Origin: Aquella oligotrophica
GTDB taxonomy: Bacteria; Pseudomonadota; Gammaproteobacteria; Burkholderiales; UBA11063
Direction: 5' to 3'
DNA length: 64,000 nt
NCBI RefSeq assembly: GCF_002892535.1
Contig: NZ_CP024847.1
Span: 682,001 to 746,000, forward strand
Shown: one piece after another, positions 1 to 64,000 of the stretch
Position numbering within the stretch: the first letter of the stretch is position 1
How the letters are laid out: every line of letters begins with the position of its first letter
Program-made: the position numbers and the translations under genes
The notes under the pieces: generated by a model
The model's input: only the letters and a program-made list of their open reading frames with translations
The model's database searches: none
Told to the model about the DNA's origin: nothing

Positions 1-78
1 ACAAAAGATTATAATAATCAGGAGGCTAATACCCTAGATTCGGGTGTTGGATTTATCCCAATTATCAAATGGCTTTAG
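1..78 (+). CDS. C-terminal end of an unidentified protein (cut by window edge)
   Basis: The first frame is open from the window edge to a TAG at 76-78 and encodes 25 residues ending in Gly-Phe-Ile-Pro-Ile-Ile-Lys-Trp-Leu. It lies 160 bases upstream of the peptidase gene in the same direction. The fragment is too short to assign to a family, and the frame could be open by chance. Confidence 0.3.
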   Translation, partial: TKDYNNQEANTLDSGVGFIPIIKWL

Positions 79-238
79 TATATAATATCTGTCTATATTG
101 AACATTGACACTTATATCAAAATAAAGTTTATGTGTGAAGGAAATGCCAGTTAAAACTATAGGTAATGGCTTTAGTTCAATCACATAAGCTATAGAGTAT
201 AAGTACAACCATTAATTATACCACTAAAAAGGACAGAT

Positions 239-1168
239 ATGACTTGGGAACAAGATACAATACAGAAGGTGTTGCTAGAAACAATTAAGGAACAACGCCG
301 GGCTAGACGTTGGAGGATATTCTTCCGATTATTAGTAATTTGCCTGATTGGCGGTGGAATTTATATGGCTAGTGGTGGGGAAGATGTAGCCAAAAAAGAT
401 GGACCGCAAGTTGCTGTTGTTGACTTTAAAGGCGTTATCGGTAGTGATAGTAAAAATTATGATACAGTCATAAAAGGTATAAATGCTGCACTTGAAGATA
501 AAAAAACTGTTGCAGTTTTAATTCGTGCCAATTCTCCAGGTGGTTCTCCCGTATATTCAGATATGGTAAATAATGAAATTAGTCGTTTGCGTAAAAAATA
601 CCCTCAAAAACCGATTGAATTTGTTGTCGAAGAAGTTTGTGCTTCTGGTTGCTACTACGCCGCTGCAGCCGCAGATAAGATTTATGCTGCACCAGCTAGT
701 ATAGTAGGTTCGATTGGTGTTATTTATACTGGTTTTGGCGCTACTGAGGCAATTAAAAAACTGGGTATTGATAGCAGACTAATGATTTCAGGTAAAAACA
801 AAGCGATGGGGTACCCATTTGTGCCAGAATCTAAAGAACAAATGGCTATGCAACAGCAAATGCTAGATGAGATTCATGAGCAATTTATTGTTGCAGTAAA
901 GAATGGTCGTGGGAACAAGCTCAAAAATGACCCTGATTTATTTAGTGGTCGGTACTGGATCGGCGCAGATGCTATGAAGCTAGGGCTTATTGATGGTTAC
1001 GGCACTGTTGCTAGTATTGCCCGAGATCAGTTTAAATCTGATAATATTGTAGACTTTACTCCGGATAATGACCCACTAGACAAAATTTCCAAGAAGTTTG
1101 GTGTCGAAATTGTTGATTCTGCAAAACAGGCTATTCTTGGTTCAGGAATGAATGGAAGTATAAATTAG
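239..1168 (+). CDS. sppA: Single-domain SppA-like (S49 family) membrane peptidase
   Basis: The 309-residue protein belongs to the S49 family, which cleaves remnant signal peptides in the membrane. One membrane segment (about residues 28-44) follows a short basic cytoplasmic end. The serine-lysine dyad is probably Ser136, in the ValCysAlaSerGlyCysTyrTyr motif, and Lys188 in GlyLysAsnLysAlaMetGly; the 52-residue spacing matches my memory of Bacillus SppA. The clpP-like SerProGlyGlySer motif lies at 99-103. It is half the length of E. coli SppA and matches the single-repeat form. The start is preceded by AAAAAGGACAG as ribosome binding site. A hairpin terminator follows directly, so it is probably transcribed alone. 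Confidence 0.9.
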   Translation: MTWEQDTIQKVLLETIKEQRRARRWRIFFRLLVICLIGGGIYMASGGEDVAKKDGPQVAVVDFKGVIGSDSKNYDTVIKGINAALEDKKTVAVLIRANSPGGSPVYSDMVNNEISRLRKKYPQKPIEFVVEEVCASGCYYAAAAADKIYAAPASIVGSIGVIYTGFGATEAIKKLGIDSRLMISGKNKAMGYPFVPESKEQMAMQQQMLDEIHEQFIVAVKNGRGNKLKNDPDLFSGRYWIGADAMKLGLIDGYGTVASIARDQFKSDNIVDFTPDNDPLDKISKKFGVEIVDSAKQAILGSGMNGSIN

Positions 1169-1175
1169 ACTGGTT

Positions 1176-1206
1176 AAAATGCCTGTGTTTAAATGGGCAT
1201 TTTTTA
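1176..1206 (+). terminator. Rho-independent terminator after the S49 peptidase gene
   Basis: AAAATGCC and GGGCATTTT form an 8-9 bp stem around an 11-base loop, followed by a T-rich run. It begins eight bases after the peptidase stop codon. Confidence 0.75.
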
Positions 1207-1235
1207 TTTAATTCATTTAAACAAGTAAATGAGTA

Positions 1236-2417
1236 ATGGATCTGATTAATATTATTTTAAAAATATTTACCCCATTTAATGCTTTCTTTGTAATAATGGG
1301 GATTTATTTCATTACGATTTATTTTTACTTGCGCTGGTTAACCAAAAAATATTTAAACCCAGTTGATCGAACTCATGATCTTAATCTAAGTCGCCGGTGT
1401 TTACGAACAAATAACCAGCTTAGGCAGGAACTTGAACATCGCGAGACGGTTAATATTCTCGTTTTAACTGGTGGTGGTGTTCGGGGAATGATTCCCCTTC
1501 AAGTCTTGGAAAAGATAGAGCAGCTTAGTGGTAAAAAAACTGGAGAACTTTTTGATTTAATGTCAGGAGCATCGACTGGAGCCATAAATTGTGCCATTCT
1601 TGCCGTTCCGGGAATTGACCATCAATTTGAGTTTTGCACAACTGATATTTTAGCTAAATATGTTGAAAACTGTAGGAAAATGTTTTCTGCTCCTTGGTAT
1701 CATAAGTTTCTTACTTTATTTGGTATGCTTGGACCACGTTATTTACCTGAAGGTAAGCTTGAGGTTCTTCGCGGTTTTTTTGGGACTTGTACTCTTGCTG
1801 ATATTGAATCAAACCTTATAATTCCGGTATATGATGTAACTGAGAATACACTTAAGATTATCAGAAACTGGGAGTTGCCACAGGGTGGTCGTCATACTAA
1901 CTATGTTCTCAAAGATCTGGTGCATGGAGCATCCAATCCTCCTATGCTATTTTCGCCACGCGCCTTTATTATTTCCGGTAAAAAACATGTTTTTATAGAT
2001 CCTGGAGTGATTTTAAATAATCCTGCAACAATTGCCTTTATGAATGCTTGGTTTTTATTTCCCCGTAAGAAATTACGCTTAGTTTTAATCGGTAATGGAG
2101 GTTCAGATGCTGAGGTCTATAATCATGAGCATATGGCAGAATTTGGCGCTTATGGTCTATTTCAGTATTTATTAAATTCGCCAGTGGTTAATACCAAATT
2201 TTCTACTGATTTACTACATGAGTATATCCATGAAGCCCGCGAATATGGCATTGATATCGAATTTATACATATAAATTCGCCAGGCGGCAGAGAACTTGCT
2301 ACAAGTGATACCTCCGATGAGAATATGGCGCGAATTAAACAGTTTGGTGAAAAAGTTATCAGCGAGAACTATGATAAGATTAAATATCTCGCCGATGTAC
2401 TCAAGGTAAAAAATTAG
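1236..2417 (+). CDS. Patatin-like phospholipase with N-terminal membrane anchor
   Basis: The 393-residue protein has an N-terminal hydrophobic segment (about 12-33) and then a patatin domain. The oxyanion-hole motif GlyGlyGlyValArgGly is at 79-84. The nucleophile elbow GlyAlaSerThrGly places the serine at 113. The catalytic aspartate is probably Asp255, in AspProGly rather than the usual AspGlyGly/Ala. Patatins hydrolyse acyl groups of phospholipids; the anchor suggests action at the cytoplasmic membrane. The natural substrate is not evident. It lies alone between a terminator and the convergent cytochrome bd operon. Confidence 0.88.
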   Translation: MDLINIILKIFTPFNAFFVIMGIYFITIYFYLRWLTKKYLNPVDRTHDLNLSRRCLRTNNQLRQELEHRETVNILVLTGGGVRGMIPLQVLEKIEQLSGKKTGELFDLMSGASTGAINCAILAVPGIDHQFEFCTTDILAKYVENCRKMFSAPWYHKFLTLFGMLGPRYLPEGKLEVLRGFFGTCTLADIESNLIIPVYDVTENTLKIIRNWELPQGGRHTNYVLKDLVHGASNPPMLFSPRAFIISGKKHVFIDPGVILNNPATIAFMNAWFLFPRKKLRLVLIGNGGSDAEVYNHEHMAEFGAYGLFQYLLNSPVVNTKFSTDLLHEYIHEAREYGIDIEFIHINSPGGRELATSDTSDENMARIKQFGEKVISENYDKIKYLADVLKVKN

Positions 2418-2498
2418 TAATAATATTACATGAGAAAGTAAATAAGGAGCCTTGCAACACAGCTATTGCGAAATAGTACGGAGCAGTTAGATCAAAAT

Positions 2499-2630
2499 TT
2501 ATTTCAAAATATTAATCAGCCAGCGGCTAAATTCATGAAATATGCCTAGAGCCATAATAGATGCTAGATAAATACCAACAAACCATAATATCTGCTTTTT
2601 TAGTCCCGGATTAGTAACTGATTTTTTCAT
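2499..2630 (-). CDS. DUF2474-type small membrane protein of the cytochrome bd operon
   Basis: This 43-residue frame starts with ATG at 2630, inside the last codons of the subunit II gene (20-base overlap), and ends with TAA at 2499. The product has a basic N-terminus (MetLysLysSerVal...GlyLeuLysLys) and a single membrane helix (about residues 13-32) ending near ArgTrpLeu. Small proteins of this shape (DUF2474) lie directly after cioB-type genes in many proteobacteria and are analogous in position to CydX, the third subunit of E. coli cytochrome bd. Its role as an accessory subunit is inferred from position and pattern. Confidence 0.75.
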   Translation of the reverse strand: MKKSVTNPGLKKQILWFVGIYLASIMALGIFHEFSRWLINILK

Positions 2631-3606
2631 TGGTTTTACCTCCAAAGATTTTGTAGGCATATGCAGTATAAAATAGTAATACTGGGATAAGGATAGCAGC
2701 TCCTACGAGCATAAATAGTAACGCCCCGTCATCCGCCTTTGCTTGCATAAATGTAATCTGATTTGGTACCAGATAAGGTAAATTACTGGTTACAAGTGCC
2801 AGATATGCCAAGATAAAGATTATTATCAGACTAGCAAAAGGAAGATTTTCAAATCTATTTTTGATTGCAAGTGCATGGATAGCAAATAAGAACGCCATAA
2901 TTATCAAAAATACTAAAATAAAAGCAGAGTGTTGCAAATCAAACCAGTAACGCATTTGTAGCCTACTTGATTGCGGTGAATAAACACCAACAATAATAAC
3001 CGCAAGCATTAATAACCATTGTAGTTTAGCAGAAATTTTATAGAATTTTGTTTGTAGGCTTCCGCTAGTTTTTTTGATTAGCCTTGCCGAACCTAATAGT
3101 CCGTAAGCAATTATTAATGCAAGCGCACAAAATAAACCAAACCCACTAAACCATTGTTTACGAATAGCCTCACCAGTTGCTGGATTAAACTGAAATCCAG
3201 ATACAAAGCTACCAATAACTAGACCTTGGGCAATAACTGCCATTAATGATCCGCCAAATAAACACCAATCCCATAAGCGTCTAGTTTCATGTGCCTTTAG
3301 TCTAAATTCAAAGGCTATTCCTCGTAGGAGTAAGCCAAAAATTAAAAGCATTAAAGGAATATACCAGATTGGAAATAAGGTACTAAATGCGAGTGGGAAT
3401 GCTCCATACAGTGCTGCACCAGCAAAAACTAGCCAAGTTTCATTTCCATCCCAGACTGGTAATACTGTAGTTACCATTATGTCTCGTTCTGAATCTTCTT
3501 TGATAAGTGGGAAGAGTAGTCCAACACCAAGAGTGAAACCATCAAGAAGAATATACATGATTATTATAAAAGCAATTATTAATAGCCAAGTTAATGCGAG
3601 TTCCAT
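2611..3606 (-). CDS. cydB: Cytochrome bd ubiquinol oxidase subunit II (CioB type)
   Basis: The 331-residue membrane protein has the subunit II signature: an N-terminal helix followed by TyrIleLeuLeuAspGlyPheThrLeuGlyValGly at about 18-29 and TrpAspGlyAsnGluThrTrpLeu at about 52-59. The length is closer to the cyanide-insensitive CioB branch than to E. coli CydB (379 residues). It forms the structural partner of the haem-bearing subunit in the terminal oxidase that reduces oxygen to water with quinol. Its start touches the end of cydA at 3606 and its end overlaps the DUF2474 gene, so all three are translationally coupled. Confidence 0.95.
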   Translation of the reverse strand: MELALTWLLIIAFIIIMYILLDGFTLGVGLLFPLIKEDSERDIMVTTVLPVWDGNETWLVFAGAALYGAFPLAFSTLFPIWYIPLMLLIFGLLLRGIAFEFRLKAHETRRLWDWCLFGGSLMAVIAQGLVIGSFVSGFQFNPATGEAIRKQWFSGFGLFCALALIIAYGLLGSARLIKKTSGSLQTKFYKISAKLQWLLMLAVIIVGVYSPQSSRLQMRYWFDLQHSAFILVFLIIMAFLFAIHALAIKNRFENLPFASLIIIFILAYLALVTSNLPYLVPNQITFMQAKADDGALLFMLVGAAILIPVLLFYTAYAYKIFGGKTNEKISY

Positions 3607-4976
3607 TATTTATCTCCTTCTTGAGGTTGAGCACCGCGTAGAAAATAGAATGGTTCTACCGAGTCAAAATCTGCCGGACCTTTTTTGATGGTTTTATTTA
3701 AGAAATGAAAATAAAATACCCCAAAGATTATTCCATAAACAATTATGATTAAAGCCAAGGAAACTAATACATCATGCATTGAAACATTTGAAACAGCATC
3801 ATTTACCCTAATTAAGCCATATACTGCCCAAGGTTGACGACCAACTTCTGCTGTAAACCAGCCAGTAATAATCGCAATAAATCCTGTTGGTGCCATGTAT
3901 TTACTAGCTTGGAGCATGAGACGGGATTGGAATAACTTGCCACGCAATAATAACCATATAGCTACAATGGCATAAGTAAACATTAGTAAGCCAATTCCCA
4001 CCATGATTCTAAATGCGTAAAAAACGATCCATGCTTCGGGCTGATCTTCTTGTGGTACCGATTTTAGCCCCTGTAATTCACCATCTAATTTATGGGTGTT
4101 GATAAGGGCTGCACCGTATGGAATACCAACCTCAAATAAATTACGCTGTTCTGCATTTGAAGGCCAAGCTACGATTAATAATGGAGCACCTTTTTGAGTA
4201 TCCCAAATTCCCTCGATTGCCGCTGTTTTTATTGGCTGTGCTTCATGAACCTTAATTCCAGATTCATCGCCTATATATATCTGTATTGGGATAATGATCA
4301 TCACTACAATTATTGCTGAACTTAAACATTTCTTGGCAAAATCAACAAACTGATTATTCAGAAGGTAATAAGCACTTACACTTATAATTACAAATGAAGT
4401 TGCTAGATAAGCCGCTAACATCATATGAATAAAGCGGGGTAGAGTATAAGGATTAAAAACTACGGCTAGCCAGTCAGTAGTTATAAATTTTCCATCAATA
4501 ATTTGATAGCCAACTGGATGCTGCATCCATGAATTAGCAGACATAATCCAATAAGCTGAAATTGTGGTCCCGATTGTAACTAGAATGGTTGCTAAATAAT
4601 GTAATTTGGGACCAACTTTATTCCAGCCAAATAACATAATACCAATAAAACCAGCTTCAATAAAAAATGCGCTTAAAACTTCATAGACAAAAAGCGGTCC
4701 TAAGACTGAACCAATTTGTTTGGTAAAGCCAGCCCAGTTCGTCCCTAGCTGAAATTCCATTACGATTCCCGAGACTACGCCCATCCCAAAGGTAAGTGCA
4801 AAGACTTTAGTCCAGAATCTAATTGCCTGATAGTAAAGTGGGTTTTTGGTATATAACCATAGTCCTTCCATTACTGTCAGGAACATGGCCAGTCCAATTG
4901 AAAATGCGGGGAATATGATGTGGAAGCTTACTGTAAAAGCAAACTGTATTCTTGATAGTTCTAGTGCCGTAAACAT
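3606..4976 (-). CDS. cydA: Cytochrome bd ubiquinol oxidase subunit I (CioA type)
   Basis: The 456-residue protein carries the haem ligand region PheHisIleIlePhePro near residue 19 and the GlyTrpPheThrAlaGluValGlyArgGlnProTrp motif near 370. The quinol-binding Q loop is short, as in CioA enzymes, which explains the length compared with the 522 residues of E. coli CydA. It holds haems b558, b595 and d and oxidises quinol at the periplasmic face. It is the first gene of the three-gene operon. A sigma70-like promoter lies about 110 bases upstream of the start. Confidence 0.95.
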   Translation of the reverse strand: MFTALELSRIQFAFTVSFHIIFPAFSIGLAMFLTVMEGLWLYTKNPLYYQAIRFWTKVFALTFGMGVVSGIVMEFQLGTNWAGFTKQIGSVLGPLFVYEVLSAFFIEAGFIGIMLFGWNKVGPKLHYLATILVTIGTTISAYWIMSANSWMQHPVGYQIIDGKFITTDWLAVVFNPYTLPRFIHMMLAAYLATSFVIISVSAYYLLNNQFVDFAKKCLSSAIIVVMIIIPIQIYIGDESGIKVHEAQPIKTAAIEGIWDTQKGAPLLIVAWPSNAEQRNLFEVGIPYGAALINTHKLDGELQGLKSVPQEDQPEAWIVFYAFRIMVGIGLLMFTYAIVAIWLLLRGKLFQSRLMLQASKYMAPTGFIAIITGWFTAEVGRQPWAVYGLIRVNDAVSNVSMHDVLVSLALIIIVYGIIFGVFYFHFLNKTIKKGPADFDSVEPFYFLRGAQPQEGDK

Positions 4977-5035
4977 TCTTAATCTTCTTATAAATAAAGT
5001 TTCATTCGCTAATCGTAAAAAATTTTAGCTAATGT

Positions 5036-5124
5036 TTGCTAGTTTTACTTTATGCAGTTGCTGTGTAGAGAGTGCTATTCGATATTATGATTATCTAACT
5101 AATGTATGATTGTAAAACTAGCAA
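5036..5124. repeat. 13-bp inverted repeat bracketing the cydA promoter
   Basis: TTGCTAGTTTTAC-type sequence at 5036-5048 is the exact reverse complement of 5112-5124. The arms are 63 bases apart and flank the predicted -10 and -35 boxes. This arrangement would suit a looping or paired-site regulator of the oxidase operon, but the function is not shown. Confidence 0.5.
5088..5116 (-). promoter_or_regulatory. Candidate promoter of the cytochrome bd operon
   Basis: Read on the minus strand, TTTACA (5116-5111) and TAATCA (5093-5088) are separated by exactly 17 bases, about 110 bases upstream of the cydA start. It lies between the arms of an inverted repeat (5036-5124). Confidence 0.5.
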
Positions 5125-5195
5125 TAATAACGCTAGCAATATTATACAACACCCTAGAAATGTTCTAGTCTTAAAGGTTTATCTTTCCCAAGAAT

Positions 5196-5720
5196 CTAAT
5201 CCTGCTTTTCCATGTATAGGGTTAATTCACCAACAGTAATGCCGTATTTTTTAAAATAATTACGATTAATTAGGTGTTTATCATCAATGAGGAACATCCA
5301 GTCATCAAAATCAAGCCGATAGGTGCTATCATCAACCTTGACATCCATAACGTATTTCCAGTTCATACTATTGCCAGCTATTTGGATATCTGCCTTACCA
5401 ATTACATCAGCCGTAGTTGCCTCATATTGACTTTCTGAGATTTTACTAAATAGCCACTCTCTACTTTCGACTTTGCCATTGGTATAGACAATTTTCTCGT
5501 CAAAAACCCCCTTATCACCATTCCAAAATGCCCGTCCACTAAAGTTAAATCTTCTGGTTACATTCCCTGATTTATCCTGAACTATTCCATAACCTTTTAT
5601 GTTTCCATTAAGATACGACTGTAAGTCAAGTTTTGGCGTGGTATCACGATAGTCATTAATATCCATTCCTGAGCAGCCAATAATGCCAATAGCAAGTATG
5701 GCTAAAATCAATTTACGCAT
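5196..5720 (-). CDS. DUF3833 family lipoprotein
   Basis: The 174-residue protein has a lipoprotein signal peptide with Cys16 in a GlyIleIleGlyCys lipobox. The rest is a lipocalin-like, beta-rich domain with TyrLeuAsnGlyAsnIleLysGlyTyrGlyIleValGlnAsp, AsnPheSerGly and LeuAspPheAspAspTrpMet motifs typical of DUF3833. The molecular function of the family is unknown. It is the last gene of the minus-strand cfa cluster and starts directly beside the end of the chalcone-isomerase-like gene. Members are commonly found beside cfa, DUF1365 and FAD oxidoreductase genes, which suggests a role in envelope lipid modification. Confidence 0.85.
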   Translation of the reverse strand: MRKLILAILAIGIIGCSGMDINDYRDTTPKLDLQSYLNGNIKGYGIVQDKSGNVTRRFNFSGRAFWNGDKGVFDEKIVYTNGKVESREWLFSKISESQYEATTADVIGKADIQIAGNSMNWKYVMDVKVDDSTYRLDFDDWMFLIDDKHLINRNYFKKYGITVGELTLYMEKQD

Positions 5721-6278
5721 TTATCTCTCCATTTTGTCATTAGATGCGAGTCCCAAAAGTTTGCTCCTTAGCTTCTTATCGCTAGAGTCAGGTCCAAGCC
5801 AGATACCAAAAAAATGTTTGGCAAAGTCTTTTCCTTCGATTACGCCAAGGAGCTTCCAGCTACTATCAAAAAATAGTGTTTGCTGTTTACTTGTGTAAAT
5901 CCCAGTAAGAACACTTCCTTTACTTACATTTGGAATAATTTTATTTAATTCTTGTTGCCACTGGTTTAATTCAGTTTCGCTAACTTTATTTGATTGATGA
6001 TTGATTTCTTCAATTGTTTTTTTAACGATCGCTTCACCCTTCAGATCTCTTTCGTATTTGAGTTGCAAGGCATAGGGTTGATTAAAGTCAAACTTACCTT
6101 CCGGTGCATAGGTTGTGGCAGTAAATATTTTCATGAATAGAAATTTATAATCACCACTACCAACTTCTTTTGGATTAGTTATAAAATTATCCAGATTTTC
6201 TGATACTGCAAAAATCTTATAGCTAGCAAAAAGAAGATAACTAATTATGAGGGTATATTTAGCTACTACTCGTAACAT
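5721..6278 (-). CDS. Chalcone isomerase-like exported protein
   Basis: The 185-residue protein has an N-terminal signal or anchor segment (about 5-25) followed by a domain resembling the bacterial chalcone-isomerase-like family: GlySerGlyAspTyrLysPheLeuPheMetLysIlePhe near 42-54, then TyrAlaLeuGlnLeuLysTyrGluArgAspLeuLysGly near 69-81. The plant fold binds flavonoids or fatty acids; the bacterial members have no defined reaction. It overlaps the cfa gene by 20 bases and abuts the DUF3833 gene, so it belongs to the same operon. Fatty acid binding is a reasonable inference here, not an observation. Confidence 0.8.
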   Translation of the reverse strand: MLRVVAKYTLIISYLLFASYKIFAVSENLDNFITNPKEVGSGDYKFLFMKIFTATTYAPEGKFDFNQPYALQLKYERDLKGEAIVKKTIEEINHQSNKVSETELNQWQQELNKIIPNVSKGSVLTGIYTSKQQTLFFDSSWKLLGVIEGKDFAKHFFGIWLGPDSSDKKLRSKLLGLASNDKMER

Positions 6279-7431
6279 GACTAATTTCCATTTGAACTAC
6301 ATTAATTCTTTGTGAACTAAATCCAGCAATACAGGCACATAAATAAAACTCCCATAGCCGGGTAAAATTATCATTAAATCCGATATTTCTAACTTCATTA
6401 ATCTTTGACTTAAATTTATCAAGCCAGATTTTTAGTGTCAAGGCATAGTCACTGCCAAAGCGGAATGTTTCATCACATTTAAGACCAACATTATGAAGTT
6501 CTTTGTGCAGTTTTTCTTCCGAAGGTAGCATTCCACCTGGGAAGATGTATGTGCGGATCATATCGGCATTTTTAGCGTATTGATCAAAAAACTTATCTTC
6601 TATGGTGATAGTCTGTAACAAAATTTTACCACCCGGTTTTAGCAGATTTTTTAGTTTTTTAAAATAAATTGGCCAATATTTTTTACCAACGGCTTCAAGC
6701 ATTTCTATTGATACGATGTAATCATAATTTCCTTGTTGATAGCGATAATCTTCAAGTGCAATTTCAGCCTTGGTATTTTCAAGGCGTTTTTGTGCATAGT
6801 TTGCTTGTTCTTGAGATAATGTGATGCCTTTGATAGTATGATTTCTAGCAACTGCTCGTTCCGCAAATCCACCCCAGCCACACCCGACTTCAAGGATTTT
6901 GGCAGACGGTTCCTTAATTTTATCAAGTAAGCGATCATATTTTTGGTACTGAGCAGTTGTAATATCTTCCTGCTCTGATTTGAAGATCGCTGCCGAATAT
7001 GTCATACTTGGATCAAGCCATAGTTGATAGAAATTATTGCCAAGATCATAATGTGCTTGGATATTTCGGCGACTTCCTTTTAACGTGTTACGCTTGGTAA
7101 GATAAAGTAATTTCGAAAGTAGCTTAAAAAATGAGTTACCGTAAGCGTAATTTTCAAAGAAGCTTTCATTTTGTAAACCAAAACTGATCAAGTTTAATAA
7201 ATCAGTGGTTTCAAAATAACCATCCCGATAATCCGCCGCAAAGCCAACATCGCCTTTTATCACCAAATTAGCTACTACTCGCCAGTCATGAAGTACGATA
7301 TCTGCCTTATAACCATCATTAGCCCCTTTTGCTGTTATAACATCACCTTCAGGGGTAGTAATTGTAATTTGCCCATGATGGATTTTATCCAATAACTTAA
7401 CTAACCTAGTTCGAACAAGCCTATCAAACAT
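6259..7431 (-). CDS. cfa: Cyclopropane-fatty-acyl-phospholipid synthase family methyltransferase
   Basis: The 390-residue protein is a class I SAM-dependent methyltransferase of the CFA synthase/mycolic acid cyclopropane synthase family. The SAM-binding motif ValLeuGlu/GluValGlyCysGlyTrpGlyGly lies near 181-190, preceded by the diagnostic AlaHisTyrAspLeuGlyAsnAsnPheTyr near 126-135. It would transfer a methylene or methyl group to double bonds of membrane phospholipid acyl chains. Related enzymes in light-stress clusters methylate unsaturated fatty acids, including in furan fatty acid synthesis, so the product need not be a cyclopropane. A 145-bp fold-back repeat lies between this gene and DUF1365 upstream. 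Confidence 0.9.
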   Translation of the reverse strand: MFDRLVRTRLVKLLDKIHHGQITITTPEGDVITAKGANDGYKADIVLHDWRVVANLVIKGDVGFAADYRDGYFETTDLLNLISFGLQNESFFENYAYGNSFFKLLSKLLYLTKRNTLKGSRRNIQAHYDLGNNFYQLWLDPSMTYSAAIFKSEQEDITTAQYQKYDRLLDKIKEPSAKILEVGCGWGGFAERAVARNHTIKGITLSQEQANYAQKRLENTKAEIALEDYRYQQGNYDYIVSIEMLEAVGKKYWPIYFKKLKNLLKPGGKILLQTITIEDKFFDQYAKNADMIRTYIFPGGMLPSEEKLHKELHNVGLKCDETFRFGSDYALTLKIWLDKFKSKINEVRNIGFNDNFTRLWEFYLCACIAGFSSQRINVVQMEISHVTSSS

Positions 7432-7454
7432 ACTTACCTTATTTAAATAGTTAT

Positions 7455-7599
7455 TAGACCTTTTTCCTAACCTGCTTCTTTAACTCTTATCCGTTGTCAT
7501 AAAGACTTTTACGATACTCATGTACTACGTGTGCATTCCGTTTCTCAAAGTCTTTATTCCTAGTCTAAGAGCTAAATAATGGGTTATGAAAGAGGTCTA
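7455..7599 (+). repeat. Fold-back MITE-like element, copy 1
   Basis: This 145-bp element has imperfect terminal inverted repeats: TAGACCTTTTTCCTAACC at the left, and GGGTTATGAAAGAGGTCTA at the right. An inner pair, ATAAAGACTTT and AAAGTCTTTAT, is perfect, and the apex ATGTACTACGTGTGCAT is also partly palindromic. The whole element can fold into a long imperfect hairpin. It has no open reading frame. It is nearly identical to copy 2 (12081-12225) and related to the inverted copy 3 (41151-41296). It sits inside the operon, between the DUF1365 stop (five bases away) and cfa. Confidence 0.88.
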
Positions 7600-7603
7600 T
7601 TGT

Positions 7604-8338
7604 TTATTTCGGATGAGGAATAAATGGTATCTTTTTGATAAACCACAACCGAAAAGCTTCAAAATATATCCCTGCGATAATCTTATAAACGTTTAGCGGA
7701 GATCTGAAAACTCTTTTATAAAAATTATTTTCCTTAGCGTTAATAAGCTTTCCACTAAATCCGGCACTAAAAACTTTACGTTCGTTTTCAAAAGTATCAA
7801 TCTTAAATGCTAATTTTTCTTCTGTAAAGTCAAAGCTCCAGTGGTATTCCTGATTCATGCCAAAAAACGGTGAGACATGAAATTTTTTCGTGCTAATTAT
7901 CTGTTTCTGGCTTTTATCAAGTAGATAATAGTAACGCTCATTCCACGGCGTATTTGATACTTCTGCCAGAATATACTTACATTGCTTAATATCATTAACT
8001 ACTAAGTATAAATTAAGTGGACTAAAATATAAACCTAGGTTACTTAATTGTCCAAGTAAATAAAATTTATCTCCGCTATCAAGAATTGCACCAAGCTCAG
8101 TTAGCTTTTTCTTCAGTTTATCAGAAATAGGGTAATTACCCTCATCGCGTAAATACTTTTCTGGTTTAAAACGATATAAAGCTGTTTTATTGGTATTTAA
8201 GATCCTTGAATTACCTGCTAAGTCTTCAAATCTATCAATGTCAATGAGCCACATATTTAGCTTATACTGAAACTCATGGATTCTAGGTTCAAATCGTTTA
8301 TGCCAGACATTACCAATACAAAGCGAGTTAGCCAGCAA
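7604..8338 (-). CDS. DUF1365 family protein
   Basis: The 244-residue protein shows the DUF1365 pattern: an N-terminal GlyAsnValTrpHisLysArgPheGluProArg, then HisGluPheGlnTyrLys near 21-26, ValSerPro/PhePheGlyMet near 152-158, and a C-terminal basic segment. The biochemical role is unknown. The gene is almost always found next to the FAD oxidoreductase and CFA synthase genes, as here. It overlaps the upstream FAD oxidoreductase gene by 11 bases. A role in modifying unsaturated phospholipid chains is inferred from this constant association. Confidence 0.88.
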   Translation of the reverse strand: MLANSLCIGNVWHKRFEPRIHEFQYKLNMWLIDIDRFEDLAGNSRILNTNKTALYRFKPEKYLRDEGNYPISDKLKKKLTELGAILDSGDKFYLLGQLSNLGLYFSPLNLYLVVNDIKQCKYILAEVSNTPWNERYYYLLDKSQKQIISTKKFHVSPFFGMNQEYHWSFDFTEEKLAFKIDTFENERKVFSAGFSGKLINAKENNFYKRVFRSPLNVYKIIAGIYFEAFRLWFIKKIPFIPHPK

Positions 8339-9566
8339 ATTCTACTCCAAGCTTTTTACATACTTCAATAGCGCTTTTTACACCATCCTCATGAAAGCCA
8401 TTTGCCCAATATGCACCGCAATAATGTACTTTATCTACCCCTGAGATTTTAGCCCAGTTTTTTTGGGCAATAACTGCTTCTTCTGTATATATCGGGTGCT
8501 CGTAATTGAATGTAGCGATAATTTTATCTTTTGCAATCATTTCTGTACTATTTAGGGTTACACAATAAATCTTGTCCGCTCGTAGCCCTTGTAGGATATT
8601 CATGTTATAGGTTAGCGTCGCTTGATTATCGCTTTGTCCTGTCATTAGATAATTCCAGCTTGCATGTGCCAGTTTTCTTTTCGGCAGTAATGATTCATCA
8701 GTATGTAAAACAACTTCATTTTTTGAATATTTGATAGCGCCTAGAACACTTACTTCTTCCTTCGTTGGGCTAGCTAAAATCTGTAAAGCCTGATTTGAAT
8801 GACAAGCACAGATTACTTCGGCGAAAGATTTTTTTGTTCCATCGGCAAATACTATTTCTACATTATCTTCATTACGAATAATTTGTTTAACTTCGGCATT
8901 AAGGTGAATTTTATCGCTAAATCCGTTAGTTAGTTTGGGGATATAATTTTTCGAGCCACCGCAGATAGTGTACCATTGTGGGCGATTATTTACATCTAGT
9001 AAGCCATGGTTATTAAAAAACCTAGCAAAAAATGCAAATGGAAAATCAAGCATTTCTTTTATACCCATAGACCAGATAGCTGAACCCATCGGAAGAACAT
9101 ATCCTTCGACAAACCATTTGCCAAAATTATTCTTAGCAATAAACTCTTTTAGTGTTTCATTTTGAAAGCTGGTGGTTTTTTTTGCTAAACGATTAAATTT
9201 TAATATATCATAGATAAGCTTGATAAATTTGGGACTAAGTATATTTTTGCGATCGGCAAAAAGGCTATTTAGGTTATTGCCATTATATTCAAGCCCCCAT
9301 TGATCATTTCTTACTGAAAAACTCATCTCGGTTGGACGATATTTAATTCCAAGCGTATCAAGAATTTTCTGAAAATTAGGGTAGGTTCTATCATTAAATA
9401 CAATAAAACCAGTATCAATGGCTAGTTCACCAACATCAATAGTACTGGTATGTCCACCAATATAGTTATTCGCTTCAAAGATCTCAATATCGAAGTCTTT
9501 ATGTAGAAGATAGCCACATGTTAAACCAGAAATACCGCTACCAATTATCGCTATTTTTTTCTTCAT
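8328..9566 (-). CDS. FAD-dependent oxidoreductase of the cfa/DUF1365 cluster
   Basis: The 412-residue protein begins with an FAD-binding Rossmann motif (IleGlySerGlyIleSerGlyLeuThrCysGly, residues 8-18) followed by an acidic strand end at GluAla and GlyGlyHisThrSerThr near 38-43, as in amine oxidase/phytoene desaturase-like flavoproteins. The C-terminus has a second FAD contact, TrpAlaAsnGlyPheHisGluAspGlyVal. Homologues sit beside DUF1365 and cfa and are thought to oxidise fatty acyl chains. The exact substrate is unknown. It lies between the SDR gene (6-base gap) and DUF1365 (overlap). Confidence 0.88.
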   Translation of the reverse strand: MKKKIAIIGSGISGLTCGYLLHKDFDIEIFEANNYIGGHTSTIDVGELAIDTGFIVFNDRTYPNFQKILDTLGIKYRPTEMSFSVRNDQWGLEYNGNNLNSLFADRKNILSPKFIKLIYDILKFNRLAKKTTSFQNETLKEFIAKNNFGKWFVEGYVLPMGSAIWSMGIKEMLDFPFAFFARFFNNHGLLDVNNRPQWYTICGGSKNYIPKLTNGFSDKIHLNAEVKQIIRNEDNVEIVFADGTKKSFAEVICACHSNQALQILASPTKEEVSVLGAIKYSKNEVVLHTDESLLPKRKLAHASWNYLMTGQSDNQATLTYNMNILQGLRADKIYCVTLNSTEMIAKDKIIATFNYEHPIYTEEAVIAQKNWAKISGVDKVHYCGAYWANGFHEDGVKSAIEVCKKLGVEFAG

Positions 9567-9572
9567 TATGCC

Positions 9573-10301
9573 TTATTTCTTAAACTTTTGCCCAATTTTA
9601 CGCCATAGCTTTCTTGGGAATAGACTTAATAGTTTCATTGGAATTGTTAGCCGTAAAGGGAAATGAATTTCAATTTTCTTAGCTGCGATACCTCTAACTA
9701 TAATTTTTGCTGCTTCATGTGCTTCAAGAACAAATGGCATTGGAAAATCATTTTTATCGGTTAATGGGGTTTTTACAAATCCCGGATTTATTATACTAAC
9801 GGTGATATTTTCATCAATAAGATCAATAGCCAAGGCTTCTAAAAGATAATTGGCGGCAACTTTACTCGCGCCATAAGCTTCAGCGCGGCTTAATGGTAAA
9901 TAAGCAGCCATACTCGCTACACCAGCTAAATGAGGTTGTCTTGACTTCCTAAGAAGTGGTAAAACACCTTCAATACTATTGGCAAGAGTAATGACATTTG
10001 CATCAAATACACGTTTTATCAGCTGCGCATCAAAGTCCTTACAATCTATATATTCGCAGTTCCCGGCATTTAAAATTGCTAGATCAATATGTCCATGCTT
10101 TGCTTCAATAGCTTTAAATATTTCTCTAGTAGCTTCAAGATTCGATAAGTCAACTTGTCTGGTTTCAATCCCAATATTTTCAAGGTTTTTTAATGCTTCT
10201 TGATTTCTACCCAGTGCAATGACTTCGTGGTTACCTTGTTTGTAGATTTTTGCCAATTCATGACCTATTCCTGATGTAGCTCCGGTAATTAGAATCTTCA
10301 T
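9573..10301 (-). CDS. Short-chain dehydrogenase/reductase
   Basis: The 242-residue protein has the SDR cofactor motif ThrGlyAlaThrSerGlyIleGlyHis (residues 6-14), the AsnAlaGly motif near 81, a catalytic serine region (ValAlaSerMetAlaAla) and TyrGlyAlaSerLys with the catalytic Tyr-x3-Lys. It is an NAD(P)-dependent oxidoreductase of unknown substrate. The start codon shares bases with the stop codon of the SnoaL-like gene, so translation is coupled. The cluster context suggests a lipid-derived substrate; this is inference. Confidence 0.88.
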   Translation of the reverse strand: MKILITGATSGIGHELAKIYKQGNHEVIALGRNQEALKNLENIGIETRQVDLSNLEATREIFKAIEAKHGHIDLAILNAGNCEYIDCKDFDAQLIKRVFDANVITLANSIEGVLPLLRKSRQPHLAGVASMAAYLPLSRAEAYGASKVAANYLLEALAIDLIDENITVSIINPGFVKTPLTDKNDFPMPFVLEAHEAAKIIVRGIAAKKIEIHFPLRLTIPMKLLSLFPRKLWRKIGQKFKK

Positions 10302-10720
10302 TATTGTCCCAGTCTTTTTTTAATCTGTCTTATTATAGCTCCCAAATATGGAAGTTGCTCATAAAGCATTTCACCCAAATCAAAATAATCGCGGTGATAG
10401 ACAATTTTTTCATCAAATATGATTTTACTTATCCCGCTAACGATAACAACTTTGCCTTTATTGAGTTTTGGGTGGGTTAGGTGCATATTCCATTCAAGGA
10501 ATGCTGTTTTATCTGCAACCGTGGTTGAGTTAAAGATGAATTTGCAGCTACCAATATTTGAGTAAAGGTTGCTGAAATAGTTGGTGAGGTTATTTATTCC
10601 GTAAATACGGTGTGCCGGATCTTCAAATGATGCATTATCAGCATAGATTTCTTTTAGTAAATGAAGATTATTGGCATTAAGCTGATTAAATACATTCTGA
10701 AGCTTATCAATAACTGACAT
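10301..10720 (-). CDS. SnoaL-like / nuclear transport factor 2 family protein
   Basis: The 139-residue protein matches the small cone-shaped SnoaL/NTF2 fold: an initial helix, TyrAlaAspAsnAlaSerPheGluAspProAlaHis at about 25-36, and a C-terminal ValTyrHisArgAspTyrPheAspLeuGlyGlu. Such proteins are often found at the head of cfa/FAD-oxidoreductase/SDR operons; the ligand is unknown. It is the first gene behind the operator-bearing promoter at 10759-10796 and probably leads the operon that runs to 5196. Confidence 0.82.
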   Translation of the reverse strand: MSVIDKLQNVFNQLNANNLHLLKEIYADNASFEDPAHRIYGINNLTNYFSNLYSNIGSCKFIFNSTTVADKTAFLEWNMHLTHPKLNKGKVVIVSGISKIIFDEKIVYHRDYFDLGEMLYEQLPYLGAIIRQIKKRLGQ

Positions 10721-10758
10721 ATCTTATCCCTTATCTAACTTGCTTTAATTCTAACGTT

Positions 10759-10796
10759 ATTATATCATAAACATAGTTGACATTTCAACTATGTTT
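10759..10796 (-). promoter_or_regulatory. Promoter with perfect MarR-type palindromic operator
   Basis: A perfect palindrome with arms AAACATAGTTGA and TCAACTATGTTT around CATT covers 10769-10796. Read on the minus strand, TTGAAA (10788-10783) and TATAAT (10764-10759) are 18 bases apart, so the -35 box lies inside the palindrome. The site overlaps the stop codon of the Rieske gene and drives the SnoaL–SDR–cfa operon. The core GTTGA-N4-TCAAC recurs at other promoters in the window. Confidence 0.75.
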
Positions 10797-11726
10797 CTGC
10801 TGTCTTGACTTCCACATATTCCGGAATAGCTTGATCGCTTTATCGTGCTTCATTAGGACTTCATCTTCAAGCTTATAATTCCATGATGCTTGAGATTCAA
10901 CGACTTTCTGATCTTGTTTAAGGATGATTTTATTACTTATATTCATTACAAAATCAATAATTGGCTTGATTGGTTTTGCAGTTAAAAAGCCCCTAAAGGT
11001 GAAAATATAAATAATACTTTGGTTTTGGCTAACTGGCACGAAGTAGGCGATAATTTTCATCTTATCGCTGATATTAAGTATCCATGAATTAGGGTAAACA
11101 TAAATGGTAGAAGGAGAAGAATCACCATCTCGCTGATAAGTTATAATAGAACTGTCAGTTTGCTCAAACCTTGGGTTTTGTGGCATAACAAAATTGCGAC
11201 CTATCGTTGTTTTGTGAACTTCTGCCAGATGCGTATAGTCAAGTTGATTTTCGATACAGCGAGTAATGTAGCTATCCCATTTTTTGCTAAAAAAGCTGTA
11301 GTTACCATTAAAGCTATTAAATACATTTTCTAGCGGACTAATATCATCTACGCCACTAGGATTACCAAACATTACCCAGATCATATCGAGAGTAACTCTA
11401 CTTGGATATTTTTTTACCATTAGCTTAGGAATCGCTTTATTAAATTCAGGGGCGTGAGTGCAGCTACCATCTTTAGAAAATTCAAAGCCATGAAATGGAC
11501 AGCGGATTTTATTGTCGCAAATTTTGCCTAGGCTTAGTTTGGCAGATCGATGCGGGCAGCGGTCTTCCATTACCACAACTTCGCTAGAATCTTTCCAAAT
11601 AACTAGCGGAATTCCAAATCGGATACAAGCAAAGGGTTTGCTTTTTGGTAATTCACTAATATGTAAAATGGCGTACCAACCAGAAGGGAAGCCATCAAAG
11701 CCTGATAAAGTCACTGATTCACTCAT
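10785..11726 (-). CDS. Rieske-type oxygenase alpha subunit
   Basis: The 313-residue protein has an N-terminal Rieske [2Fe-2S] domain with Cys57-x-His59 and Cys76-x2-His79. The catalytic domain has the mononuclear iron site GluAsnGlnLeuAspTyrThrHisLeuAlaGluValHis, with Asp163, His166 and His171 as likely ligands. It is an aromatic-ring-hydroxylating-type oxygenase and needs a separate reductase, which is not seen nearby. The substrate is unknown; the neighbours suggest a membrane lipid or pigment. It runs in the same direction as the cfa operon, whose internal promoter overlaps its stop codon. Confidence 0.88.
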   Translation of the reverse strand: MSESVTLSGFDGFPSGWYAILHISELPKSKPFACIRFGIPLVIWKDSSEVVVMEDRCPHRSAKLSLGKICDNKIRCPFHGFEFSKDGSCTHAPEFNKAIPKLMVKKYPSRVTLDMIWVMFGNPSGVDDISPLENVFNSFNGNYSFFSKKWDSYITRCIENQLDYTHLAEVHKTTIGRNFVMPQNPRFEQTDSSIITYQRDGDSSPSTIYVYPNSWILNISDKMKIIAYFVPVSQNQSIIYIFTFRGFLTAKPIKPIIDFVMNISNKIILKQDQKVVESQASWNYKLEDEVLMKHDKAIKLFRNMWKSRQQKHS

Positions 11727-12080
11727 TGCTATCGATTCTTTTGAGAGCTAAATTAGCGTTATTATACGTAAAAAGCTTCAACAAAGCATCTTATTATTAG
11801 ACTTTTATCATATTAGCCATATTGGATGATAAATTATTCGCTGGTAATGATAGTCCAGTAAATTGGAGTTGGCGATGGGTAGGGGATAAACTATAATATC
11901 GCTACTGGAAAGAATCCTTGTTCTACCAGTTCCCTTCAAAATTGCCATTGGTTTTCCAGTGGCATTTTCTTTTCCTTGAGTTAAATGATAATCATTTCCG
12001 AGTATATATGTAAAACACGTGATAGGCGTTCCCAAAAATGGGAAAGCTATAATATAGTAGATAATTGTAGAATAAAGTAT
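11727..12080. other. Gap with no assignable gene
   Basis: This 354-base stretch has one 75-codon minus-strand frame (12035-11808) with a TTG-type start and no family resemblance. The plus strand shows a short WSWRWV-like run near 11865 that recalls photolyase FAD domains, but no frame continues. A TATAAT on the minus strand at 11766-11761 could serve the Rieske gene. I see no supported gene; decayed DNA beside the fold-back element is likely. Confidence 0.4.
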
Positions 12081-12225
12081 TAGACCTCTTTTCTAACCTG
12101 CTTCTTTAACTCTTATCCGTTGTCATAAAGACTTTTACGATACTCGTGTACTACGTGTACATTCCGTTTCTCAAAGGCTTTATTCCTAGTCTAAGAGCTA
12201 AATAATGGGTTATGAAAGAGGTCTA
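12081..12225 (+). repeat. Fold-back MITE-like element, copy 2
   Basis: This copy is 145 bp, the same length and orientation as copy 1, and differs from it at only a handful of positions. The outer arms read TAGACCTCTTTTCTAACC and GGGTTATGAAAGAGGTCTA. The inner arm has one mismatch (AAAGGCTTTAT against ATAAAGACTTT). It lies on the left border of the methyltransferase–kinase–receiver island. Confidence 0.88.
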
Positions 12226-12280
12226 TTGTTGTTTTCAACATCTTCCCTTTCTTACTTTGTCACATGGCAAAGTTTTCCTA

Positions 12281-12306
12281 CCGTTGTTATCCACGGCAGT
12301 TTTTTT
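12281..12306 (+). terminator. Weak terminator-like hairpin upstream of the methyltransferase gene
   Basis: CCGT and ACGG form a four-base-pair stem around TGTTATCC, followed after CAG by seven T residues. The stem is short, so termination is uncertain. It would shield the methyltransferase operon from upstream transcription. Confidence 0.3.
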
Positions 12307-12368
12307 ATTCCATTTTTAGATCATCATTTTCATGTAGTAGATTAAGTACCTAATAAAATAAGCTATTC

Positions 12369-12377
12369 TGGTATAAT
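12369..12377 (+). promoter_or_regulatory. Extended -10 promoter of the methyltransferase operon
   Basis: TGGTATAAT is a consensus extended -10 element (TGnTATAAT) 33 bases before the methyltransferase ATG. No good -35 box lies at the normal spacing. The leader would be about 25 bases and shows no clear Shine-Dalgarno sequence. Confidence 0.55.
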
Positions 12378-12409
12378 ATATTATAGAAATATTACAATTC
12401 AATTTTGCA

Positions 12410-13684
12410 ATGAAGAAAAGCGAAAATATTACATTTATTGATTTATTTGCCGGAGCTGGTGGACTTTCTGAAGGGTTCATTCAGGCTGGCTACACACCAA
12501 TTGCTCATGTGGAAATAGATTCTGCAGCATGTAAGACATTAAAAACAAGATCGTGTTATTACTATTTGCGTGAAAACCACAGATATGATGTATATTTAGA
12601 CTATCTTTCTGGAAAAATAACAAGAGATGAACTATATAACCATCTTCCAGAAAGCGAACATGCTAAGATAATTAATAGTGCAATCAGCACAGAAAATAAT
12701 GAGCAGATTTTTAGCCAGATTAATAACAGTCTTAATGGTAGGGAAGTTGATTTAATTATTGGTGGTCCGCCGTGCCAAGCTTATTCAGTTGTTGGTCGCT
12801 CACGTTCGGCAGATGGCATGCAGAATGACGCTAGGAATTATATGTATCTCGAATATGTTAAATACCTAAATTATTACAGACCCAAGATGTTTGTATTTGA
12901 AAATGTACTTGGTTTGCAGTCAGCACAGAATGGTAAATACCTTACTGATATGCAACAGAAATTTCGAAAATCAGGGTATGAAATAGAAGTTTTTAGGTTG
13001 AATGCACGTGCTTTTGGTGTGTTGCAAAACCGCGTTCGGCTGATTATTGTTGGCTGTCATATAGATGTTGGGGCAAATATTCCTGATTTAAAACAAATTA
13101 ATTTTATGACTGATAAAAAATTTCTTGTTGCTGATCTTTTTACTGATCTGCCAGCATTGCAGAATGGTGAGGGTAGTTTCAAGCGTTGTAATTATGCAAA
13201 AAACACAATAAATGAGTATTTGGTGGCTTCTGGAATACGCAGCCAAGAAGATGTATTGACTCAGCATGTTACTCGTCCACATAATGATCAGGATCTAGAA
13301 ATCTACCGTATTGCTATAACCAAGTGGTTAAGTGGTCAGCAACGTCTTGATTATGCAGATTTACCAAAACATCTAAAAACTCATAAAAATGAAACCGCAT
13401 TTACCGACCGCTTCAAGGTGGTAGGGGCAGATCTTAATGCCTCTCATACCATGGTAGCTCACATATCCAAGGATGGACACTACTATATTCATCCAGATCT
13501 TAAGCAGAATCGTTCAATTAGCATAAGGGAAGCAGCTCGGATACAGTCTTTTCCTGATAATTATTATTTTGAAGGTTATAAGAGTAACTTGGGTAGCCGG
13601 ACTGCCGCATTTCGTCAGATTGGTAATGCGGTACCGCCTTTGATGGCAAAACAGATAGCTGCAAAAATGAAAGAAATGCTATGA
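12410..13684 (+). CDS. DNA (cytosine-5) methyltransferase
   Basis: The 424-residue protein has the ordered C5-methyltransferase motifs. Motif I is AspLeuPheAlaGlyAlaGlyGly (11-18). Motif IV is GlyGlyProProCysGln with catalytic Cys122. Motif VI is GluAsnVal (164-166) and motif VIII GlnAsnArgValArg (206-210). Motifs IX-X are SerIleArgGluAlaAlaArgIleGlnSerPhePro and GlyAsnAlaValProPro near the C-terminus. An unusual insert of about 60 residues lies between motifs II and IV. The target-recognition region is about 230-370; the target sequence cannot be read off. Its stop overlaps the next start in ATGA, so it is coupled to the kinase-like gene rather than to a restriction enzyme gene. Confidence 0.95.
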   Translation: MKKSENITFIDLFAGAGGLSEGFIQAGYTPIAHVEIDSAACKTLKTRSCYYYLRENHRYDVYLDYLSGKITRDELYNHLPESEHAKIINSAISTENNEQIFSQINNSLNGREVDLIIGGPPCQAYSVVGRSRSADGMQNDARNYMYLEYVKYLNYYRPKMFVFENVLGLQSAQNGKYLTDMQQKFRKSGYEIEVFRLNARAFGVLQNRVRLIIVGCHIDVGANIPDLKQINFMTDKKFLVADLFTDLPALQNGEGSFKRCNYAKNTINEYLVASGIRSQEDVLTQHVTRPHNDQDLEIYRIAITKWLSGQQRLDYADLPKHLKTHKNETAFTDRFKVVGADLNASHTMVAHISKDGHYYIHPDLKQNRSISIREAARIQSFPDNYYFEGYKSNLGSRTAAFRQIGNAVPPLMAKQIAAKMKEML

Positions 13685-15873
13685 ATGGAATTATAAATTC
13701 AGATAAAGAAAGTGGAACAGTTTTTAAATTTAGACCATTAGCAAAACTTATTCATAGTATTGGAAGTGAGCTGATTGGTAATGCTGCAGCAGCTATTTTT
13801 GAACTTGTAAAAAATGGTTATGATGCTGATGCTAATGAGGTTAAAATTGTATTTGAATATAATGACAACGACTCTCTTAAGATTATAATTGAAGATGATG
13901 GACATGGTATGAGCTTTGATACCATCACTGGTAAATGGCTTGTACCTGCAACGGATGATAAGTTGGTTCGAAAAATAAGCCCAGATAAGCGGCGTATTAT
14001 GCAAGGGAGAAAAGGGCTGGGAAGATTTGCAGCGGCATTTCTTGGACAGGAATTGCTTATTGAAAGTTGTACTGAAGCAGAGTACAGCTCTTTTTTCATT
14101 GAATGGGACAAATTTACTTCAGAGAAATTCCTTGATGAGGTTGATATTCTGATAGAGCGTAAGGAGTCAAATCGATCACCCGGTACAAGAATCGAGATCG
14201 TGGCAATGGAAGATAAATATAAAATTTGGCAGGACAAATCCACGATTGACAAGCTAACGTTTGAATTACAACGTCTAATTTCGCCATTTTCTGATATTGT
14301 ACAAGGTGAAGGAAATAAAATTGATGAATTTAGCATTAATGTGAGTTTTATTAATTGCCCTGTTTCCGATTATTTTGGTAAGACGATTGAGATAAAGCCA
14401 AGTGAAATACTTTCTTACTATGATTATAGGATATTTGGAGTAATTGATAAAGATGGCACCGCAAGTCTAACTTATGAAAATGGTGTTGAGAGAATTACTC
14501 AAAGCGAAATAGTAACATTTAAATCTGATTTGCCAAAGTTAGATACTAATTGTGGAAAAATTTATCTGGATCTTAGAGTTTATGATCGTGATACAGAAGC
14601 GATTAACAATCTTATTGGTAAAGGATTGGTGAGTTCAGATGGTAGTCCTCTTGGTAAACGTGAGGCAAAAAAATTACTTGACCAAGTTTATGGTGTACAC
14701 TTATATCGCAATAAATTCAGGATTAGTCCATATGGTGCTGATGGCAATGATTGGCTAGAACTTGATAAGGATAGAATTCAGAATTTTACGCTTCGAGTTA
14801 GTAATAATCAGATTGCTGGTTTTGTTACAATTGAAGGTGAGGAAGATTCTAACCTAATTGAAAAAAGTGCTCGGGATGGGCTGAAAGAAAATGAGTCATA
14901 TGATGTATTGGTGAGTCAAATTAAGAAGGCTCTACATGAACTTGAGATTCGCCGGCTTGCCTATCGTCAAAAAACAAAAAGAGGAAGAAAATCTAAAATT
15001 GTAGAAGATGTTAGAGATCTTTTTAGTTTTAGGACTATAGCCGATAATATAGATAAAAAGCTAAAACAATTAAGTATTAATGACTCGGTTATAAAAGAAG
15101 TCCGGCAGATGATTGAACTTGAAGCAGTAAATAAAGGTCATCTGTTACAGGATATTGAACAGAAAATAGCTGTTTATCAAGGGCAGGCAACATTGGGTAA
15201 GATTACAACAGTTCTTTTGCATGAAGTTAGAAGACCAATACAAGTATTCAATCATGAAGCTAAAGTTATTGATTTCCAGTTAAAGAAATATGATGAAACA
15301 AAAAATTTTCAGCATATTGAAAGATTAAAAGAAAGCGGCAATAGGTTTAAAACTCAAACAAATTTTCTTTCCAAAGTTTTTAAAAGGTTTGATCCTTTTG
15401 CTTCAAATAAAAGGGGGCCAAAGAAGTTATTCCATGTCAGTAACGTATTTAATGAAATTTATGATTTTTTTGCTTCAATGTTTGAGCAAAATGAAATTGT
15501 TTATGAGTTTAACTGCCCGGAGGGGTTAAATATCTATGGATGGGAAATTGACTTATCCATATGTATGACAAATCTTATCGAAAATAGCATATATTGGCTT
15601 AATGGTACATTGAATAAAAAAATTTTTATAAATGTAATTGACGGTGATGATGGTCTGGAAATTCATTACCGCGATAATGGACCTGGAATTAAAGATAGTC
15701 TGATTGAGAGTTCTGTGATTTTTGAACCTGGATTTAGTACTAAATCAAATGGTATGGGGATTGGTCTTGCTCTAGCTGGCGAAGCTGTATCAAGATTTAA
15801 CGGAGAGCTGAAGGTATTATCCTCTTCAGAGGGTGCTTATTTTTTATTGGAGGTAAAGAATGGAAATAGTTAG
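13681..15873 (+). CDS. Double-GHKL ATPase / histidine-kinase-like protein
   Basis: The 730-residue protein has two ATP-binding GHKL modules. The N-terminal one resembles MutL/Hsp90/MORC-type ATPases: GluLeuValLysAsnGlyTyrAspAlaAsp (41-50), AspAspGlyHisGlyMet (72-77) and a lid GlyArgLysGlyLeuGlyArgPhe (109-116). The C-terminal one is histidine-kinase-like: H-box LeuHisGluValArgArgProIle with His514, N-box AsnLeuIleGluAsnSer (631-636), AspAsnGlyProGlyIle from 665 and GlyMetGlyIleGlyLeuAla near 691. No membrane segment is seen, so it should be cytosolic. Coiled-coil-like sequence precedes the H-box. It overlaps the methyltransferase gene by 4 bases and the receiver gene by 14. The N-terminal module is the natural candidate for sensing DNA or damage; this is inference. 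Confidence 0.88.
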   Translation: MNGIINSDKESGTVFKFRPLAKLIHSIGSELIGNAAAAIFELVKNGYDADANEVKIVFEYNDNDSLKIIIEDDGHGMSFDTITGKWLVPATDDKLVRKISPDKRRIMQGRKGLGRFAAAFLGQELLIESCTEAEYSSFFIEWDKFTSEKFLDEVDILIERKESNRSPGTRIEIVAMEDKYKIWQDKSTIDKLTFELQRLISPFSDIVQGEGNKIDEFSINVSFINCPVSDYFGKTIEIKPSEILSYYDYRIFGVIDKDGTASLTYENGVERITQSEIVTFKSDLPKLDTNCGKIYLDLRVYDRDTEAINNLIGKGLVSSDGSPLGKREAKKLLDQVYGVHLYRNKFRISPYGADGNDWLELDKDRIQNFTLRVSNNQIAGFVTIEGEEDSNLIEKSARDGLKENESYDVLVSQIKKALHELEIRRLAYRQKTKRGRKSKIVEDVRDLFSFRTIADNIDKKLKQLSINDSVIKEVRQMIELEAVNKGHLLQDIEQKIAVYQGQATLGKITTVLLHEVRRPIQVFNHEAKVIDFQLKKYDETKNFQHIERLKESGNRFKTQTNFLSKVFKRFDPFASNKRGPKKLFHVSNVFNEIYDFFASMFEQNEIVYEFNCPEGLNIYGWEIDLSICMTNLIENSIYWLNGTLNKKIFINVIDGDDGLEIHYRDNGPGIKDSLIESSVIFEPGFSTKSNGMGIGLALAGEAVSRFNGELKVLSSSEGAYFLLEVKNGNS

Positions 15874-16984
15874 GGTACTTTTAGTGGATGATCAAAGAGA
15901 GTTGGCCAGTGAATATAAAGAAGCTGCTGAGATGTTTTGCGATGAGAATCAGCTTGATTGTCAATTAATGGTTACTCAAGAAGTAGATGTCGATTCTGCT
16001 ATAAAGAGACTTTCTGATTTAAACGAAGTGTTTGACATTGCGATTATAGATCTCACTTTATCCAGAGGAGCGGATAGAGATACCAATAACGGGAATAAAG
16101 TAATTGAAATTCTACAAAAGCATACAAGACTGCCGATTATTGTTGCCACATCAACCCCGGGAGAAATTGACTCTAATTATACACAAAGTTGTTTTTTAAA
16201 AGTAATTACCAAGGATCAATTCGGGAATAATAATACTCATATCATCGAAACAATATTTAAAATCTATAATACGGGGATTACCAAGATATTAAATAAAAAA
16301 GGTAAAATTGAAGAGTGCCTTAATAATTTGTTTTGGAGCCATTTTTCGCGGGTTTTTGAATCTTGGATTGACTGCAAATATGAGCAGTCACCAGAGGAAA
16401 AGGAATCATCACTTCTAAGGAGCGTTTTTTTTCATATTAATGAGTATATAGATCAGTCAGTAAAAATATATAATCCCAACGAGTTTTACATCTATCCTCC
16501 TGTAAAAAAATACTTGTCTTCTGGAGATATTGTCAGCCATAGTAATTTTTTGTTTATAGTTATGACTCCTGCTTGTAGTATTGAGCCTCGAGAACAAGGT
16601 CAAATAAACGCAGAACATATAGTTTTTGCTGGAATTGATTTACTTAGTAAATTCGTTGACGTTTCTTCATTAAATTCTAAAACCGGATCAAATAATAAAA
16701 ATAGAACAAAGTTGGAAAATTTTTTAAAAAACAAAAAGCAGGAATACTATTTTTTACCAAAATTTCATACAATTGAAGCTAGTTTAATAAATTTTGAAAA
16801 AATCTACCATTTATCAACTGAAAGTGTAAATAAATTGCTTGAGAATGGACGCTTGGTACGGGTAGCAACCATTTCAGCGCCTTTTATTAAAGATATTATT
16901 GAAAAATATTCAGCTTATTATTCAAGGCAGGGGGCACCTGATTTTGATACAGGTAAGTTATATATGCAACTAACATCACACTAA
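15860..16984 (+). CDS. Receiver-domain protein with large unassigned C-terminal domain
   Basis: The 374-residue protein begins with a response-regulator receiver domain (about 4-135): acidic pair Asp10-Asp11, phosphoacceptor Asp64 in IleIleAspLeuThrLeu, a Ser/Thr stretch near 97-99, and Lys118. The remaining 235 residues have no helix-turn-helix that I recognise. They contain PheIleValMetThrProAlaCysSerIleGluPro, TyrTyrPheLeuPro and, near the end, ThrIleSerAlaProPheIleLysAspIle...TyrSerAlaTyrTyrSerArgGlnGlyAlaProAsp. It is the likely phosphotransfer partner of the preceding kinase-like protein. The C-terminus could be the effector of the system; no nuclease motif is evident. Confidence 0.82.
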   Translation: MEIVRVLLVDDQRELASEYKEAAEMFCDENQLDCQLMVTQEVDVDSAIKRLSDLNEVFDIAIIDLTLSRGADRDTNNGNKVIEILQKHTRLPIIVATSTPGEIDSNYTQSCFLKVITKDQFGNNNTHIIETIFKIYNTGITKILNKKGKIEECLNNLFWSHFSRVFESWIDCKYEQSPEEKESSLLRSVFFHINEYIDQSVKIYNPNEFYIYPPVKKYLSSGDIVSHSNFLFIVMTPACSIEPREQGQINAEHIVFAGIDLLSKFVDVSSLNSKTGSNNKNRTKLENFLKNKKQEYYFLPKFHTIEASLINFEKIYHLSTESVNKLLENGRLVRVATISAPFIKDIIEKYSAYYSRQGAPDFDTGKLYMQLTSH

Positions 16985-17089
16985 TAAGATTATCGCATAT
17001 ATTAAATTTTTCACATAAAGTCATGATTTCGATATAACTACCAGCGGTAATTCAAAAGTTTTAACCACTAGTGGTCGATAAGCCGTTTC

Positions 17090-17293
17090 TCAAGTTACTA
17101 GTCTTTTTACCAAGTCATAGTTATAACTTTGAGATTTCAAATCTTGATGTAGCCGCATCAATGAGCTATGACTAATACAAAACATTCGGGGAGAGTCTGT
17201 CCAACACTCAAGTACTGATGTATTGAACTCCCAGTTCCACTCATAAACTTCAAAAAATTTACAGTTATGAAAGCACAGATACTGATCTATCTT
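17090..17293 (-). pseudogene. Possible gene remnant downstream of the receiver gene
   Basis: Within a 411-base gap, the minus strand is open for 67 codons without an ATG. The predicted sequence is rich in Trp, Cys and His (for example ValTyrGluTrpAsnTrpGluPheAsn and LeuGluCysTrpThrAsp), with a protein-like composition. I do not recognise the family. It could be the tail of a decayed gene at the right border of the island or a chance open frame. The rest of the gap shows only the operator at 17347-17360. Confidence 0.22.
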
Positions 17294-17346
17294 TTATAAA
17301 CTAAACATAAATATCCACAAAACCCTACCAATTGATTAAAATACTG

Positions 17347-17360
17347 GTTGATATTTCAAC
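17347..17360 (+). promoter_or_regulatory. MarR-type operator before the SDR–photolyase operon
   Basis: GTTGA-TATT-TCAAC lies 35 bases before the SDR start. The 16-base string GGTTGATATTTCAACT is identical to the site before the second MarR gene (34555-34570). TTGATA within it may also be the -35 box; the matching -10 is weak. Confidence 0.65.
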
Positions 17361-17395
17361 TTATTTGCTAATGCTTTCACTATTAATAGGATGAT

Positions 17396-18115
17396 ATGAT
17401 GAATAATATTGCAGTTATTGGTAGTTCGGGTACGATTGGTGGTGCATTTATCAGAAAACTTAGTGAGCTTTGTCCGGAAGCGCAGATTTCTGGTTTTTCA
17501 AGGAATAAGCCAAGTTCTACTATCGCAAATGCAAAATTTTATGAGATTGACTATACTAATGAAGAGTCAATCGCCAATTCAGCAGAGATCGCAGCAGAAA
17601 ATGCTCCGTTAGATTTAGTAATAGTGGCAACGGGTATCTTACATAATGAGGCATTTATGCCAGAAAAATCAATGAAAGAATTATCAATTGCCAAATTTCA
17701 AGAGATTATCTTAGCGAATACTATTTTTCCGGCATTGGTAGCTAAGCATTTTTTACCTAAGCTAGCCAAAGATCGGCGCGCGGTTTTTGCTGCACTATCT
17801 GCGCGAGTAGGGAGTATTAGCGATAATCAGCTTGGTGGCTGGTATAGTTATCGTACATCTAAAGCTGCACTAAATATGATAATCAAAAATCTATCAATTG
17901 AAATGAAAATGCGTTACAAACAAGCAATCATAGTTGGGCTTCATCCAGGAACTGTTGATAGTCGACTTTCAAAACCATTTCAGGCTAATGTCCCGGCTGG
18001 CAAGTTATTTACCGCTGATTATGCCGTAGCAAAAATGCTTGAAGTGATTAATACATTAACTCCTGAAAATAGCGGAAAATGCTATGCTTGGGATGGAGAG
18101 GAGATTTTAGCATGA
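17396..18115 (+). CDS. C-factor-like short-chain dehydrogenase
   Basis: The 239-residue protein is an SDR. Its cofactor-binding loop is IleGlySerSerGlyThrIleGlyGly (residues 8-16), and TyrSerTyrArgThrSerLysAla holds the catalytic Tyr and Lys. It resembles the CsgA/C-factor branch of SDRs, which often lies beside photolyase genes. The substrate is unknown. Two ATG codons follow each other (17396 and 17399), and AGG at 17388-17390 can serve either. Its stop overlaps the start of the decayed DUF2805 gene in ATGA. Confidence 0.88.
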   Translation: MMNNIAVIGSSGTIGGAFIRKLSELCPEAQISGFSRNKPSSTIANAKFYEIDYTNEESIANSAEIAAENAPLDLVIVATGILHNEAFMPEKSMKELSIAKFQEIILANTIFPALVAKHFLPKLAKDRRAVFAALSARVGSISDNQLGGWYSYRTSKAALNMIIKNLSIEMKMRYKQAIIVGLHPGTVDSRLSKPFQANVPAGKLFTADYAVAKMLEVINTLTPENSGKCYAWDGEEILA

Positions 18116-18280
18116 TATATAATGGTATCCATGTTAGTGAGATAATTGAAATGGCATGGAGTGATGAGGTATCTTTTGATAGCATTAAGTTAAATACATG
18201 CAAGTCGTAAAACTAGACGAGTAAATACTAAAAAACCGATTAAGAAACAGGAATTAGAACAAATGGAGTTGGAGTTATGA
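18112..18280 (+). pseudogene. DUF2805 (TIGR03643-like) gene with internal deletion and frame change
   Basis: A reading frame starts at the ATGA overlap with the SDR stop and encodes HisValSerGluIleIleGluMetAlaTrpSerAspGluValSerPheAspSerIle, the conserved N-terminus of DUF2805/TIGR03643 proteins (normally about 80 residues). It then runs into a stop at 18208-18210. The +1 frame from about 18201 encodes AlaSerArgLysThrArgArgValAsnThrLysLys..., like the basic C-terminus of the family, and ends at 18280, overlapping the photolyase start in ATGA. Roughly 30-35 middle codons are missing. Genes of this family commonly sit beside photolyase genes, which supports the call. Confidence 0.72.
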
Positions 18281-19692
18281 CAAAATTAAAAGTTATTCAC
18301 TGGTTTAGACAGGATTTACGCTTAAGTGATAATCCTGCATTATATGAAGCTGCGATTAATGGCGATATACTTCCGGTATATATACTTGATGATATTAATG
18401 CTAAGGAGTATAAAATGGGCGGTGCTAGCCGATTTTGGCTACATTATTCGCTAACTTCATTAAATCAAAGCCTTGGTGGCAAATTATCGATTTATTGTGG
18501 CGACCCTTCGCAGATTCTTCCAGATTTATGCTCTCGCCATAATATCAGTAAAGTATTTTGGAATCGTTGTTATGAGCCTTGGCGAATAGCCCGTGATAAG
18601 CAGATTAAGGAACATTTGAAATCACTAGGCGTAGATGTCGAAAGCCATAACGGATCATTACTCTGGGAGCCATGGACGATTAGCAAAAATGATGGCACAC
18701 CATATAAGGTATTTACGCCATTTTATCGTAAAGGATGCCTAAGTGCTCCATACCCACGTAATCCACTCAGAGAACCTGATAATGTAAATTTTATCCGTGA
18801 TGATACGGGCACTCTAGCGATTGATGATTTACAATTATTACCAACTATCGCTTGGGATAAAAAAATGCTTGGTTATTGGGGATTTGGTGAAGCGGCAGCC
18901 AAAGATTATCTTATTCGCTTTCTTGAGTCTGGTGTCATTGATTATAAGGAAGGGCGGAATTATCCAGCAAAGAAATTTGTATCTCGGCTTTCCCCATATC
19001 TTCATTTTGGTGAAATATCACCAAATCAGGCATGGTATGCGATTAAGCAACTAGGCGATAATATCAATACTGATCATTTCTGTAGTGAACTAGGCTGGCG
19101 TGAATTTTCTTATAGTCAGCTATATTATAACCCCGAGTTACCCAAAAAGAATCTGCAAGCTAAGTTTGATGCTTTTCCTTGGCAAGAAAATGATGAGAAG
19201 CTCCTAGCGTGGCAAAAAGGGTTAACCGGGATTCCGATGGTTGATGCAGGTATGCGTGAATTATGGGAAACTGGCTATATGCATAATCGGGTTAGAATGA
19301 TTGTTGGTTCATTTTTGGTAAAAAACTTACTTCTGGATTGGCGACTCGGTGAACGCTGGTTTTGGGATTGTCTTTTAGATGCTGATCTAGCCAATAATAG
19401 CGCTAGCTGGCAATGGGTTGCTGGATGTGGAGCAGATGCTGCACCATACTTTAGGATTTTTAATCCGGTCACGCAAGGTGCAAAATTTGATCCAGATGGC
19501 GAATATATCCGTCATTATTTACCTGAACTTAAAAATTTACCAACTCGTTATTTATTTAGCCCATGGGAAGCCCCAGCGGCTATACTGGCTAATGCAGGAG
19601 TAGAGCTGGGTGTTAATTATCCTAATCCAATAGTTGATCTTTCGCTATCACGAGAAGAGGCGCTAGCAGCATTTGCTTCATTAAAGGGGTAA
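18277..19692 (+). CDS. phrB: Deoxyribodipyrimidine (CPD) photolyase
   Basis: The 471-residue protein is a class I cyclobutane pyrimidine dimer photolyase, which uses FADH- and light to split dimers in DNA. It has the N-terminal antenna domain (HisTrpPheArgGlnAspLeuArgLeuSerAspAsnPro, residues 8-20) and a C-terminal FAD domain with GluLeuGlyTrpArgGluPheSer, ThrGlyIleProMetValAspAlaGlyMetArgGlu, AsnArgValArgMet and SerTrpGlnTrpValAlaGly. The length matches E. coli PhrB (472). It is followed after one base by the second photolyase gene. Confidence 0.95.
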   Translation: MTKLKVIHWFRQDLRLSDNPALYEAAINGDILPVYILDDINAKEYKMGGASRFWLHYSLTSLNQSLGGKLSIYCGDPSQILPDLCSRHNISKVFWNRCYEPWRIARDKQIKEHLKSLGVDVESHNGSLLWEPWTISKNDGTPYKVFTPFYRKGCLSAPYPRNPLREPDNVNFIRDDTGTLAIDDLQLLPTIAWDKKMLGYWGFGEAAAKDYLIRFLESGVIDYKEGRNYPAKKFVSRLSPYLHFGEISPNQAWYAIKQLGDNINTDHFCSELGWREFSYSQLYYNPELPKKNLQAKFDAFPWQENDEKLLAWQKGLTGIPMVDAGMRELWETGYMHNRVRMIVGSFLVKNLLLDWRLGERWFWDCLLDADLANNSASWQWVAGCGADAAPYFRIFNPVTQGAKFDPDGEYIRHYLPELKNLPTRYLFSPWEAPAAILANAGVELGVNYPNPIVDLSLSREEALAAFASLKG

Positions 19693-19693
19693 T

Positions 19694-21229
19694 ATGACTG
19701 CCTCTTTAAGGTTAATTCTTGGCGATCAATTAAGTCATTCTATTTCGAGTCTTTCTGATTGTGATAAAAGTAATGATATTATTTTTATGGCAGAAGTTTG
19801 GGAAGAAGCTAGTTATGTAAAGCATCATAAGAAAAAGATTGCTTTTTTATTTTCTGCGATGCGTCATTTTGCTATTGAATTAGAACAAAAAGGCTATAAG
19901 GTGATTTACACCAAGCTAGATGATCCTGATAATGCTGGCTCATTTACTGCAGAAGTTGCAAGGATGCTAAAAAATAATCCGCTAGATAAAATAGTCGTTA
20001 CTTTTCCTGGCGAATATCGGGTACTTAAAGCTATCGAATCATGGCAAGCAACATTCAATCTTCCGGTTGAAATTCGTGAGGATAGTCGGTTTTTATCTAG
20101 TCCAACTAAATTTGCGAATTGGGCACGAGGTCGCACTCAGCTAAGGATGGAATATTTTTATCGTGAGTTACGCCAAGAATTTAAGATATTAATGGATGGC
20201 GACAAGCCTGCTGGTGGTGAATGGAATTACGATGCAAATAATCGTAAGCCAATAAAGTCACAAATGGTAATACCGGTTACTTATCAGAGTAAGTCTGATG
20301 CTATAACAGAGGAGGTATTATCCTTAGTAGAAAAGCGTTTTGCTAGCCATTTTGGTGATTTATATCCGTTTCATTATGGAGTAACTCGTATCGAAGCAAT
20401 TGCAGCACTTGAGCTATTTATCGAAGAGCGCTTGTGCTTATTTGGCGACTATCAGGATGCGATGTTAGAGGAGAATGCTTGGTTATTTCATTCTCATTTG
20501 AGCCTTTATCTTAATTGTGGCTTACTTCTACCTATGGAATGTATAAAAAAGGCTGAAGAAGCTTACACCTCTGGTAAAGCTCCGCTTAATTCGGTGGAAG
20601 GTTTTATCCGTCAGATTATGGGCTGGCGCGAATATGTTCGTGGTGTTTATTGGCTTAAAATGCCGGATTATGCTGAGCGTAATTTTTTCTTGGCTAAAAA
20701 TAAACTCCCTGATTTTTATTGGACTACTGATACTAAAATGAATTGTTTACGGCAGTGTATCACTGATACCAAGAATAATGCCTATGCTCATCATATTCAG
20801 CGCCTGATGGTTCTTGGGAACTTTGCTTTACTTGCCGGAATAGACCCTAAAGATGTCAATGAGTGGTTTTTGATTGTCTATGCCGATGCTTATGAGTGGG
20901 TAGAATTACCAAATGTTTCAGGAATGATACTATTTGCCGATGGTGGTTATCTGGCTAGTAAGCCTTATGCAGCAAGTGGTAGCTATATCAATAAAATGTC
21001 TAATTATTGCAAAAATTGTAGCTATGATGTTAAACAAAAAAATGGTAGTGACGCCTGTCCGTTTAATTATCTGTACTGGCATTTTCTTGCAAGAAACCGA
21101 GATAAGTTAGCTACTAATCCACGACTTGGTATGATCTACCGTACTTATGATCAGATGGATGCTGATAAAAAGGCGCAGATCGAAGAAGATAACCTCAAGT
21201 TTATTGCAAATATGTATGTAAATTCTTAG
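19694..21229 (+). CDS. FeS-type bacterial (6-4) photolyase / cryptochrome
   Basis: The 511-residue protein belongs to the photolyase-related family of Agrobacterium PhrB and Rhodobacter CryB. It begins LeuArgLeuIleLeuGlyAspGlnLeu, and the FAD region has GlyTrpArgGluTyrValArgGlyValTyrTrp and GluTrpValGluLeuProAsnValSerGlyMet. Cysteines in CysLeuArgGlnCys, TyrCysLysAsnCysSerTyr and AlaCysProPheAsn fit the four ligands of the [4Fe-4S] cluster. Family members repair (6-4) photoproducts or act as light sensors. It sits between the CPD photolyase and alkB, which favours DNA repair. Confidence 0.92.
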   Translation: MTASLRLILGDQLSHSISSLSDCDKSNDIIFMAEVWEEASYVKHHKKKIAFLFSAMRHFAIELEQKGYKVIYTKLDDPDNAGSFTAEVARMLKNNPLDKIVVTFPGEYRVLKAIESWQATFNLPVEIREDSRFLSSPTKFANWARGRTQLRMEYFYRELRQEFKILMDGDKPAGGEWNYDANNRKPIKSQMVIPVTYQSKSDAITEEVLSLVEKRFASHFGDLYPFHYGVTRIEAIAALELFIEERLCLFGDYQDAMLEENAWLFHSHLSLYLNCGLLLPMECIKKAEEAYTSGKAPLNSVEGFIRQIMGWREYVRGVYWLKMPDYAERNFFLAKNKLPDFYWTTDTKMNCLRQCITDTKNNAYAHHIQRLMVLGNFALLAGIDPKDVNEWFLIVYADAYEWVELPNVSGMILFADGGYLASKPYAASGSYINKMSNYCKNCSYDVKQKNGSDACPFNYLYWHFLARNRDKLATNPRLGMIYRTYDQMDADKKAQIEEDNLKFIANMYVNS

Positions 21230-21240
21230 GTGTATTATCG

Positions 21241-21894
21241 ATGAAGCAAGCTTATTTGTTTGAGGAGCTTAATGAAGAGCGGCTATCTGAGCCAGTAACC
21301 GATTTTCATTATTTTTCAGGACTGGCGTTTGATTTTATAGATGAATTATTGCTTGAAATTGATCGAGTCACTAAAGAGTCACCATTACGTCAAATGCAAA
21401 CCCCAGGCGGCTATCAAATGTCCGTCGCTATGACTAACTGTGGCGAAGTGGGCTGGGTATCAGACAAATCTGGCTATAGATATTCAGCATTAGATCCATT
21501 AACTGGCTTAGCTTGGCCACAAATGCCACCGGTATTTAGACAATTGGCAAGTCTTGCTGCAACAAAAGCTGGTTACCCTTTATTTTCCCCTGATGCCTGT
21601 TTAATCAATCAATATTTACCGGGTGCTAAGATGTCGCTCCACCAAGATAAGGATGAGAATGATTTTAGTGCACCGATAGTTTCAGTTTCACTTGGACTTT
21701 CTGCGGTTTTCAAAATTGGTGACATGAAGAGAAGCGATAAGCTATTTAGTATTCCGCTTCATCATGGTGATGTAGTGGTTTGGGGTAAATCCTTACGGCT
21801 TGCCTATCATTCAATATCGCCGATAAAATCTGATAATCATCCATTATTAGGACAACAAAGAATAAATCTAACCTTTAGAAAAGCTTCATTTTAA
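21241..21894 (+). CDS. alkB: DNA oxidative demethylase AlkB
   Basis: The 217-residue protein is an Fe(II)/2-oxoglutarate dioxygenase that removes alkyl groups from N1-methyladenine and N3-methylcytosine. It shows TyrLeuProGlyAlaLysMetSerLeuHisGlnAspLysAspGlu (iron ligands His and Asp), a distal His in TyrHisSerIleSerProIle, and ArgIleAsnLeuThrPheArg with the two arginines for 2-oxoglutarate. The length equals E. coli AlkB (216). It starts 11 bases after the photolyase gene, closing a DNA-repair operon that ends at a strong hairpin. Confidence 0.95.
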   Translation: MKQAYLFEELNEERLSEPVTDFHYFSGLAFDFIDELLLEIDRVTKESPLRQMQTPGGYQMSVAMTNCGEVGWVSDKSGYRYSALDPLTGLAWPQMPPVFRQLASLAATKAGYPLFSPDACLINQYLPGAKMSLHQDKDENDFSAPIVSVSLGLSAVFKIGDMKRSDKLFSIPLHHGDVVVWGKSLRLAYHSISPIKSDNHPLLGQQRINLTFRKASF

Positions 21895-21910
21895 CTGTGT
21901 GCTTATTATA

Positions 21911-21945
21911 AAGCTAGTGGTTTACATACTTAAAACCACTAGCTT
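21911..21945. terminator. Bidirectional terminator between alkB and ilvD
   Basis: A perfect 13-bp stem (AAGCTAGTGGTTT and AAACCACTAGCTT) around a nine-base loop lies between two convergent genes. A- and T-rich flanks are present on both sides, so it can serve both directions. Confidence 0.75.
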
Positions 21946-21952
21946 AAATTTT

Positions 21953-23635
21953 CTAGATTAATTCATCGGTTATGCATCCTTCACTAGCCGTTTTCACATT
22001 TTTGATAAATTTTGCTAATGTTCCACTTTTAACTCGATATTCAGGTGCAACCCATTGTTGTTTTCGTTTCTCAATTTCAGCATCTGAAATATTAACATTA
22101 ATGCTATTTGTGTCTGCATCAATTGTAATTGAATCACCATCTTGAATAATAGCTAAATTTCCTCCAATCTGGGCTTCAGGAGTAATGTGTCCAACAATAA
22201 AGCCATGTGAGCCACCGGAGAATCTTCCATCTGTAATCAATGCTACATCTTTACCAAGTCCAGCTCCCATTATTGCAGAGGTAGGTTTTAACATTTCAGG
22301 CATTCCTGGTCCACCTTTTGGACCTTGATAACGGATTACTATTACATCACCTTTCTGAATCTGATTTTGTTTTAGAGCTTCAACCATCGCATCTTCATTA
22401 TCAAAACATTTTGCATTACCTGTAAATCTTGTGCCTTCTTTTCCGGTTATTTTAGCAATTGCTCCTTCTGATGCGATATTGCCGTATAAAACCTGTATGT
22501 GTCCAGTCAATTTTATTGGTTCACTGAGGTTTCTGATAATATCCTGATCTTCGGGTAGGGAGTTAACTTTTTTTAAGTTCTCTTCAATGGTCTCGCCAGT
22601 TACCGTCAGACATTCACCGTGTAAAAGCCCATTTTTTAGCATAAATTTCATAACTGATGGGATTCCACCGATTTGATTCAGATCACTCATCACATATTTA
22701 CCACTTGGTTTTAAATCAGCAAGTAATGGAGTAGCTTTTGTTAAGCGATCTATATCCTTTAATGTAAAGTCTATCTTTGCAGTTTTGGCTATTGCAAGTA
22801 GGTGTAATACAGCATTAGTTGAACCACCAAGTATCGTTACTAATCTAAATGCATTTTCAAAAGATTTTTTTGACAAGATATCACTTGGTTTTATATCTTT
22901 TTCTAGAAGATTTTTAATTGCTAGTCCAGCATTTTTGCATTCTTCTACTTTTTGATGATCGGTTGCACCAAGTGAGGCACTATTTGGCAGTGATAATCCC
23001 AAAGCTTCAATTGCGGCTGCCATTGTATTTGCCGTATACATACCACCACATGCGCCTGCACCCGGACAAGCATTACGAATTATTCCTTTTCTTTCTTCAT
23101 CCGAAATCTTACCACTGATAAATTCTCCATATGCTTGAAAAGCTGACACAACGTCAAGCTGCTTGCCATTATAGTTCCCAGCTTTGATTGTCCCGCCATA
23201 GATCATTAGAGATGGACGATCAAGACGAATCATTGCCATTACACATCCTGGCATGTTTTTATCACAGCCAGGGATCGTAATTAAGCCATCATACCATTGT
23301 GCACTTACAATTGTTTCTATAGAATCAGCGATTATTTCTCTTGATTGAAGCGAGAAGCGCATACCACTAGTACCCATTGATATTCCATCACTTACGCCAA
23401 TTGTATTAAACCTCATCCCAACCATATCATTTGCAGTAACGCCTTTTTTAACCTCGCTCCCTAGGTCATATAAATGCATATTACATGGGTTACCTTCATA
23501 CCAGACACTACAAATGCCAATCTGCGGTTTATTAATATTTGCTTCCGTAAGTCCGGTTGCATAAAGCATTGCTTGTGATGCACCTTGAGAAATATCTTCG
23601 GTGATTACTGCACTATATTTGTTTTTCTTAGTCAT
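21953..23635 (-). CDS. ilvD: Dihydroxy-acid dehydratase
   Basis: The 560-residue protein is the Fe-S dehydratase of branched-chain amino acid synthesis; it turns 2,3-dihydroxy-isovalerate or -methylvalerate into the 2-keto acid. Diagnostic motifs are CysAspLysAsnMetProGlyCys near 123-130, [11 protein letters not shown] near 193-203 and GlyArgPheSerGlyGlySerHisGly near 470-478. The length is normal. It lies 25 bases downstream of the threonylcarbamoyl-AMP synthase gene on the same strand and may share its promoter. Confidence 0.96.
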
Positions 23636-23660
23636 GATTATTTATCTCCATTAAAAGTGA

Positions 23661-24653
23661 TTAATCAATTATTTCTCTGTAATGTAGTGTGATTGCTCGA
23701 TTTAAACGGTCATTGATAGCTAGCCAATCATTATTTAAAGGAGGTCTTTCTATCAAAATGACTTCACACATTGACTCGTCGGCAATTCGTAATGCTTTAT
23801 AGATTTCTCTTGAATAGATAATCGCCTCTGAATCAATTTGATAACTTTTTATAGATTCAAGAGTAAAAGGGGTATGATGAATTACGTAAGGTTCTGGGTG
23901 TTTTTCTTTAAGTTTTGAAAGTTCATAAACATTCTTAAATGAAATGAGTTTTTTCCGAGGCGCGTAATGTTTGTCGTATTTCCCTGGGAATCTTATACTC
24001 TTATCCTGAATATCAATTATATCTACAGGTTCGCTATTAAAACTTAGAATTTTTTCAAGCATTCCTTTACTAATTGGACCCGGTCTTAGAATAGTACACG
24101 TCTTATGATCTCTTACGTCTATTATAGTTGACTCAATACCGTGTTGACATCTTCCTCCATCAATAACCTTTATTTGGTTGCCAAATTCTGCAATTACATG
24201 ACTAGCTTCAGTAGGACTGATTCCGCCAAATTTATTGGCAGAAGGTGCAGCTATTGGAACACCAAGTTGGTCTATGATTTGTTGTAGAAGTGGCTGGGCT
24301 GGCGTCCTTATCGCAACAGAATCTTGTCCTCCAGTAATTGCATCTGGTACATTCTCACTTTTTTTCAGCACTAGTGTAAGTGGACCCGGCCATAAAGAAT
24401 TAGTCAGTAAACTGACATAGCTTGGTATGTCTTTGGCATAATTAGATAAGTCATCAGCTTTGGCTATATGTACTATGAGTGGGTGTTGCGTTGGACGATT
24501 TTTGATTTTATATACCAGATTAATTGCTTCTTGCTTATTTATCGCACAGGCAAGTCCATACACTGTTTCTGTCGGAACTGCTACTATATTTCCGGCTTCT
24601 AATAGGCTAACCGCTATTTCTACTAGTTGCGAATTGTCTTTATTATCTTGCAT
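23661..24653 (-). CDS. L-threonylcarbamoyladenylate synthase (Sua5/YwlC type)
   Basis: The 330-residue protein has an N-terminal YrdC-like domain (ValProThrGluThrValTyrGlyLeuAla near 25-34, ArgProXxxGlnHisProLeuIleValHis near 54-63) and a C-terminal Sua5 domain after a linker ending in ArgPheProGlyLysTyrAspLysHisTyrAlaPro. It makes threonylcarbamoyl-AMP for the t6A37 modification of tRNA. The two-domain form differs from the short TsaC of E. coli. It is divergent from the first MarR gene, and the three operators in the shared region may influence it. Confidence 0.93.
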   Translation of the reverse strand: MQDNKDNSQLVEIAVSLLEAGNIVAVPTETVYGLACAINKQEAINLVYKIKNRPTQHPLIVHIAKADDLSNYAKDIPSYVSLLTNSLWPGPLTLVLKKSENVPDAITGGQDSVAIRTPAQPLLQQIIDQLGVPIAAPSANKFGGISPTEASHVIAEFGNQIKVIDGGRCQHGIESTIIDVRDHKTCTILRPGPISKGMLEKILSFNSEPVDIIDIQDKSIRFPGKYDKHYAPRKKLISFKNVYELSKLKEKHPEPYVIHHTPFTLESIKSYQIDSEAIIYSREIYKALRIADESMCEVILIERPPLNNDWLAINDRLNRAITLHYREIID

Positions 24654-24701
24654 TTATAAGCCTTGTAACAATTATTTATGACATTATCATATCACAATAA
24701 A

Positions 24702-24771
24702 GTTGAAAATTCAACAATAAAAAGTTGACAGTTCAACTTTAATTTGTTATATTAATGGTTGGTAATTCAAC
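24702..24771. promoter_or_regulatory. Three MarR-type operators with a near-consensus promoter
   Basis: Three copies of GTTGA-N4-TCAAC occur: 24702-24715, 24721-24740 (arms extended to AAAGTTGA and TCAACTTT) and 24758-24771 (GTTGG variant). TTGACA at 24725-24730 lies inside the middle site and is followed by a 17-base spacer and TATATT (24748-24753). Binding of a MarR dimer would block this promoter, which suggests autoregulation. Confidence 0.8.
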
Positions 24772-24787
24772 TAATGTGAGATTGGAA

Positions 24788-25231
24788 ATGGAAGTTTGTA
24801 ATTTAGATGCTGTTTTCATTGAGCTTCAGTCAGCGATTCAGAAAAGTAATAGACTCTTACAATTAAAGCTAAAAAAAGAATTTTTGAAAAGACGTTCTGT
24901 AATTTATCTTATTGCAATATTTCTTAACCAAGGAATAACGATGCAAGATCTTGCTCTTTTAATGCAAGTTGATAAGGGAACTATTACTAAAACTATTAAG
25001 TCATTATGTGCAGCAGGTGTGATAAAAAAATTACAAGATGAAAAAGATAAACGGATCTGGCATCTTTATTCTGCAGACAATCTTGACGAATTTTATTTGG
25101 AAATAAATAGCCAATATAACCAAATCTTTAGCTCTTTATTTAACAACTATTCAGAAGAAAAGATAGAGCTTTTAAAAAGCTATATAACTAGAATTACAAA
25201 CAATATTAATACATTGAAGTCGTTACATTAA
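24788..25231 (+). CDS. MarR family transcriptional regulator (first of two)
   Basis: From the chosen ATG the protein has 147 residues. A winged helix-turn-helix includes MetGlnAspLeuAlaLeuLeuMetGlnValAspLysGlyThrIleThrLysThrIle, and the wing is LysAspLysArgIleTrpHisLeuTyr. An earlier ATG at 24755 would run through the third operator; the start at 24788, preceded by GAGATTGGA, is preferred. It shares the ValAspLysXxxThr helix and AspLysArgXxxTrpHisLeu wing with the second MarR protein at 34590, so both probably read the same operator. The ligand is unknown. Confidence 0.88.
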   Translation: MEVCNLDAVFIELQSAIQKSNRLLQLKLKKEFLKRRSVIYLIAIFLNQGITMQDLALLMQVDKGTITKTIKSLCAAGVIKKLQDEKDKRIWHLYSADNLDEFYLEINSQYNQIFSSLFNNYSEEKIELLKSYITRITNNINTLKSLH

Positions 25232-25325
25232 TAGCATGTTAATTACAGGCTGTAGTTTTGTTTAGAATATCTTATGAAGATATTTGAAATTTACCTTAGA
25301 AAATAAATTTTCGATGGAGTGATAA

Positions 25326-27584
25326 ATGAATTTGCTTTTTACTTTACCTCTGATTTCATTAACTGGAGGGATACTGACTTTGATTTACCATTTTCGTAAT
25401 CAAAGTACGAACCTTCTTACCAATGTATTTATCCTCATTTCGTTCCTGCTCTCAGTGACACTTATCAATTTTATTGGACATCCTCAATATCTTGAGTTTC
25501 CATTCACTAACGTAATGGGTAAGTCATTATTTATCAAGCTGCAAATCGATAATTTGAGTATCATTATGTTACTTTTAATTAACTTTGTGAGTTTTATAAT
25601 CCATCGCTATGCAACTAGCTATCTGGCATCTGATGTAACTCATGGCAGATTTATGGCACAGTTATCGATACTAAGTGGGGCTGTTTCATTCCTTGCACTT
25701 AGCGGAAACTTATTTACTGCCTTTCTTGCTTGGCAATTTGTTGGGTTTTCATTATATCTACTTCTAAATCATTATCATTACGATAGCAATGCTAATAAGG
25801 CAGCTAAGAAAAAATTTATAATTAATAGAATCGGTGATTTTTGTTTCCTAAGCGCGGTAATTCTTTGCTACAAATTTTATGGTAACTCAGATTTTGATAT
25901 TATAACTACAAATTATGCTGAGTTAAAAACTACTTTCATCGGAATGCACGTATCAGTAAATACTCTAATTGTTGTACTTGTGCTAATGGCTGTAATGACA
26001 AAATCGGCTCAGTTTCCTTTTCATATCTGGTTACCTGATACAATGCAAGCACCAACTCCGGTTTCGGCAATAATGCATGCAGGTATTATTAATTCAGGAG
26101 GTTTCTTATTAACTAGAATTAGTCCTATGATTGCCGGGAACTTATTCCTAACTGATTTGATCTTTACAATCGGTGTTATTACTTTTATTTGTGCCTCATT
26201 CTTTATTCTTACTCAATCAGATGTCAAAAAGCAGCTTGCCTATTCAACAATGGGACAAATGGGATTTATGATTATGCAGTGTGGGCTAGGTCTATATGCA
26301 GCTGCAATTTTTCATCTAATTGCCCATGGCTTTTTTAAGGCTTTCCTGTTTTTATCTGCGGGTAATAATCTCTTATATAAAGAGAAAAAGGCTGATCATC
26401 AGATGGCAAAAGTATTACTTAGCATTATTTTTACTCTAGTGATTCTTGTCGGGTATTATTTCTACGTAAAAACAACTGGAAATTCATTAAATAGTAATTT
26501 AATTATGGCTATATTTATATCTATAACGCTTGCGCAAATCCTTGCAGAAATATTTGTTATGCAGTTTAATCTTAGAAATAAGATTCTAGCAATAGCGGTT
26601 GTAGCTCTAGTTTTTGCCATGTATATGTTACTAGTTAATTCAACGGAAACTATTTTGTCTAATTATATTAACCTAAATATGCTTGATTCATACAAAGTTA
26701 TAATTGGCTTAACTTTATTAATTGTTCAAATTGGGATTTGGTTAATTCCTTCGTGCACAAATATATTACCTGAGAAGCTTACGCTATGGGTTTATCATTT
26801 AAGCCGGAATAAACTATTCATTGAGGATGGATATCGCAAATACCTGCTTAATCCGTATCGTCATTTTGGTGATTATCTGAATAAAATTTTTTGTCAATAT
26901 CATGAAGTATGCTTCATTTTATTGGCGTTTGTTGCCTCTTTCTATACTTATCTTGGTTTTTCACACGGTGAAGTTTTTGCAAGCCCTTATAATATCCTTA
27001 TAAATCAGGTGATATATTTTGTCATGCTTATTGCTGCAAATCGGGCATTAAATATTGATCGACTAAATTTGTATCTTTTTGTATCCCAGATTAGTTTAAT
27101 AAATATTGGTTTATTTGGAACTGAGTCAATTGAAAAGAGTGTTGTGCTTTTTCAAGTGATAAATTCCTTTTTAGTCTTTAGTTCGATAAATATCCTTCTT
27201 AGAGGTAGAAGTCGTGAAATCAGTGAACGAGTGGATAAGAACTTACTTAGTTTAAATAGCTCCTATTTTTCATTCTTACTATTTTTACTAATCGGGCTAC
27301 CGGGAACAGCAAGCTTTATTTCGGAATTAAACATCTTACTGAGTCTAGCTAGTGATGATCTCATTTATATATTCCTGACTGGGGTTGGTTTCCTATTACT
27401 TGCAATTGCGATAATGCATGCATTACAGGAGCACGTATTTAATAGTAAATCAATATTTTTGCCTAAAAATATTTATCTTACCTCTGGGGAGCAGCTATTT
27501 ATTTTATTCGCAATTTTTATAAATATATCCAGTGGTGTCTATCCTGATTGGCTGCTAAATCAACTTGAATGGTTTTTAAGGTAA
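25326..27584 (+). CDS. dabB: DabB: proton-conducting NuoL-like subunit of an inorganic carbon pump
   Basis: The 752-residue polytopic protein is related to complex I antiporter subunits: LysSerAlaGlnPheProPheHisIleTrpLeuProAspThrMet near 224-238 and ProValSerAlaIleMetHisAlaGlyIle follow the NuoL pattern. It pairs with DabA, as in the energy-coupled DAB bicarbonate/CO2 accumulation systems. It is longer than the DabB proteins I know (about 550 residues). The extra C-terminal part (about 560-752) has GlyLeuProGlyThrAlaSerPheIleSerGluLeu, which resembles the end of NuoM. No other complex I genes are adjacent. Confidence 0.88.
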   Translation: MNLLFTLPLISLTGGILTLIYHFRNQSTNLLTNVFILISFLLSVTLINFIGHPQYLEFPFTNVMGKSLFIKLQIDNLSIIMLLLINFVSFIIHRYATSYLASDVTHGRFMAQLSILSGAVSFLALSGNLFTAFLAWQFVGFSLYLLLNHYHYDSNANKAAKKKFIINRIGDFCFLSAVILCYKFYGNSDFDIITTNYAELKTTFIGMHVSVNTLIVVLVLMAVMTKSAQFPFHIWLPDTMQAPTPVSAIMHAGIINSGGFLLTRISPMIAGNLFLTDLIFTIGVITFICASFFILTQSDVKKQLAYSTMGQMGFMIMQCGLGLYAAAIFHLIAHGFFKAFLFLSAGNNLLYKEKKADHQMAKVLLSIIFTLVILVGYYFYVKTTGNSLNSNLIMAIFISITLAQILAEIFVMQFNLRNKILAIAVVALVFAMYMLLVNSTETILSNYINLNMLDSYKVIIGLTLLIVQIGIWLIPSCTNILPEKLTLWVYHLSRNKLFIEDGYRKYLLNPYRHFGDYLNKIFCQYHEVCFILLAFVASFYTYLGFSHGEVFASPYNILINQVIYFVMLIAANRALNIDRLNLYLFVSQISLINIGLFGTESIEKSVVLFQVINSFLVFSSINILLRGRSREISERVDKNLLSLNSSYFSFLLFLLIGLPGTASFISELNILLSLASDDLIYIFLTGVGFLLLAIAIMHALQEHVFNSKSIFLPKNIYLTSGEQLFILFAIFINISSGVYPDWLLNQLEWFLR

Positions 27585-27592
27585 TTGCTAAA

Positions 27593-30001
27593 ATGAAAAA
27601 AATTATTGAACAAATTAAAAAATACATTCCTATAAACTGGCCGCTACAGAGTTTTATTGCTGTAAATCCATTATTTGATTTAACCACAGAGTCAATTGAT
27701 TCTGCGCTTTTGGCGGTATCTCGTTATACAGATATCAAAGGAGCATTAAGGTTTGATGAATACCATCAATATTACCGGGATGGAAAGATCTCATTGGCAA
27801 ATCTGGAGTTTGCTGTTAGTGAGTTTTCTATTGATAAGCACTGTCAGGATTATAAAGGACTTATTCTTAAATCGCTAAGTAACCCTTTATTTCAGGAAGA
27901 ATTAGAGAAAGTAGATGTATCCGTTGTAGATTTTTCTGTAAATTTATTTGCTAAGCGCGCTCTAGTTTATACTGAAAATGATAATCAAGTTAAACGACAA
28001 GTGGTTGCATTTTGTAATGATTTTTTTGATTTAGGGCAAGCCAAATGGAAGATGCCGATATCTGAAGATAGACTTTTTCCTGCATGGTTAAAATACTCGT
28101 GTATAGATGATCGGAGATTTGTAAAAATACTTAAAAATATTAGTGATCAGCCACTCGATGCTTTAACTGAGCTACTTTTAAGGCTTGGCATACCATTAAC
28201 TAGTTGGCATGATTATCTTTCGACCGTTGCATTCCAAATGCTTGGCTGGGCTTCAGTTATTAAATGGTTGGAATCTCGTCCGGATAATCCATATTTTTCT
28301 AAAAAGGCTAATCTAGAAGACCTTCTAGCTATTTGGCTTGCATATGAACTACTCTTAAAAGAGAAATATGCAATTACCTATGAGGAGGTTAAACTATCTG
28401 ATAATAATTTAGCAATTCTTGAGCTATTGAGAAATTATTCCTTACCTGAAGGTATTGCTAGTAAAATTAACAAGTTTCACCTAGGGCTGATTTGGCAACG
28501 TGCTTATGAGCATTCATATCAGGAACAGCTAATTAATCAGATTAAATCTGTCCCAAAAATTATCAATAATGCTGATCGTTCCAGTGCACAGGCGGTATTT
28601 TGTATCGATACTCGCTCTGAAGGGATTCGCCGTCATTTTGAAAGTATGGGTAACTATCAGACCTATGGGTTTGCTGGCTTTTTTGGTGTAGGGTTTAAAC
28701 TTGTTGATAACGAGACGCACAACTGTTCCTTACAGTGTCCCGCAATTGTAGTTCCAGACAAGACGTTGATAAATAAACCTGTAAAGAATAGCTTTTTACT
28801 AAACTCATGGAATCTTTTTGCTTCAGCTATAAATAAAAGTAAGTCGGGTTTTTTCTCTCCTTTTGTTCTTTTTGATGCAATAGGTGGGTGGTTTAGCACT
28901 ACTTTACTTGGGAAAACATTTTTCCCTGAGCCTATCTATCGCTATGTTAAAAATTTACAGAAGAAGCTTAGAGGGAAAAATGAATTCTCTGATAAAAGCC
29001 TTGATATATTTGCTAAAGACGGAGGTTTTACGCAGGAGGGGGTTGCAGAAAGTTTGAGCTTTGTTTTTAAGGCTATTGGGCTTACAGAAAATTTTGCACC
29101 ATTTGTAATTATTGCTGGACATAAAGCTGAGAGTCAAAATAATCCTTTTCAGTCTAGTCTTGACTGCGGTGCTTGCGGGGGAAATGGTGGGATTCCCAAT
29201 GCAATAGCATTCTGTCAGGCCGCAAATAATTCTCAAGTTCGTAGAATCTTGTCTGAAAAATTTTCAATAAGTATTCCAGATGATACAGTATTTATTAGTA
29301 GTTGTCATCTAACCACTACAGATGAGTTTGAATACTACAACTTGGATACTATGAGTAGCCTTCAAGGGGAGGAGTTTGAAAAGGTTAAATCAGATATTAA
29401 TAGTGCCTGCCAACTACTTCGACTTGAACGTATGATGGTGCTTAATAATGATGATAGCCCCCATATACGGCAAACGAATTGGGCGGAATTAATTCCTGAG
29501 ATTGCTTTGGCTAATAATGCAGCTTTCATTATTGGACCACGTCAAATTACTGCAAATCTTCAGTTACAAAGAAGAACCTTTCTCCATTCATATGAGCCAG
29601 CAGAGGATAGTGATGGTAAAATACTTTCTTTTATTCTGAATGCCCCTGTATTAGTTGGGCATTGGATTAATAGCCAATATTATTTCTCATCGACTGATCA
29701 TGAGATTTATGGTAGTGGAAATAAAGCAATCCATAACGTAGTAGGTGGCTTTGGTGTAATGGAAGGTAACTTTAGTGACTTTAAAATTGGATTACCAATA
29801 CAAAGTCTTAGTTGTCTTGATTCAAGGGTTCATGAGCCAATGCGACTATTGGTAATTATTTATGCCAGTCGGGAACTTGTTGCTAAGATATTGACAGAAT
29901 CACCGGCAGTCGCAAATATCTTTAATGGTCGTTGGGCGCATTTAGTAGTACTTGATCCAGATGAAGTTGGACTTGAAAATTACGCAAAAGATCATAAATA
30001 G
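27593..30001 (+). CDS. dabA: DabA: DUF2309 / UPF0753 carbonic-anhydrase-like subunit
   Basis: The protein has 802 residues from this ATG. The start MetLysLysIleIleGluGln is preferred over the ATG at 27569 because it fits the family pattern of about ten residues before ProXxxTrpProLeuXxxXxxPheIleAlaValAsnPro. The zinc site is present: CysIleAspThrArgSerGlu (Cys337, Asp339), AlaGlyHisLys (His510) and LeuAspCysGlyAlaCys (Cys525). The spacing equals that of Halothiobacillus DabA as I recall it (C351, D353, H524, C539). It is thought to hydrate CO2 vectorially, driven by cation flow through DabB. Confidence 0.92.
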   Translation: MKKIIEQIKKYIPINWPLQSFIAVNPLFDLTTESIDSALLAVSRYTDIKGALRFDEYHQYYRDGKISLANLEFAVSEFSIDKHCQDYKGLILKSLSNPLFQEELEKVDVSVVDFSVNLFAKRALVYTENDNQVKRQVVAFCNDFFDLGQAKWKMPISEDRLFPAWLKYSCIDDRRFVKILKNISDQPLDALTELLLRLGIPLTSWHDYLSTVAFQMLGWASVIKWLESRPDNPYFSKKANLEDLLAIWLAYELLLKEKYAITYEEVKLSDNNLAILELLRNYSLPEGIASKINKFHLGLIWQRAYEHSYQEQLINQIKSVPKIINNADRSSAQAVFCIDTRSEGIRRHFESMGNYQTYGFAGFFGVGFKLVDNETHNCSLQCPAIVVPDKTLINKPVKNSFLLNSWNLFASAINKSKSGFFSPFVLFDAIGGWFSTTLLGKTFFPEPIYRYVKNLQKKLRGKNEFSDKSLDIFAKDGGFTQEGVAESLSFVFKAIGLTENFAPFVIIAGHKAESQNNPFQSSLDCGACGGNGGIPNAIAFCQAANNSQVRRILSEKFSISIPDDTVFISSCHLTTTDEFEYYNLDTMSSLQGEEFEKVKSDINSACQLLRLERMMVLNNDDSPHIRQTNWAELIPEIALANNAAFIIGPRQITANLQLQRRTFLHSYEPAEDSDGKILSFILNAPVLVGHWINSQYYFSSTDHEIYGSGNKAIHNVVGGFGVMEGNFSDFKIGLPIQSLSCLDSRVHEPMRLLVIIYASRELVAKILTESPAVANIFNGRWAHLVVLDPDEVGLENYAKDHK

Positions 30002-30091
30002 CAGGTGTATATCTATTTTAGGTATATCTAGGTATTAGCTAGTTGTTTTAATTTGTCATTTAAAAGATTCATTGATTAAATAGTGTCGATA

Positions 30092-30121
30092 GTTGACATT
30101 GCAACTTAAATTTGTTAAAGT
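30092..30121 (+). promoter_or_regulatory. Promoter and MarR-type operator of the exporter operon
   Basis: GTTGA-CATT-GCAAC (30092-30105) is a near-perfect copy of the operator. TTGACA (30093-30098) inside it, a 17-base spacer and TAAAGT (30116-30121) form a good sigma70 promoter. The layout matches that of the first MarR gene. The transcript leader would be about 80 bases. Confidence 0.72.
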
Positions 30122-30206
30122 CATGGCTATCGACCTGATATTGGTAATGATAGCCTTGGTTAAAAATCACTATGACTAAATATTATAAATAAACGAATTG
30201 GAAATT

Positions 30207-31919
30207 ATGCAAAGTAAGGAAACTTTAAAAAAAGCTGCCAGTTATCTGATATTTCGCGATAAGAAATTTTTCTCGCTGATTATTACTTATGGGGTGATAG
30301 TTGCATTGCTTAATCTTGCTTTGCCATTATCGATTCAGGTCTTGATAACCTCCATTATCTATACTGCCCAGATCACTCCAGTGTTAATTCTTGGGCTAAT
30401 CCTCCTGTTTTTGATAAGCTTTTCGGCTTTACTTGGGGTATTACAAAAATTTCTGATTGAAATCTATAAGCGAAGCTCTTTTTCACGGATAGCATCAGAC
30501 ATATTATTAAAAGCCATCTATAGTGATCACCAGAGTTTTCGTGCCCATAACAGTAGTGATTTGAGTAGTCGTTATTTTGAGATTTTTAATATCCAAAATA
30601 ATGTATCAGACATTATTGTTGAAGGTTTTTTAGTTTTATTAACTATTATTGTAAGCTTTATTTTATCGAGTTTTTATCACCCATATTTTTTGATCCTTAA
30701 TTTGATTATTTTAGGTATTGTTTGGCTTAGCTGGTCATTATTTACTAAAAAAGCTGTTGGTTATGCAGTAGCAAGATCAGAAGCTAAATTTGCAGTATTT
30801 GCATGGATTGACGATGTATTTAGGATGAGTGGGTTCTTTAAAAGTAGAACAACGAAAACCTATGCATTAGACAAGGGCTTAGATCTGATAAAAACCTATA
30901 TTCGTGCCCGTTGTAAATACTGGAATATTTCTTTTACCCAGTTAATTATTTTAACCTTACTTTATGTCGCGATCACGGTAACTCTGGTTACTGTTGGTTC
31001 AATTTTGGTTATTCAGGGGCAGTTAAGCTTGGGGCAGCTAGTAGCTGCAGAGATTTTATATACTACTTCATTGTATGGGATATCAAAACTTAGTATTTAT
31101 TATGATAAGTATTATAATTTGATGGCTTCACTTGATGAAATGAGCCATGTGTTTGTTATTGATGATGAACATTTTGGTAAAATCAATAGTAGTCCAACTC
31201 CTATTCAAGCTGATAATCAGAATCCAATTATTAACTTTAATAATGTATCCTATACCGATGATTTTGGTAGAAGTTACTTTTATAACTTTGCTATCAGTAA
31301 AGGACAGTCAAATCTTATTCTAACGGTTGATCAAAATGCAAAAATGATTCTTACTAATCTTTTGAATCAATATATTCATCCGGATAGTGGTTTTGTTGAG
31401 TTTTATGGGATTCATGCAGCTGATTATGACCAGCACTATCTGCGAGATAAAATTCACATGGTTAATAGTTCAAATATTTTTGGTTGTACTATTGGTGAAT
31501 TCCTCCAGTTTGGTATCGCAGATTCAATGTATAATCAAATTAATGATATTCTTGGCGCTACTGGATTGAGTAATTTTATTCATAGCCTACCTAAAAAATA
31601 TGAAACAATGTTAATTGGTGATGGCTATCCATTACATGAGCAACAGATAATTATCCTAAAAATAGTTAAGGCAATCTTGATCAATCCCGAAGTTATTGTT
31701 ATTTCTGAGATATTTGATCGGATTGATAAGAAGATTCAGAAGCAGATTCTTGACTATATCACGGGAAGCACAGATATTACGCTAATATGCTTTTCTGAAA
31801 ATGAAGATAATCATATTCATTATGATAAATTCCTTTTACTGGCAAGCCGTGAAGCTTATCATGCTACTGATAGTAGCCAGTTTAAAATGATTGTAAGAAA
31901 AGTATTGAAGGAATCATAA
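30207..31919 (+). CDS. ABC exporter protein with degenerate ATPase domain
   Basis: The 570-residue protein (ATG at 30207; a TTG at 30198 is possible) has an exporter-type membrane domain with about six helices (20-310) and a C-terminal domain that aligns with an ABC ATPase. Every catalytic motif is altered. Walker A reads ValAspGlnAsnAlaLysMetIle. The Q-loop glutamine is replaced (ValAsnSerSer). The signature is LeuHisGluGlnGln. Walker B ends ValIleValIleSerGluIle, without the Asp, and the switch His is replaced by Glu. The domain is unlikely to hydrolyse ATP normally. HlyD and TolC partners follow, so a tripartite export complex is expected. Confidence 0.85.
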   Translation: MQSKETLKKAASYLIFRDKKFFSLIITYGVIVALLNLALPLSIQVLITSIIYTAQITPVLILGLILLFLISFSALLGVLQKFLIEIYKRSSFSRIASDILLKAIYSDHQSFRAHNSSDLSSRYFEIFNIQNNVSDIIVEGFLVLLTIIVSFILSSFYHPYFLILNLIILGIVWLSWSLFTKKAVGYAVARSEAKFAVFAWIDDVFRMSGFFKSRTTKTYALDKGLDLIKTYIRARCKYWNISFTQLIILTLLYVAITVTLVTVGSILVIQGQLSLGQLVAAEILYTTSLYGISKLSIYYDKYYNLMASLDEMSHVFVIDDEHFGKINSSPTPIQADNQNPIINFNNVSYTDDFGRSYFYNFAISKGQSNLILTVDQNAKMILTNLLNQYIHPDSGFVEFYGIHAADYDQHYLRDKIHMVNSSNIFGCTIGEFLQFGIADSMYNQINDILGATGLSNFIHSLPKKYETMLIGDGYPLHEQQIIILKIVKAILINPEVIVISEIFDRIDKKIQKQILDYITGSTDITLICFSENEDNHIHYDKFLLLASREAYHATDSSQFKMIVRKVLKES

Positions 31920-31922
31920 TTC

Positions 31923-33053
31923 ATGCAGCTTGATTACGTTAAACAGCACCAGGTATACAAGATTGAAGATGCGGCAAAGTTTAAAAATATTGATAGGACA
32001 GCTATTTCAAGGTTTTTTCCAGGGTTGTCAATATTAATATTGGTTCTGGTAACATTTTTCATTGGCAGTCTCTTTTTACCTTGGATACAGACTTCTTTTG
32101 GACCAGGGCAAATAACGGCGCTACATCCGGAAGACAGGGTACAGCAAATAGTATCAACAGTTAATGGACGAGTTAGCAAATGGTATGTTCGTGATGGTAG
32201 CAAGGTAAAAAAGGGTGACAAAGTTGCTGAGATTATTGATGTTGATCCATATCTGTTAGAGCGCCTTAATTCAGAAGTTTCAGCGATGGAATTAAGGTTA
32301 AATTCTGCGATTGAGGCAACTAGACTTGCTAAGAGTAATTTTGATCGCCAACAGCGTCTTTATCGTGATGGACTGACCTCCAAAAGAGAGTTTGAGTTAG
32401 CACAGATTAATTATCAGAAATCAGTAGCCGACCAGCAATACTATAAAGCTCAATTAATTAAATCACAATCATCGTTATCAAAGCAAAATAGTCAGATAAT
32501 TTTGGCAGATCGTGATGGAACGATTGTTAATACTTTATCTAGTTCGGCTACGAAGGTAGTAAAAGTTGGTGACGCTTTGGCAACTTTTATCCCGGATACG
32601 GATAATATTGCAGTTGAACTATATATAAGTGGAAATGATGTTCCTTTGGTTAGCCCTGGTCGTCATGTGCGGCTAGTTTTTGATGGTTGGCCATCTATTC
32701 AGTTTAGTGGTTGGCCATCAGTATCAATTGGTACTTTTGGTGGAGTTGTAAAAGTTGTTGATTATGCCGCAAGTTCAAATGGTATGTTCCGGGTGCTAGT
32801 CGAGCCAGACCCTAATGATCAGGCTTGGCCTTCGCGTAATTTTTTACGGATGGGTGCTCAAGCTCGGGGATATATCCAGCTTAACCGTGTTTTACTCGGC
32901 TATGAAATGTGGCGACAATTAAACGGATTCCCAATTGCGATAAATAACAAAAATAATAGTGCGACATTGTTTCATGGTAAGAATGGTGCTGATGGAGGTT
33001 ATGGTGCTACCAAAGATGGAGGCAAGGATGAGAAGCAGGATAAGGGTGAATAA
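31923..33053 (+). CDS. HlyD-type membrane fusion (periplasmic adaptor) protein
   Basis: The 376-residue protein has one N-terminal membrane segment (about 32-54), a split biotinyl-lipoyl-like domain (ValAsnGlyArgValSerLysTrpTyrValArgAspGlySerLysValLysLysGly near 79-96), a coiled-coil hairpin (about 105-190) and a beta-barrel part. It would link the inner-membrane exporter to the TolC channel. The C-terminus is Gly-, Lys- and Asp-rich and overlaps the start of the tolC-like gene. It starts three bases after the ABC gene. Confidence 0.9.
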   Translation: MQLDYVKQHQVYKIEDAAKFKNIDRTAISRFFPGLSILILVLVTFFIGSLFLPWIQTSFGPGQITALHPEDRVQQIVSTVNGRVSKWYVRDGSKVKKGDKVAEIIDVDPYLLERLNSEVSAMELRLNSAIEATRLAKSNFDRQQRLYRDGLTSKREFELAQINYQKSVADQQYYKAQLIKSQSSLSKQNSQIILADRDGTIVNTLSSSATKVVKVGDALATFIPDTDNIAVELYISGNDVPLVSPGRHVRLVFDGWPSIQFSGWPSVSIGTFGGVVKVVDYAASSNGMFRVLVEPDPNDQAWPSRNFLRMGAQARGYIQLNRVLLGYEMWRQLNGFPIAINNKNNSATLFHGKNGADGGYGATKDGGKDEKQDKGE

Positions 33054-34476
33054 GCTACGGGGGTTATTATATTTATTTTCATCAATAGCCCCATGGGGTG
33101 CTGGTGCTTATGAGCTTCAGATATCAAGAATTGAAAGCTCAATTAACAGCTGTTATCCCAAAATTCTAAGCGCAGTTATTCAGCAGGAATTAAATCAGGG
33201 TAAGGTTAAAAAAAATGAGGCTCCATTTGATTTTAGGCTTGATGCTGATGCTTTGCAACGACAAGGTAGTACCTATAATACCACTTACCAGAAAATTGCA
33301 TTAGAAAAAAGGTTCTATGGTTCTCCGGTGTCTGCTTATGCCGGATATGATATTTCTGGTGGCTATACTCCACAATATGATTCTGCCCAAATTACTTCAA
33401 CACTGGGAAGGCAATTTGTTGGATTAAAGATGAATCTCTTGAGTGGTTTTACTATGGATGAAGAACGCTTAAATTTATATAACTCGATGCTAGATAAAGA
33501 AAAATCGGATTATGAGTTGGATTTATCAAGACTGCTGGTAAAAACTGAAGCAATGAAAGCTTATATGGGGTGGGTAATTGCTGGTGCAGAGCTTCAAGCA
33601 TATGAGAAGTTATTACACATTGCTGAAACGAGACAAAATGCGCTTGAAAAAAGATTTAAAAATGGTGATATTGCAGAAATATCAGTGAAAGAGAACTATA
33701 ATAACGTCTTAAAGCGAAAAATGAAAGTTACTTCTGCAAAAGATTATTTTAATAAGGCTTCACAATATCTAGCCTTATATTATCGCGACCAAAGATGTAA
33801 TATTGTTACACCAAATCAGAATCTTTTGCCCAAGACATTGCCAGAAGTTAATAAAATTCCTGAACAGCCAATTGTTGATGAGGTAAATAATGCGGTTAAA
33901 AATCGTCCGGAATTTAAAATTATTCAAACTCAGCTGCAACAGATTGTAAATCAGCAAAAGCTTGCTGGGAACTACTTGTTACCAAAATTAAATTTATCTG
34001 TTCAATATAATCAAAATAACTCAGATACCGCAACTTCGTCATATTTTCAACTGAATCAGCAGGAAGCGGTTGGTAAACTAAATTTTTCGATGCCTCTTGA
34101 GCGGAGCTACGGAAAAGGTATGGATAAAGAAACTGAAGCTAGTTATCGCAAATTACTAAATGATAGGCAGTTACTTCTTGATCAGCTAAAGGCACAGCTT
34201 GAAACGTTACATTATTCAGTTGATGCAACGGCTAGTCAAGTTGACATGTCTAAAACAGAAAATAAACTAGCAACTGATTTATTAAATGCCGAAAATAGAC
34301 GAGTGCAGAATGGGGATAGTAATTTCTTTATGCTTAATTTGCGTGAGGATAATGCAACTAACTCATATTTGAATTATATCAACGTTATAGCTGGAAACTA
34401 TCAGGCACTAATTGAATATAATTTCCTTACCGGGAACAATGTTCATCTAACTAAAGCTTATCCACAATTTAATTGA
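33028..34476 (+). CDS. TolC family outer membrane efflux protein
   Basis: The chosen ATG at 33028 follows GGAGG with a five-base gap and gives a 482-residue protein with a signal peptide (LeuArgGlyLeuLeuTyrLeuPheSerSerIleAlaProTrpGlyAlaGlyAla). A GTG at 33046 is the alternative. The body has long helical repeats with LeuAlaGlyAsnTyrLeuLeuProLysLeuAsnLeuSer near the second repeat, as in TolC-like channels. It overlaps hlyD by 26 bases and completes the export complex. The substrate is unknown. Confidence 0.88.
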   Translation: MRSRIRVNKLRGLLYLFSSIAPWGAGAYELQISRIESSINSCYPKILSAVIQQELNQGKVKKNEAPFDFRLDADALQRQGSTYNTTYQKIALEKRFYGSPVSAYAGYDISGGYTPQYDSAQITSTLGRQFVGLKMNLLSGFTMDEERLNLYNSMLDKEKSDYELDLSRLLVKTEAMKAYMGWVIAGAELQAYEKLLHIAETRQNALEKRFKNGDIAEISVKENYNNVLKRKMKVTSAKDYFNKASQYLALYYRDQRCNIVTPNQNLLPKTLPEVNKIPEQPIVDEVNNAVKNRPEFKIIQTQLQQIVNQQKLAGNYLLPKLNLSVQYNQNNSDTATSSYFQLNQQEAVGKLNFSMPLERSYGKGMDKETEASYRKLLNDRQLLLDQLKAQLETLHYSVDATASQVDMSKTENKLATDLLNAENRRVQNGDSNFFMLNLREDNATNSYLNYINVIAGNYQALIEYNFLTGNNVHLTKAYPQFN

Positions 34477-34555
34477 AATTATATATGTTTAGTCTGGAAG
34501 ACATAGTCAAAGTAAATTATTTTGACGCTGTTCTGAATAATTTATTAAAATAATG

Positions 34556-34569
34556 GTTGATATTTCAAC
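34556..34569 (+). promoter_or_regulatory. MarR-type operator before the second MarR gene
   Basis: GTTGA-TATT-TCAAC lies 20 bases before the ATG at 34590. A possible promoter, TTGACG and TAAAAT with an 18-base spacer, ends just before it, so the site would cover the transcription start. This supports autoregulation. Confidence 0.68.
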
Positions 34570-34589
34570 TGCTTACTAATGGGGTAATT

Positions 34590-35051
34590 ATGGATTCAAG
34601 TTTAATTTCCACTCTACTGAGGGATTTGGACAATATTGTTCGTGAGATTCATACAATTTATGAAGCTAGTTTTAAAAACTATTCACTACAAAAGGGGCAG
34701 TTTGCTTACATTACCCGAATTTGTGAAAATGAAGGAATTAACCTTGCTGACCTGTCTTTTCGCCTAAAAGTTGATAAAACTACCACTACTAAGGCAGTAC
34801 AGAAATTAATAGTTTCTGGATTAATAAATAAAGTGCAGGACGTAACGGATAAAAGAGTTTGGCATTTATTCCCTACGGCAAAAACCAGAGAGTTGTATTC
34901 ACAGATAATTGCAGAAAAAAATCGCGTGCTGGAATTATGTTTTGCTGGCTTTAGTAATAAGGAGCGAGCAGCTTTTGGTAGTCTTGTTACCAAAATGTCA
35001 GCAAATATTGCCGAAGAATGGAAAAAAACTATTCATCGTGATAAAGAGTAA
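34590..35051 (+). CDS. MarR family transcriptional regulator (second of two)
   Basis: The protein has 153 residues from the ATG that follows GGGGTAATT. It carries a winged helix-turn-helix with LeuAlaAspLeuSerPheArgLeuLysValAspLysThrThrThrThrLysAlaVal and the wing ThrAspLysArgValTrpHisLeuPhe. It follows the exporter operon and has an operator copy in its leader. The pairing with an efflux system is typical of MarR repressors that release DNA when they bind a toxic compound. It is paralogous to the protein at 24788. Confidence 0.9.
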   Translation: MDSSLISTLLRDLDNIVREIHTIYEASFKNYSLQKGQFAYITRICENEGINLADLSFRLKVDKTTTTKAVQKLIVSGLINKVQDVTDKRVWHLFPTAKTRELYSQIIAEKNRVLELCFAGFSNKERAAFGSLVTKMSANIAEEWKKTIHRDKE

Positions 35052-35100
35052 GTAATAATAAATTCCCATAAGTTAGATATAGGTTTAAAAGATAAAAATC

Positions 35101-35937
35101 ATGAGTCCGTATCAGAATAAAAAAGTATTGCTTGCTTCAATGCATCAAAAAGAGCTAGCCATCCAAGAACCCTTTGAAGAAATTGTTGGCTGTAGGCTTG
35201 AAGTTATCGATAATTTCAATACTGATCAATTTGGAACTTTTAGTGGTGAAGTTGAGCGGGTTTTAACTGCCTATGAAACTCTAAAGCAAAAAGCAATTGT
35301 TGCCGCAGAGCAATATAACTATGATTATGTGATTAGTAGTGAAGGTGCTTTTGGACCCCATCCAAATTACCTACTAGCAAATTCAGATACCGAAATGCTA
35401 TTGTTTTATGATCGTGTGAATGATTATTTTATCAGCGATTATGAAATTAGTATGGAAACTAATCTTGCAGATTATGAGTTTGATCAGCCTAATCATGATT
35501 ATAGTAAATTTCTTGATAAAGTGATGTTTCCATCACATGCCCTGATACTTAAAGCCGAGAATATAGTAATCGCGAAAGGTATTAAAGATCGTGCAACTCT
35601 TGATCAGTTAGTAGCTGAGAATATTCATAAATATGGCAAATTAAAGCTGGAAACTGACATGCGCGCAATGAATAATCCAAGTCGTATGAAAGTGATCAGT
35701 TTGCTTGCTAATAAGCTTGCAAAAAGAGTTATCTCCCACTGCAAGTCATGTGATACTCCAGGGTTTGGTATAACCAGTCTAAGTGGCTATCTACTTTGTG
35801 AATTGTGTGGTTTACCTACCAAAATCAAAAAATATCGTGAACATAAATGCATCAAGTGTGATTACCTTGAAAAAGAAGTAATTGACTTGTCAAAACAGTT
35901 TGCTGATCCAAAATATTGCGACTATTGTAATCCATAA
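35101..35937 (+). CDS. DUF6671 family protein with zinc ribbons
   Basis: The 278-residue protein has an N-terminal domain with AlaSerMetHisGlnLysGluLeuAlaIleGlnGluProPhe (13-26) and SerGluGlyAlaPheGlyProHisPro (81-89), as in DUF6671. The C-terminal 70 residues carry four CxxC motifs (CysLysSerCys, CysGluLeuCys, CysIleLysCys, CysAspTyrCys), which would form two zinc ribbons. The function is not known. It is a single gene between the MarR gene and the convergent nadD. Confidence 0.8.
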   Translation: MSPYQNKKVLLASMHQKELAIQEPFEEIVGCRLEVIDNFNTDQFGTFSGEVERVLTAYETLKQKAIVAAEQYNYDYVISSEGAFGPHPNYLLANSDTEMLLFYDRVNDYFISDYEISMETNLADYEFDQPNHDYSKFLDKVMFPSHALILKAENIVIAKGIKDRATLDQLVAENIHKYGKLKLETDMRAMNNPSRMKVISLLANKLAKRVISHCKSCDTPGFGITSLSGYLLCELCGLPTKIKKYREHKCIKCDYLEKEVIDLSKQFADPKYCDYCNP

Positions 35938-35972
35938 CTGATTGGCAATAAAGCTGCTAGCTGCTGGGAAAT

Positions 35973-36593
35973 TTAATATAATTTTTGCTGTTGAATGTAT
36001 AAGTTGACTGATTCTGGTATCATGTCAGCGATACTATCCAAGTTTTTCTGCTGTTTTCTGATTTGGGTTGAGGAGATATCTACTGGGGTGAAATCAGTGA
36101 TAATTATTTGACCAGCAGGCATATTTTGATTGTAGTTCCTGATGTCTATAAGGCGTTTGATAATTTCGTTATCAAGATTTTCAACTGTATATCCCGGGCG
36201 CATAGCAACAATGAAATTAGTCAGGTTAAATAATTCTTTCCAGTTATCCCACGTTGAGAGGCTAATAAGCGAATCCCCACCAATTATGAAAAAAAAGCTT
36301 TCTTCTTTACCATACTTAGCTCTTAATCGAGAAAGTGTAAGATAGCTTGGGCTATACTCATGGTACTCAGTTTCACTTAAATTTAGTTGGAGTTGTTCCG
36401 GGTACATAGTGACAACTAATCTTAACATTTCCAGTCGTTGCTTCAAACTGGCGACCGGGGCTGGCTTATAATTTGGTGTTCCATTTAATGGCAGTAAATC
36501 AACTTTGCAGTTGAATTTGCTAGCAATGTGTAGTGCCAGCTTAAGATGTCCATTATGAATTGGGTCAAATGTTCCACCAAATAAAATTATCAT
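35973..36593 (-). CDS. nadD: Nicotinate-nucleotide adenylyltransferase
   Basis: The 206-residue protein is a nucleotidyltransferase with GlyGlyThrPheAspProIleHisAsnGlyHis (residues 6-16) and IleSerSerThrGlnIleArg near the end, the two signature motifs. It adenylates nicotinate mononucleotide in NAD synthesis. Its start overlaps the end of purF by four bases. The usual rsfS neighbour is absent. Confidence 0.94.
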   Translation of the reverse strand: MIILFGGTFDPIHNGHLKLALHIASKFNCKVDLLPLNGTPNYKPAPVASLKQRLEMLRLVVTMYPEQLQLNLSETEYHEYSPSYLTLSRLRAKYGKEESFFFIIGGDSLISLSTWDNWKELFNLTNFIVAMRPGYTVENLDNEIIKRLIDIRNYNQNMPAGQIIITDFTPVDISSTQIRKQQKNLDSIADMIPESVNLYIQQQKLY

Positions 36594-38053
36594 GCGTGAA
36601 ATGCACCATTTGCCAGAGAAAGCAAGTATTCATCATCAATATCGTTGGTAATATAATTGCCATCAAAGCACGAAGCCTCAAAGCCCGGAATATCTGGGTT
36701 AATTTCCCTGATTGATTTTTTGAGGTTTTCGAGATCCTGATAAATTACCAGATCAGCACCAATAGCAGTAGCTATCTCACTATCGGTCTTATTATGGGCA
36801 ACGAGAGCATTATAGGCTGGCATATCGATTCCATAAACGCTCGAGAATTTGATTCGTGGTGCAGCTGATGCAAAGTAAATATTTTTAGCTCCAGCATTGC
36901 GAGCAATTTTGATAATTTCTCTTGAGTTGGTTCCTCGAACAATTGATGCATCAACAAGGAGTACATTTTTATTTTTAAATTCAAGCTCAATTGGGCTTAA
37001 CATGCTTTGAACTGTTACCTGTAGTTGTTCTGAATTTTGGGGGTGTGGTTCATTATCTACCAGATGGTTTCTTACAAAACCTTCCTGATATGGTACGCCA
37101 AGCTCCATCGCTAGGCTAATTGCCGCCGGACGAGCAATGTCGGGTACTGGAATGACTACATCAATTTCCAGATTTGGATAATATTCACGTATTGTTTGTG
37201 CCAAATAATGTCCTTGGGCTTTACGTGCTAGTTGAACGGGAACTTCTTCAATGACAGAATCTTGCCGTGCCAGATAGACATATTCAAAAATACAGATATT
37301 TAATACTGGGTTGGGATGGCAGATTTTGCTTTCAAGTTTACCCTCCGCTGTTATGATAATTGCCTCGCCTGGGCTTACATCTCGAATTAGGTCGTAGCCT
37401 GTGCTATTAAGTGTGCAACTTTCTGATGCTAGCATATAGCTAATCGAGTTATCTGCTTCGATCTTTTTACCAAGAACCAGTGGACGAATGCCAAATGGAT
37501 CTCTGAAGCCAACTAAACCATAATCAGCAATCATGCTAACTACTGCGTAACCACCTTTTAGTCGTTGATTCAGGTTCTCAATGGCTTTGAAGATTGCCTG
37601 ATTATCTAATTCATTGTTAATCGTTGATTGCTGTAATTCAAAAGCAAAAGCATTGGTTAGTACTTCTGAATCAGATTTGGTTCTTACATGACGGTGGTTT
37701 TTATGTAAAACTTCTTCTCGTAATTGTTTGGTATTGGTCAAATTACCATTGTGTGCGAGCATAATCCCAAATGGTGAATTTACATAAAATGGATGTGCCT
37801 GTTCAGGATCGTCTGCAGAACCTGCGGTTGGAAATCTTACGTGTCCAATACCAATATTGCCGTGTAGGTAAGAGAGATCATAATTTGAAATGACATCTTT
37901 AATCAGCCCGATACCTTTTTTTAGATACATCAGGTTGCCATCCATGGTTGCCATGCCAGCGGCCTGTTGACCACGATGCTGAACACCTTTTAAAGCATTA
38001 TATAGTAGCTGGTTTACTGGGTGATCAGTAACTATTCCTACAATTCCACACAT
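36590..38053 (-). CDS. purF: Amidophosphoribosyltransferase
   Basis: The 487-residue protein starts MetCysGlyIleValGlyIleVal, where Cys2 becomes the N-terminal glutaminase nucleophile. It has the phosphoribosyl site (LysAsnValLeuLeuValAspAlaSerIleValArgGlyThr) and makes phosphoribosylamine, the first step of purine synthesis. It follows cvpA with a two-base gap. The cvpA–purF pairing is common in proteobacteria. Confidence 0.96.
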   Translation of the reverse strand: MCGIVGIVTDHPVNQLLYNALKGVQHRGQQAAGMATMDGNLMYLKKGIGLIKDVISNYDLSYLHGNIGIGHVRFPTAGSADDPEQAHPFYVNSPFGIMLAHNGNLTNTKQLREEVLHKNHRHVRTKSDSEVLTNAFAFELQQSTINNELDNQAIFKAIENLNQRLKGGYAVVSMIADYGLVGFRDPFGIRPLVLGKKIEADNSISYMLASESCTLNSTGYDLIRDVSPGEAIIITAEGKLESKICHPNPVLNICIFEYVYLARQDSVIEEVPVQLARKAQGHYLAQTIREYYPNLEIDVVIPVPDIARPAAISLAMELGVPYQEGFVRNHLVDNEPHPQNSEQLQVTVQSMLSPIELEFKNKNVLLVDASIVRGTNSREIIKIARNAGAKNIYFASAAPRIKFSSVYGIDMPAYNALVAHNKTDSEIATAIGADLVIYQDLENLKKSIREINPDIPGFEASCFDGNYITNDIDDEYLLSLANGAFHA

Positions 38054-38055
38054 AA

Positions 38056-38616
38056 TTATTTTCCAGACTCTTTAAGTTTATTTGCTTCATGCTCAATTAT
38101 TGTCGTAGCATGTTTGCCAATTTCGTTGTTAAGATTTTCCATATTTTTCGGGATGGCACTGATTATCATATTAACTGCCGGGGTTAAAATTGGTGAAAAC
38201 CATGAACTATTCCAGCCGCGATCTTTATCAATACTAAACATTTCCATTAGAATAACTAATAGGGAACAGATGATTATTCCTCGAACTATACCAAATAACG
38301 CGCCAAGAAGATAATTTAGTCCACTTAATCCACTTTTGGCGATTGCCTTATTAAAGATCATTTTGAGTAGCGTGATTATGATAGCTACGCCTATGAATGA
38401 AATTATATAGGTAATAAGTGAGCGAAATAATTCATTGCTGATTATTTCTGGAATATATCTTTCAATGAGTTCTGCATAATTACGGGTAACAAAAAGTGCT
38501 ATAAACCATGTGCTTATCGAGAGTAATTCGGAAACCCCGCCACGAATGGTAGCTAAGGCTGCAGATATTAGGATTATGGATGCAAATAGAAAATCATAAT
38601 TACTTAAGTGGGGCAT
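38056..38616 (-). CDS. cvpA: CvpA family membrane protein
   Basis: The 186-residue protein has four hydrophobic segments and the family pattern (ArgGlyGlyValSerGluLeuLeuSerIle near 25-34; GlyLeuSerGlyLeuAsnTyrLeuLeuGlyAlaLeuPheGlyIleValArgGly near 95-112). CvpA was found through colicin V production and is linked to envelope stress; its activity is unclear. It lies directly before purF. Confidence 0.92.
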   Translation of the reverse strand: MPHLSNYDFLFASIILISAALATIRGGVSELLSISTWFIALFVTRNYAELIERYIPEIISNELFRSLITYIISFIGVAIIITLLKMIFNKAIAKSGLSGLNYLLGALFGIVRGIIICSLLVILMEMFSIDKDRGWNSSWFSPILTPAVNMIISAIPKNMENLNNEIGKHATTIIEHEANKLKESGK

Positions 38617-38617
38617 T

Positions 38618-39406
38618 TTAGCTACCTGTTACTATTCCAGAGTAGCCTTGTCCGGTTATTTGCTGTAATTTCTGAACTGCATCTTCGCGGCTAAATGGAC
38701 CTGCACGTAAGCGATAGAGTGTTCCATTGTCAGTTTCGATTTCTTGAACCGATGCATTTATTCCTTTACTTGCTAGTACTTGCTGTAATTGATCTGCTTT
38801 ATTTTGGTTTTTTAATGCAGCAAATTGAATGTAACTTTTGCCTAGTCCTTGAGGTTGATTCATCTTTTTACTAGTTGAATTATCTACTAGACCATTTAGG
38901 ATGTCTTCAGGATTTGACTGCTTCGGTTTTGGCTTTTTTGCTGGTGTAGAACTGGGCTTTTTGACAGTTGCTGGAGCTACAGCAGTATCTTGATTTTCTG
39001 TTGTATCATTATTGTTGCGATTAACTACACCAGCTTTGTATCCTGCTCCTTGAGAAGCAGATTTCTTACTGTTCACTGGCGTACTTGCTGCAATTGCAGC
39101 TATTTGATCAATACTTTCATTTTGAGTTTGCATGCTTGCTGGAGCAGATGCATTACTTACATTTGCACTGGCATTATTTTTGACCATCAGTGTTGTCGAA
39201 TTTGTACCACTTGCAGCTTTATTTTTTATTTCAACTACATCTGGGTTGATGGCAATTGGTTTTACTTTTGCAGTAACATTTAGTAAAACAAATAGCGCAA
39301 TCCCAAGAAGAATTATACTGCCGATAAGGCGCTGTCTTGATTTGCGCTTTGCCTCTTCTGTAATTTTTATAATATTGCTTTTATTGTGCGTATACTTTGG
39401 TTGCAT
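38618..39406 (-). CDS. SPOR-domain (DedD/FtsN-like) cell-division protein
   Basis: The 262-residue protein has one membrane segment (about 25-44), a low-complexity Ala/Ser/Asn/Lys/Pro linker (about 60-185) and a C-terminal SPOR domain starting GlyLysSerTyrIleGlnPheAlaAlaLeu. SPOR domains bind denuded peptidoglycan at the septum. The position between folC and cvpA is that of dedD in many proteobacteria. Confidence 0.88.
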   Translation of the reverse strand: MQPKYTHNKSNIIKITEEAKRKSRQRLIGSIILLGIALFVLLNVTAKVKPIAINPDVVEIKNKAASGTNSTTLMVKNNASANVSNASAPASMQTQNESIDQIAAIAASTPVNSKKSASQGAGYKAGVVNRNNNDTTENQDTAVAPATVKKPSSTPAKKPKPKQSNPEDILNGLVDNSTSKKMNQPQGLGKSYIQFAALKNQNKADQLQQVLASKGINASVQEIETDNGTLYRLRAGPFSREDAVQKLQQITGQGYSGIVTGS

Positions 39407-39445
39407 TTGTTTTATTCTTTTTTTGTAATTGAAAGTAACTTATAA

Positions 39446-40698
39446 CTAGCTTTTTATGATTTTATATGCTGATTCTACAACCAAGAATGAACCAAAACAA
39501 ACTAGTCGGTCTTCCTTTTCAAGTTGTGAATAAGCCTTATTTACTGCCATACTAATATCATCAAAGCATTCAATCTGTGATGGCTTATAGCCATTTTTAA
39601 GCAGAAAATCCCTGATTTCATTAATTTCAGAGCTTCTGTCGTTTGGTATCCTAGCCAAATACCAGTGATCAAATTTATCACCAATAATTCTTAGTGCCTG
39701 TTGCCAATCTTTATCTTTGGCACAGCCAAAAACAGCCAAATTATGTTTGGTAAAGGGTAATTTTAGCATATTTTGTAAGAGCATCTCAATTGCTTGCGGA
39801 TTATGTGCAGTATCAAGCACAATTTGGGGGTGCCAGGTAAAACTTGAAATCTGCCGATCAATGATGTTTGTAATAAACCTGATTTTATTTGCCCTAGATT
39901 TACTGGGAATCTATTCCGGATATTATTTAATATTGCAATACTAAGAGCTGCATTATTTAGCTGCTCATTCCCACGCAAACTTGGCATCGGTAGTCCATAA
40001 TAGCAAAGTGATTCTGATATGAAATCCCAGCTGATTTGTTGCCTGTTATAGCTAAAATCGCGATTAATAATCTGTAGTTTGGCATTTATTGACTGTGCAT
40101 ATTTAATTACTGACTCAGGAATATTACTTCCTGCGATTAATGCTGGTTGGTTGCTTCTGAAAATGCCAGCCTTATTTAATCCGATTTCTTCGATGCTATT
40201 ACCAAGTAATTCACAGTGATCCATCCCAATTGAGCTGATAGCTGAGATACTGGGGGTGAAAATATTGGTCGCATCATTAAGTCCACCAATACCAACTTCG
40301 ACAATTGCTATATCAACCTTATGTTCACTAAAAATTAAATGGCTGGCGAGAACAAATGATTTAAATAATCCAAGATTTTTTTCACTTGCAGCTATAACCT
40401 GCGAAAGAGTATCTTCAAGTTCGCTATCACTTACTGGGTTATTATTGAGACAGATTCTTTCATTATAGTCAAATACATGTGGTGAAGTAAATGTGCCAAC
40501 CTTGTAGCCTGCATTACTAAGTATTGTTGTTAAAAAGGCACAGGTTGAACCTTTGCCATTTGTGCCACCAATGAGTACGATTGGATACTGAGGGGTAATT
40601 CTCAGCTTTTCTGCAATCTGTTTGACTTCTGATAGTGGTGCACTATAGTTATCTGTTGCAAGGAGTTTGTCAATTAGTTGCTGCTTGTCGGCTGCCAT
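39446..40698 (-). pseudogene. folC: Folylpolyglutamate/dihydrofolate synthase with a one-base frameshift
   Basis: Two frames together encode FolC. The first (from 40698) has the P-loop GlyGlyThrAsnGlyLysGlySerThr and SerProHisValPheAspTyrAsnGluArg, and runs to about 39830. The second (down to 39446) begins AspThrAlaHisAsnProGlnAla, the next conserved FolC motif. The break is at a five-G run (39826-39830, C5 on the coding strand). Adding one C gives GlyThrProGlnIleValLeuAspThrAlaHisAsnPro and a protein of about 417 residues, the normal length. As folC is normally essential, a sequence error or tRNA slippage on the C run is as likely as true inactivation. Confidence 0.9.
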
Positions 40699-41099
40699 TT
40701 GATATGTCTTCTTAGAGCTTTATATTTTGTTACAGGGATATTATTAAATGCTATTAATAGGTATCTTGTTTTTTTGGTAGCGGTTTTAATTCCGATAATT
40801 GTACAAAAATAGCTAAGAGTAGTTATTTTTACAATGTCATATAATTCGGTGCGATTGTTTTCCCAGACAATGGCATTGTTGATGGCTAAAAGCAGGTCAA
40901 TTTTTTCGGGATGATAGAAATAATATTGATAAGCAATAATCAATAGCCAAAGCATGAGTACCGTCACCAGCAGTAGCTTATACCAGTTCATTATGTTTGC
41001 GGCTGAAGCCATAAGTATAATTATAGATACTATAGCAAAAAAAACTAACCAGTTAGATTTACGTTTAGTAATCGAGATGCTTAATAGCTCATCTGACAT
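40674..41099 (-). CDS. Small two-helix membrane protein (YgfX-like topology)
   Basis: The 141-residue protein has a basic start, two adjacent membrane helices (about 18-37 and 40-60) and a C-terminal cytoplasmic part ending ValThrLysTyrLysAlaLeuArgArgHisIleLysTrp. The layout recalls YgfX/CptA-type proteins, but motif similarity is weak. It overlaps folC by 25 bases, so it is in the same operon. The function is unknown. Confidence 0.65.
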   Translation of the reverse strand: MSDELLSISITKRKSNWLVFFAIVSIIILMASAANIMNWYKLLLVTVLMLWLLIIAYQYYFYHPEKIDLLLAINNAIVWENNRTELYDIVKITTLSYFCTIIGIKTATKKTRYLLIAFNNIPVTKYKALRRHIKWQPTSSN

Positions 41100-41150
41100 A
41101 TAGGGTTTATACTTAAAAAGTTTGATGTTACAAAATTAGCCGATTAACAT

Positions 41151-41296
41151 TAGAGTTCTTTCATAACCCATTATTTCATTCTTAGACTAGGAATAAGGAC
41201 TTTGAGAAACGGAGTGTACACTTAAGTACATGAATATCGCAGAAGTCCTTATGACAACGTACCAGAGTTAAAGAAGCAAGTTAGGAAAGAGGTCTA
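41151..41296 (-). repeat. Fold-back MITE-like element, copy 3 (inverted, diverged)
   Basis: This 146-bp copy lies in the opposite orientation to copies 1 and 2. Its outer arm reads TAGACCTCTTTCCTAAC on the minus strand. The inner arms are ATAAGGACTT and AAGTCCTTAT, against ATAAAGACTT and AAGTCTTTAT in copy 1: one A-T pair has become G-C on both sides. The apex GTACTTAAGTGTAC is more palindromic than in the other copies. It lies between two minus-strand genes. Confidence 0.85.
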
Positions 41297-41357
41297 TTAA
41301 GTCCGGACGAGTCTTATTATATTTTTATCTCTAGTTCTTAAGCTAGGTTACAATTAT

Positions 41358-41744
41358 TTAGTGAACTGTTTCAGGTGAATCATCCTCTACATCTGACTCT
41401 GTTTCCACACCATTGTCTTCAGTTAGATCTATAAGTGTTGGTGAAATTTCGATGTCAAACCATTCCCAAAACATTTTTAGACTTAGTTCATTAGGCCAGG
41501 TATTCTGATCTTCAGACCATGAGGCTAATTCAAGGTGAAATAATGCTTCAAAGTTATCGTCAACGTAGCTGATGCCATCTTCAATTGCATCTACTTCGGG
41601 TATTAGATATGAATTACAGTCAATTCGGATACTTTCGAGTGTTAACATTGTTCCTTCACTAATTGCAAGACTTGAATTTATCCAGTCAAGTAAAGGTTGT
41701 TTTGGCTTTATTACTACTATTGATCTCTCAACCACATAAAACAT
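41358..41744 (-). CDS. Conserved acidic hypothetical protein
   Basis: The 128-residue protein begins ValValGluArgSerIleValValIleLysProLysGlnProLeuLeuAspTrp and contains ThrTrpProAsnGluLeuSerLeuLysMetPheTrpGluTrpPheAsp, then a strongly acidic tail. I recall similar uncharacterised proteins in proteobacteria but no defined function. There is no signal peptide or membrane segment. It stands alone upstream of the divergent ppk1 gene. Confidence 0.75.
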   Translation of the reverse strand: MFYVVERSIVVIKPKQPLLDWINSSLAISEGTMLTLESIRIDCNSYLIPEVDAIEDGISYVDDNFEALFHLELASWSEDQNTWPNELSLKMFWEWFDIEISPTLIDLTEDNGVETESDVEDDSPETVH

Positions 41745-42002
41745 TATTAATCATTCCTTTTACTGTTTAGAAAGCGATTATAGCTGATTTTTAGCTAATT
41801 GCTTATATTAATATCAGGTTGGCATTGCTAATGATCTGATATGCAGTCATTATTGCAGCTGTTCTTCGGGTTGCTTCATGTTGAGGCTGTTACACTAAGG
41901 AGTGTTTACATTTTAAGGTAATTATGTATAAGATTATGTTAAAATTGGGGAGCTGCGTAATGTGCTAAGGTAGCAATTACTATCTGTTAATTTTACAATA
42001 CA

Positions 42003-44306
42003 ATGTATAAGTTTTTGCCTATGACTACTATAAATATCCTCAACGATCGCGAAGTTATGCTTAACCGGGAACTTGGACTGATTCAGTTTTATCGCCGGGT
42101 TTTAGCGCAAGTGCTTGATGTTAATGTGCCATTACTTGAACGGCTACGTTATCTTTGTATTGTTACCAAGAACTGCGATGAATTGTTTGAAGTGCGAGTT
42201 GCTAGATTACTAAAATGGGAAAAAGAGCAACCAACCAAACTGCTCGCCGATGGTTTGAAGGTTACTGAAGCGTTGGCGCTTATTCGTAGTGAAGTGTACA
42301 AGTTATATAGTGATATTTACTCTATTTATCATAATACGATGATTCCTGCCTTAAATAAACAGGATATTTTTATCTTACAGGCAAGAAACTGGAATAAAGA
42401 ACAGCAAAAATGGGCATATAACTATTTTATTAATGAATTAAAACCAGTTCTTACTCCTATAAGCATTGACCCATCACATCCATTTCCCCGAGTGCCGAAT
42501 AAAAGCTTACATTTTGCAGTTGAATTGGATGGTAAGGATCAGTTTGGGCGTGAATCAAAGATTGCCATTGTTGAGGCACCGCGGATTTTACCGCGGGTTA
42601 TTGCATTACCGCCAGAATTATCTGGTAATAAGCATGTTTTTATCCTGTTACAAGATATTATTAGCCAGCATGTAAATGAGTTCTTTTATGGAATGGTAGT
42701 AAGGGGCTGTTATCCATTCAGGGTTACTAGAGCCGCGGACATAAATGTTAACTCTGATCAGAAAAATTTACGCCATGCCGTTACGCGAGAGTTATTAAAA
42801 CGTAAATATGCTGAATGTTCAAGGATTGAACTAGATGTTTCGAACGGTCAGCCAGAAGACAAATTTACCGATATACTACTAAAACAATTTAATTTGAGTA
42901 AACCCGATTTATATTGGGTTAACGGTCCAGTTAATTTATCTCGATTGTCAGAAGTTGCTAATCTGGTAGATAATGATAGCCTTAAATTTACACCTTATAA
43001 TCCTGGGTTGCCTAAAGAATTGGTCTCTGAGCCAGATATTTTTAAGGCGATGACCAAAACAGATATTTTATTACATACTCCATATCAGTCCTTTGATCCT
43101 GTAGTAGAATTAACTCGTCGCGCGGCAGAGGATCCGAATGTACTTGCTGTTAAAATGACAGTATATCGAACTGGGAATGACTCCGAACTTGTGCAGAATT
43201 TGATTAAAGCAGCCCGTGCGGGTAAACAGGTGGTTGCTTCGATAGAGCTATTTGCACGCTTTGATGAGGAAGCCAATGTTGAATTGGCAAATCAGCTTGA
43301 AGAGGCTGGTGCGCACGTGGTTTATGGAGTTATGGGCTACAAAGTTCATGCAAAGATGCTGACGATTATTCGCAAAGAAGGTCAGCAACTAAGACATTAT
43401 GTTCATCTTGGTACTGGTAATTATCACCAAACAACTGCAAAAATTTATACTGACTTCGGTTTACTAACTACAAATAAGGAAATCGCCCGTGACGTTGACA
43501 ATATTTTTAGTCAGATAACTGGTGTAGGAAAGGCAGGGGTTTTAGGGGTATTATTTCAATCTCCATTTACTCTTCATGATATGGTTATGAAGGCAATTGA
43601 GCGTGAAACCTTTAATGCATTAAGTGGCAAGAAGGCAGAAATAATTGCCAAAATGAATTCACTAGTTGAAAATCAAATAATTCGTGCGTTATACCGGGCA
43701 TCACAAGCTGGTGTTAAAATTACGCTGATTGTTCGCGGAGCATGTTCATTACGCCCTTTAATACCCGGAATTTCAGATAATATTACTGTACGGTCGGTAG
43801 TTGGTCGGTTTCTTGAACATCATCGGGTTTTTTATTTTTACGATTCTGGGAACGAAGATGTTTTTATTGCCTCTGCTGATTGGATGAAACGCAATTTCTT
43901 TAAACGAGTCGAAACTTGTATCCCGATTTTAAATGATAAGATCAAACGGCGGATAATTGACGAGAGCTTGAAGCTTTATATGCAGGATAATGTGAATTCA
44001 TGGCATATGAATGCCGATGGTAGCTATTCACCAGTTGAACAGACTGGTAAGCGGATTTGTGCCCAAGAATTTTTGATGGATAAGTTGGGTGTTCCCATCT
44101 TTAAGGAAACTTTAGCTATGCAGCTTACCCAACAGGTAGAAGCCTTACGAGCTAATAGTAAAGCTCCGGTGCCTTCAGTGAAAAAAGATTCTGCTATGGT
44201 TACCACCACCCCGCGAAAGCGTAACTCTCGAGCTACAGCTAATGAAAAGCCAGCTGAAAAAACTACTCCTAAGCCACGTTTGAAAAAGCCGATTATTAAA
44301 GGTTAA
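42003..44306 (+). CDS. ppk1: Polyphosphate kinase 1
   Basis: The 767-residue protein is the four-domain PPK1. The N-terminal domain has LeuAsnArgGluLeuGlyLeuIleGlnPhe, and the catalytic part has ArgThrGlyAsnAspSerGlu, TyrLysValHisAlaLys and GlyThrGlyAsnTyrHisGlnThrThrAlaLys, where the histidine of HisAlaLys is the likely phosphoenzyme site. It makes polyphosphate from ATP. A Ser/Pro/Lys-rich tail of about 55 residues extends beyond the usual end. An ATG at 42021 (MetThrThrIleAsnIle) is an equally good start; neither has a clear ribosome binding site. Confidence 0.95.
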   Translation: MYKFLPMTTINILNDREVMLNRELGLIQFYRRVLAQVLDVNVPLLERLRYLCIVTKNCDELFEVRVARLLKWEKEQPTKLLADGLKVTEALALIRSEVYKLYSDIYSIYHNTMIPALNKQDIFILQARNWNKEQQKWAYNYFINELKPVLTPISIDPSHPFPRVPNKSLHFAVELDGKDQFGRESKIAIVEAPRILPRVIALPPELSGNKHVFILLQDIISQHVNEFFYGMVVRGCYPFRVTRAADINVNSDQKNLRHAVTRELLKRKYAECSRIELDVSNGQPEDKFTDILLKQFNLSKPDLYWVNGPVNLSRLSEVANLVDNDSLKFTPYNPGLPKELVSEPDIFKAMTKTDILLHTPYQSFDPVVELTRRAAEDPNVLAVKMTVYRTGNDSELVQNLIKAARAGKQVVASIELFARFDEEANVELANQLEEAGAHVVYGVMGYKVHAKMLTIIRKEGQQLRHYVHLGTGNYHQTTAKIYTDFGLLTTNKEIARDVDNIFSQITGVGKAGVLGVLFQSPFTLHDMVMKAIERETFNALSGKKAEIIAKMNSLVENQIIRALYRASQAGVKITLIVRGACSLRPLIPGISDNITVRSVVGRFLEHHRVFYFYDSGNEDVFIASADWMKRNFFKRVETCIPILNDKIKRRIIDESLKLYMQDNVNSWHMNADGSYSPVEQTGKRICAQEFLMDKLGVPIFKETLAMQLTQQVEALRANSKAPVPSVKKDSAMVTTTPRKRNSRATANEKPAEKTTPKPRLKKPIIKG

Positions 44307-44307
44307 C

Positions 44308-44835
44308 ATGTTAAAAAATTTACTATTATTGTCGTTTATTTTTATTTTAGCCGCCTGCGGTTTTCATTTGCGTGGTGTTGCTGGTAGTTATAGTTTTCCT
44401 TTTAAAACAGTGTTTTTGAATTGTGATACTCCTGTTATTTGTCCTGGTTTGAAAAATACGATCAAGGCAGAGTCTCTGACCATGCTTGTAACGAATAAGG
44501 AAAGTGCTGAAGTGGTTATTAGTGTTAGTAATGAACAAACTAGTCGTGATACACTCGATTTTAATAGTGTTGGTCAAATTGCTAGTTATATCCTTACATA
44601 CCGTGTCACAGCTCGTATTTATAATTTGCAGGGTGATCAGCTTGGTAATGATATTATAGTACAAAATCAGCAGGTTATGGCATATAATAATAGTTTAATT
44701 CTGTCATCACAGCAGCAGGAAGAAAATACTTGGGATCAGCTCCATCAGAATGTTATTAATGCACTTATACGCAGGATCGTGTATTTTCATGACGCACCAT
44801 TAGTTTCCCCAGCTTATGCCTCAGAATCTCGTTAG
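44308..44835 (+). CDS. lptE: LPS-assembly lipoprotein LptE
   Basis: The 175-residue protein has a lipoprotein signal with LeuAlaAlaCys (Cys17) followed by GlyPheHisLeuArgGly, the hallmark of LptE. LptE plugs the LptD barrel in the outer membrane and helps deliver lipopolysaccharide. It overlaps holA by 20 bases, an order shared with many beta- and gammaproteobacteria. It implies an LPS-bearing outer membrane. Confidence 0.93.
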   Translation: MLKNLLLLSFIFILAACGFHLRGVAGSYSFPFKTVFLNCDTPVICPGLKNTIKAESLTMLVTNKESAEVVISVSNEQTSRDTLDFNSVGQIASYILTYRVTARIYNLQGDQLGNDIIVQNQQVMAYNNSLILSSQQQEENTWDQLHQNVINALIRRIVYFHDAPLVSPAYASESR

Positions 44836-45817
44836 CTGGTTAAAAGTACCTTCTCTTGACGGGTATGCCATGTTAATTAGTGGCAATGAAGAGTGCTTTC
44901 CAATACAGGAGCTACTGGTTAAAAAAGTCTCACAATTGCTCGCCAATGCGCATTTTCAGTCATTTATAGCGGATCGTTATTTTGATTTTGCAATAATTGA
45001 AGATATAATGCGAAGTAGCTCATTATTTGCTGAAAAAAATCTTCTACTTGTCTCATTTAAAACTAAACCAACTCTTGAACAGCAAAAAAAATTATTAATA
45101 TTATATGATTTATTGGATGAAAATAATTATCTGATTCTCACTTGTGATAAGCTAGATAAAAAAGATCTTGCTAATGATTGGTTAAAATATTATGATAAAG
45201 CTGGACTTGTTTTTATTTTGACTGGAGATGCTTCTGAAGCAAGTGCATTTGTTAAATGTCAACTTGGAGAGCATAATTTTACTATTAATGAGGATGCTTT
45301 GGGGCTTCTACTTGAATTAAATCAGGGAAATCTTACTCAGTTAAATCAAGAAATTAATAAGCTATCGCTATTATTTATGCCACCCTACACAATTACTCTT
45401 GAAGATGCTCAGCTACATTTAATTGATAATTCAAATTATAGTATCTATGCTTTGTCTGAAGCCTATCTTTTAGGTAATCTTACATTAACACACAAGATCT
45501 TTAAGCATGTTTGTATTGCAAATGAAGAAGTAATCTTAATGAGCTGGAATCTTGGTGAAGACTTGCGTAAGCTTATAAAAATAAAAAATTTACAAAAAAC
45601 AGAAGCAAATTTTCGGGCTATTGCTGGAACATTACGAATCTGGGGTAATTCAATCGTTGCCTTTGAGAAGGCTGCTAGCCGACTTACTTATGTAAAAATA
45701 TTAGGGTATCTAGATGATTTAGCTAAAATTGATATGGCGGTGAAGGGCATATTGCAGGAAGATGCTCTGACGCTTCTTGAGAAGTTGGTCACCGATATTT
45801 GCATTGGCAGGCAATAG
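44816..45817 (+). CDS. holA: DNA polymerase III delta subunit
   Basis: The 333-residue protein is the delta subunit that opens the sliding clamp. It shows LeuIleSerGlyAsnGluGluCysPhe near 20-28, SerSerLeuPheAlaGluLysAsnLeuLeuLeuVal near 68-79 and LeuAsnGlnGlyAsnLeuThrGlnLeuAsnGlnGluIleAsnLysLeu near 170-185, all in family order. The length is normal (E. coli 343). It follows lptE with an overlap. Confidence 0.9.
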   Translation: MPQNLVSWLKVPSLDGYAMLISGNEECFPIQELLVKKVSQLLANAHFQSFIADRYFDFAIIEDIMRSSSLFAEKNLLLVSFKTKPTLEQQKKLLILYDLLDENNYLILTCDKLDKKDLANDWLKYYDKAGLVFILTGDASEASAFVKCQLGEHNFTINEDALGLLLELNQGNLTQLNQEINKLSLLFMPPYTITLEDAQLHLIDNSNYSIYALSEAYLLGNLTLTHKIFKHVCIANEEVILMSWNLGEDLRKLIKIKNLQKTEANFRAIAGTLRIWGNSIVAFEKAASRLTYVKILGYLDDLAKIDMAVKGILQEDALTLLEKLVTDICIGRQ

Positions 45818-45823
45818 TTAGCA

Positions 45824-46606
45824 ATGATTATAACTCAATTAAAATGCTTTGGTAGTGATGCAAAAACTGGTAATCTTGCCTATGTGATTGAAAGTGACAC
45901 TATGGATGAAGTCGCACGGCAGCAATTTGCATTTGAACAAAACGTACCCGTATGTGTATTTATTGATAGTATGGATGGAAGTAAATTAGAACTTTCTTTT
46001 TTCTATCCACATAAGAAAAGTCCATTATGTTTACATGGCTCGCTGGCTGCCGCAAAGGTCTTTTTTGCTAGAAACCCTCATAGTACTTGTATCCAAATTG
46101 TAAGCTCAATGGGGAAAATACTCACCGCTTCTTTAGATAATGGAGAGGTAATTTTCCTTGAGTTAGTCCCCGAGTTTATTCGTGATGGGGGAGGGTATAT
46201 TGATGATGTTAGTAAATTACTTGGCATAGATCTAGATGATATTCTCATTAAGCCATTAGTTGCTTCGGTAGGAAGCCCTAAGCTAATTGTTAAAATAAAT
46301 AGTAAAGAAAAATTATTTTCATTAAAACCTGATTTAGCCGCACTAAATTTATGGAATGAACACGTCGCAATTAATGGCATCTATGCCTATTATCAGGAAG
46401 ATAAGGTAATATTTGCTAGAAACTTTAATCATTTGGATGAGAAGATTGAAGATAGTGCAACTGGTGTTGCGGCAGCTGCGCTGGGCTATGCTCTTTCAGC
46501 GAGTATTAAAGTTATTCAGGGGGGTAATTTAGATAATAGCTGTGTGCTTGATGTAAGGTTTGAGAATGATACGATCAAACTAACCGGAAATGTATTTTAT
46601 TTATAA
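45824..46606 (+). CDS. PhzF family isomerase/epimerase-like protein
   Basis: The 260-residue protein has the two-lobed PhzF pattern: GlyAsnLeuAlaTyrVal near 16-21, CysLeuHisGlySerLeuAlaAlaAlaLys near 70-79 and PheAlaArgAsnPheAsnHisLeuAspGluLysIleGluAspSerAlaThrGlyValAlaAla near 192-212. Members isomerise small acids, as in phenazine synthesis, but most have no known substrate. No phenazine genes are near. It lies six bases after holA. Confidence 0.82.
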   Translation: MIITQLKCFGSDAKTGNLAYVIESDTMDEVARQQFAFEQNVPVCVFIDSMDGSKLELSFFYPHKKSPLCLHGSLAAAKVFFARNPHSTCIQIVSSMGKILTASLDNGEVIFLELVPEFIRDGGGYIDDVSKLLGIDLDDILIKPLVASVGSPKLIVKINSKEKLFSLKPDLAALNLWNEHVAINGIYAYYQEDKVIFARNFNHLDEKIEDSATGVAAAALGYALSASIKVIQGGNLDNSCVLDVRFENDTIKLTGNVFYL

Positions 46607-46627
46607 GAGAGCGGGGAAGACTGATAG

Positions 46628-47920
46628 ATGTTAGCAAAACTATTTTGTTTGGATGGTGAGCATAAATTCACCTTATCGCGTGAAGTAATCGGAGGGGTTA
46701 TTAATTTTATGGCAATAGCTTATATAATTGCCGTAAATCCGATAATTCTTCATGCTGATGGTGCTGGGTTTCCGCTTAATGCAGCCATAACTTCAACGGT
46801 TGTTATCATCGTTATCATGACGCTTTTTGCTGCCTTTTTTATTCGTTTACCATTTGTGTTAGCACCAGGTATGGGGATAAATGCGATTATCTCTTATACG
46901 TTGATTTTACATGAAAAGCTTGATATCCCGACAGTACTGGGAGTCATTCTTTTTTCTAGTCTTCTTCTTTTTGTATTTTCTGTGAGTAAAATTCGGCAAG
47001 TAATAATTCATGCAATTCCTGAATTTTTGCAAATCGCATTAAGTGCTGGAATCGGCTTTTTTCTCTTCATGATTGGTATTAAAAATATTGGGCTTATCGT
47101 TGCTAATCCAAATACCCTCATTGGAATTGGTAAGTTTAACATTGATATCATCCTGTGTTGTCTTGGCTTTATTATGTCAGCAGTGTTTTTTATCAAGCAT
47201 AAAAATTATGCGTTTTTATTACCAATCATATTGATTACACTTATTAATGCATTTATCCATCCAGAAACATTACCACATAAATTTCTCGAAATGCCAGATT
47301 TTAGCCTTTTCATGCAGATTGATGTCGCAAAAGCTTTCAAATTAAGCGTACTACCTGCGATTTTATCATTATTCGTGGTTAATTTTTTCGATGCTACTTC
47401 TACAACAATGGGCTTGCTATCGCAGATAAAATTTGATAATCAGCATAAGAAAGTAACCTATCTGAAGCGGGCATTAATTACCGATAGCTTTGGAGGGGTT
47501 TTATCTAGTTTGATTGGCATCTCTCCCAGTGTAATTTTTGTTGAGAGTTCTGCTGCTATACATAATGGGGCTCGTACCGGGATTGCTTCAGCAATTACTG
47601 CTTTATTATGTCTACCATTCATTTTTTTGTCACCTTTAATTGCGATTATTCCAGATGCTGCAACTTCCCCAGTATTAATGGTGGTTGGGCTAATCATGCT
47701 TTCAAATATTAGAAGAATTGATTTGACAAATTTTGAAGATATTGTTGCTAGTATGTTGACTATTGTGATGATGCCATTATGTTTTTCGATTACTGCGGGA
47801 GCAATATTTGGTATTTTATCTTACACGCTGTTAAAATTACTCTTGGGCAAATATAATGAACTGTCGGTTACATTGATTATCGTAGCGATAGTTTGCAGTG
47901 GATGGTTTTTTATTAACTAA
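46628..47920 (+). CDS. NCS2 family purine permease (AzgA/PbuG-like)
   Basis: The 430-residue protein has about 12-14 membrane helices and the adenine/guanine-hypoxanthine branch motifs: ThrLeuSerArgGluValIleGlyGlyVal near 14-23, AlaTyrIleIleAlaValAsnPro near 30-37, AlaProGlyMetGlyIleAsnAla near 78-85 and PheAspAlaThrSerThrThrMetGly near 252-260. It imports purine bases with protons. The exact base cannot be told. It is 21 bases after the PhzF gene. Confidence 0.9.
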   Translation: MLAKLFCLDGEHKFTLSREVIGGVINFMAIAYIIAVNPIILHADGAGFPLNAAITSTVVIIVIMTLFAAFFIRLPFVLAPGMGINAIISYTLILHEKLDIPTVLGVILFSSLLLFVFSVSKIRQVIIHAIPEFLQIALSAGIGFFLFMIGIKNIGLIVANPNTLIGIGKFNIDIILCCLGFIMSAVFFIKHKNYAFLLPIILITLINAFIHPETLPHKFLEMPDFSLFMQIDVAKAFKLSVLPAILSLFVVNFFDATSTTMGLLSQIKFDNQHKKVTYLKRALITDSFGGVLSSLIGISPSVIFVESSAAIHNGARTGIASAITALLCLPFIFLSPLIAIIPDAATSPVLMVVGLIMLSNIRRIDLTNFEDIVASMLTIVMMPLCFSITAGAIFGILSYTLLKLLLGKYNELSVTLIIVAIVCSGWFFIN

Positions 47921-47955
47921 AATTAAGTTTAAGCTAGATTTATAAGGGATTTATT

Positions 47956-48471
47956 ATGGCAGTATCAAAAATTGTAATTGGTTCTGTAATTGTTGTTATT
48001 GGTGCCGGAGCGGGACTATACTATCTGAAAAATATTAGAGAAAACCAGTCGGAAAATATTCGGATTCTTGCCGTTACTCCGAATATGGTGGCTACTCAGG
48101 TACCTACGAAAGAGTGTCATCAGGTAACAACAAGCAAGAAGGTGAAAAATAAAAATAGTAATTTTTTCAATCGTATGTTTGATAGTAAGAAACATCCTGA
48201 ATACGTTACTGTTACCAATAATCAGGAGGTTTGTAAGACCGTGATGCAGGAGAGTCAGACTCAATCCGGTTATGTTGTTCGTTATCAATTTAACGATTTT
48301 ATCGAGTCAACACTAGTGCAGGTTGCACCACCATTAAACACTGAAATGCCTTTGGCTGACTTGCAGAAATATCAGCCAATTTTGGACAGCCAGAATACTT
48401 CCATTCAAGATCGCTCGGCTAATGCTTCCGCTTCAGCTAATTCTTCGGCACCCGTTCCTGTGGATCATTAA
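47956..48471 (+). CDS. Membrane-anchored protein resembling the YcfJ C-terminal domain
   Basis: The 171-residue protein has an N-terminal membrane helix with glycines (residues 5-25) and a periplasmic part with LeuAlaValThrProAsnMetValAla, two spaced Cys-containing segments (LysGluCysHis, GluValCysLys) and GlyTyrValValArgTyrGlnPheAsnAsp. This resembles the domain after the glycine zipper in YcfJ-like envelope proteins. The function is unknown. Its stop codon overlaps the stop of the convergent gene within TTAA. Confidence 0.68.
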   Translation: MAVSKIVIGSVIVVIGAGAGLYYLKNIRENQSENIRILAVTPNMVATQVPTKECHQVTTSKKVKNKNSNFFNRMFDSKKHPEYVTVTNNQEVCKTVMQESQTQSGYVVRYQFNDFIESTLVQVAPPLNTEMPLADLQKYQPILDSQNTSIQDRSANASASANSSAPVPVDH

Positions 48472-49481
48472 TATTCGGAAAATTGATATGGGGCGCACAT
48501 TTGTTTTAGCTGGGTATATGCCCGGCTTTTATTTTTTTGACCTATAAGCTGAAACTCTTGGCAGTAGCGAATTTTTTTCTGACTACATATATCAGAAGAG
48601 TAAAACTGATCACCATTAAGACATCCATCCGCTTTTACCTGTTTTATAATTTGTTCTGCGGTTATCTTGTTGAATTTATTAAGGTAATAGCTGTCAGGTA
48701 AGGTCGATTTTATTTTTAATAACTGTCTATTCTGATAAAGATAAACTGGGTAATCTGTTGATTCAGCATACCATTTATGATTTAATCCATTAAATCTTAA
48801 ACTATCTCCTGTTTGTACGAAGCTGTTTTGCTGGTATGAAAATGCTTTAGTTGTAGCAAAGTGATTGATGGATTCAATAGCGACTAGATAACTATGATCA
48901 GTATTTTTATCTAGATTTTGGTTATGATAGGCAGAGATTAGAAATACTTCACTATGATTAATCATAAATTTCTTATCAATAGTTATGCTTGAAAAGCCAG
49001 TGCTCTCGAGGCGAATTTCTTGGTTATTAAGGTATAGGGACTGTGTCTGATTATGTCTTTGCATGTTTTGCAGCTGAATAATTGTCAGATAACCACTTTG
49101 GGTTTTCTGGAAATTTATAACGTCCGGAATTTCTGCGTACCATTTTTTGAGTAAGTTATGCTTACTTTCTGGATCAAATCTTATAATGCTGCCATTGGCA
49201 TTATTTATTTGATAGTTATAATTTATAGCCAGTTGTTTATTGGTAAAAATGACATGCTGATATTTTATCGATACTTCACATTTATTAGCAGAATTTAAGT
49301 GTTTTATTGTTAAAATGCTTTCACTTACAAGATTATCGTTCGTTACAAATTTTGCCCGACTTATTAACTCTTGCTGTATTGATGGACTATTACAACTGGA
49401 ATTTATGGGTTTTTTATCGCAACTTGCTATTGATATAGCGCTAATAGTAGCTAAAATCAAGTTATGGAATTTATTTTCCAT
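48468..49481 (-). CDS. Hypothetical lipoprotein
   Basis: The 337-residue protein has a lipoprotein-type signal with SerIleAlaSerCys (Cys21). The mature part is beta-rich and Asn/Gln/Ser-rich and has a C-terminal segment with six cysteines (CysLeuAsnGlyAsp, IleCysSerGln, TyrCysGlnGlu, MetCysAlaPro and others) that could form disulphides. I do not recognise a family. It is transcribed alone, convergent to the YcfJ-like gene. Confidence 0.72.
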   Translation of the reverse strand: MENKFHNLILATISAISIASCDKKPINSSCNSPSIQQELISRAKFVTNDNLVSESILTIKHLNSANKCEVSIKYQHVIFTNKQLAINYNYQINNANGSIIRFDPESKHNLLKKWYAEIPDVINFQKTQSGYLTIIQLQNMQRHNQTQSLYLNNQEIRLESTGFSSITIDKKFMINHSEVFLISAYHNQNLDKNTDHSYLVAIESINHFATTKAFSYQQNSFVQTGDSLRFNGLNHKWYAESTDYPVYLYQNRQLLKIKSTLPDSYYLNKFNKITAEQIIKQVKADGCLNGDQFYSSDICSQKKIRYCQEFQLIGQKNKSRAYTQLKQMCAPYQFSEY

Positions 49482-49661
49482 CTAAATTTACCTTCAAGTT
49501 TAATAATCATACAATATTCTACTGAATGTAAGCATTAGATGAGAGTGATTTTTGTGGGTTTAGCTATGCTGATGGTCATTTAACTTCTAAAATCATCTAT
49601 TCTGGATAATCGACGTTATGGTAAAATGAAATACTATGCTTCTATTTGATGTGTTATTTTA

Positions 49662-50588
49662 ATGCAATTACTTTCCCGCTTAAATCACTGGTTTGATAAA
49701 TATGACCCCTATTGGTATTCGCGATTTTTAGGGCTAAAAGCAACATATACAGCTGTGATACTTTTTATTGCCAATATGTTTTTGCAACCCCCACTAGCAC
49801 CTCTAATTATGTTAGTAGCCGCGGCGGGAGTTCTGATTATAGAAATGCCAACGATAAATACCTTTAAGAAGAAAGATCTTATTTATCTGGGCTATATTAT
49901 ATTAATTTCGATAACAATTGGGCTATTCTCTAGCTATGTCTATTTTAAGCTGGCATTTATTATCGTGGTTGCTGGTTGGGCATTTATTCTATATTCACTT
50001 CTTAGTAAAGCTCCGCAATTGTTTCCGATAGTAAGTGTCCTCCTTATGCTAGGTGTTATGTCACTTGAAGGGATAAACACAGGTAATTTTTATGTGATTC
50101 TGAATATCTTGATGTTTATCTGGGAATTTGCTTTTATTACGTTTTGGGCACATAAATTACTTCCTAATTTGTATCATCGAATTTGGCGTAGTAGCATTAT
50201 TCGCGGATTAGAAAGCATACAAAAGATGCTTGAAGACTCTGACAATCATCGTGGACGCGAAGTTTTTCGCCATTATTTAGCAGCAAATAATGTACTAAGA
50301 TTATTGAAAAAAGAACAGCTTCGTCCAGCTGTAAAACTTACCCGATACCTGAGTTACTATCACTATTATTTGGCAGATTTATTAATGCGCGAAAGAGTTA
50401 GTTCAAAGGAATTAAGTGTAATTAGGCGTGATATTGAGTTACTTTTTCTGGCAGTTGAACTAGGAAATTCGATTCCAGAAGCCGCTACAATAAGTAGTGA
50501 TGCTAATAATACTTTACGTTATCATTATCGTATTTATGACAATATCAAATCAGACTGGAATAAGCTATGCCAAGCCGTGAGCAGCTAA
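49662..50588 (+). CDS. FUSC-like inner membrane protein, N-terminal half
   Basis: The 308-residue protein has about six membrane helices (30-165) followed by a helical cytoplasmic region. The pattern of helices and then a long soluble helical part resembles half of a fusaric acid resistance (FUSC/YccS) protein. It overlaps the next gene by 22 bases, and the two products together equal a full FUSC protein. The exported compound is unknown. Confidence 0.68.
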   Translation: MQLLSRLNHWFDKYDPYWYSRFLGLKATYTAVILFIANMFLQPPLAPLIMLVAAAGVLIIEMPTINTFKKKDLIYLGYIILISITIGLFSSYVYFKLAFIIVVAGWAFILYSLLSKAPQLFPIVSVLLMLGVMSLEGINTGNFYVILNILMFIWEFAFITFWAHKLLPNLYHRIWRSSIIRGLESIQKMLEDSDNHRGREVFRHYLAANNVLRLLKKEQLRPAVKLTRYLSYYHYYLADLLMRERVSSKELSVIRRDIELLFLAVELGNSIPEAATISSDANNTLRYHYRIYDNIKSDWNKLCQAVSS

Positions 50589-51388
50589 TTCACCGCCGGA
50601 TCATCCACGTTGTCATAATGATTGCAACTGGGGCATTTATTTATCAATATAGTCAGTGGGATGATGGCTTATGGATACCGATTTCGATTTTGGCTATTGT
50701 TGGACCATTTAGCCCTGGATTAACCATTAATAAAGCTCGCCAGCGCGTTCTTGGGACTATTTGTGGCTTATTGATAAGCTTGATTTTATGGCTATTTCTC
50801 CATTATAATCCAAATACTCTGGTTTTTATAGCACTAATCTTGATTTATGGGGTTGCCTTTACTGCTTTACAAGAATACACTTATTTTATCCTGTTAGTTA
50901 GCATTATGTTGTGTGTTAATTTTGATTATATGAATCTTTTTATCAATAATGAAATTTCATTTATTGCTAATCGTGGACTATGCGTTTTGATAGGGGTTAC
51001 AATCTGTCAATTCTACGAGTATTTTGTTTTTAGCCGTTATTATAATAATGCAATTGCTCTGGTTGAAGCAAAACGATTGGATGAGCTAGTTATCAACTCA
51101 TGGGATAATATCCGACAAATGTCTGAGAGTGATTTAGTTACGATCAGCAAACTTAATAAAATAGTAGAACCTCTTATTATTGAATTAAAGCGGTTGGAGG
51201 AACTGAAAGAGAGCTGTCTTCATGGTTATAGTGAACAAACTAAGACTATTGATCTGATTGAACGTTATGAGAATAAACTCACTAGCCTCTACGATTGGCT
51301 AAATAGTATGGGTTTTAGTTTGCTTTGTCGTCAGAAAAGGGTATTGCAGGATAAGAAGTCGCTACCTATAGATAATCTTTGTAATTAG
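50567..51388 (+). CDS. FUSC family membrane protein, C-terminal half
   Basis: The 273-residue protein has AspAspGlyLeuTrpIleProIleSerIleLeuAlaIleValGlyPro near 32-47 and AlaArgGlnArgValLeuGlyThrIleCysGlyLeu near 57-68, the typical FUSC core, then a soluble coiled region. It has about six membrane helices. It probably forms a complex with the preceding gene product. Its TAG overlaps the stop codon of the convergent oxyR gene. Confidence 0.78.
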   Translation: MPSREQLIHRRIIHVVIMIATGAFIYQYSQWDDGLWIPISILAIVGPFSPGLTINKARQRVLGTICGLLISLILWLFLHYNPNTLVFIALILIYGVAFTALQEYTYFILLVSIMLCVNFDYMNLFINNEISFIANRGLCVLIGVTICQFYEYFVFSRYYNNAIALVEAKRLDELVINSWDNIRQMSESDLVTISKLNKIVEPLIIELKRLEELKESCLHGYSEQTKTIDLIERYENKLTSLYDWLNSMGFSLLCRQKRVLQDKKSLPIDNLCN

Positions 51389-52287
51389 TTATTTGTTAGT
51401 TGATTTTGTAACAGCTGCTGAACTTTCTGTAGAATATTGAAGCGTGCAAAGTTCTTGCGGTATACCAAGCTTAATTTTCTGCTCGGTGCTGGCTTTGGTA
51501 AGGGCTTGATTTTTACTTCATTGGGAAGATTTTTTAAAGCCAGTTCTGGCAAGATGCTAATCCCAATGTTCATGGCTACCATAAATTTAATTGTTTCTAG
51601 CGAGCTTGCAGTTATCAGACCAATACCATTGCTAGCATTTGTATTACATTCTGGGCAGATTTTTAATACCTGGTCACGAAAACAATTGCCTAATCCAAGT
51701 AAGAGAAAGGTTTCCTGTTCCAATTCCGAAGCGCTGATTTTATTTATTTTTGCAAGCTTATGATCTTTAGCGCAAATGACAGCCAGTTTGTCATCATATA
51801 ATTCAATTTGGGTTAACTCTGGGTGATTGGTCTCAGTTGCAAGAATAATTGCATCCAATTCACCTTTTAGTAATTTATTTGTAAGTCCATCAGTATAGCC
51901 TTCCTCAACTATCAGTTGTAATTTTGATTCCTTGCTGATGACTTCCTGAATCAATTTCGGAAAAATATAAGGACCAATAGTAAAGATTGCACCAATTTTA
52001 AGTGGCTGCTTATATGGGTTTTGATTGGTTTCAACAATATCAAGTAAATTGTGAGCTTCAAGAATTATTTTTCGCGCTTGATTTACTATTTCTTCCCCTG
52101 ATGGAGTAATGAGCACCCGGTGATTCTCACGTTCAAAAATGGTAATTCCCAGATTATCTTCCAACTTTTTTATGGCAATTGATAGGGTTGGCTGCGAGAC
52201 AAAACATTTTTGGGCAGCCTTGGCAAAGTGTTGTTCATCTGCTAACGCTACTAGATATTTTAGATCGGTTAATGTGAAATTGATCAT
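51385..52287 (-). CDS. oxyR: Hydrogen peroxide sensor and LysR-type regulator OxyR
   Basis: The 300-residue protein has a LysR helix-turn-helix (about 18-37, PheAlaLysAlaAlaGlnLysCysPheValSerGlnProThrLeuSer) and the OxyR redox motif GlyAsnCysPheArgAspGlnValLeuLysIleCys. Cys202 and Cys211 correspond to Cys199 and Cys208 of E. coli OxyR, with identical nine-residue spacing. Peroxide would form the disulphide and activate antioxidant genes. It overlaps the upstream phosphorylase gene by four bases, which is unusual for oxyR. Confidence 0.93.
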   Translation of the reverse strand: MINFTLTDLKYLVALADEQHFAKAAQKCFVSQPTLSIAIKKLEDNLGITIFERENHRVLITPSGEEIVNQARKIILEAHNLLDIVETNQNPYKQPLKIGAIFTIGPYIFPKLIQEVISKESKLQLIVEEGYTDGLTNKLLKGELDAIILATETNHPELTQIELYDDKLAVICAKDHKLAKINKISASELEQETFLLLGLGNCFRDQVLKICPECNTNASNGIGLITASSLETIKFMVAMNIGISILPELALKNLPNEVKIKPLPKPAPSRKLSLVYRKNFARFNILQKVQQLLQNQLTNN

Positions 52288-53159
52288 ATAAGGTCGGATT
52301 TTGTATTTAGGTAGTTAATCGCGACTAGTTGAGAGCGATCTGAAAATTCAGCCAGCTCTTTAGGAGTTGCAGTTACCTGATCGCCAAGTAAGCGATTCAC
52401 TAATGTAACGGCCAGCATCGTTGCCGGTATTTCCACCTGATTGCAAAAGGCAGCAAGGGCAGTGGATTCCATTTCAAAATTTCTGATACCTAAGGCACGT
52501 ACCTTCTCCAAATATTGAGTACGGAAAGCGAGATCATATTTTGGTGTAATCGCACCATCAAAACGCCCCTGCCCAAGATAAAAGTCATCTGCAGCTATTG
52601 TATTTGCCAGAATAACCTGAAAGTCCAGACCGCGAGGTTGCACTTTATGTATTTCATTAGCAAGTCTGCTATTAAAGCAGGTAGGTGTATTAATGTTTCT
52701 GTCCAGAGATGGTAATGGTAAGTAATCTGCTAGATTTGGCATAAATGCTTTTTCTGTAATTACGACTGTTCCTGGATCAACGCCTATACCCCCTGAAGTA
52801 CCAATTCGTATATATTCAAGGTCAGTATTGCCCGCATAGTAAAGTATTTTAGTTAGATCATGTAATAAGGCTATTACAGAAGTATTTCCCATTCCATGTG
52901 AAACGGATAGTATATTTCCAACCCGGTAGATCTTGTATCTGCTGGTTGGCGTGATATCTTTGGGTTCAAAAAAATCCGGGTGCACTTTTGCAAACCTTAG
53001 AGCCAGCTTTCGTGCTAGGTTTTTGGCTCGGTCGTTGCTTCCCTGTAATAATACATATTTTATCCCCGAGAATTTACCAATAATCTCATCTGTAAGTTCT
53101 AGTTCCAGTAGATATAGATATTTTTCTTTAAGATCTTTTAGTAGCGAATTTATTTGCAT
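52284..53159 (-). CDS. Uridine phosphorylase (eukaryotic-like branch), copy 1
   Basis: The 291-residue protein is a nucleoside phosphorylase of the PNP/UDP superfamily. It has ArgIleGlyThrSerGlyGlyIleGlyValAspProGlyThrValValIle near 127-143 and PheGluMetGluSerThrAlaLeuAlaAlaPhe near 233-243, where the Glu contacts the ribose. The N-terminal extension with GlySerAsnAspArgAlaLysAsnLeuAlaArg recalls the animal-type uridine phosphorylases rather than E. coli Udp. It would convert uridine and phosphate to uracil and ribose-1-phosphate. Confidence 0.85.
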   Translation of the reverse strand: MQINSLLKDLKEKYLYLLELELTDEIIGKFSGIKYVLLQGSNDRAKNLARKLALRFAKVHPDFFEPKDITPTSRYKIYRVGNILSVSHGMGNTSVIALLHDLTKILYYAGNTDLEYIRIGTSGGIGVDPGTVVITEKAFMPNLADYLPLPSLDRNINTPTCFNSRLANEIHKVQPRGLDFQVILANTIAADDFYLGQGRFDGAITPKYDLAFRTQYLEKVRALGIRNFEMESTALAAFCNQVEIPATMLAVTLVNRLLGDQVTATPKELAEFSDRSQLVAINYLNTKSDLI

Positions 53160-53174
53160 TATAGAACCTGCTGG

Positions 53175-54047
53175 TTAATGATTAATTACATAGTCAATTA
53201 CAAGATTTGCTGCTTTTTTGAAATGGAGAATTTGTTCCTGTTTGGAAATATAAATTTCATCGGTTAAAAAGCGATCAACCAATACAGCATTTATCTCACA
53301 ACAAGAGATTTCCAATTGATTACAAAATCCAGCAAAACCAGTCGCTTCCATATCAAAACTTCTGACTCCTTGGTTATAAGCTTTATGCAGATATTGTTGT
53401 TGCTCTTCAGGGGTATAGCTTAATGGCATAGCACCATTTAATCTGGCTTGCCCATTATAGTAGCCCATTCCACCAATTATTTTTCCTGTAACAATTGAGG
53501 CGGTTTCATTTTTATTGATTGCATTAATAAAATCTTGAGTTAAAGCATGGCAGAACTGTGTTGGATAATGATGTAACTGACCAAATTCAATTGATTCAAA
53601 CTGTGCCTCCAATGTGTTGGTGACTGCTTCCGTTCCGACTACTATTTGCCCTGGATTTACACCAAGACCGCCAGATGGTCCAACTCTAAAGAATTTGGGT
53701 GATTTTACCTTGGCATGCCAGAGTAGTTTAACTACTTCATTTAGGCAGATTAATAGTGATGGTACACCAATTCCATGGGAAACAATCAGACTATTATGAA
53801 TTTTATGGATGTGGTAACGCTCTCTTTTTCCAATTGTTTTACATCTAACATCAGTATCTCTTATACTGTAGAATTTTTTCGTAAATTCGTTAGCAATTGT
53901 ATCTGCATTGTTAAATGATCTAGTGAGGATTACATACTCCACATCACCAAACATTTGTTCCAGATTTTGTCCAGAATCAAAGCCCAAATGGTAGAGATAG
54001 TCAACTTCAAGGTTCTGGAAAAATGGATTTAATTTATCATAGTTCAT
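53175..54047 (-). CDS. Uridine phosphorylase (eukaryotic-like branch), copy 2
   Basis: The 290-residue protein is a paralogue of the next gene: PheArgValGlyProSerGlyGlyLeuGlyValAsnProGlyGlnIleValVal and PheAspMetGluAlaThrGlyPheAlaGlyPheCys occupy the same positions. The two differ throughout, so the duplication is old and the substrates may differ. It lies 15 bases upstream of copy 1 and overlaps yciB by 11 bases. Confidence 0.83.
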   Translation of the reverse strand: MNYDKLNPFFQNLEVDYLYHLGFDSGQNLEQMFGDVEYVILTRSFNNADTIANEFTKKFYSIRDTDVRCKTIGKRERYHIHKIHNSLIVSHGIGVPSLLICLNEVVKLLWHAKVKSPKFFRVGPSGGLGVNPGQIVVGTEAVTNTLEAQFESIEFGQLHHYPTQFCHALTQDFINAINKNETASIVTGKIIGGMGYYNGQARLNGAMPLSYTPEEQQQYLHKAYNQGVRSFDMEATGFAGFCNQLEISCCEINAVLVDRFLTDEIYISKQEQILHFKKAANLVIDYVINH

Positions 54048-54585
54048 TCTGCATCTTCCGTGTTTTGCTGTAAATAAACAGTCCGCTAATTAGTGTAAAG
54101 ATAAGCATTAAGCCAAATCCACCAAATACTTTAAATTTGACCCAGACAAACTCACTGAATGAGTACGCAATTATTAGATTAAGTATTCCCATTATTACAA
54201 AAAAAGCAACCCACATTAAATTTACGCGTGACCAATCTCTGTCACTAATGGAAATATGTTCGTTTAGGAGTAGTTTAATGCTGTTTTTACCTAACTTTGC
54301 TGAAACAAGCAGAGATACCGCCATAATCCAGTAAAGGACGGTTGGTTTTAACATGACAAAGGTTTTATTATGGAAAATGATTGTTAAGCCACCAAATACT
54401 GTTATTAGTAATGTGCTAAGCCAAGTATTTTTACCAATTCGTTTATAAATTATCTTGTATAGTGCTAATTGTAACCAGCTTAGGACAATACAGATTCCAG
54501 TTGCGAGGTAAATGTTTTTGGTAAAATAGTAAACGGCGAAAAAGCCAATTAATGGCAGCATTTCAAAAAAAAGATTATTTTGCAT
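54037..54585 (-). CDS. yciB: Septation protein A / YciB inner membrane protein
   Basis: The 182-residue protein has about five membrane helices and matches the YciB/IspZ family: LeuPhePheGluMetLeuProLeuIleGlyPhePhe at the start, GlyGlyLeuThrIleIlePheHisAsnLysThrPhe near 65-76, LysProThrValLeuTyrTrp near 79-85 and AsnLeuMetTrpValAlaPhePhe near 122-129. It affects cell-envelope synthesis and septation. It is the first gene of the operon that leads to oxyR. Confidence 0.92.
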   Translation of the reverse strand: MQNNLFFEMLPLIGFFAVYYFTKNIYLATGICIVLSWLQLALYKIIYKRIGKNTWLSTLLITVFGGLTIIFHNKTFVMLKPTVLYWIMAVSLLVSAKLGKNSIKLLLNEHISISDRDWSRVNLMWVAFFVIMGILNLIIAYSFSEFVWVKFKVFGGFGLMLIFTLISGLFIYSKTRKMQNEL

Positions 54586-54733
54586 AAGACCACTTATATA
54601 TATAAAAACCGCTAGGAATAGACAATTATACTGGATTTTTAGATAATTAAAAAAATAATTTGAAATTTTAAGGTACTTGTTCGTGCTAAAATCGTGTCAG
54701 ATTTAATGAGTTTCTATATTGGGGAATTTAGAA

Positions 54734-55468
54734 ATGGGTAAACTGGTTATAGCTAACTGGAAAATGAATGGTGACCTAAATAAGGTTAATTCTGATTTGA
54801 GCTACTATGCTAATCACCCTGCTACAAATAAATCAAATGTTGTGCTGGCACTACCATATCTGTATATTGTCTGGGCAAAACATATTCTTCTTAATAACTC
54901 ATTGATAAGAATTGCTGCCCAGGATTTGAGTCATTACCGTGATTGCGGAGCTTATACTGGAAAAATCAATGGAAGCATGCTAAAAGATGCTGGAGTTAAC
55001 TATGTCTTAGTTGGTCACTCCGAACGGCGCAGTTTACTTGGTGAAAATGGGCAGATTCTTGTTGATAAACTAATTAATGCTTTTGATAATAAACTTGTAC
55101 CAATTTTATGTGTTGGAGAATCAATCTTTAATCGTGAGGCAGGCGATTATTTGGAGTTTATTGAAGAGCAACTGTCTGGTTTGATGCAAATTCCTCAACT
55201 AAAAGAAATGATTATAGCGTATGAGCCGTGTTGGGCAATCGGTACTGGCAAAATTCCAACTCTTCTTGAGATACAAGAAGTAGCGGATTTTATTCACAGC
55301 TACATGCAAAAAAACTTCCCGTATGCTAAAATAGCTGTTTTGTATGGTGGAAGTGTAACTAGTCAAAATGCACATGAAATACTTGCTATTGCCAATGTTA
55401 ATGGGGTATTAGTGGGTGGGGCTTCGCTAAAAACAGCCGATTTTACAGCAATTTGTGAGAATGTTTAG
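54734..55468 (+). CDS. tpiA: Triosephosphate isomerase
   Basis: The chosen ATG follows GGGGAATTTAGAA and gives 244 residues starting MetGlyLysLeuValIleAlaAsnTrpLysMetAsnGly, with catalytic Lys10. The catalytic His is in ValGlyHisSerGluArgArg, and the catalytic Glu in AlaTyrGluProCysTrpAlaIleGlyThrGly. A TTG at 54719 is a weaker start. It interconverts glyceraldehyde-3-phosphate and dihydroxyacetone phosphate. An extended -10 box (TGCTAAAAT, 54684-54692) lies upstream. Confidence 0.96.
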   Translation: MGKLVIANWKMNGDLNKVNSDLSYYANHPATNKSNVVLALPYLYIVWAKHILLNNSLIRIAAQDLSHYRDCGAYTGKINGSMLKDAGVNYVLVGHSERRSLLGENGQILVDKLINAFDNKLVPILCVGESIFNREAGDYLEFIEEQLSGLMQIPQLKEMIIAYEPCWAIGTGKIPTLLEIQEVADFIHSYMQKNFPYAKIAVLYGGSVTSQNAHEILAIANVNGVLVGGASLKTADFTAICENV

Positions 55469-55517
55469 TTTGTTATGTTTCTAATTTTAACGTGATTTTT
55501 TTAGATTTATTGCTTAT

Positions 55518-55913
55518 ATGGAAATTATAAAAACGTTATTGTGGATTATTCAGATAGTTTCAGCTATTTCTGTAATTATATTGGTTTTACTTCAGCAGGG
55601 TAAAGGTGCGGATGCCGGTGCTACCTTCGGTTCTGGTGGTTCTTCCTCTTTGTTTGGTGCTAGTGGCTCAGCTAATTTTTTAAGCCGCTCAACAGCAATT
55701 GGTGCAGCAATATTTTTTGTAACTACCCTAGCTTTGGTTCTTATCTCAAGTAATGGGCGTGTTGGCGATCTTGGGGTTATGGCAAATATGACAAATGCAG
55801 GTAAGACTTCAGCGAGTCAAGTGGTTGCATCGCAAGTTGCTGCCAGTCAGCCATCAACTAGTAAGAAAGCAGCCACAGCTAAAAAAGAAACAGGGAATCA
55901 GATTCCAGATTGA
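55518..55913 (+). CDS. secG: Preprotein translocase subunit SecG
   Basis: The 131-residue protein has two membrane helices (about 5-24 and 55-76) around GlnGlnGlyLysGlyAlaAspAlaGlyAlaThrPheGlySerGlyGly, the SecG signature, and an Ala/Ser/Lys-rich tail. It assists SecYE in protein export. It sits between tpiA and the tRNA-Leu gene, the usual betaproteobacterial order. Confidence 0.93.
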   Translation: MEIIKTLLWIIQIVSAISVIILVLLQQGKGADAGATFGSGGSSSLFGASGSANFLSRSTAIGAAIFFVTTLALVLISSNGRVGDLGVMANMTNAGKTSASQVVASQVAASQPSTSKKAATAKKETGNQIPD

Positions 55914-55921
55914 TGATTTTT

Positions 55922-56007
55922 GCCGACATGGTGAAACTGGTAGACACGCCATCTTGAGGGGGTGGTAAGCTTAGCTTGTGTGAGTTCAAATCTCACTGTC
56001 GGCACCA
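55922..56007 (+). tRNA. tRNA-Leu (GAG)
   Basis: This 86-base gene has acceptor arms GCCGACA and TGTCGGC, discriminator A and an encoded CCA. The anticodon loop CTTGAGGG holds GAG, which reads CUC and CUU. The long variable arm (GGTAAGCTTAGCTT region) is the class II form expected for leucine. The TpsiC loop GTTCAAATC is standard. It lies between secG and nuoA. Confidence 0.95.
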
Positions 56008-56032
56008 TAAGTTAATATTTTAAGGGAATACA

Positions 56033-56392
56033 ATGGTTTATACTTCATATTTTCCAATTCTTTTCTTTATGTTGCTGGCGACTATTATGGGATCCATAAT
56101 GATTGTTGCCGGACGTCTTCTTGGTCGTCATAAGCCTGATGATCAGAAAAATTCGCCATATGAGTGTGGTTTTGAGGCGTTTGAGGATGCACGGGTTAAA
56201 TTTGATGTTCGCTATTATTTGATAGCGATTATTTTTATTTTATTTGATCTTGAGGTTGCATTTTTATTACCTTGGGCATTAGTATTTCGTCATCTGGGAA
56301 TGTATGGCTTTGTCGTTATGGCGGTATTTTTGACGATATTAATCGCTGGCTTTGTATATGTCTGGAAAAAAGGAGCGTTAGAATGGGAATAG
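56033..56392 (+). CDS. nuoA: NADH-quinone oxidoreductase subunit A
   Basis: The 119-residue protein has three membrane helices and [20 protein letters not shown] near 42-61, the NuoA signature. It is part of the membrane arm of complex I. It starts the nuo operon, with ribosome site AAGGGA. Confidence 0.96.
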
Positions 56393-56868
56393 AGGGAGTT
56401 CTAAAAGAAGGCTTTGTTACAACTACCGCTGATAAGTTGATTAATTGGGCGAGGACAGGTTCGCTTTGGCCAATGACATTTGGTTTGGCTTGTTGTGCAG
56501 TGGAAATGATGCATATTGGTGCTGCTCGTTATGATCTAGATCGTTTTGGGGCGGTTTTTCGTCCTTCTCCACGTCAGTCAGATGTTATGATTGTTGCGGG
56601 TACGCTTTGTAATAAAATGGCACCTGCTTTACGCAAAGTTTACGATCAGATGCCTGAGCCGCGTTGGGTAATCTCAATGGGGTCGTGTGCTAATGGTGGT
56701 GGGTATTATCACTACTCTTATTCAGTTGTACGTGGCTGTGATCGCATTGTTCCTGTTGATATTTATATTCCTGGATGTCCACCAGCTGCTGAGGCTCTGA
56801 TGTACGGAATAATCCAGTTGCAAAATAAAATTCGTCGTGATTCTACAATTGCCAGAAAGAGTGCCTGA
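56383..56868 (+). CDS. nuoB: NADH-quinone oxidoreductase subunit B
   Basis: The 161-residue protein carries the N2 [4Fe-4S] cluster of complex I, with CysCysAlaValGluMet, GlySerCysAlaAsnGly and ProGlyCysProPro as cysteine ligands. The start MetGlyIleGluGlyValLeu is preferred; it overlaps nuoA by ten bases and follows GGAGCG. An upstream ATG in the same frame at 56272 lies inside nuoA and adds a non-family sequence. Confidence 0.96.
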
Positions 56869-57470
56869 TGAGTAAATTAGATAGACTGGAAGCAGCTTTA
56901 GTTGAGGTTGCTGGTAATATATACAGTAATTTATATCGCCATTATAATGAAATTACCATTGAGGTAAGCCCTGATCGATTAATTGAGCTTATGAATAAGC
57001 TTGCTTTAAATGATAAACTTAGTTTTGAGCAATGTCAGGATGTCTGTGGGGTTGATTATTTAAGCTATAAAAACGAAGAAAAATCTGAAGATGCCTTGCG
57101 TTTTGCAGTTGTTTACCATCTTTTATCACAGAAATATAACTGGCGTTTACGTGTAAAAACCTTTGCTACTAATAATGAATTTCCAATTGTGCCTTCTGTG
57201 GTTGATATCTGGAGCTCAGTTAATTGGTTTGAACGCGAAACTTTTGATTTATATGGTATTGTATTTGAGGGGCATCCGGATTTGCGTCGGATTCTTACTG
57301 ATTATGGATTTATTGGGCATCCATTCCGTAAGGATTTCCCTTTATCAGGATATGTTGAGATGCGCTATGATGAAGAACAAAAGCGCGTTATTTATCAACC
57401 GGTAACAATTGAGCCGCGTGAAATTACACCGCGCATTATACGTGAGGAGGGCTACGGTGGCAGAAATTAA
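56868..57470 (+). CDS. nuoC: NADH-quinone oxidoreductase subunit C
   Basis: The 200-residue protein is the 30-kDa-type subunit of the peripheral arm. It has [22 protein letters not shown] and [12 protein letters not shown], the family signature. It is separate from NuoD, unlike the fused E. coli NuoCD. It overlaps nuoB by one base. Confidence 0.96.
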
Positions 57471-58710
57471 GAACTACACCCTGAATTTTGGGCCGCAACA
57501 TCCGTCTGCCCACGGGGTTTTACGTTTGGTACTTGAGCTAGATGGTGAAGTAATTCAGCGTGCGGATCCACACATTGGATTGCTGCATCGTGCGACTGAA
57601 AAACTTTCTGAGCATAAGACATTTATTCAAGCTTTGCCATATATGGATAGGCTTGATTATGTATCAATGATGTGTAATGAGCATGCTTATTGTCTAGCTA
57701 TTGAGAAGCTAATGGGGCTTGAAGTTCCTATTCGTGCTCAGTATATCCGGGTTATGTTTGCTGAGATTACGCGTATCTTGAATCACCTAATGTGGATTGG
57801 TGCACATGCTCTAGATATTGGTGCAATGGCGGTATTCCTTTATGCTTTCCGTGAGCGTGAAGATCTTATGGATTGCTACGAAGCTGTTTCAGGTGCTCGG
57901 ATGCATGCGGCATATTTTAGACCAGGTGGTGTTTATCGCGATTTACCTGAAACTATGCCAAAATATACAGAATCAAAAGTAAAAACTAAAAAACAGATTG
58001 ATGCTTTAAATAGGGCACGTCAAGGAAGTTTACTTGATTTTATTGAAGATTTTGCAAATCGGTTTGATAAATGTGTTGATGAATATGAAACCTTAATTAC
58101 TGATAACCGGATTTGGAAGCAGAGGACAGTTGGTATTGGTGTTGTTACCCCAGAACGTGCTTTAAATTTAGGTTTTTCTGGTCCTATGGTACGTGGTTCA
58201 GGTCTAGCTTGGGATTTACGTAAAAAACAACCGTATGACGTATATGCTGATTTAGATTTTGATATTCCAATCGGTAAAAATGGTGATAGCTATGATCGTT
58301 ATTTGGTACGTGTAGCAGAATTACGTGAGTCGAATAAAATCATTAAACAGTGTGTGGCTTGGCTAAAAAATAATCCTGGTCCAGTTATAGTTGATGATCA
58401 CAAAGTAGCTCCACCGCATCGTGAAAAAATGAAATACGGAATGGAAGAGCTAATTCATCATTTTAAATTGTTTACTGAGGGTATGCATGTACCTGAAGGT
58501 GAAGTTTATCAGGCTGTTGAACATCCTAAAGGTGAGTTTGGAATTTATCTTGTTTCCGATGGTGGCAATAAACCATACCGCTTAAAAATTAAAGCACCGG
58601 GTTATGCTCATTTGGCGGCGCTTGATGAAATGAGTCGTGGACATATGATTGCTGACGTAGTTGCAATTATTGGTACTCAAGATATCGTATTTGGGGAGAT
58701 TGATAGATAA
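57457..58710 (+). CDS. nuoD: NADH-quinone oxidoreductase subunit D
   Basis: The 417-residue protein starts at a GTG preceded by GAGGAGGG and begins [19 protein letters not shown], the 49-kDa subunit signature with the quinone-site His. Upstream in-frame codons read inside nuoC and do not match the family. It overlaps nuoC by 14 bases. Confidence 0.96.
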
Positions 58711-59183
58711 TGTTATCTCAGGAATCATTACAGAAAATTGATGTTGAGTTGGCTAAATATCCAGCAGAACAACGTAGAAGTGCAACAATGTCTGCGCTGA
58801 GAATTGCTCAGCAAGAATTAGGTTGGTTATCTCCAGAAACAATGGAGTTTGTTGCTAGTTATTTACGGATACCTGCTACTCAAGTGATGGAGGTAGCAAC
58901 TTTTTATGGGATGTATAATCTCAAGCCAGTTGGTAAATATAAAATTACCGTTTGTACTAATCTTCCATGTGCATTGCGTGGTGGGGTTAATTCTATTGAA
59001 TACCTTGAAGACAAATTAGGTATAAAAGTAGGTGAGACTACTTCGGATGGTAAATTTACCTTGATGGAAGGTGAGTGCATGGGGGCATGTGGTGATGCTC
59101 CGGTATTGTTGCTAAATAATCATAAAATGTGTAGTTTTATGACTCCTGAAGCAATTGATAAAAAATTAGCGGAATTAATGTAG
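58710..59183 (+). CDS. nuoE: NADH-quinone oxidoreductase subunit E
   Basis: The 157-residue thioredoxin-like protein binds the N1a [2Fe-2S] cluster through CysThrAsnLeuProCys and GluCysMetGlyAlaCys. It forms the NADH module with NuoF. It overlaps nuoD by one base. The next gene is not nuoF but an outer-membrane barrel gene. Confidence 0.95.
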   Translation: MLSQESLQKIDVELAKYPAEQRRSATMSALRIAQQELGWLSPETMEFVASYLRIPATQVMEVATFYGMYNLKPVGKYKITVCTNLPCALRGGVNSIEYLEDKLGIKVGETTSDGKFTLMEGECMGACGDAPVLLLNNHKMCSFMTPEAIDKKLAELM

Positions 59184-59201
59184 TTGTACTCGCGAAGGCT
59201 G

Positions 59202-59878
59202 ATGAGAATCAGTTTATTAGTAGTACTGTTAAATGGAAGTTGTTTGGTTTATGCGGCGGAAAGTAGTCCCTTTCAACGTTATGATAATAACTTGACTCTT
59301 GGCTACTATAATGTTATTTATGGTGATGGTGATTCAACCGGGGTATTGATATTCATGCTGAAGCCCTACTAGATATGGGGCTATGGTTATCAGCTGGTGC
59401 TGGATATGTACTATATTATAACCGTACCAGTAGTGTATTAAATAAGGTTACAGGGGCTAGTCTGTCTATCAATGCAGGATACGCATTTCTTACTCTTGAA
59501 AATAAGCTTAACCTTATTCCCTATGTAAGAATGCAACATATAGGTCAATCATTGAGTACGGGCTATGACTCTTCTCAGGTTGATTATACTGATGCATATG
59601 GACCGGGGTTAATAACTGAATATGATGCGATTAGGGATACTTTAAAATTTCGATTTGATACTAATGTTTTATTTTCAAATACGAAATCATCCTTTGTATC
59701 ACCAAATAATTACCCAGACCAAAGCAATACTAATACTTTGTGGAGCTTTAGTCCTAGCATACAATATAATATTACAAAAGTATTGACAACACAATTTATT
59801 TACTCATATACAATTAATACCTATAATCCTAGCATGAGTGCAAATACTTTTGATTTCAGGATAGGTATAATTTATTAA
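59202..59878 (+). pseudogene. Outer membrane beta-barrel protein with a one-base frameshift, inside the nuo operon
   Basis: The start ATG follows GAAGG and encodes a signal peptide (LeuLeuValValLeuLeuAsnGlySerCysLeuValTyrAlaAla). The frame breaks after AspGlyAspSerThrGly at a four-G run (59340-59343). In the -1 frame the protein continues AspIleHisAlaGluAlaLeuLeuAspMetGly and runs to 59878 with alternating strands and a final PheArgIleGlyIleIleTyr, a typical barrel end. Adding one G gives about 226 residues. The family is not recognised. It is unrelated to complex I and unusual between nuoE and nuoF. Confidence 0.8.
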
Positions 59879-59892
59879 GCCAAGGAGTTTAT

Positions 59893-61188
59893 ATGGCAAT
59901 TTATCATAGCGGTGTTATATTTGCCGATGTGGATACGCATGATCCCGATTGCTGGAAATTGAATAATTATATCAAGCGCGGTGGTTATCAGGCGCTTAAG
60001 CGTATCATTGGTTCAAAAGTTCCTGCTGAAGAAGTTATTGCAGAAATGAAAACATCCGGCTTACGTGGTCGTGGTGGTGCAGGATTCCCGACTGGACTTA
60101 AATGGAGCTTTATGCCACGTACAATGCCTGGTCAAAAATACATCATGTGTAATAGTGATGAGGGTGAGCCTGGTACTTTTAAAGATCGTGATATTCTTGC
60201 ATTTAATCCCCATGCAGTAATTGAGGGTATGATTATTGCTGGTTATTCGATCGGGGCATCAGCTGGCTATAACTATATTCATGGTGAGATTTTTGAGCTG
60301 TATCAAAGGTTTGAGGAAGCACTTGCAGAGGCGCGTGCTGCAGGTTTTTTAGGGAAAAATATTCTGGACTCCGGATTTGAGTTTGAATTACATGCCCACC
60401 ATGGTTATGGTGCCTATATTTGTGGCGATGAAACTGCATTATTAAATTCAGTTGAAGGGCATAAAGGTCAACCGCGATTTAAGCCGCCTTTCCCGGCTGG
60501 TTATGGTTTATACGGTAAGCCAACTACAATTAATAATACTGAATCTCTTGCATCAGTTCCATTTATTCTACGTGATGGTGGACAGACATTTATGGATAAG
60601 GGTATTCCAAATAATGGTGGAACTAAATTATTCTCAATTTCTGGACATGTAGAGCGTCCTGGTAATTATGAAATTCCCTTGGGAACGCCGTTTAGCAAAT
60701 TACTAGAAATGGCTGGTGGTATGCGTGGCGGTAAAAAAATGAAAGCTGTAATTCCTGGTGGATCGTCAGCGCCAGTTTTACCAGCAGAAATCATGATGGA
60801 TTGTAATATGGATTATGATTCGATTGCCAAAGCGGGTTCTATGCTTGGATCTGGTGCTGTGATTGTTATGGATGAAGATGTCTGTATGGTTAAAGCACTT
60901 GAGCGACTTTCTTATTTTTATCATGAAGAAAGTTGTGGCCAATGTACTCCATGTCGTGAGGGAACAGGCTGGCTATATCAGATCGTTCATCGTATTGAAA
61001 CTGGGCAGGGAAGAGCTGGAGACCTTGAGTTATTGAATAGTCTTGGAAATCAGATGGCAGGACGTACAATTTGTGCTTTGTCGGATGCGGCAGTTTTCCC
61101 GGTACGTAGTTTTACTAAGCATTTTAGAAATGAATTTGAATATCATATCGAAAACAAAAAATGTATGGTAAATCATCGCTGGTGTTAA
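59893..61188 (+). CDS. nuoF: NADH-quinone oxidoreductase subunit F
   Basis: The 431-residue protein binds NADH, FMN and the N3 [4Fe-4S] cluster. It has [10 protein letters not shown] (residues 57-66) and [12 protein letters not shown] near 350-361. It has its own ribosome site, AAGGAG, so it can be translated despite the inserted barrel gene. Confidence 0.96.
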
Positions 61189-61219
61189 TGCCGAAGATAG
61201 TTGTTGTTAGGAATCAATA

Positions 61220-63574
61220 ATGATTGAATTTGAATTAGATGGTAAAGCAGTAAAAGGCGAACAGGGCGCTACAGTTCTTGAAGTCGCTTTGCGTGAAGGT
61301 AAATATATTCCTCACTTCTGTTACCACAAAAAATTATCGATTGCGGCAAATTGCCGCATGTGTCTGGTTGAAGTTGAAAAAGCCAGAGGTCCGGTCCCGG
61401 CTTGTGCTACTCCGATTACCGAGGGTATGAAGGTTATGACTGCTTCCAAGATGGCAGTAGAAGCGCAAAAAGGGGTAATGGAATTTCTTTTGATTAATCA
61501 CCCGCTTGATTGCCCGATTTGTGATCAAGGTGGTGAATGTCAGTTACAGGATCTAGCAGTAGGCTATGGACGTTCGGAATCAAGGTTCCATGAAGAAAAG
61601 CGTGCGGTAACGGATAAGGATCTTGGTCCATTAGTTCGTACCAAAATGACACGTTGTATTCACTGTTCACGCTGCGTTCGTTTTACTGATGAAATCGCTG
61701 GTTATCAGGAATTAGGCATGAGTTATCGTAATAACCATGTTGAAGTGATGCCGTTTCTAGGTAAAACAGTTGATAGCGAATTATCAGGCAATATTATTGA
61801 TATTTGCCCAGTAGGTGCACTAACGTCAAAACCATTTCAAGATACCGCAAGAACTTGGGAGTTATCACGGCGTAAGACTGTATCTCCACATGATGCATTA
61901 GGTAGTAATCTGGTAGCACAAATTGATAAATATCATAAAGTTGTTCGCGTATTACCTTATGAGAATGAAGATATTAATGAATGCTGGATTTCTGATCGCG
62001 ATCGCTATAGTTATGAAGGTTTATATCACGAAGAGCGTGCGACTAACCCGATGATTAAGCAAGATGGTAAATGGATTAAAGTTGATTGGGAAACTGCTAT
62101 TGACTACGCAGCAAAAAGTATGGCTGGCGTTAAACATGATCATGGTAGTGATGCAATCGGTGTTTTGGCATCAGCTATTTCAACTACTGAAGAGTTACAC
62201 TTATTACAAAAAGCCATGCGTGGAATTGGAGTTAGCAATCTAGATTATCGTCTGGATATGATAGATTTCAATCTGGATGGTAAAGTTGAAGGTGTTAGTT
62301 ATCTTGGTTCTAGTGTAAATGAACTAGCTAGTAGTAAGTCTGTATTGGTGGTAGGTAGTGTTCTTCGCGAAGAACAACCATTGATTGCACAACGCTTACG
62401 TCAGGCAGCCAAAAAAGGAACCGAATTACACACAATCAATGTAATTAAAGAAGACCTTCTGGCAAAAGTGATGACACAGTCGGTAGTTGATCCACGTAAA
62501 CTAAGCTATAAACTTGCTCAAGTTCTTAAATATGTAAGTGAGATTACTGGAAAATCAACTGAAATTAATTTGATGAATGTTGATACTTGTTCAAAAGCAA
62601 AACAGATTGCTGAAAGTTTAGTTAAAAATCAAGGTACAATTATTTTGGGTCGTGTTGCACGGACTCTTCCTGACTATTCTAAAGTAGTAATTTTGGCACA
62701 AGAAATAGCTAATTTTACTGGTGGACATTATGGAGTTTTACCTTCACTAGCAAATGAAGTTGGTGCGCAATTAGTTGGCTTTACGCCATATCGCGCTGCA
62801 TTTAACGGCTATAATGCCAAAGGATTAAATGCTAGGGAAATGCTTGAAAGTCCACGCAAAGGTTATGTATTATTTAATACTGAACTTGAGCTAGATAGTT
62901 TCAGTTCACAAGCTGCAATAGCCGCGCTTAGCAAAGCAGAATCAGTAATTGCTATGACAGCTTATATCAGTGAAGATATGCTTCAATATGCAGATGTGAT
63001 TCTTCCAGTTACTCCATTTACTGAAACCGCTGGGTCATATGTAAATATGGAAGGTAAATGGCAGAAATTTAATGGTGTAACTCGCCCAATGGGTGAAGCT
63101 AAGCCAGCATGGAAAGTAATCCGTGTTTTAGCTAATAAATTCAATCTTGATGGATTTGATCATAATAGCATTGAAGATGTCCGTTCGGAAATAGCTAATT
63201 TAAACGATACTGCAAGTTATTTGAATAATAAGGTAAAAGTAGAGCCAGTTTCGATAAATAAACCTGACTTAAATGGGTTAGTTCGTTTTGCAATTACTGG
63301 TATTTATAATGCAGATAGTATTACTCGTAGGGCAAATGCATTACAGCAAACTCCATGGGCTAAACTACCAACATTGACTGTATCACCAGTTTTAGCTGAA
63401 AAACTAAGTTTTAAAGCAGATGCTAATGTTACTGTTAAGCAGTCACACGCTCAGAAACAATTTAATCTGGCTGTATGTGAAACTATTCCGGAAACCATGG
63501 TGTTATTAGCTAAAAATCAAAGTACAATTGGGTTTGCTGGTACCTATGATCCAATTGAATTAAGTTTGGCTTAA
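61220..63574 (+). CDS. nuoG: NADH-quinone oxidoreductase subunit G
   Basis: The 784-residue protein starts with a [2Fe-2S] ferredoxin domain (CysTyrHisLys, CysArgMetCys, ProAlaCysAla), then a His-Cys3 cluster (HisProLeuAspCysProIleCysAspGlnGlyGlyGluCys) and CysIleHisCysSerArgCysValArg with a distal CysProValGlyAla. The rest is the molybdopterin-oxidoreductase-like domain without obvious cofactor use. It forms the electron wire of complex I. Confidence 0.96.
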   Translation: MIEFELDGKAVKGEQGATVLEVALREGKYIPHFCYHKKLSIAANCRMCLVEVEKARGPVPACATPITEGMKVMTASKMAVEAQKGVMEFLLINHPLDCPICDQGGECQLQDLAVGYGRSESRFHEEKRAVTDKDLGPLVRTKMTRCIHCSRCVRFTDEIAGYQELGMSYRNNHVEVMPFLGKTVDSELSGNIIDICPVGALTSKPFQDTARTWELSRRKTVSPHDALGSNLVAQIDKYHKVVRVLPYENEDINECWISDRDRYSYEGLYHEERATNPMIKQDGKWIKVDWETAIDYAAKSMAGVKHDHGSDAIGVLASAISTTEELHLLQKAMRGIGVSNLDYRLDMIDFNLDGKVEGVSYLGSSVNELASSKSVLVVGSVLREEQPLIAQRLRQAAKKGTELHTINVIKEDLLAKVMTQSVVDPRKLSYKLAQVLKYVSEITGKSTEINLMNVDTCSKAKQIAESLVKNQGTIILGRVARTLPDYSKVVILAQEIANFTGGHYGVLPSLANEVGAQLVGFTPYRAAFNGYNAKGLNAREMLESPRKGYVLFNTELELDSFSSQAAIAALSKAESVIAMTAYISEDMLQYADVILPVTPFTETAGSYVNMEGKWQKFNGVTRPMGEAKPAWKVIRVLANKFNLDGFDHNSIEDVRSEIANLNDTASYLNNKVKVEPVSINKPDLNGLVRFAITGIYNADSITRRANALQQTPWAKLPTLTVSPVLAEKLSFKADANVTVKQSHAQKQFNLAVCETIPETMVLLAKNQSTIGFAGTYDPIELSLA

Positions 63575-63583
63575 GGGGGCAAT

Positions 63584-64000
63584 ATGGAATTTTTACAACA
63601 TTATTTAGGACATGATCTTGCTTTTGCCATCTGGCATTTGATCAAGGCTGTACTGACCATTGTACCCTTAACTCTATCTGTTGCTTACCTTACTCTGGCA
63701 GAACGTCGGATTCTGGCATTCATGCATGCGCGGATTGGAGCTAACCGAGTTGGACCATTTGGGTTATTTCAGCCATTTGCTGATTTATTCAAATTTGTGT
63801 TTAAAGAAATTATTGTTCCTTATAAAGCGTCACGTGGTGTATTTTATTTTTCACCGATTATTATTCTTTTTTGTGCGCTTTCGTGTTGGGCTGTAATTCC
63901 TTTTAACCCTGAATTATATTTTACTGATGTAAATGCTGGTTTACTTTATGTTGTTGCAGTATCCTCTCTTGGTGTTTATGGAATTATTCTGGCGGGATGG
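63584..64000 (+). CDS. nuoH: NADH-quinone oxidoreductase subunit H (cut by window end)
   Basis: The first 139 residues are present, from an ATG preceded by AAGGGGGC. GluArgArgIleLeuAlaPheMetHisAlaArgIleGlyAlaAsnArgValGlyPro and GlnProPheAlaAspLeuPheLysPhe are the NuoH signature at the quinone-entry site. The gene continues beyond the window, followed presumably by nuoI-N. Confidence 0.95.
   Translation, partial: MEFLQHYLGHDLAFAIWHLIKAVLTIVPLTLSVAYLTLAERRILAFMHARIGANRVGPFGLFQPFADLFKFVFKEIIVPYKASRGVFYFSPIIILFCALSCWAVIPFNPELYFTDVNAGLLYVVAVSSLGVYGIILAGW

Follow-up and report, generated by a model that had tools for sequence, protein, structure and literature searches.

A 64,000-nucleotide stretch of the Aquella oligotrophica genome (hereafter, the window) carries three overlapping genes, for a C5-cytosine DNA methyltransferase, a double-GHKL histidine kinase and a receiver protein, and raises the question of what a DNA methyltransferase joined to a phosphorelay might do. 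A sequence-only reading of the window had proposed an undescribed defence or epigenetic signalling system, in which a phosphorelay takes the place of restriction. That interpretation holds in part: the genes form a conserved unit, the phosphorelay residues are kept, the neighbours of related loci are rich in defence genes and the unit contains no separate endonuclease gene, whereas the claim that the system is undescribed has to be given up. The reading we favour, with roughly even chances of being right, is that the trio is a compact form of a mobile, methylation-licensed, phosphorelay-driven defence system.

Organization of the locus

All three ORFs are intact (Table 1) and lie exactly where they had been placed, the methyltransferase and kinase genes overlapping by 4 bases (13681–13684) and the kinase and receiver genes by 14 bases (15860–15873). 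The identities assigned to the three products, namely, a C5 DNA methyltransferase, a protein with two GHKL modules and a histidine-kinase H-box, and a receiver-domain protein, are likewise borne out by the profile matches and residue counts given in Table 1 and below. The methyltransferase is the only C5 enzyme found in its genome, both genomic DNA_methylase matches falling in the 12410–13684 gene. The single extended −10 promoter of the sequence-only reading fares less well. The element TGGTATAAT is visible, but no −35 was seen with it, it is missing from the list produced by a consensus promoter scan of the region, and promoter-like matches in the region (22) are not in excess of those in shuffled sequences (26.4 ± 5.2). 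A promoter upstream of the methyltransferase gene is therefore only plausible.

Table 1. Features of the trio locus, in window coordinates
Feature	Coordinates	Strand	Size or position	Evidence
C5-cytosine DNA methyltransferase	12410..13684	+	424 aa	Pfam DNA_methylase 2e-59
Double-GHKL histidine kinase	13681..15873	+	730 aa	Pfam, profile matches, residue counts
Receiver protein	15860..16984	+	374 aa	ArlR receiver profile match, conservation
Extended −10 promoter-like element TGGTATAAT	12369..12377	+	~32 bases 5' of first ATG	Sequence read
Segment swapped for different cargo in nearest relative (G019)	11816..17303			Flank alignment

Conservation and spread of the trio

The sequence-only reading staked its proposal on the three genes recurring together in other genomes, and they do. 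Among 76 related loci (L002–L077), kinase and receiver genes adjoin in 72, and 60 of these 72 have a C5 methyltransferase nearby, which lies upstream on the same strand in 45, downstream on the same strand in eight, downstream and converging in six, and upstream and divergent in one. In 7 of the 76 loci there is no homologous methyltransferase within reach, so that some loci may do without methylation or draw on a different methyltransferase. Divergence is correlated between all three proteins in the 52 sets with full-length copies of each (rho 0.44 for methyltransferase and kinase, 0.77 for kinase and receiver, 0.46 for methyltransferase and receiver), with none of 1000 permutations as high. 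The three genes are thus supported as a conserved, co-inherited unit, and, in agreement with the endonuclease-free trio proposed earlier, a separate endonuclease gene is not part of it. Alignments exclude L053, a near copy of L052, and retain the near copies L026/L033 (99.7%), L005/L066 and L027/L035.

Within its own lineage the trio is confined to the genome of the window (1 out of 23 genomes in the genus, none of 77 others in the order). Elsewhere, a receiver homologue is found on 41 conjugative Campylobacter plasmids, and the one plasmid locus examined (L005) holds the entire trio, which is also complete on two viral contigs; phage records gave no match to it. All three genes move together among hosts and neighbourhoods that are unrelated.

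The kinase

The kinase consists, in order, of an N-terminal MORC/MutL-type GHKL module (HATPase_c_3, 1.7e-21, residues 37–149; motif residues E41, N45, D72, G74, G76 and K111), a middle region, a dimerisation/phosphoacceptor helix with His514, and a C-terminal HATPase_c module (1.9e-18, residues 623–726; N631, N635, D665, G667, G693 and G695). No S5 family was matched in it by Pfam. The family profile matches ThkA (1.9e-28, profile positions 490–718), and its N-terminal part matches MutL and Hsp90. Across 69 aligned kinases, from which the short proteins of L025, L032, L038, L041, L050, L065 and L073 were left out, His514 is invariant and is followed by Glu in 68 and Asp in one. At both ATP sites the core residues are kept in all 69 (E41, D72, G74, G76 and K111 each in 69), and N45 in 68.

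Relation to known systems

Trios of HEF_HK, Response_reg_2 and a C5 methylase were already reported by Bellieny-Rabelo, Pretorius and Moleleki in 2021 (PMC8011034), the only paper on the trio found among open-licence PMC papers, in which no functional experiment on it was found either; the term HEF_HK also occurs in the available text of PMC10663231. As far as the available part of PMC8011034 goes, it links the architecture to C5 methylases, Vsr and restriction-modification genes, reports that one such locus is transcriptionally activated in potato tubers and leaves the function without test, suggesting a two-component system tied to restriction-modification and not calling it defence. The sequence-only reading had accepted that a match to a published system composed of these three parts would count against it, and at the level of architecture this is what PMC8011034 contains.

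The window branch has in common with this type the C5 methylase, usually upstream, a kinase in which HATPase_c_3 and HATPase_c flank a helix with His followed by Glu or Asp, and an adjoining receiver gene with a phosphoacceptor Asp; Vsr companions occur in both. The hhalign comparison of the HEF_HK and window-branch kinases covers almost their entire length (E 7.6e-62, 679 columns). The Response_reg_2 and window-branch receivers have the output domain in common (E 1.4e-8 over 136 columns), whereas their receiver halves failed to align in the profile comparison. In the long-type receivers, Cys-Asp is found in 8/8, the Pro two residues before it in 5/8 and the final R-x-G in 7/8. The homology was seen through these profile–profile comparisons: PF19191 and PF19192 had no match to the window proteins at E ≤ 1 or to the kinases and receivers of four plasmid relatives at E ≤ 10, and PF19192 had none among 70 receivers at E ≤ 0.05. 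The window branch is compact (730 + 374 aa, compared with ~1000 + ~590 aa in the long type, the latter ranging over 567–721 by longest ORF) and is set apart from the long type in the kinase tree. Judged by these comparisons, the window trio belongs to a compact sister branch of the HEF_HK/Response_reg_2/C5 methylase trios.

DISARM comprises the DrmA helicase, DrmB (DUF1998/MZB) and DrmC beside a methyltransferase. The window methyltransferase matches the PADLOC model DrmMII (PDLC02649) with 1.2e-167 and 556 bits, a very high score that may mislead annotation, but PADLOC recognised no other DISARM part in the 10 neighbours of the trio and the whole genome lacks an MZB (PF09369) domain, which rules out membership. 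Type II restriction-modification systems of the BbrUII/HgiDII kind resemble the trio in the C5 methyltransferase and the N-terminal GHKL region. However, the kinase reaches only 74.5 bits against the BbrUII/HgiDII family (6.6e-21, residues 24–181 only), far under the cut-off of 550. Its one other restriction-enzyme match, PADLOC REase_II (8.4e-14), is also limited to the GHKL region. Apart from these GHKL-only matches, no nuclease family was found in the three proteins or, by PADLOC, in the 10 neighbours.

Kin of the N-terminal GHKL module in restriction loci were described by Iyer et al. in 2008 (PMC2292703). The window kinase resembles these MORC/paraMORC proteins in its intact ATP-binding motifs, and its family in DNA methylase and Vsr neighbours and a wide, sporadic spread; here, however, a histidine-kinase core follows the module in one polypeptide and a receiver is its partner, and the terms 'receiver' and 'response regulator' do not occur in the available text of PMC2292703. 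VcSduA, in which a paraMORC3-like GHKL protein is joined to a nuclease, is reported to protect against phages (PMC12137116). Detocs, compared here by description, is a three-gene defence system built on two-component signalling; it degrades ATP and is best known with a PNP effector, and, unlike the window trio, has no methyltransferase mentioned in the available text (PMC11249213).

The receiver protein and its output domain

The third protein combines a receiver domain (~1–138; Asp10, Asp11, Asp64, Thr97 and Lys118) with an output domain (~140–374) of no recognised fold (R187, E208, Y210, P237-x-C239 and R356-Q357-G358-x-P360). The window receiver alone gives a sub-threshold match to Pfam Response_reg (E 0.049), a model matched at E ≤ 0.05 by 44 of 70 family members, and with the family profile solved receivers are recovered (ArlR 1.4e-8). 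Asp64 is present in 69 of the 70 aligned receivers, the remaining row having a gap at that column; the alignment leaves out L021, L065 and L069 (short) and L071, L072 and L076 (without a phmmer match). In agreement with the earlier remark that no nuclease motif is visible, Pfam, NCBIfam and PADLOC identified no nuclease family in the window receiver, and solved-structure profiles gave no hidden known nuclease. A lone HinfI-family match (0.0036), in one of 61 output-domain members, looks like chance; this alignment further omits the plasmid loci L002–L005 and the distant L068, L070, L073, L074 and L075. A nuclease of unrecognised type may still reside in the output domain. A profile of this domain on its own had matches in 6 of 398 genomes, retrieving receiver-type proteins only, with no free-standing copy and no fusion to other parts. 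The candidate effector domain (R, E, Y, P-x-C-D, K-D, R-Q-G) is thus seen here only behind the receiver of the trio.

The nature of this domain bears on whether the trio is instead a regulatory two-component system, which would sense a cytosolic signal, such as the state of the DNA or the level of nucleotides, and govern whether the linked methyltransferase and neighbouring restriction genes are expressed or active, through an output domain that binds DNA or the methyltransferase. Such a system, which resembles what Bellieny-Rabelo et al. 2021 proposed, would follow the usual response regulator plan of receiver plus output domain, and it fits the published linkage to restriction-modification and potato-tuber activation (PMC8011034) as well as the loci that lack a homologous methyltransferase of their own. 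However, neither a recognisable DNA-binding domain nor a known effector was matched in the output domain by Pfam or solved-structure profiles. Its conserved polar residues (R187, E208, Y210, C239, D240, K344, D345, R356 and Q357) could, to judge from their conservation, be an active site. Moreover, the trio moves between unrelated hosts, which would not be expected of a regulator whose targets in the host are fixed. We consider regulation rather unlikely.

Distinct from the other readings, though overlapping with them, is the question whether the copy in the window has decayed or changed so that its receiver no longer gives the output of the family. The window protein has Ser240 where Asp is found in 69/69 aligned relatives and in 8/8 long-branch members, so this copy may be altered. 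On the other hand, of 20 receiver positions with at least 90% conservation this protein departs only here and retains 19, and the kinase and methyltransferase depart at only 2 of 100 and 1 of 97 positions conserved to the same degree. Its output domain evolves no faster than the kinase predicts (mean residual +0.009, rank 37 of 52), a rate that speaks against pseudogene-like decay. Loss of the family output is unlikely.

Insertion site and genomic neighbourhood

The flanks of the trio are 94–96% identical between the window and the nearest relative (blastn, L102 against the window) up to 11815 and from 17304, and two short remnants in between (12028–12075 and 12226–12309) are still common to both. 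Among 137 immediate neighbours of the related loci, 24 are Vsr, three are HaeIII-type enzymes and five are HhH-GPD glycosylase-type genes, others making up the rest and two (L071, L072) being methyltransferases of the units themselves; 137 control genes, drawn from the phylum of the window whereas the neighbours come from many phyla, include no Vsr. The neighbours yielded 356 PADLOC model matches versus 14 for the controls, a rough comparison in that a single gene can match dozens of models, and 7 of 10 chosen neighbours matched known defence proteins. Vsr, which repairs m5C deamination, occurs in 29 of the 76 loci and is missing from the fetched DNA, in some cases short contigs, of the other 47. 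Around the trio of the window itself, PADLOC found no defence gene among 10 neighbours, and no Vsr was found in the genome. Gene context alone cannot separate effector from regulator, since defence islands also hold regulators.

Carriage on Campylobacter plasmids, the exchangeable chromosomal site and the Vsr companions would also suit selfish epigenetic addiction, in which loss of the methyltransferase leaves host DNA unmarked, the kinase senses it and the receiver punishes the cell, so that plasmids and islands with the trio persist. Such addiction would be a mechanistic cousin of defence, not distinct from it, and many neighbours are defence genes. The order of decay, considered as a sign of toxicity, lends it no clear support, the cases being few and mixed: L065 has an intact methyltransferase with broken kinase and receiver, and L046 a methyltransferase in two pieces with both partners intact. 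We regard addiction as improbable. An auxiliary role without attack, with kinase and receiver directing Vsr-type repair, or the organisation of the chromosome, at methylated sites, would account for the Vsr and glycosylase-type neighbours but not for the loci and the window genome without Vsr, nor for mobility and defence neighbours, and is very improbable.

A proposed methylation-licensed relay

Defence is suggested by the conserved unit, the kept His514 and ATP sites, the defence neighbours, mobility, Vsr companions and the kin in restriction loci. Against it stand the output domain without a known effector match and the seven loci with no methyltransferase in reach and, for the window, the defence-free neighbours, the genome without Vsr and Ser240. 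If the trio is a defence system, the methyltransferase, whose enzyme family is clear, would mark the DNA of the host at a target sequence. The MORC/MutL-like GHKL module, of a kind thought to manipulate DNA in relatives, would then engage unmarked or otherwise abnormal DNA. Nucleotide-driven closure could set the second GHKL module, with its intact motifs, on the dimerisation helix for autophosphorylation of His514, and the phosphate would pass to the conserved Asp64 of the receiver. The phosphorylated receiver might release or assemble the output domain as an effector that hits the invader or stops the cell. The logic would be that of restriction-modification with a two-component relay placed between recognition and effector and, by analogy, comparable to Detocs. 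That the MORC-type kinase detects when C5 methylation is missing and, via the His–Asp relay, activates a new type of effector domain is a tentative claim, with the chances leaning against it.

Implications

In eukaryotes, MORC ATPases take part in silencing genes and transposons, and they are thought to derive from bacterial restriction loci. To our knowledge, for most of their bacterial kin the signal that is sensed and the response that is triggered are not known. In this trio a MORC-like module is coupled to a phosphorelay, and since the set is small (424 + 730 + 374 aa) and the output of the relay can be measured directly, the question becomes testable. This kind of trio has been known since 2021; its short form in the window likely has a role in defence and looks like a methylation-reading immune switch. 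In the case of defence, methylation-gated signalling would join the known immune logics; in the case of regulation, the grouping of its loci among defence genes needs another explanation. Methylation-gated two-component immunity, if true, would connect bacterial MORC ATPases with signalling.

Gene content and protein architecture

The three open reading frames proposed from the sequence are intact, with overlaps of 4 bases between the methyltransferase and kinase genes and 14 bases between the kinase and receiver genes. A single extended -10 promoter had also been proposed; the sequence is present, but a consensus scan found no excess of promoter-like sites in the region over shuffles. The methyltransferase is the only C5 enzyme found in the 2.82-Mb one-contig genome. 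It scores 556 bits against the PADLOC DISARM model PDLC02649 (DrmMII), and no DISARM part other than this DrmMII-like protein was found; automated annotation could wrongly call DISARM pieces here.

Coordinates of the trio, its site and related loci
Feature	Record	Position	Size	Detail
Extended -10, TGGTATAAT	window	12369-12377		~32 bases upstream of first ATG
C5 methyltransferase gene	window	12410-13684	424 aa	Pfam 2e-59
Kinase gene	window	13681-15873	730 aa	HATPase_c_3 at N-terminus, HATPase_c at C-terminus (Pfam)
Receiver-protein gene	window	15860-16984	374 aa	70-sequence profile against solved receivers, ArlR 1.4e-8
Variable locus	window	11816-17303		
Genes at the same site in the nearest relative	L102	4267-11331	~7 kb	
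Complete trio, putative viral contig (IMG/VR)	L103	4582-9562		
Complete trio, putative viral contig (IMG/VR)	L113	905-5654		
Trio with kinase and receiver genes in pieces, Streptococcus cristatus	L065	1482-11266		
ORF near a long-type locus	L092	1105-4308	1067 aa	receiver profile 1.2e-06, kinase profile 7.8e-11 (both weak)

The ATP, His and Asp sites of the trio are intact. A profile of 69 kinase sequences matches histidine-kinase cores (ThkA 1.9e-28, profile positions 490-718); towards the N-terminus it matches MutL and Hsp90. E41, D72, G74, G76, K111, His514, N631, N635, D665, G667, G693 and G695 are invariant in all 69 (residue numbers are those of the window's proteins). The phosphorelay residues named in the sequence-only reading are conserved, His514 in 69/69 kinases and Asp64 in 69 of 70 aligned receivers, the remaining row being a gap. 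The C-terminal 235 residues of the receiver protein, its output domain, match no family of known function. In a 61-row alignment of this domain, which leaves out the most distant members, R187, E208 and C239 are present in every row, Y210 in 59, and Asp240, R356, Q357, G358 and P360 in 60 each.

Conservation and co-inheritance of the trio

One scan of genome contigs with the receiver alignment yielded 72 loci, which with 4 plasmid loci make 76; the receiver served as query throughout, and the set is therefore no census. The proposed operon is a conserved neighbourhood: a kinase match adjoins the receiver in 72 of the 76 loci (the kinases of L041 and L050 being fragmented), and 60 of these 72 pairs have a homologous C5 methyltransferase within reach, upstream on the same strand in 45, downstream on the same strand in 8, downstream converging in 6 and upstream divergent in 1. 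Among the 12 pairs without one, the contig ends in 5 and none is in reach in 7. Three loci counted as non-adjacent (L071, L072, L076) have a receiver that falls under the phmmer threshold, yet is found by tblastn, and in L065 the kinase and receiver are in pieces, the methyltransferase is intact and a further kinase-like piece lies ~5 kb off. The three proteins are co-inherited: in 52 complete sets their divergences correlate with rho 0.44, 0.77 and 0.46, values that none of 1000 permutations reached.

A search with only the output domain as query in a sample of 398 genomes of the window's phylum gave 6 matches, namely the window, 3 further loci of its compact type and 2 of the long type described below. 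Since L114 is the same as L044, two of the three are independent: L116 has a complete trio, and L115 has the kinase, the receiver and, on the opposite strand, a distant C5 methyltransferase (1.3e-17), with Vsr and a 399-aa ORF between.

Relation to a published system

The trio had been proposed as a candidate undescribed system, a claim that does not hold at the level of architecture: Bellieny-Rabelo, Pretorius and Moleleki (2021, PMC8011034) have already published the same three parts. Their paper describes two kinds of protein, one kinase-like (HEF_HK, PF19191) and one receiver-like (Response_reg_2, PF19192), linked in 91.6% of cases over 644 regions. HATPase_c_3 + HEF_HK + HATPase_c is the commonest kinase architecture there, C5 methylases lie upstream and Vsr genes are frequent. 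The authors proposed that the proteins form a two-component system with ties to restriction-modification and to paraMORC ATPases, but tested no function.

The window's kinase and receiver have no Pfam match to PF19191 or PF19192 at E <= 1. PF19192 was found in 8 of 299 genomes from the window's phylum, and we used these 8 loci for comparison. All 8 encode larger proteins, the kinase ORF measuring 993-1078 aa and the receiver ORF 567-721 aa, and carry a C5 methyltransferase close by. In profile-profile comparison, the alignment of HEF_HK kinases with the compact kinases spans almost their whole length (E 7.6e-62), whereas Response_reg_2 aligns with the compact receivers in the output domain alone (136 columns, E 1.4e-8, probability 95.5%). 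Long-form receivers keep the Cys-Asp pair in 8/8, the Pro two before it in 5/8 and the final R-x-G in 7/8. A quick kinase tree sets the compact and long branches apart (SH-aLRT 100), with a tool warning of long branches there. From these profile matches and separated branches, we infer that the window trio is a compact sister of the published system. The 1067-aa ORF near one long-type locus may be an ordinary hybrid kinase.

Distribution and mobility

The distribution is patchy. Of 23 genomes of the genus only the window's own has the receiver, and all 77 further genomes sampled across the order lack it; the sole archaeal locus (L023) is a metagenome bin. The site is a small variable locus: the flanks of the nearest relative genome are 94-96% identical up to 11815 and from 17304 onward, and in place of the trio it carries other genes, including a PDDEXK_4 nuclease, SIR2, WYL, DUF4116 and a phosphoesterase. 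The site lies beside a Rieske-type gene and a short-chain dehydrogenase. Receiver homologues are found on 41 conjugative Campylobacter plasmids and in 3 further plasmid-collection records, of which one, at 2.1 Mb, is perhaps a chromosome; the one Campylobacter plasmid opened (L005) carries the whole trio. One of the two putative viral contigs with a complete trio also has Vsr. In the kinase tree the window's kinase groups with 12 Bacteroidota and a Psychrobacter (14 rows, support 99), although its origin is uncertain because it sits on a long branch.

Defence neighbourhood

The 137 immediate neighbours of the related loci include 24 Vsr endonucleases, 5 HhH-GPD proteins and 3 HaeIII-type restriction enzymes, as well as ResIII, N6_Mtase, HNH_2 and AIPR, among the 25 of 101 families listed. 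They matched 356 PADLOC models, against 14 for 137 random genes from 20 stretches in genomes of the window's phylum (hosts unmatched to those of the neighbours), a ratio inflated because models rather than genes are counted, one gene matching dozens, and because L071 and L072 contribute their own methyltransferases. At the gene level, Vsr is found in 24 neighbours and 0 control genes, and mad2, the commonest control model, in 5 and 4, respectively. Among ten hand-picked, mostly large neighbours, three (L016, L007, L020) match no defence protein at E <= 1e-8; the other seven hit type IV and type III restriction enzymes, pAgo-like and CARF-kinase-ATPase proteins, MzaE, PglX and a type I methyltransferase. 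A Vsr gene is present somewhere in 29/76 loci. The window has fewer such genes: 0 of 10 neighbours of the trio match PADLOC, and Vsr is absent from its genome.

The kinase, receiver and methyltransferase of L061, L063 and L067 come directly after another C5 methyltransferase of 351 aa and a ~318-aa gene, probably the RE_HaeIII matched by three neighbours. In these Gram-positive and Haemophilus hosts the trio thus seems to be accompanied by a complete type II system.

Possible function

We put the chance that the trio is a defence system at about even. In such a system the methyltransferase would mark self DNA, the MORC-like module would sense unmarked DNA, phosphate would pass from His514 to Asp64 and the output domain would act as effector. 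Alternatively, the trio might regulate methylation or restriction, which is possible if rather unlikely; an addiction module appears improbable, and a role in repair or in the chromosome very improbable.

A separate question, which overlaps all these readings, is whether the window's own copy is altered, which we consider doubtful. Of the positions conserved in 90% or more of relatives, 1/20 in the receiver, 2/100 in the kinase and 1/97 in the methyltransferase are changed in the window's copy, whose output domain evolves no faster than the kinase predicts. The receiver has Ser240 where 69/69 others, and also 8/8 long-type receivers, have Asp, and the copy may therefore work differently or fail at the last step. 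For the family, PMC12137116 reports that VcSduA (GHKL + nuclease, paraMORC3-like), a tested relative of the MORC-like module, protects against phages, which makes a defence role for the trio plausible.
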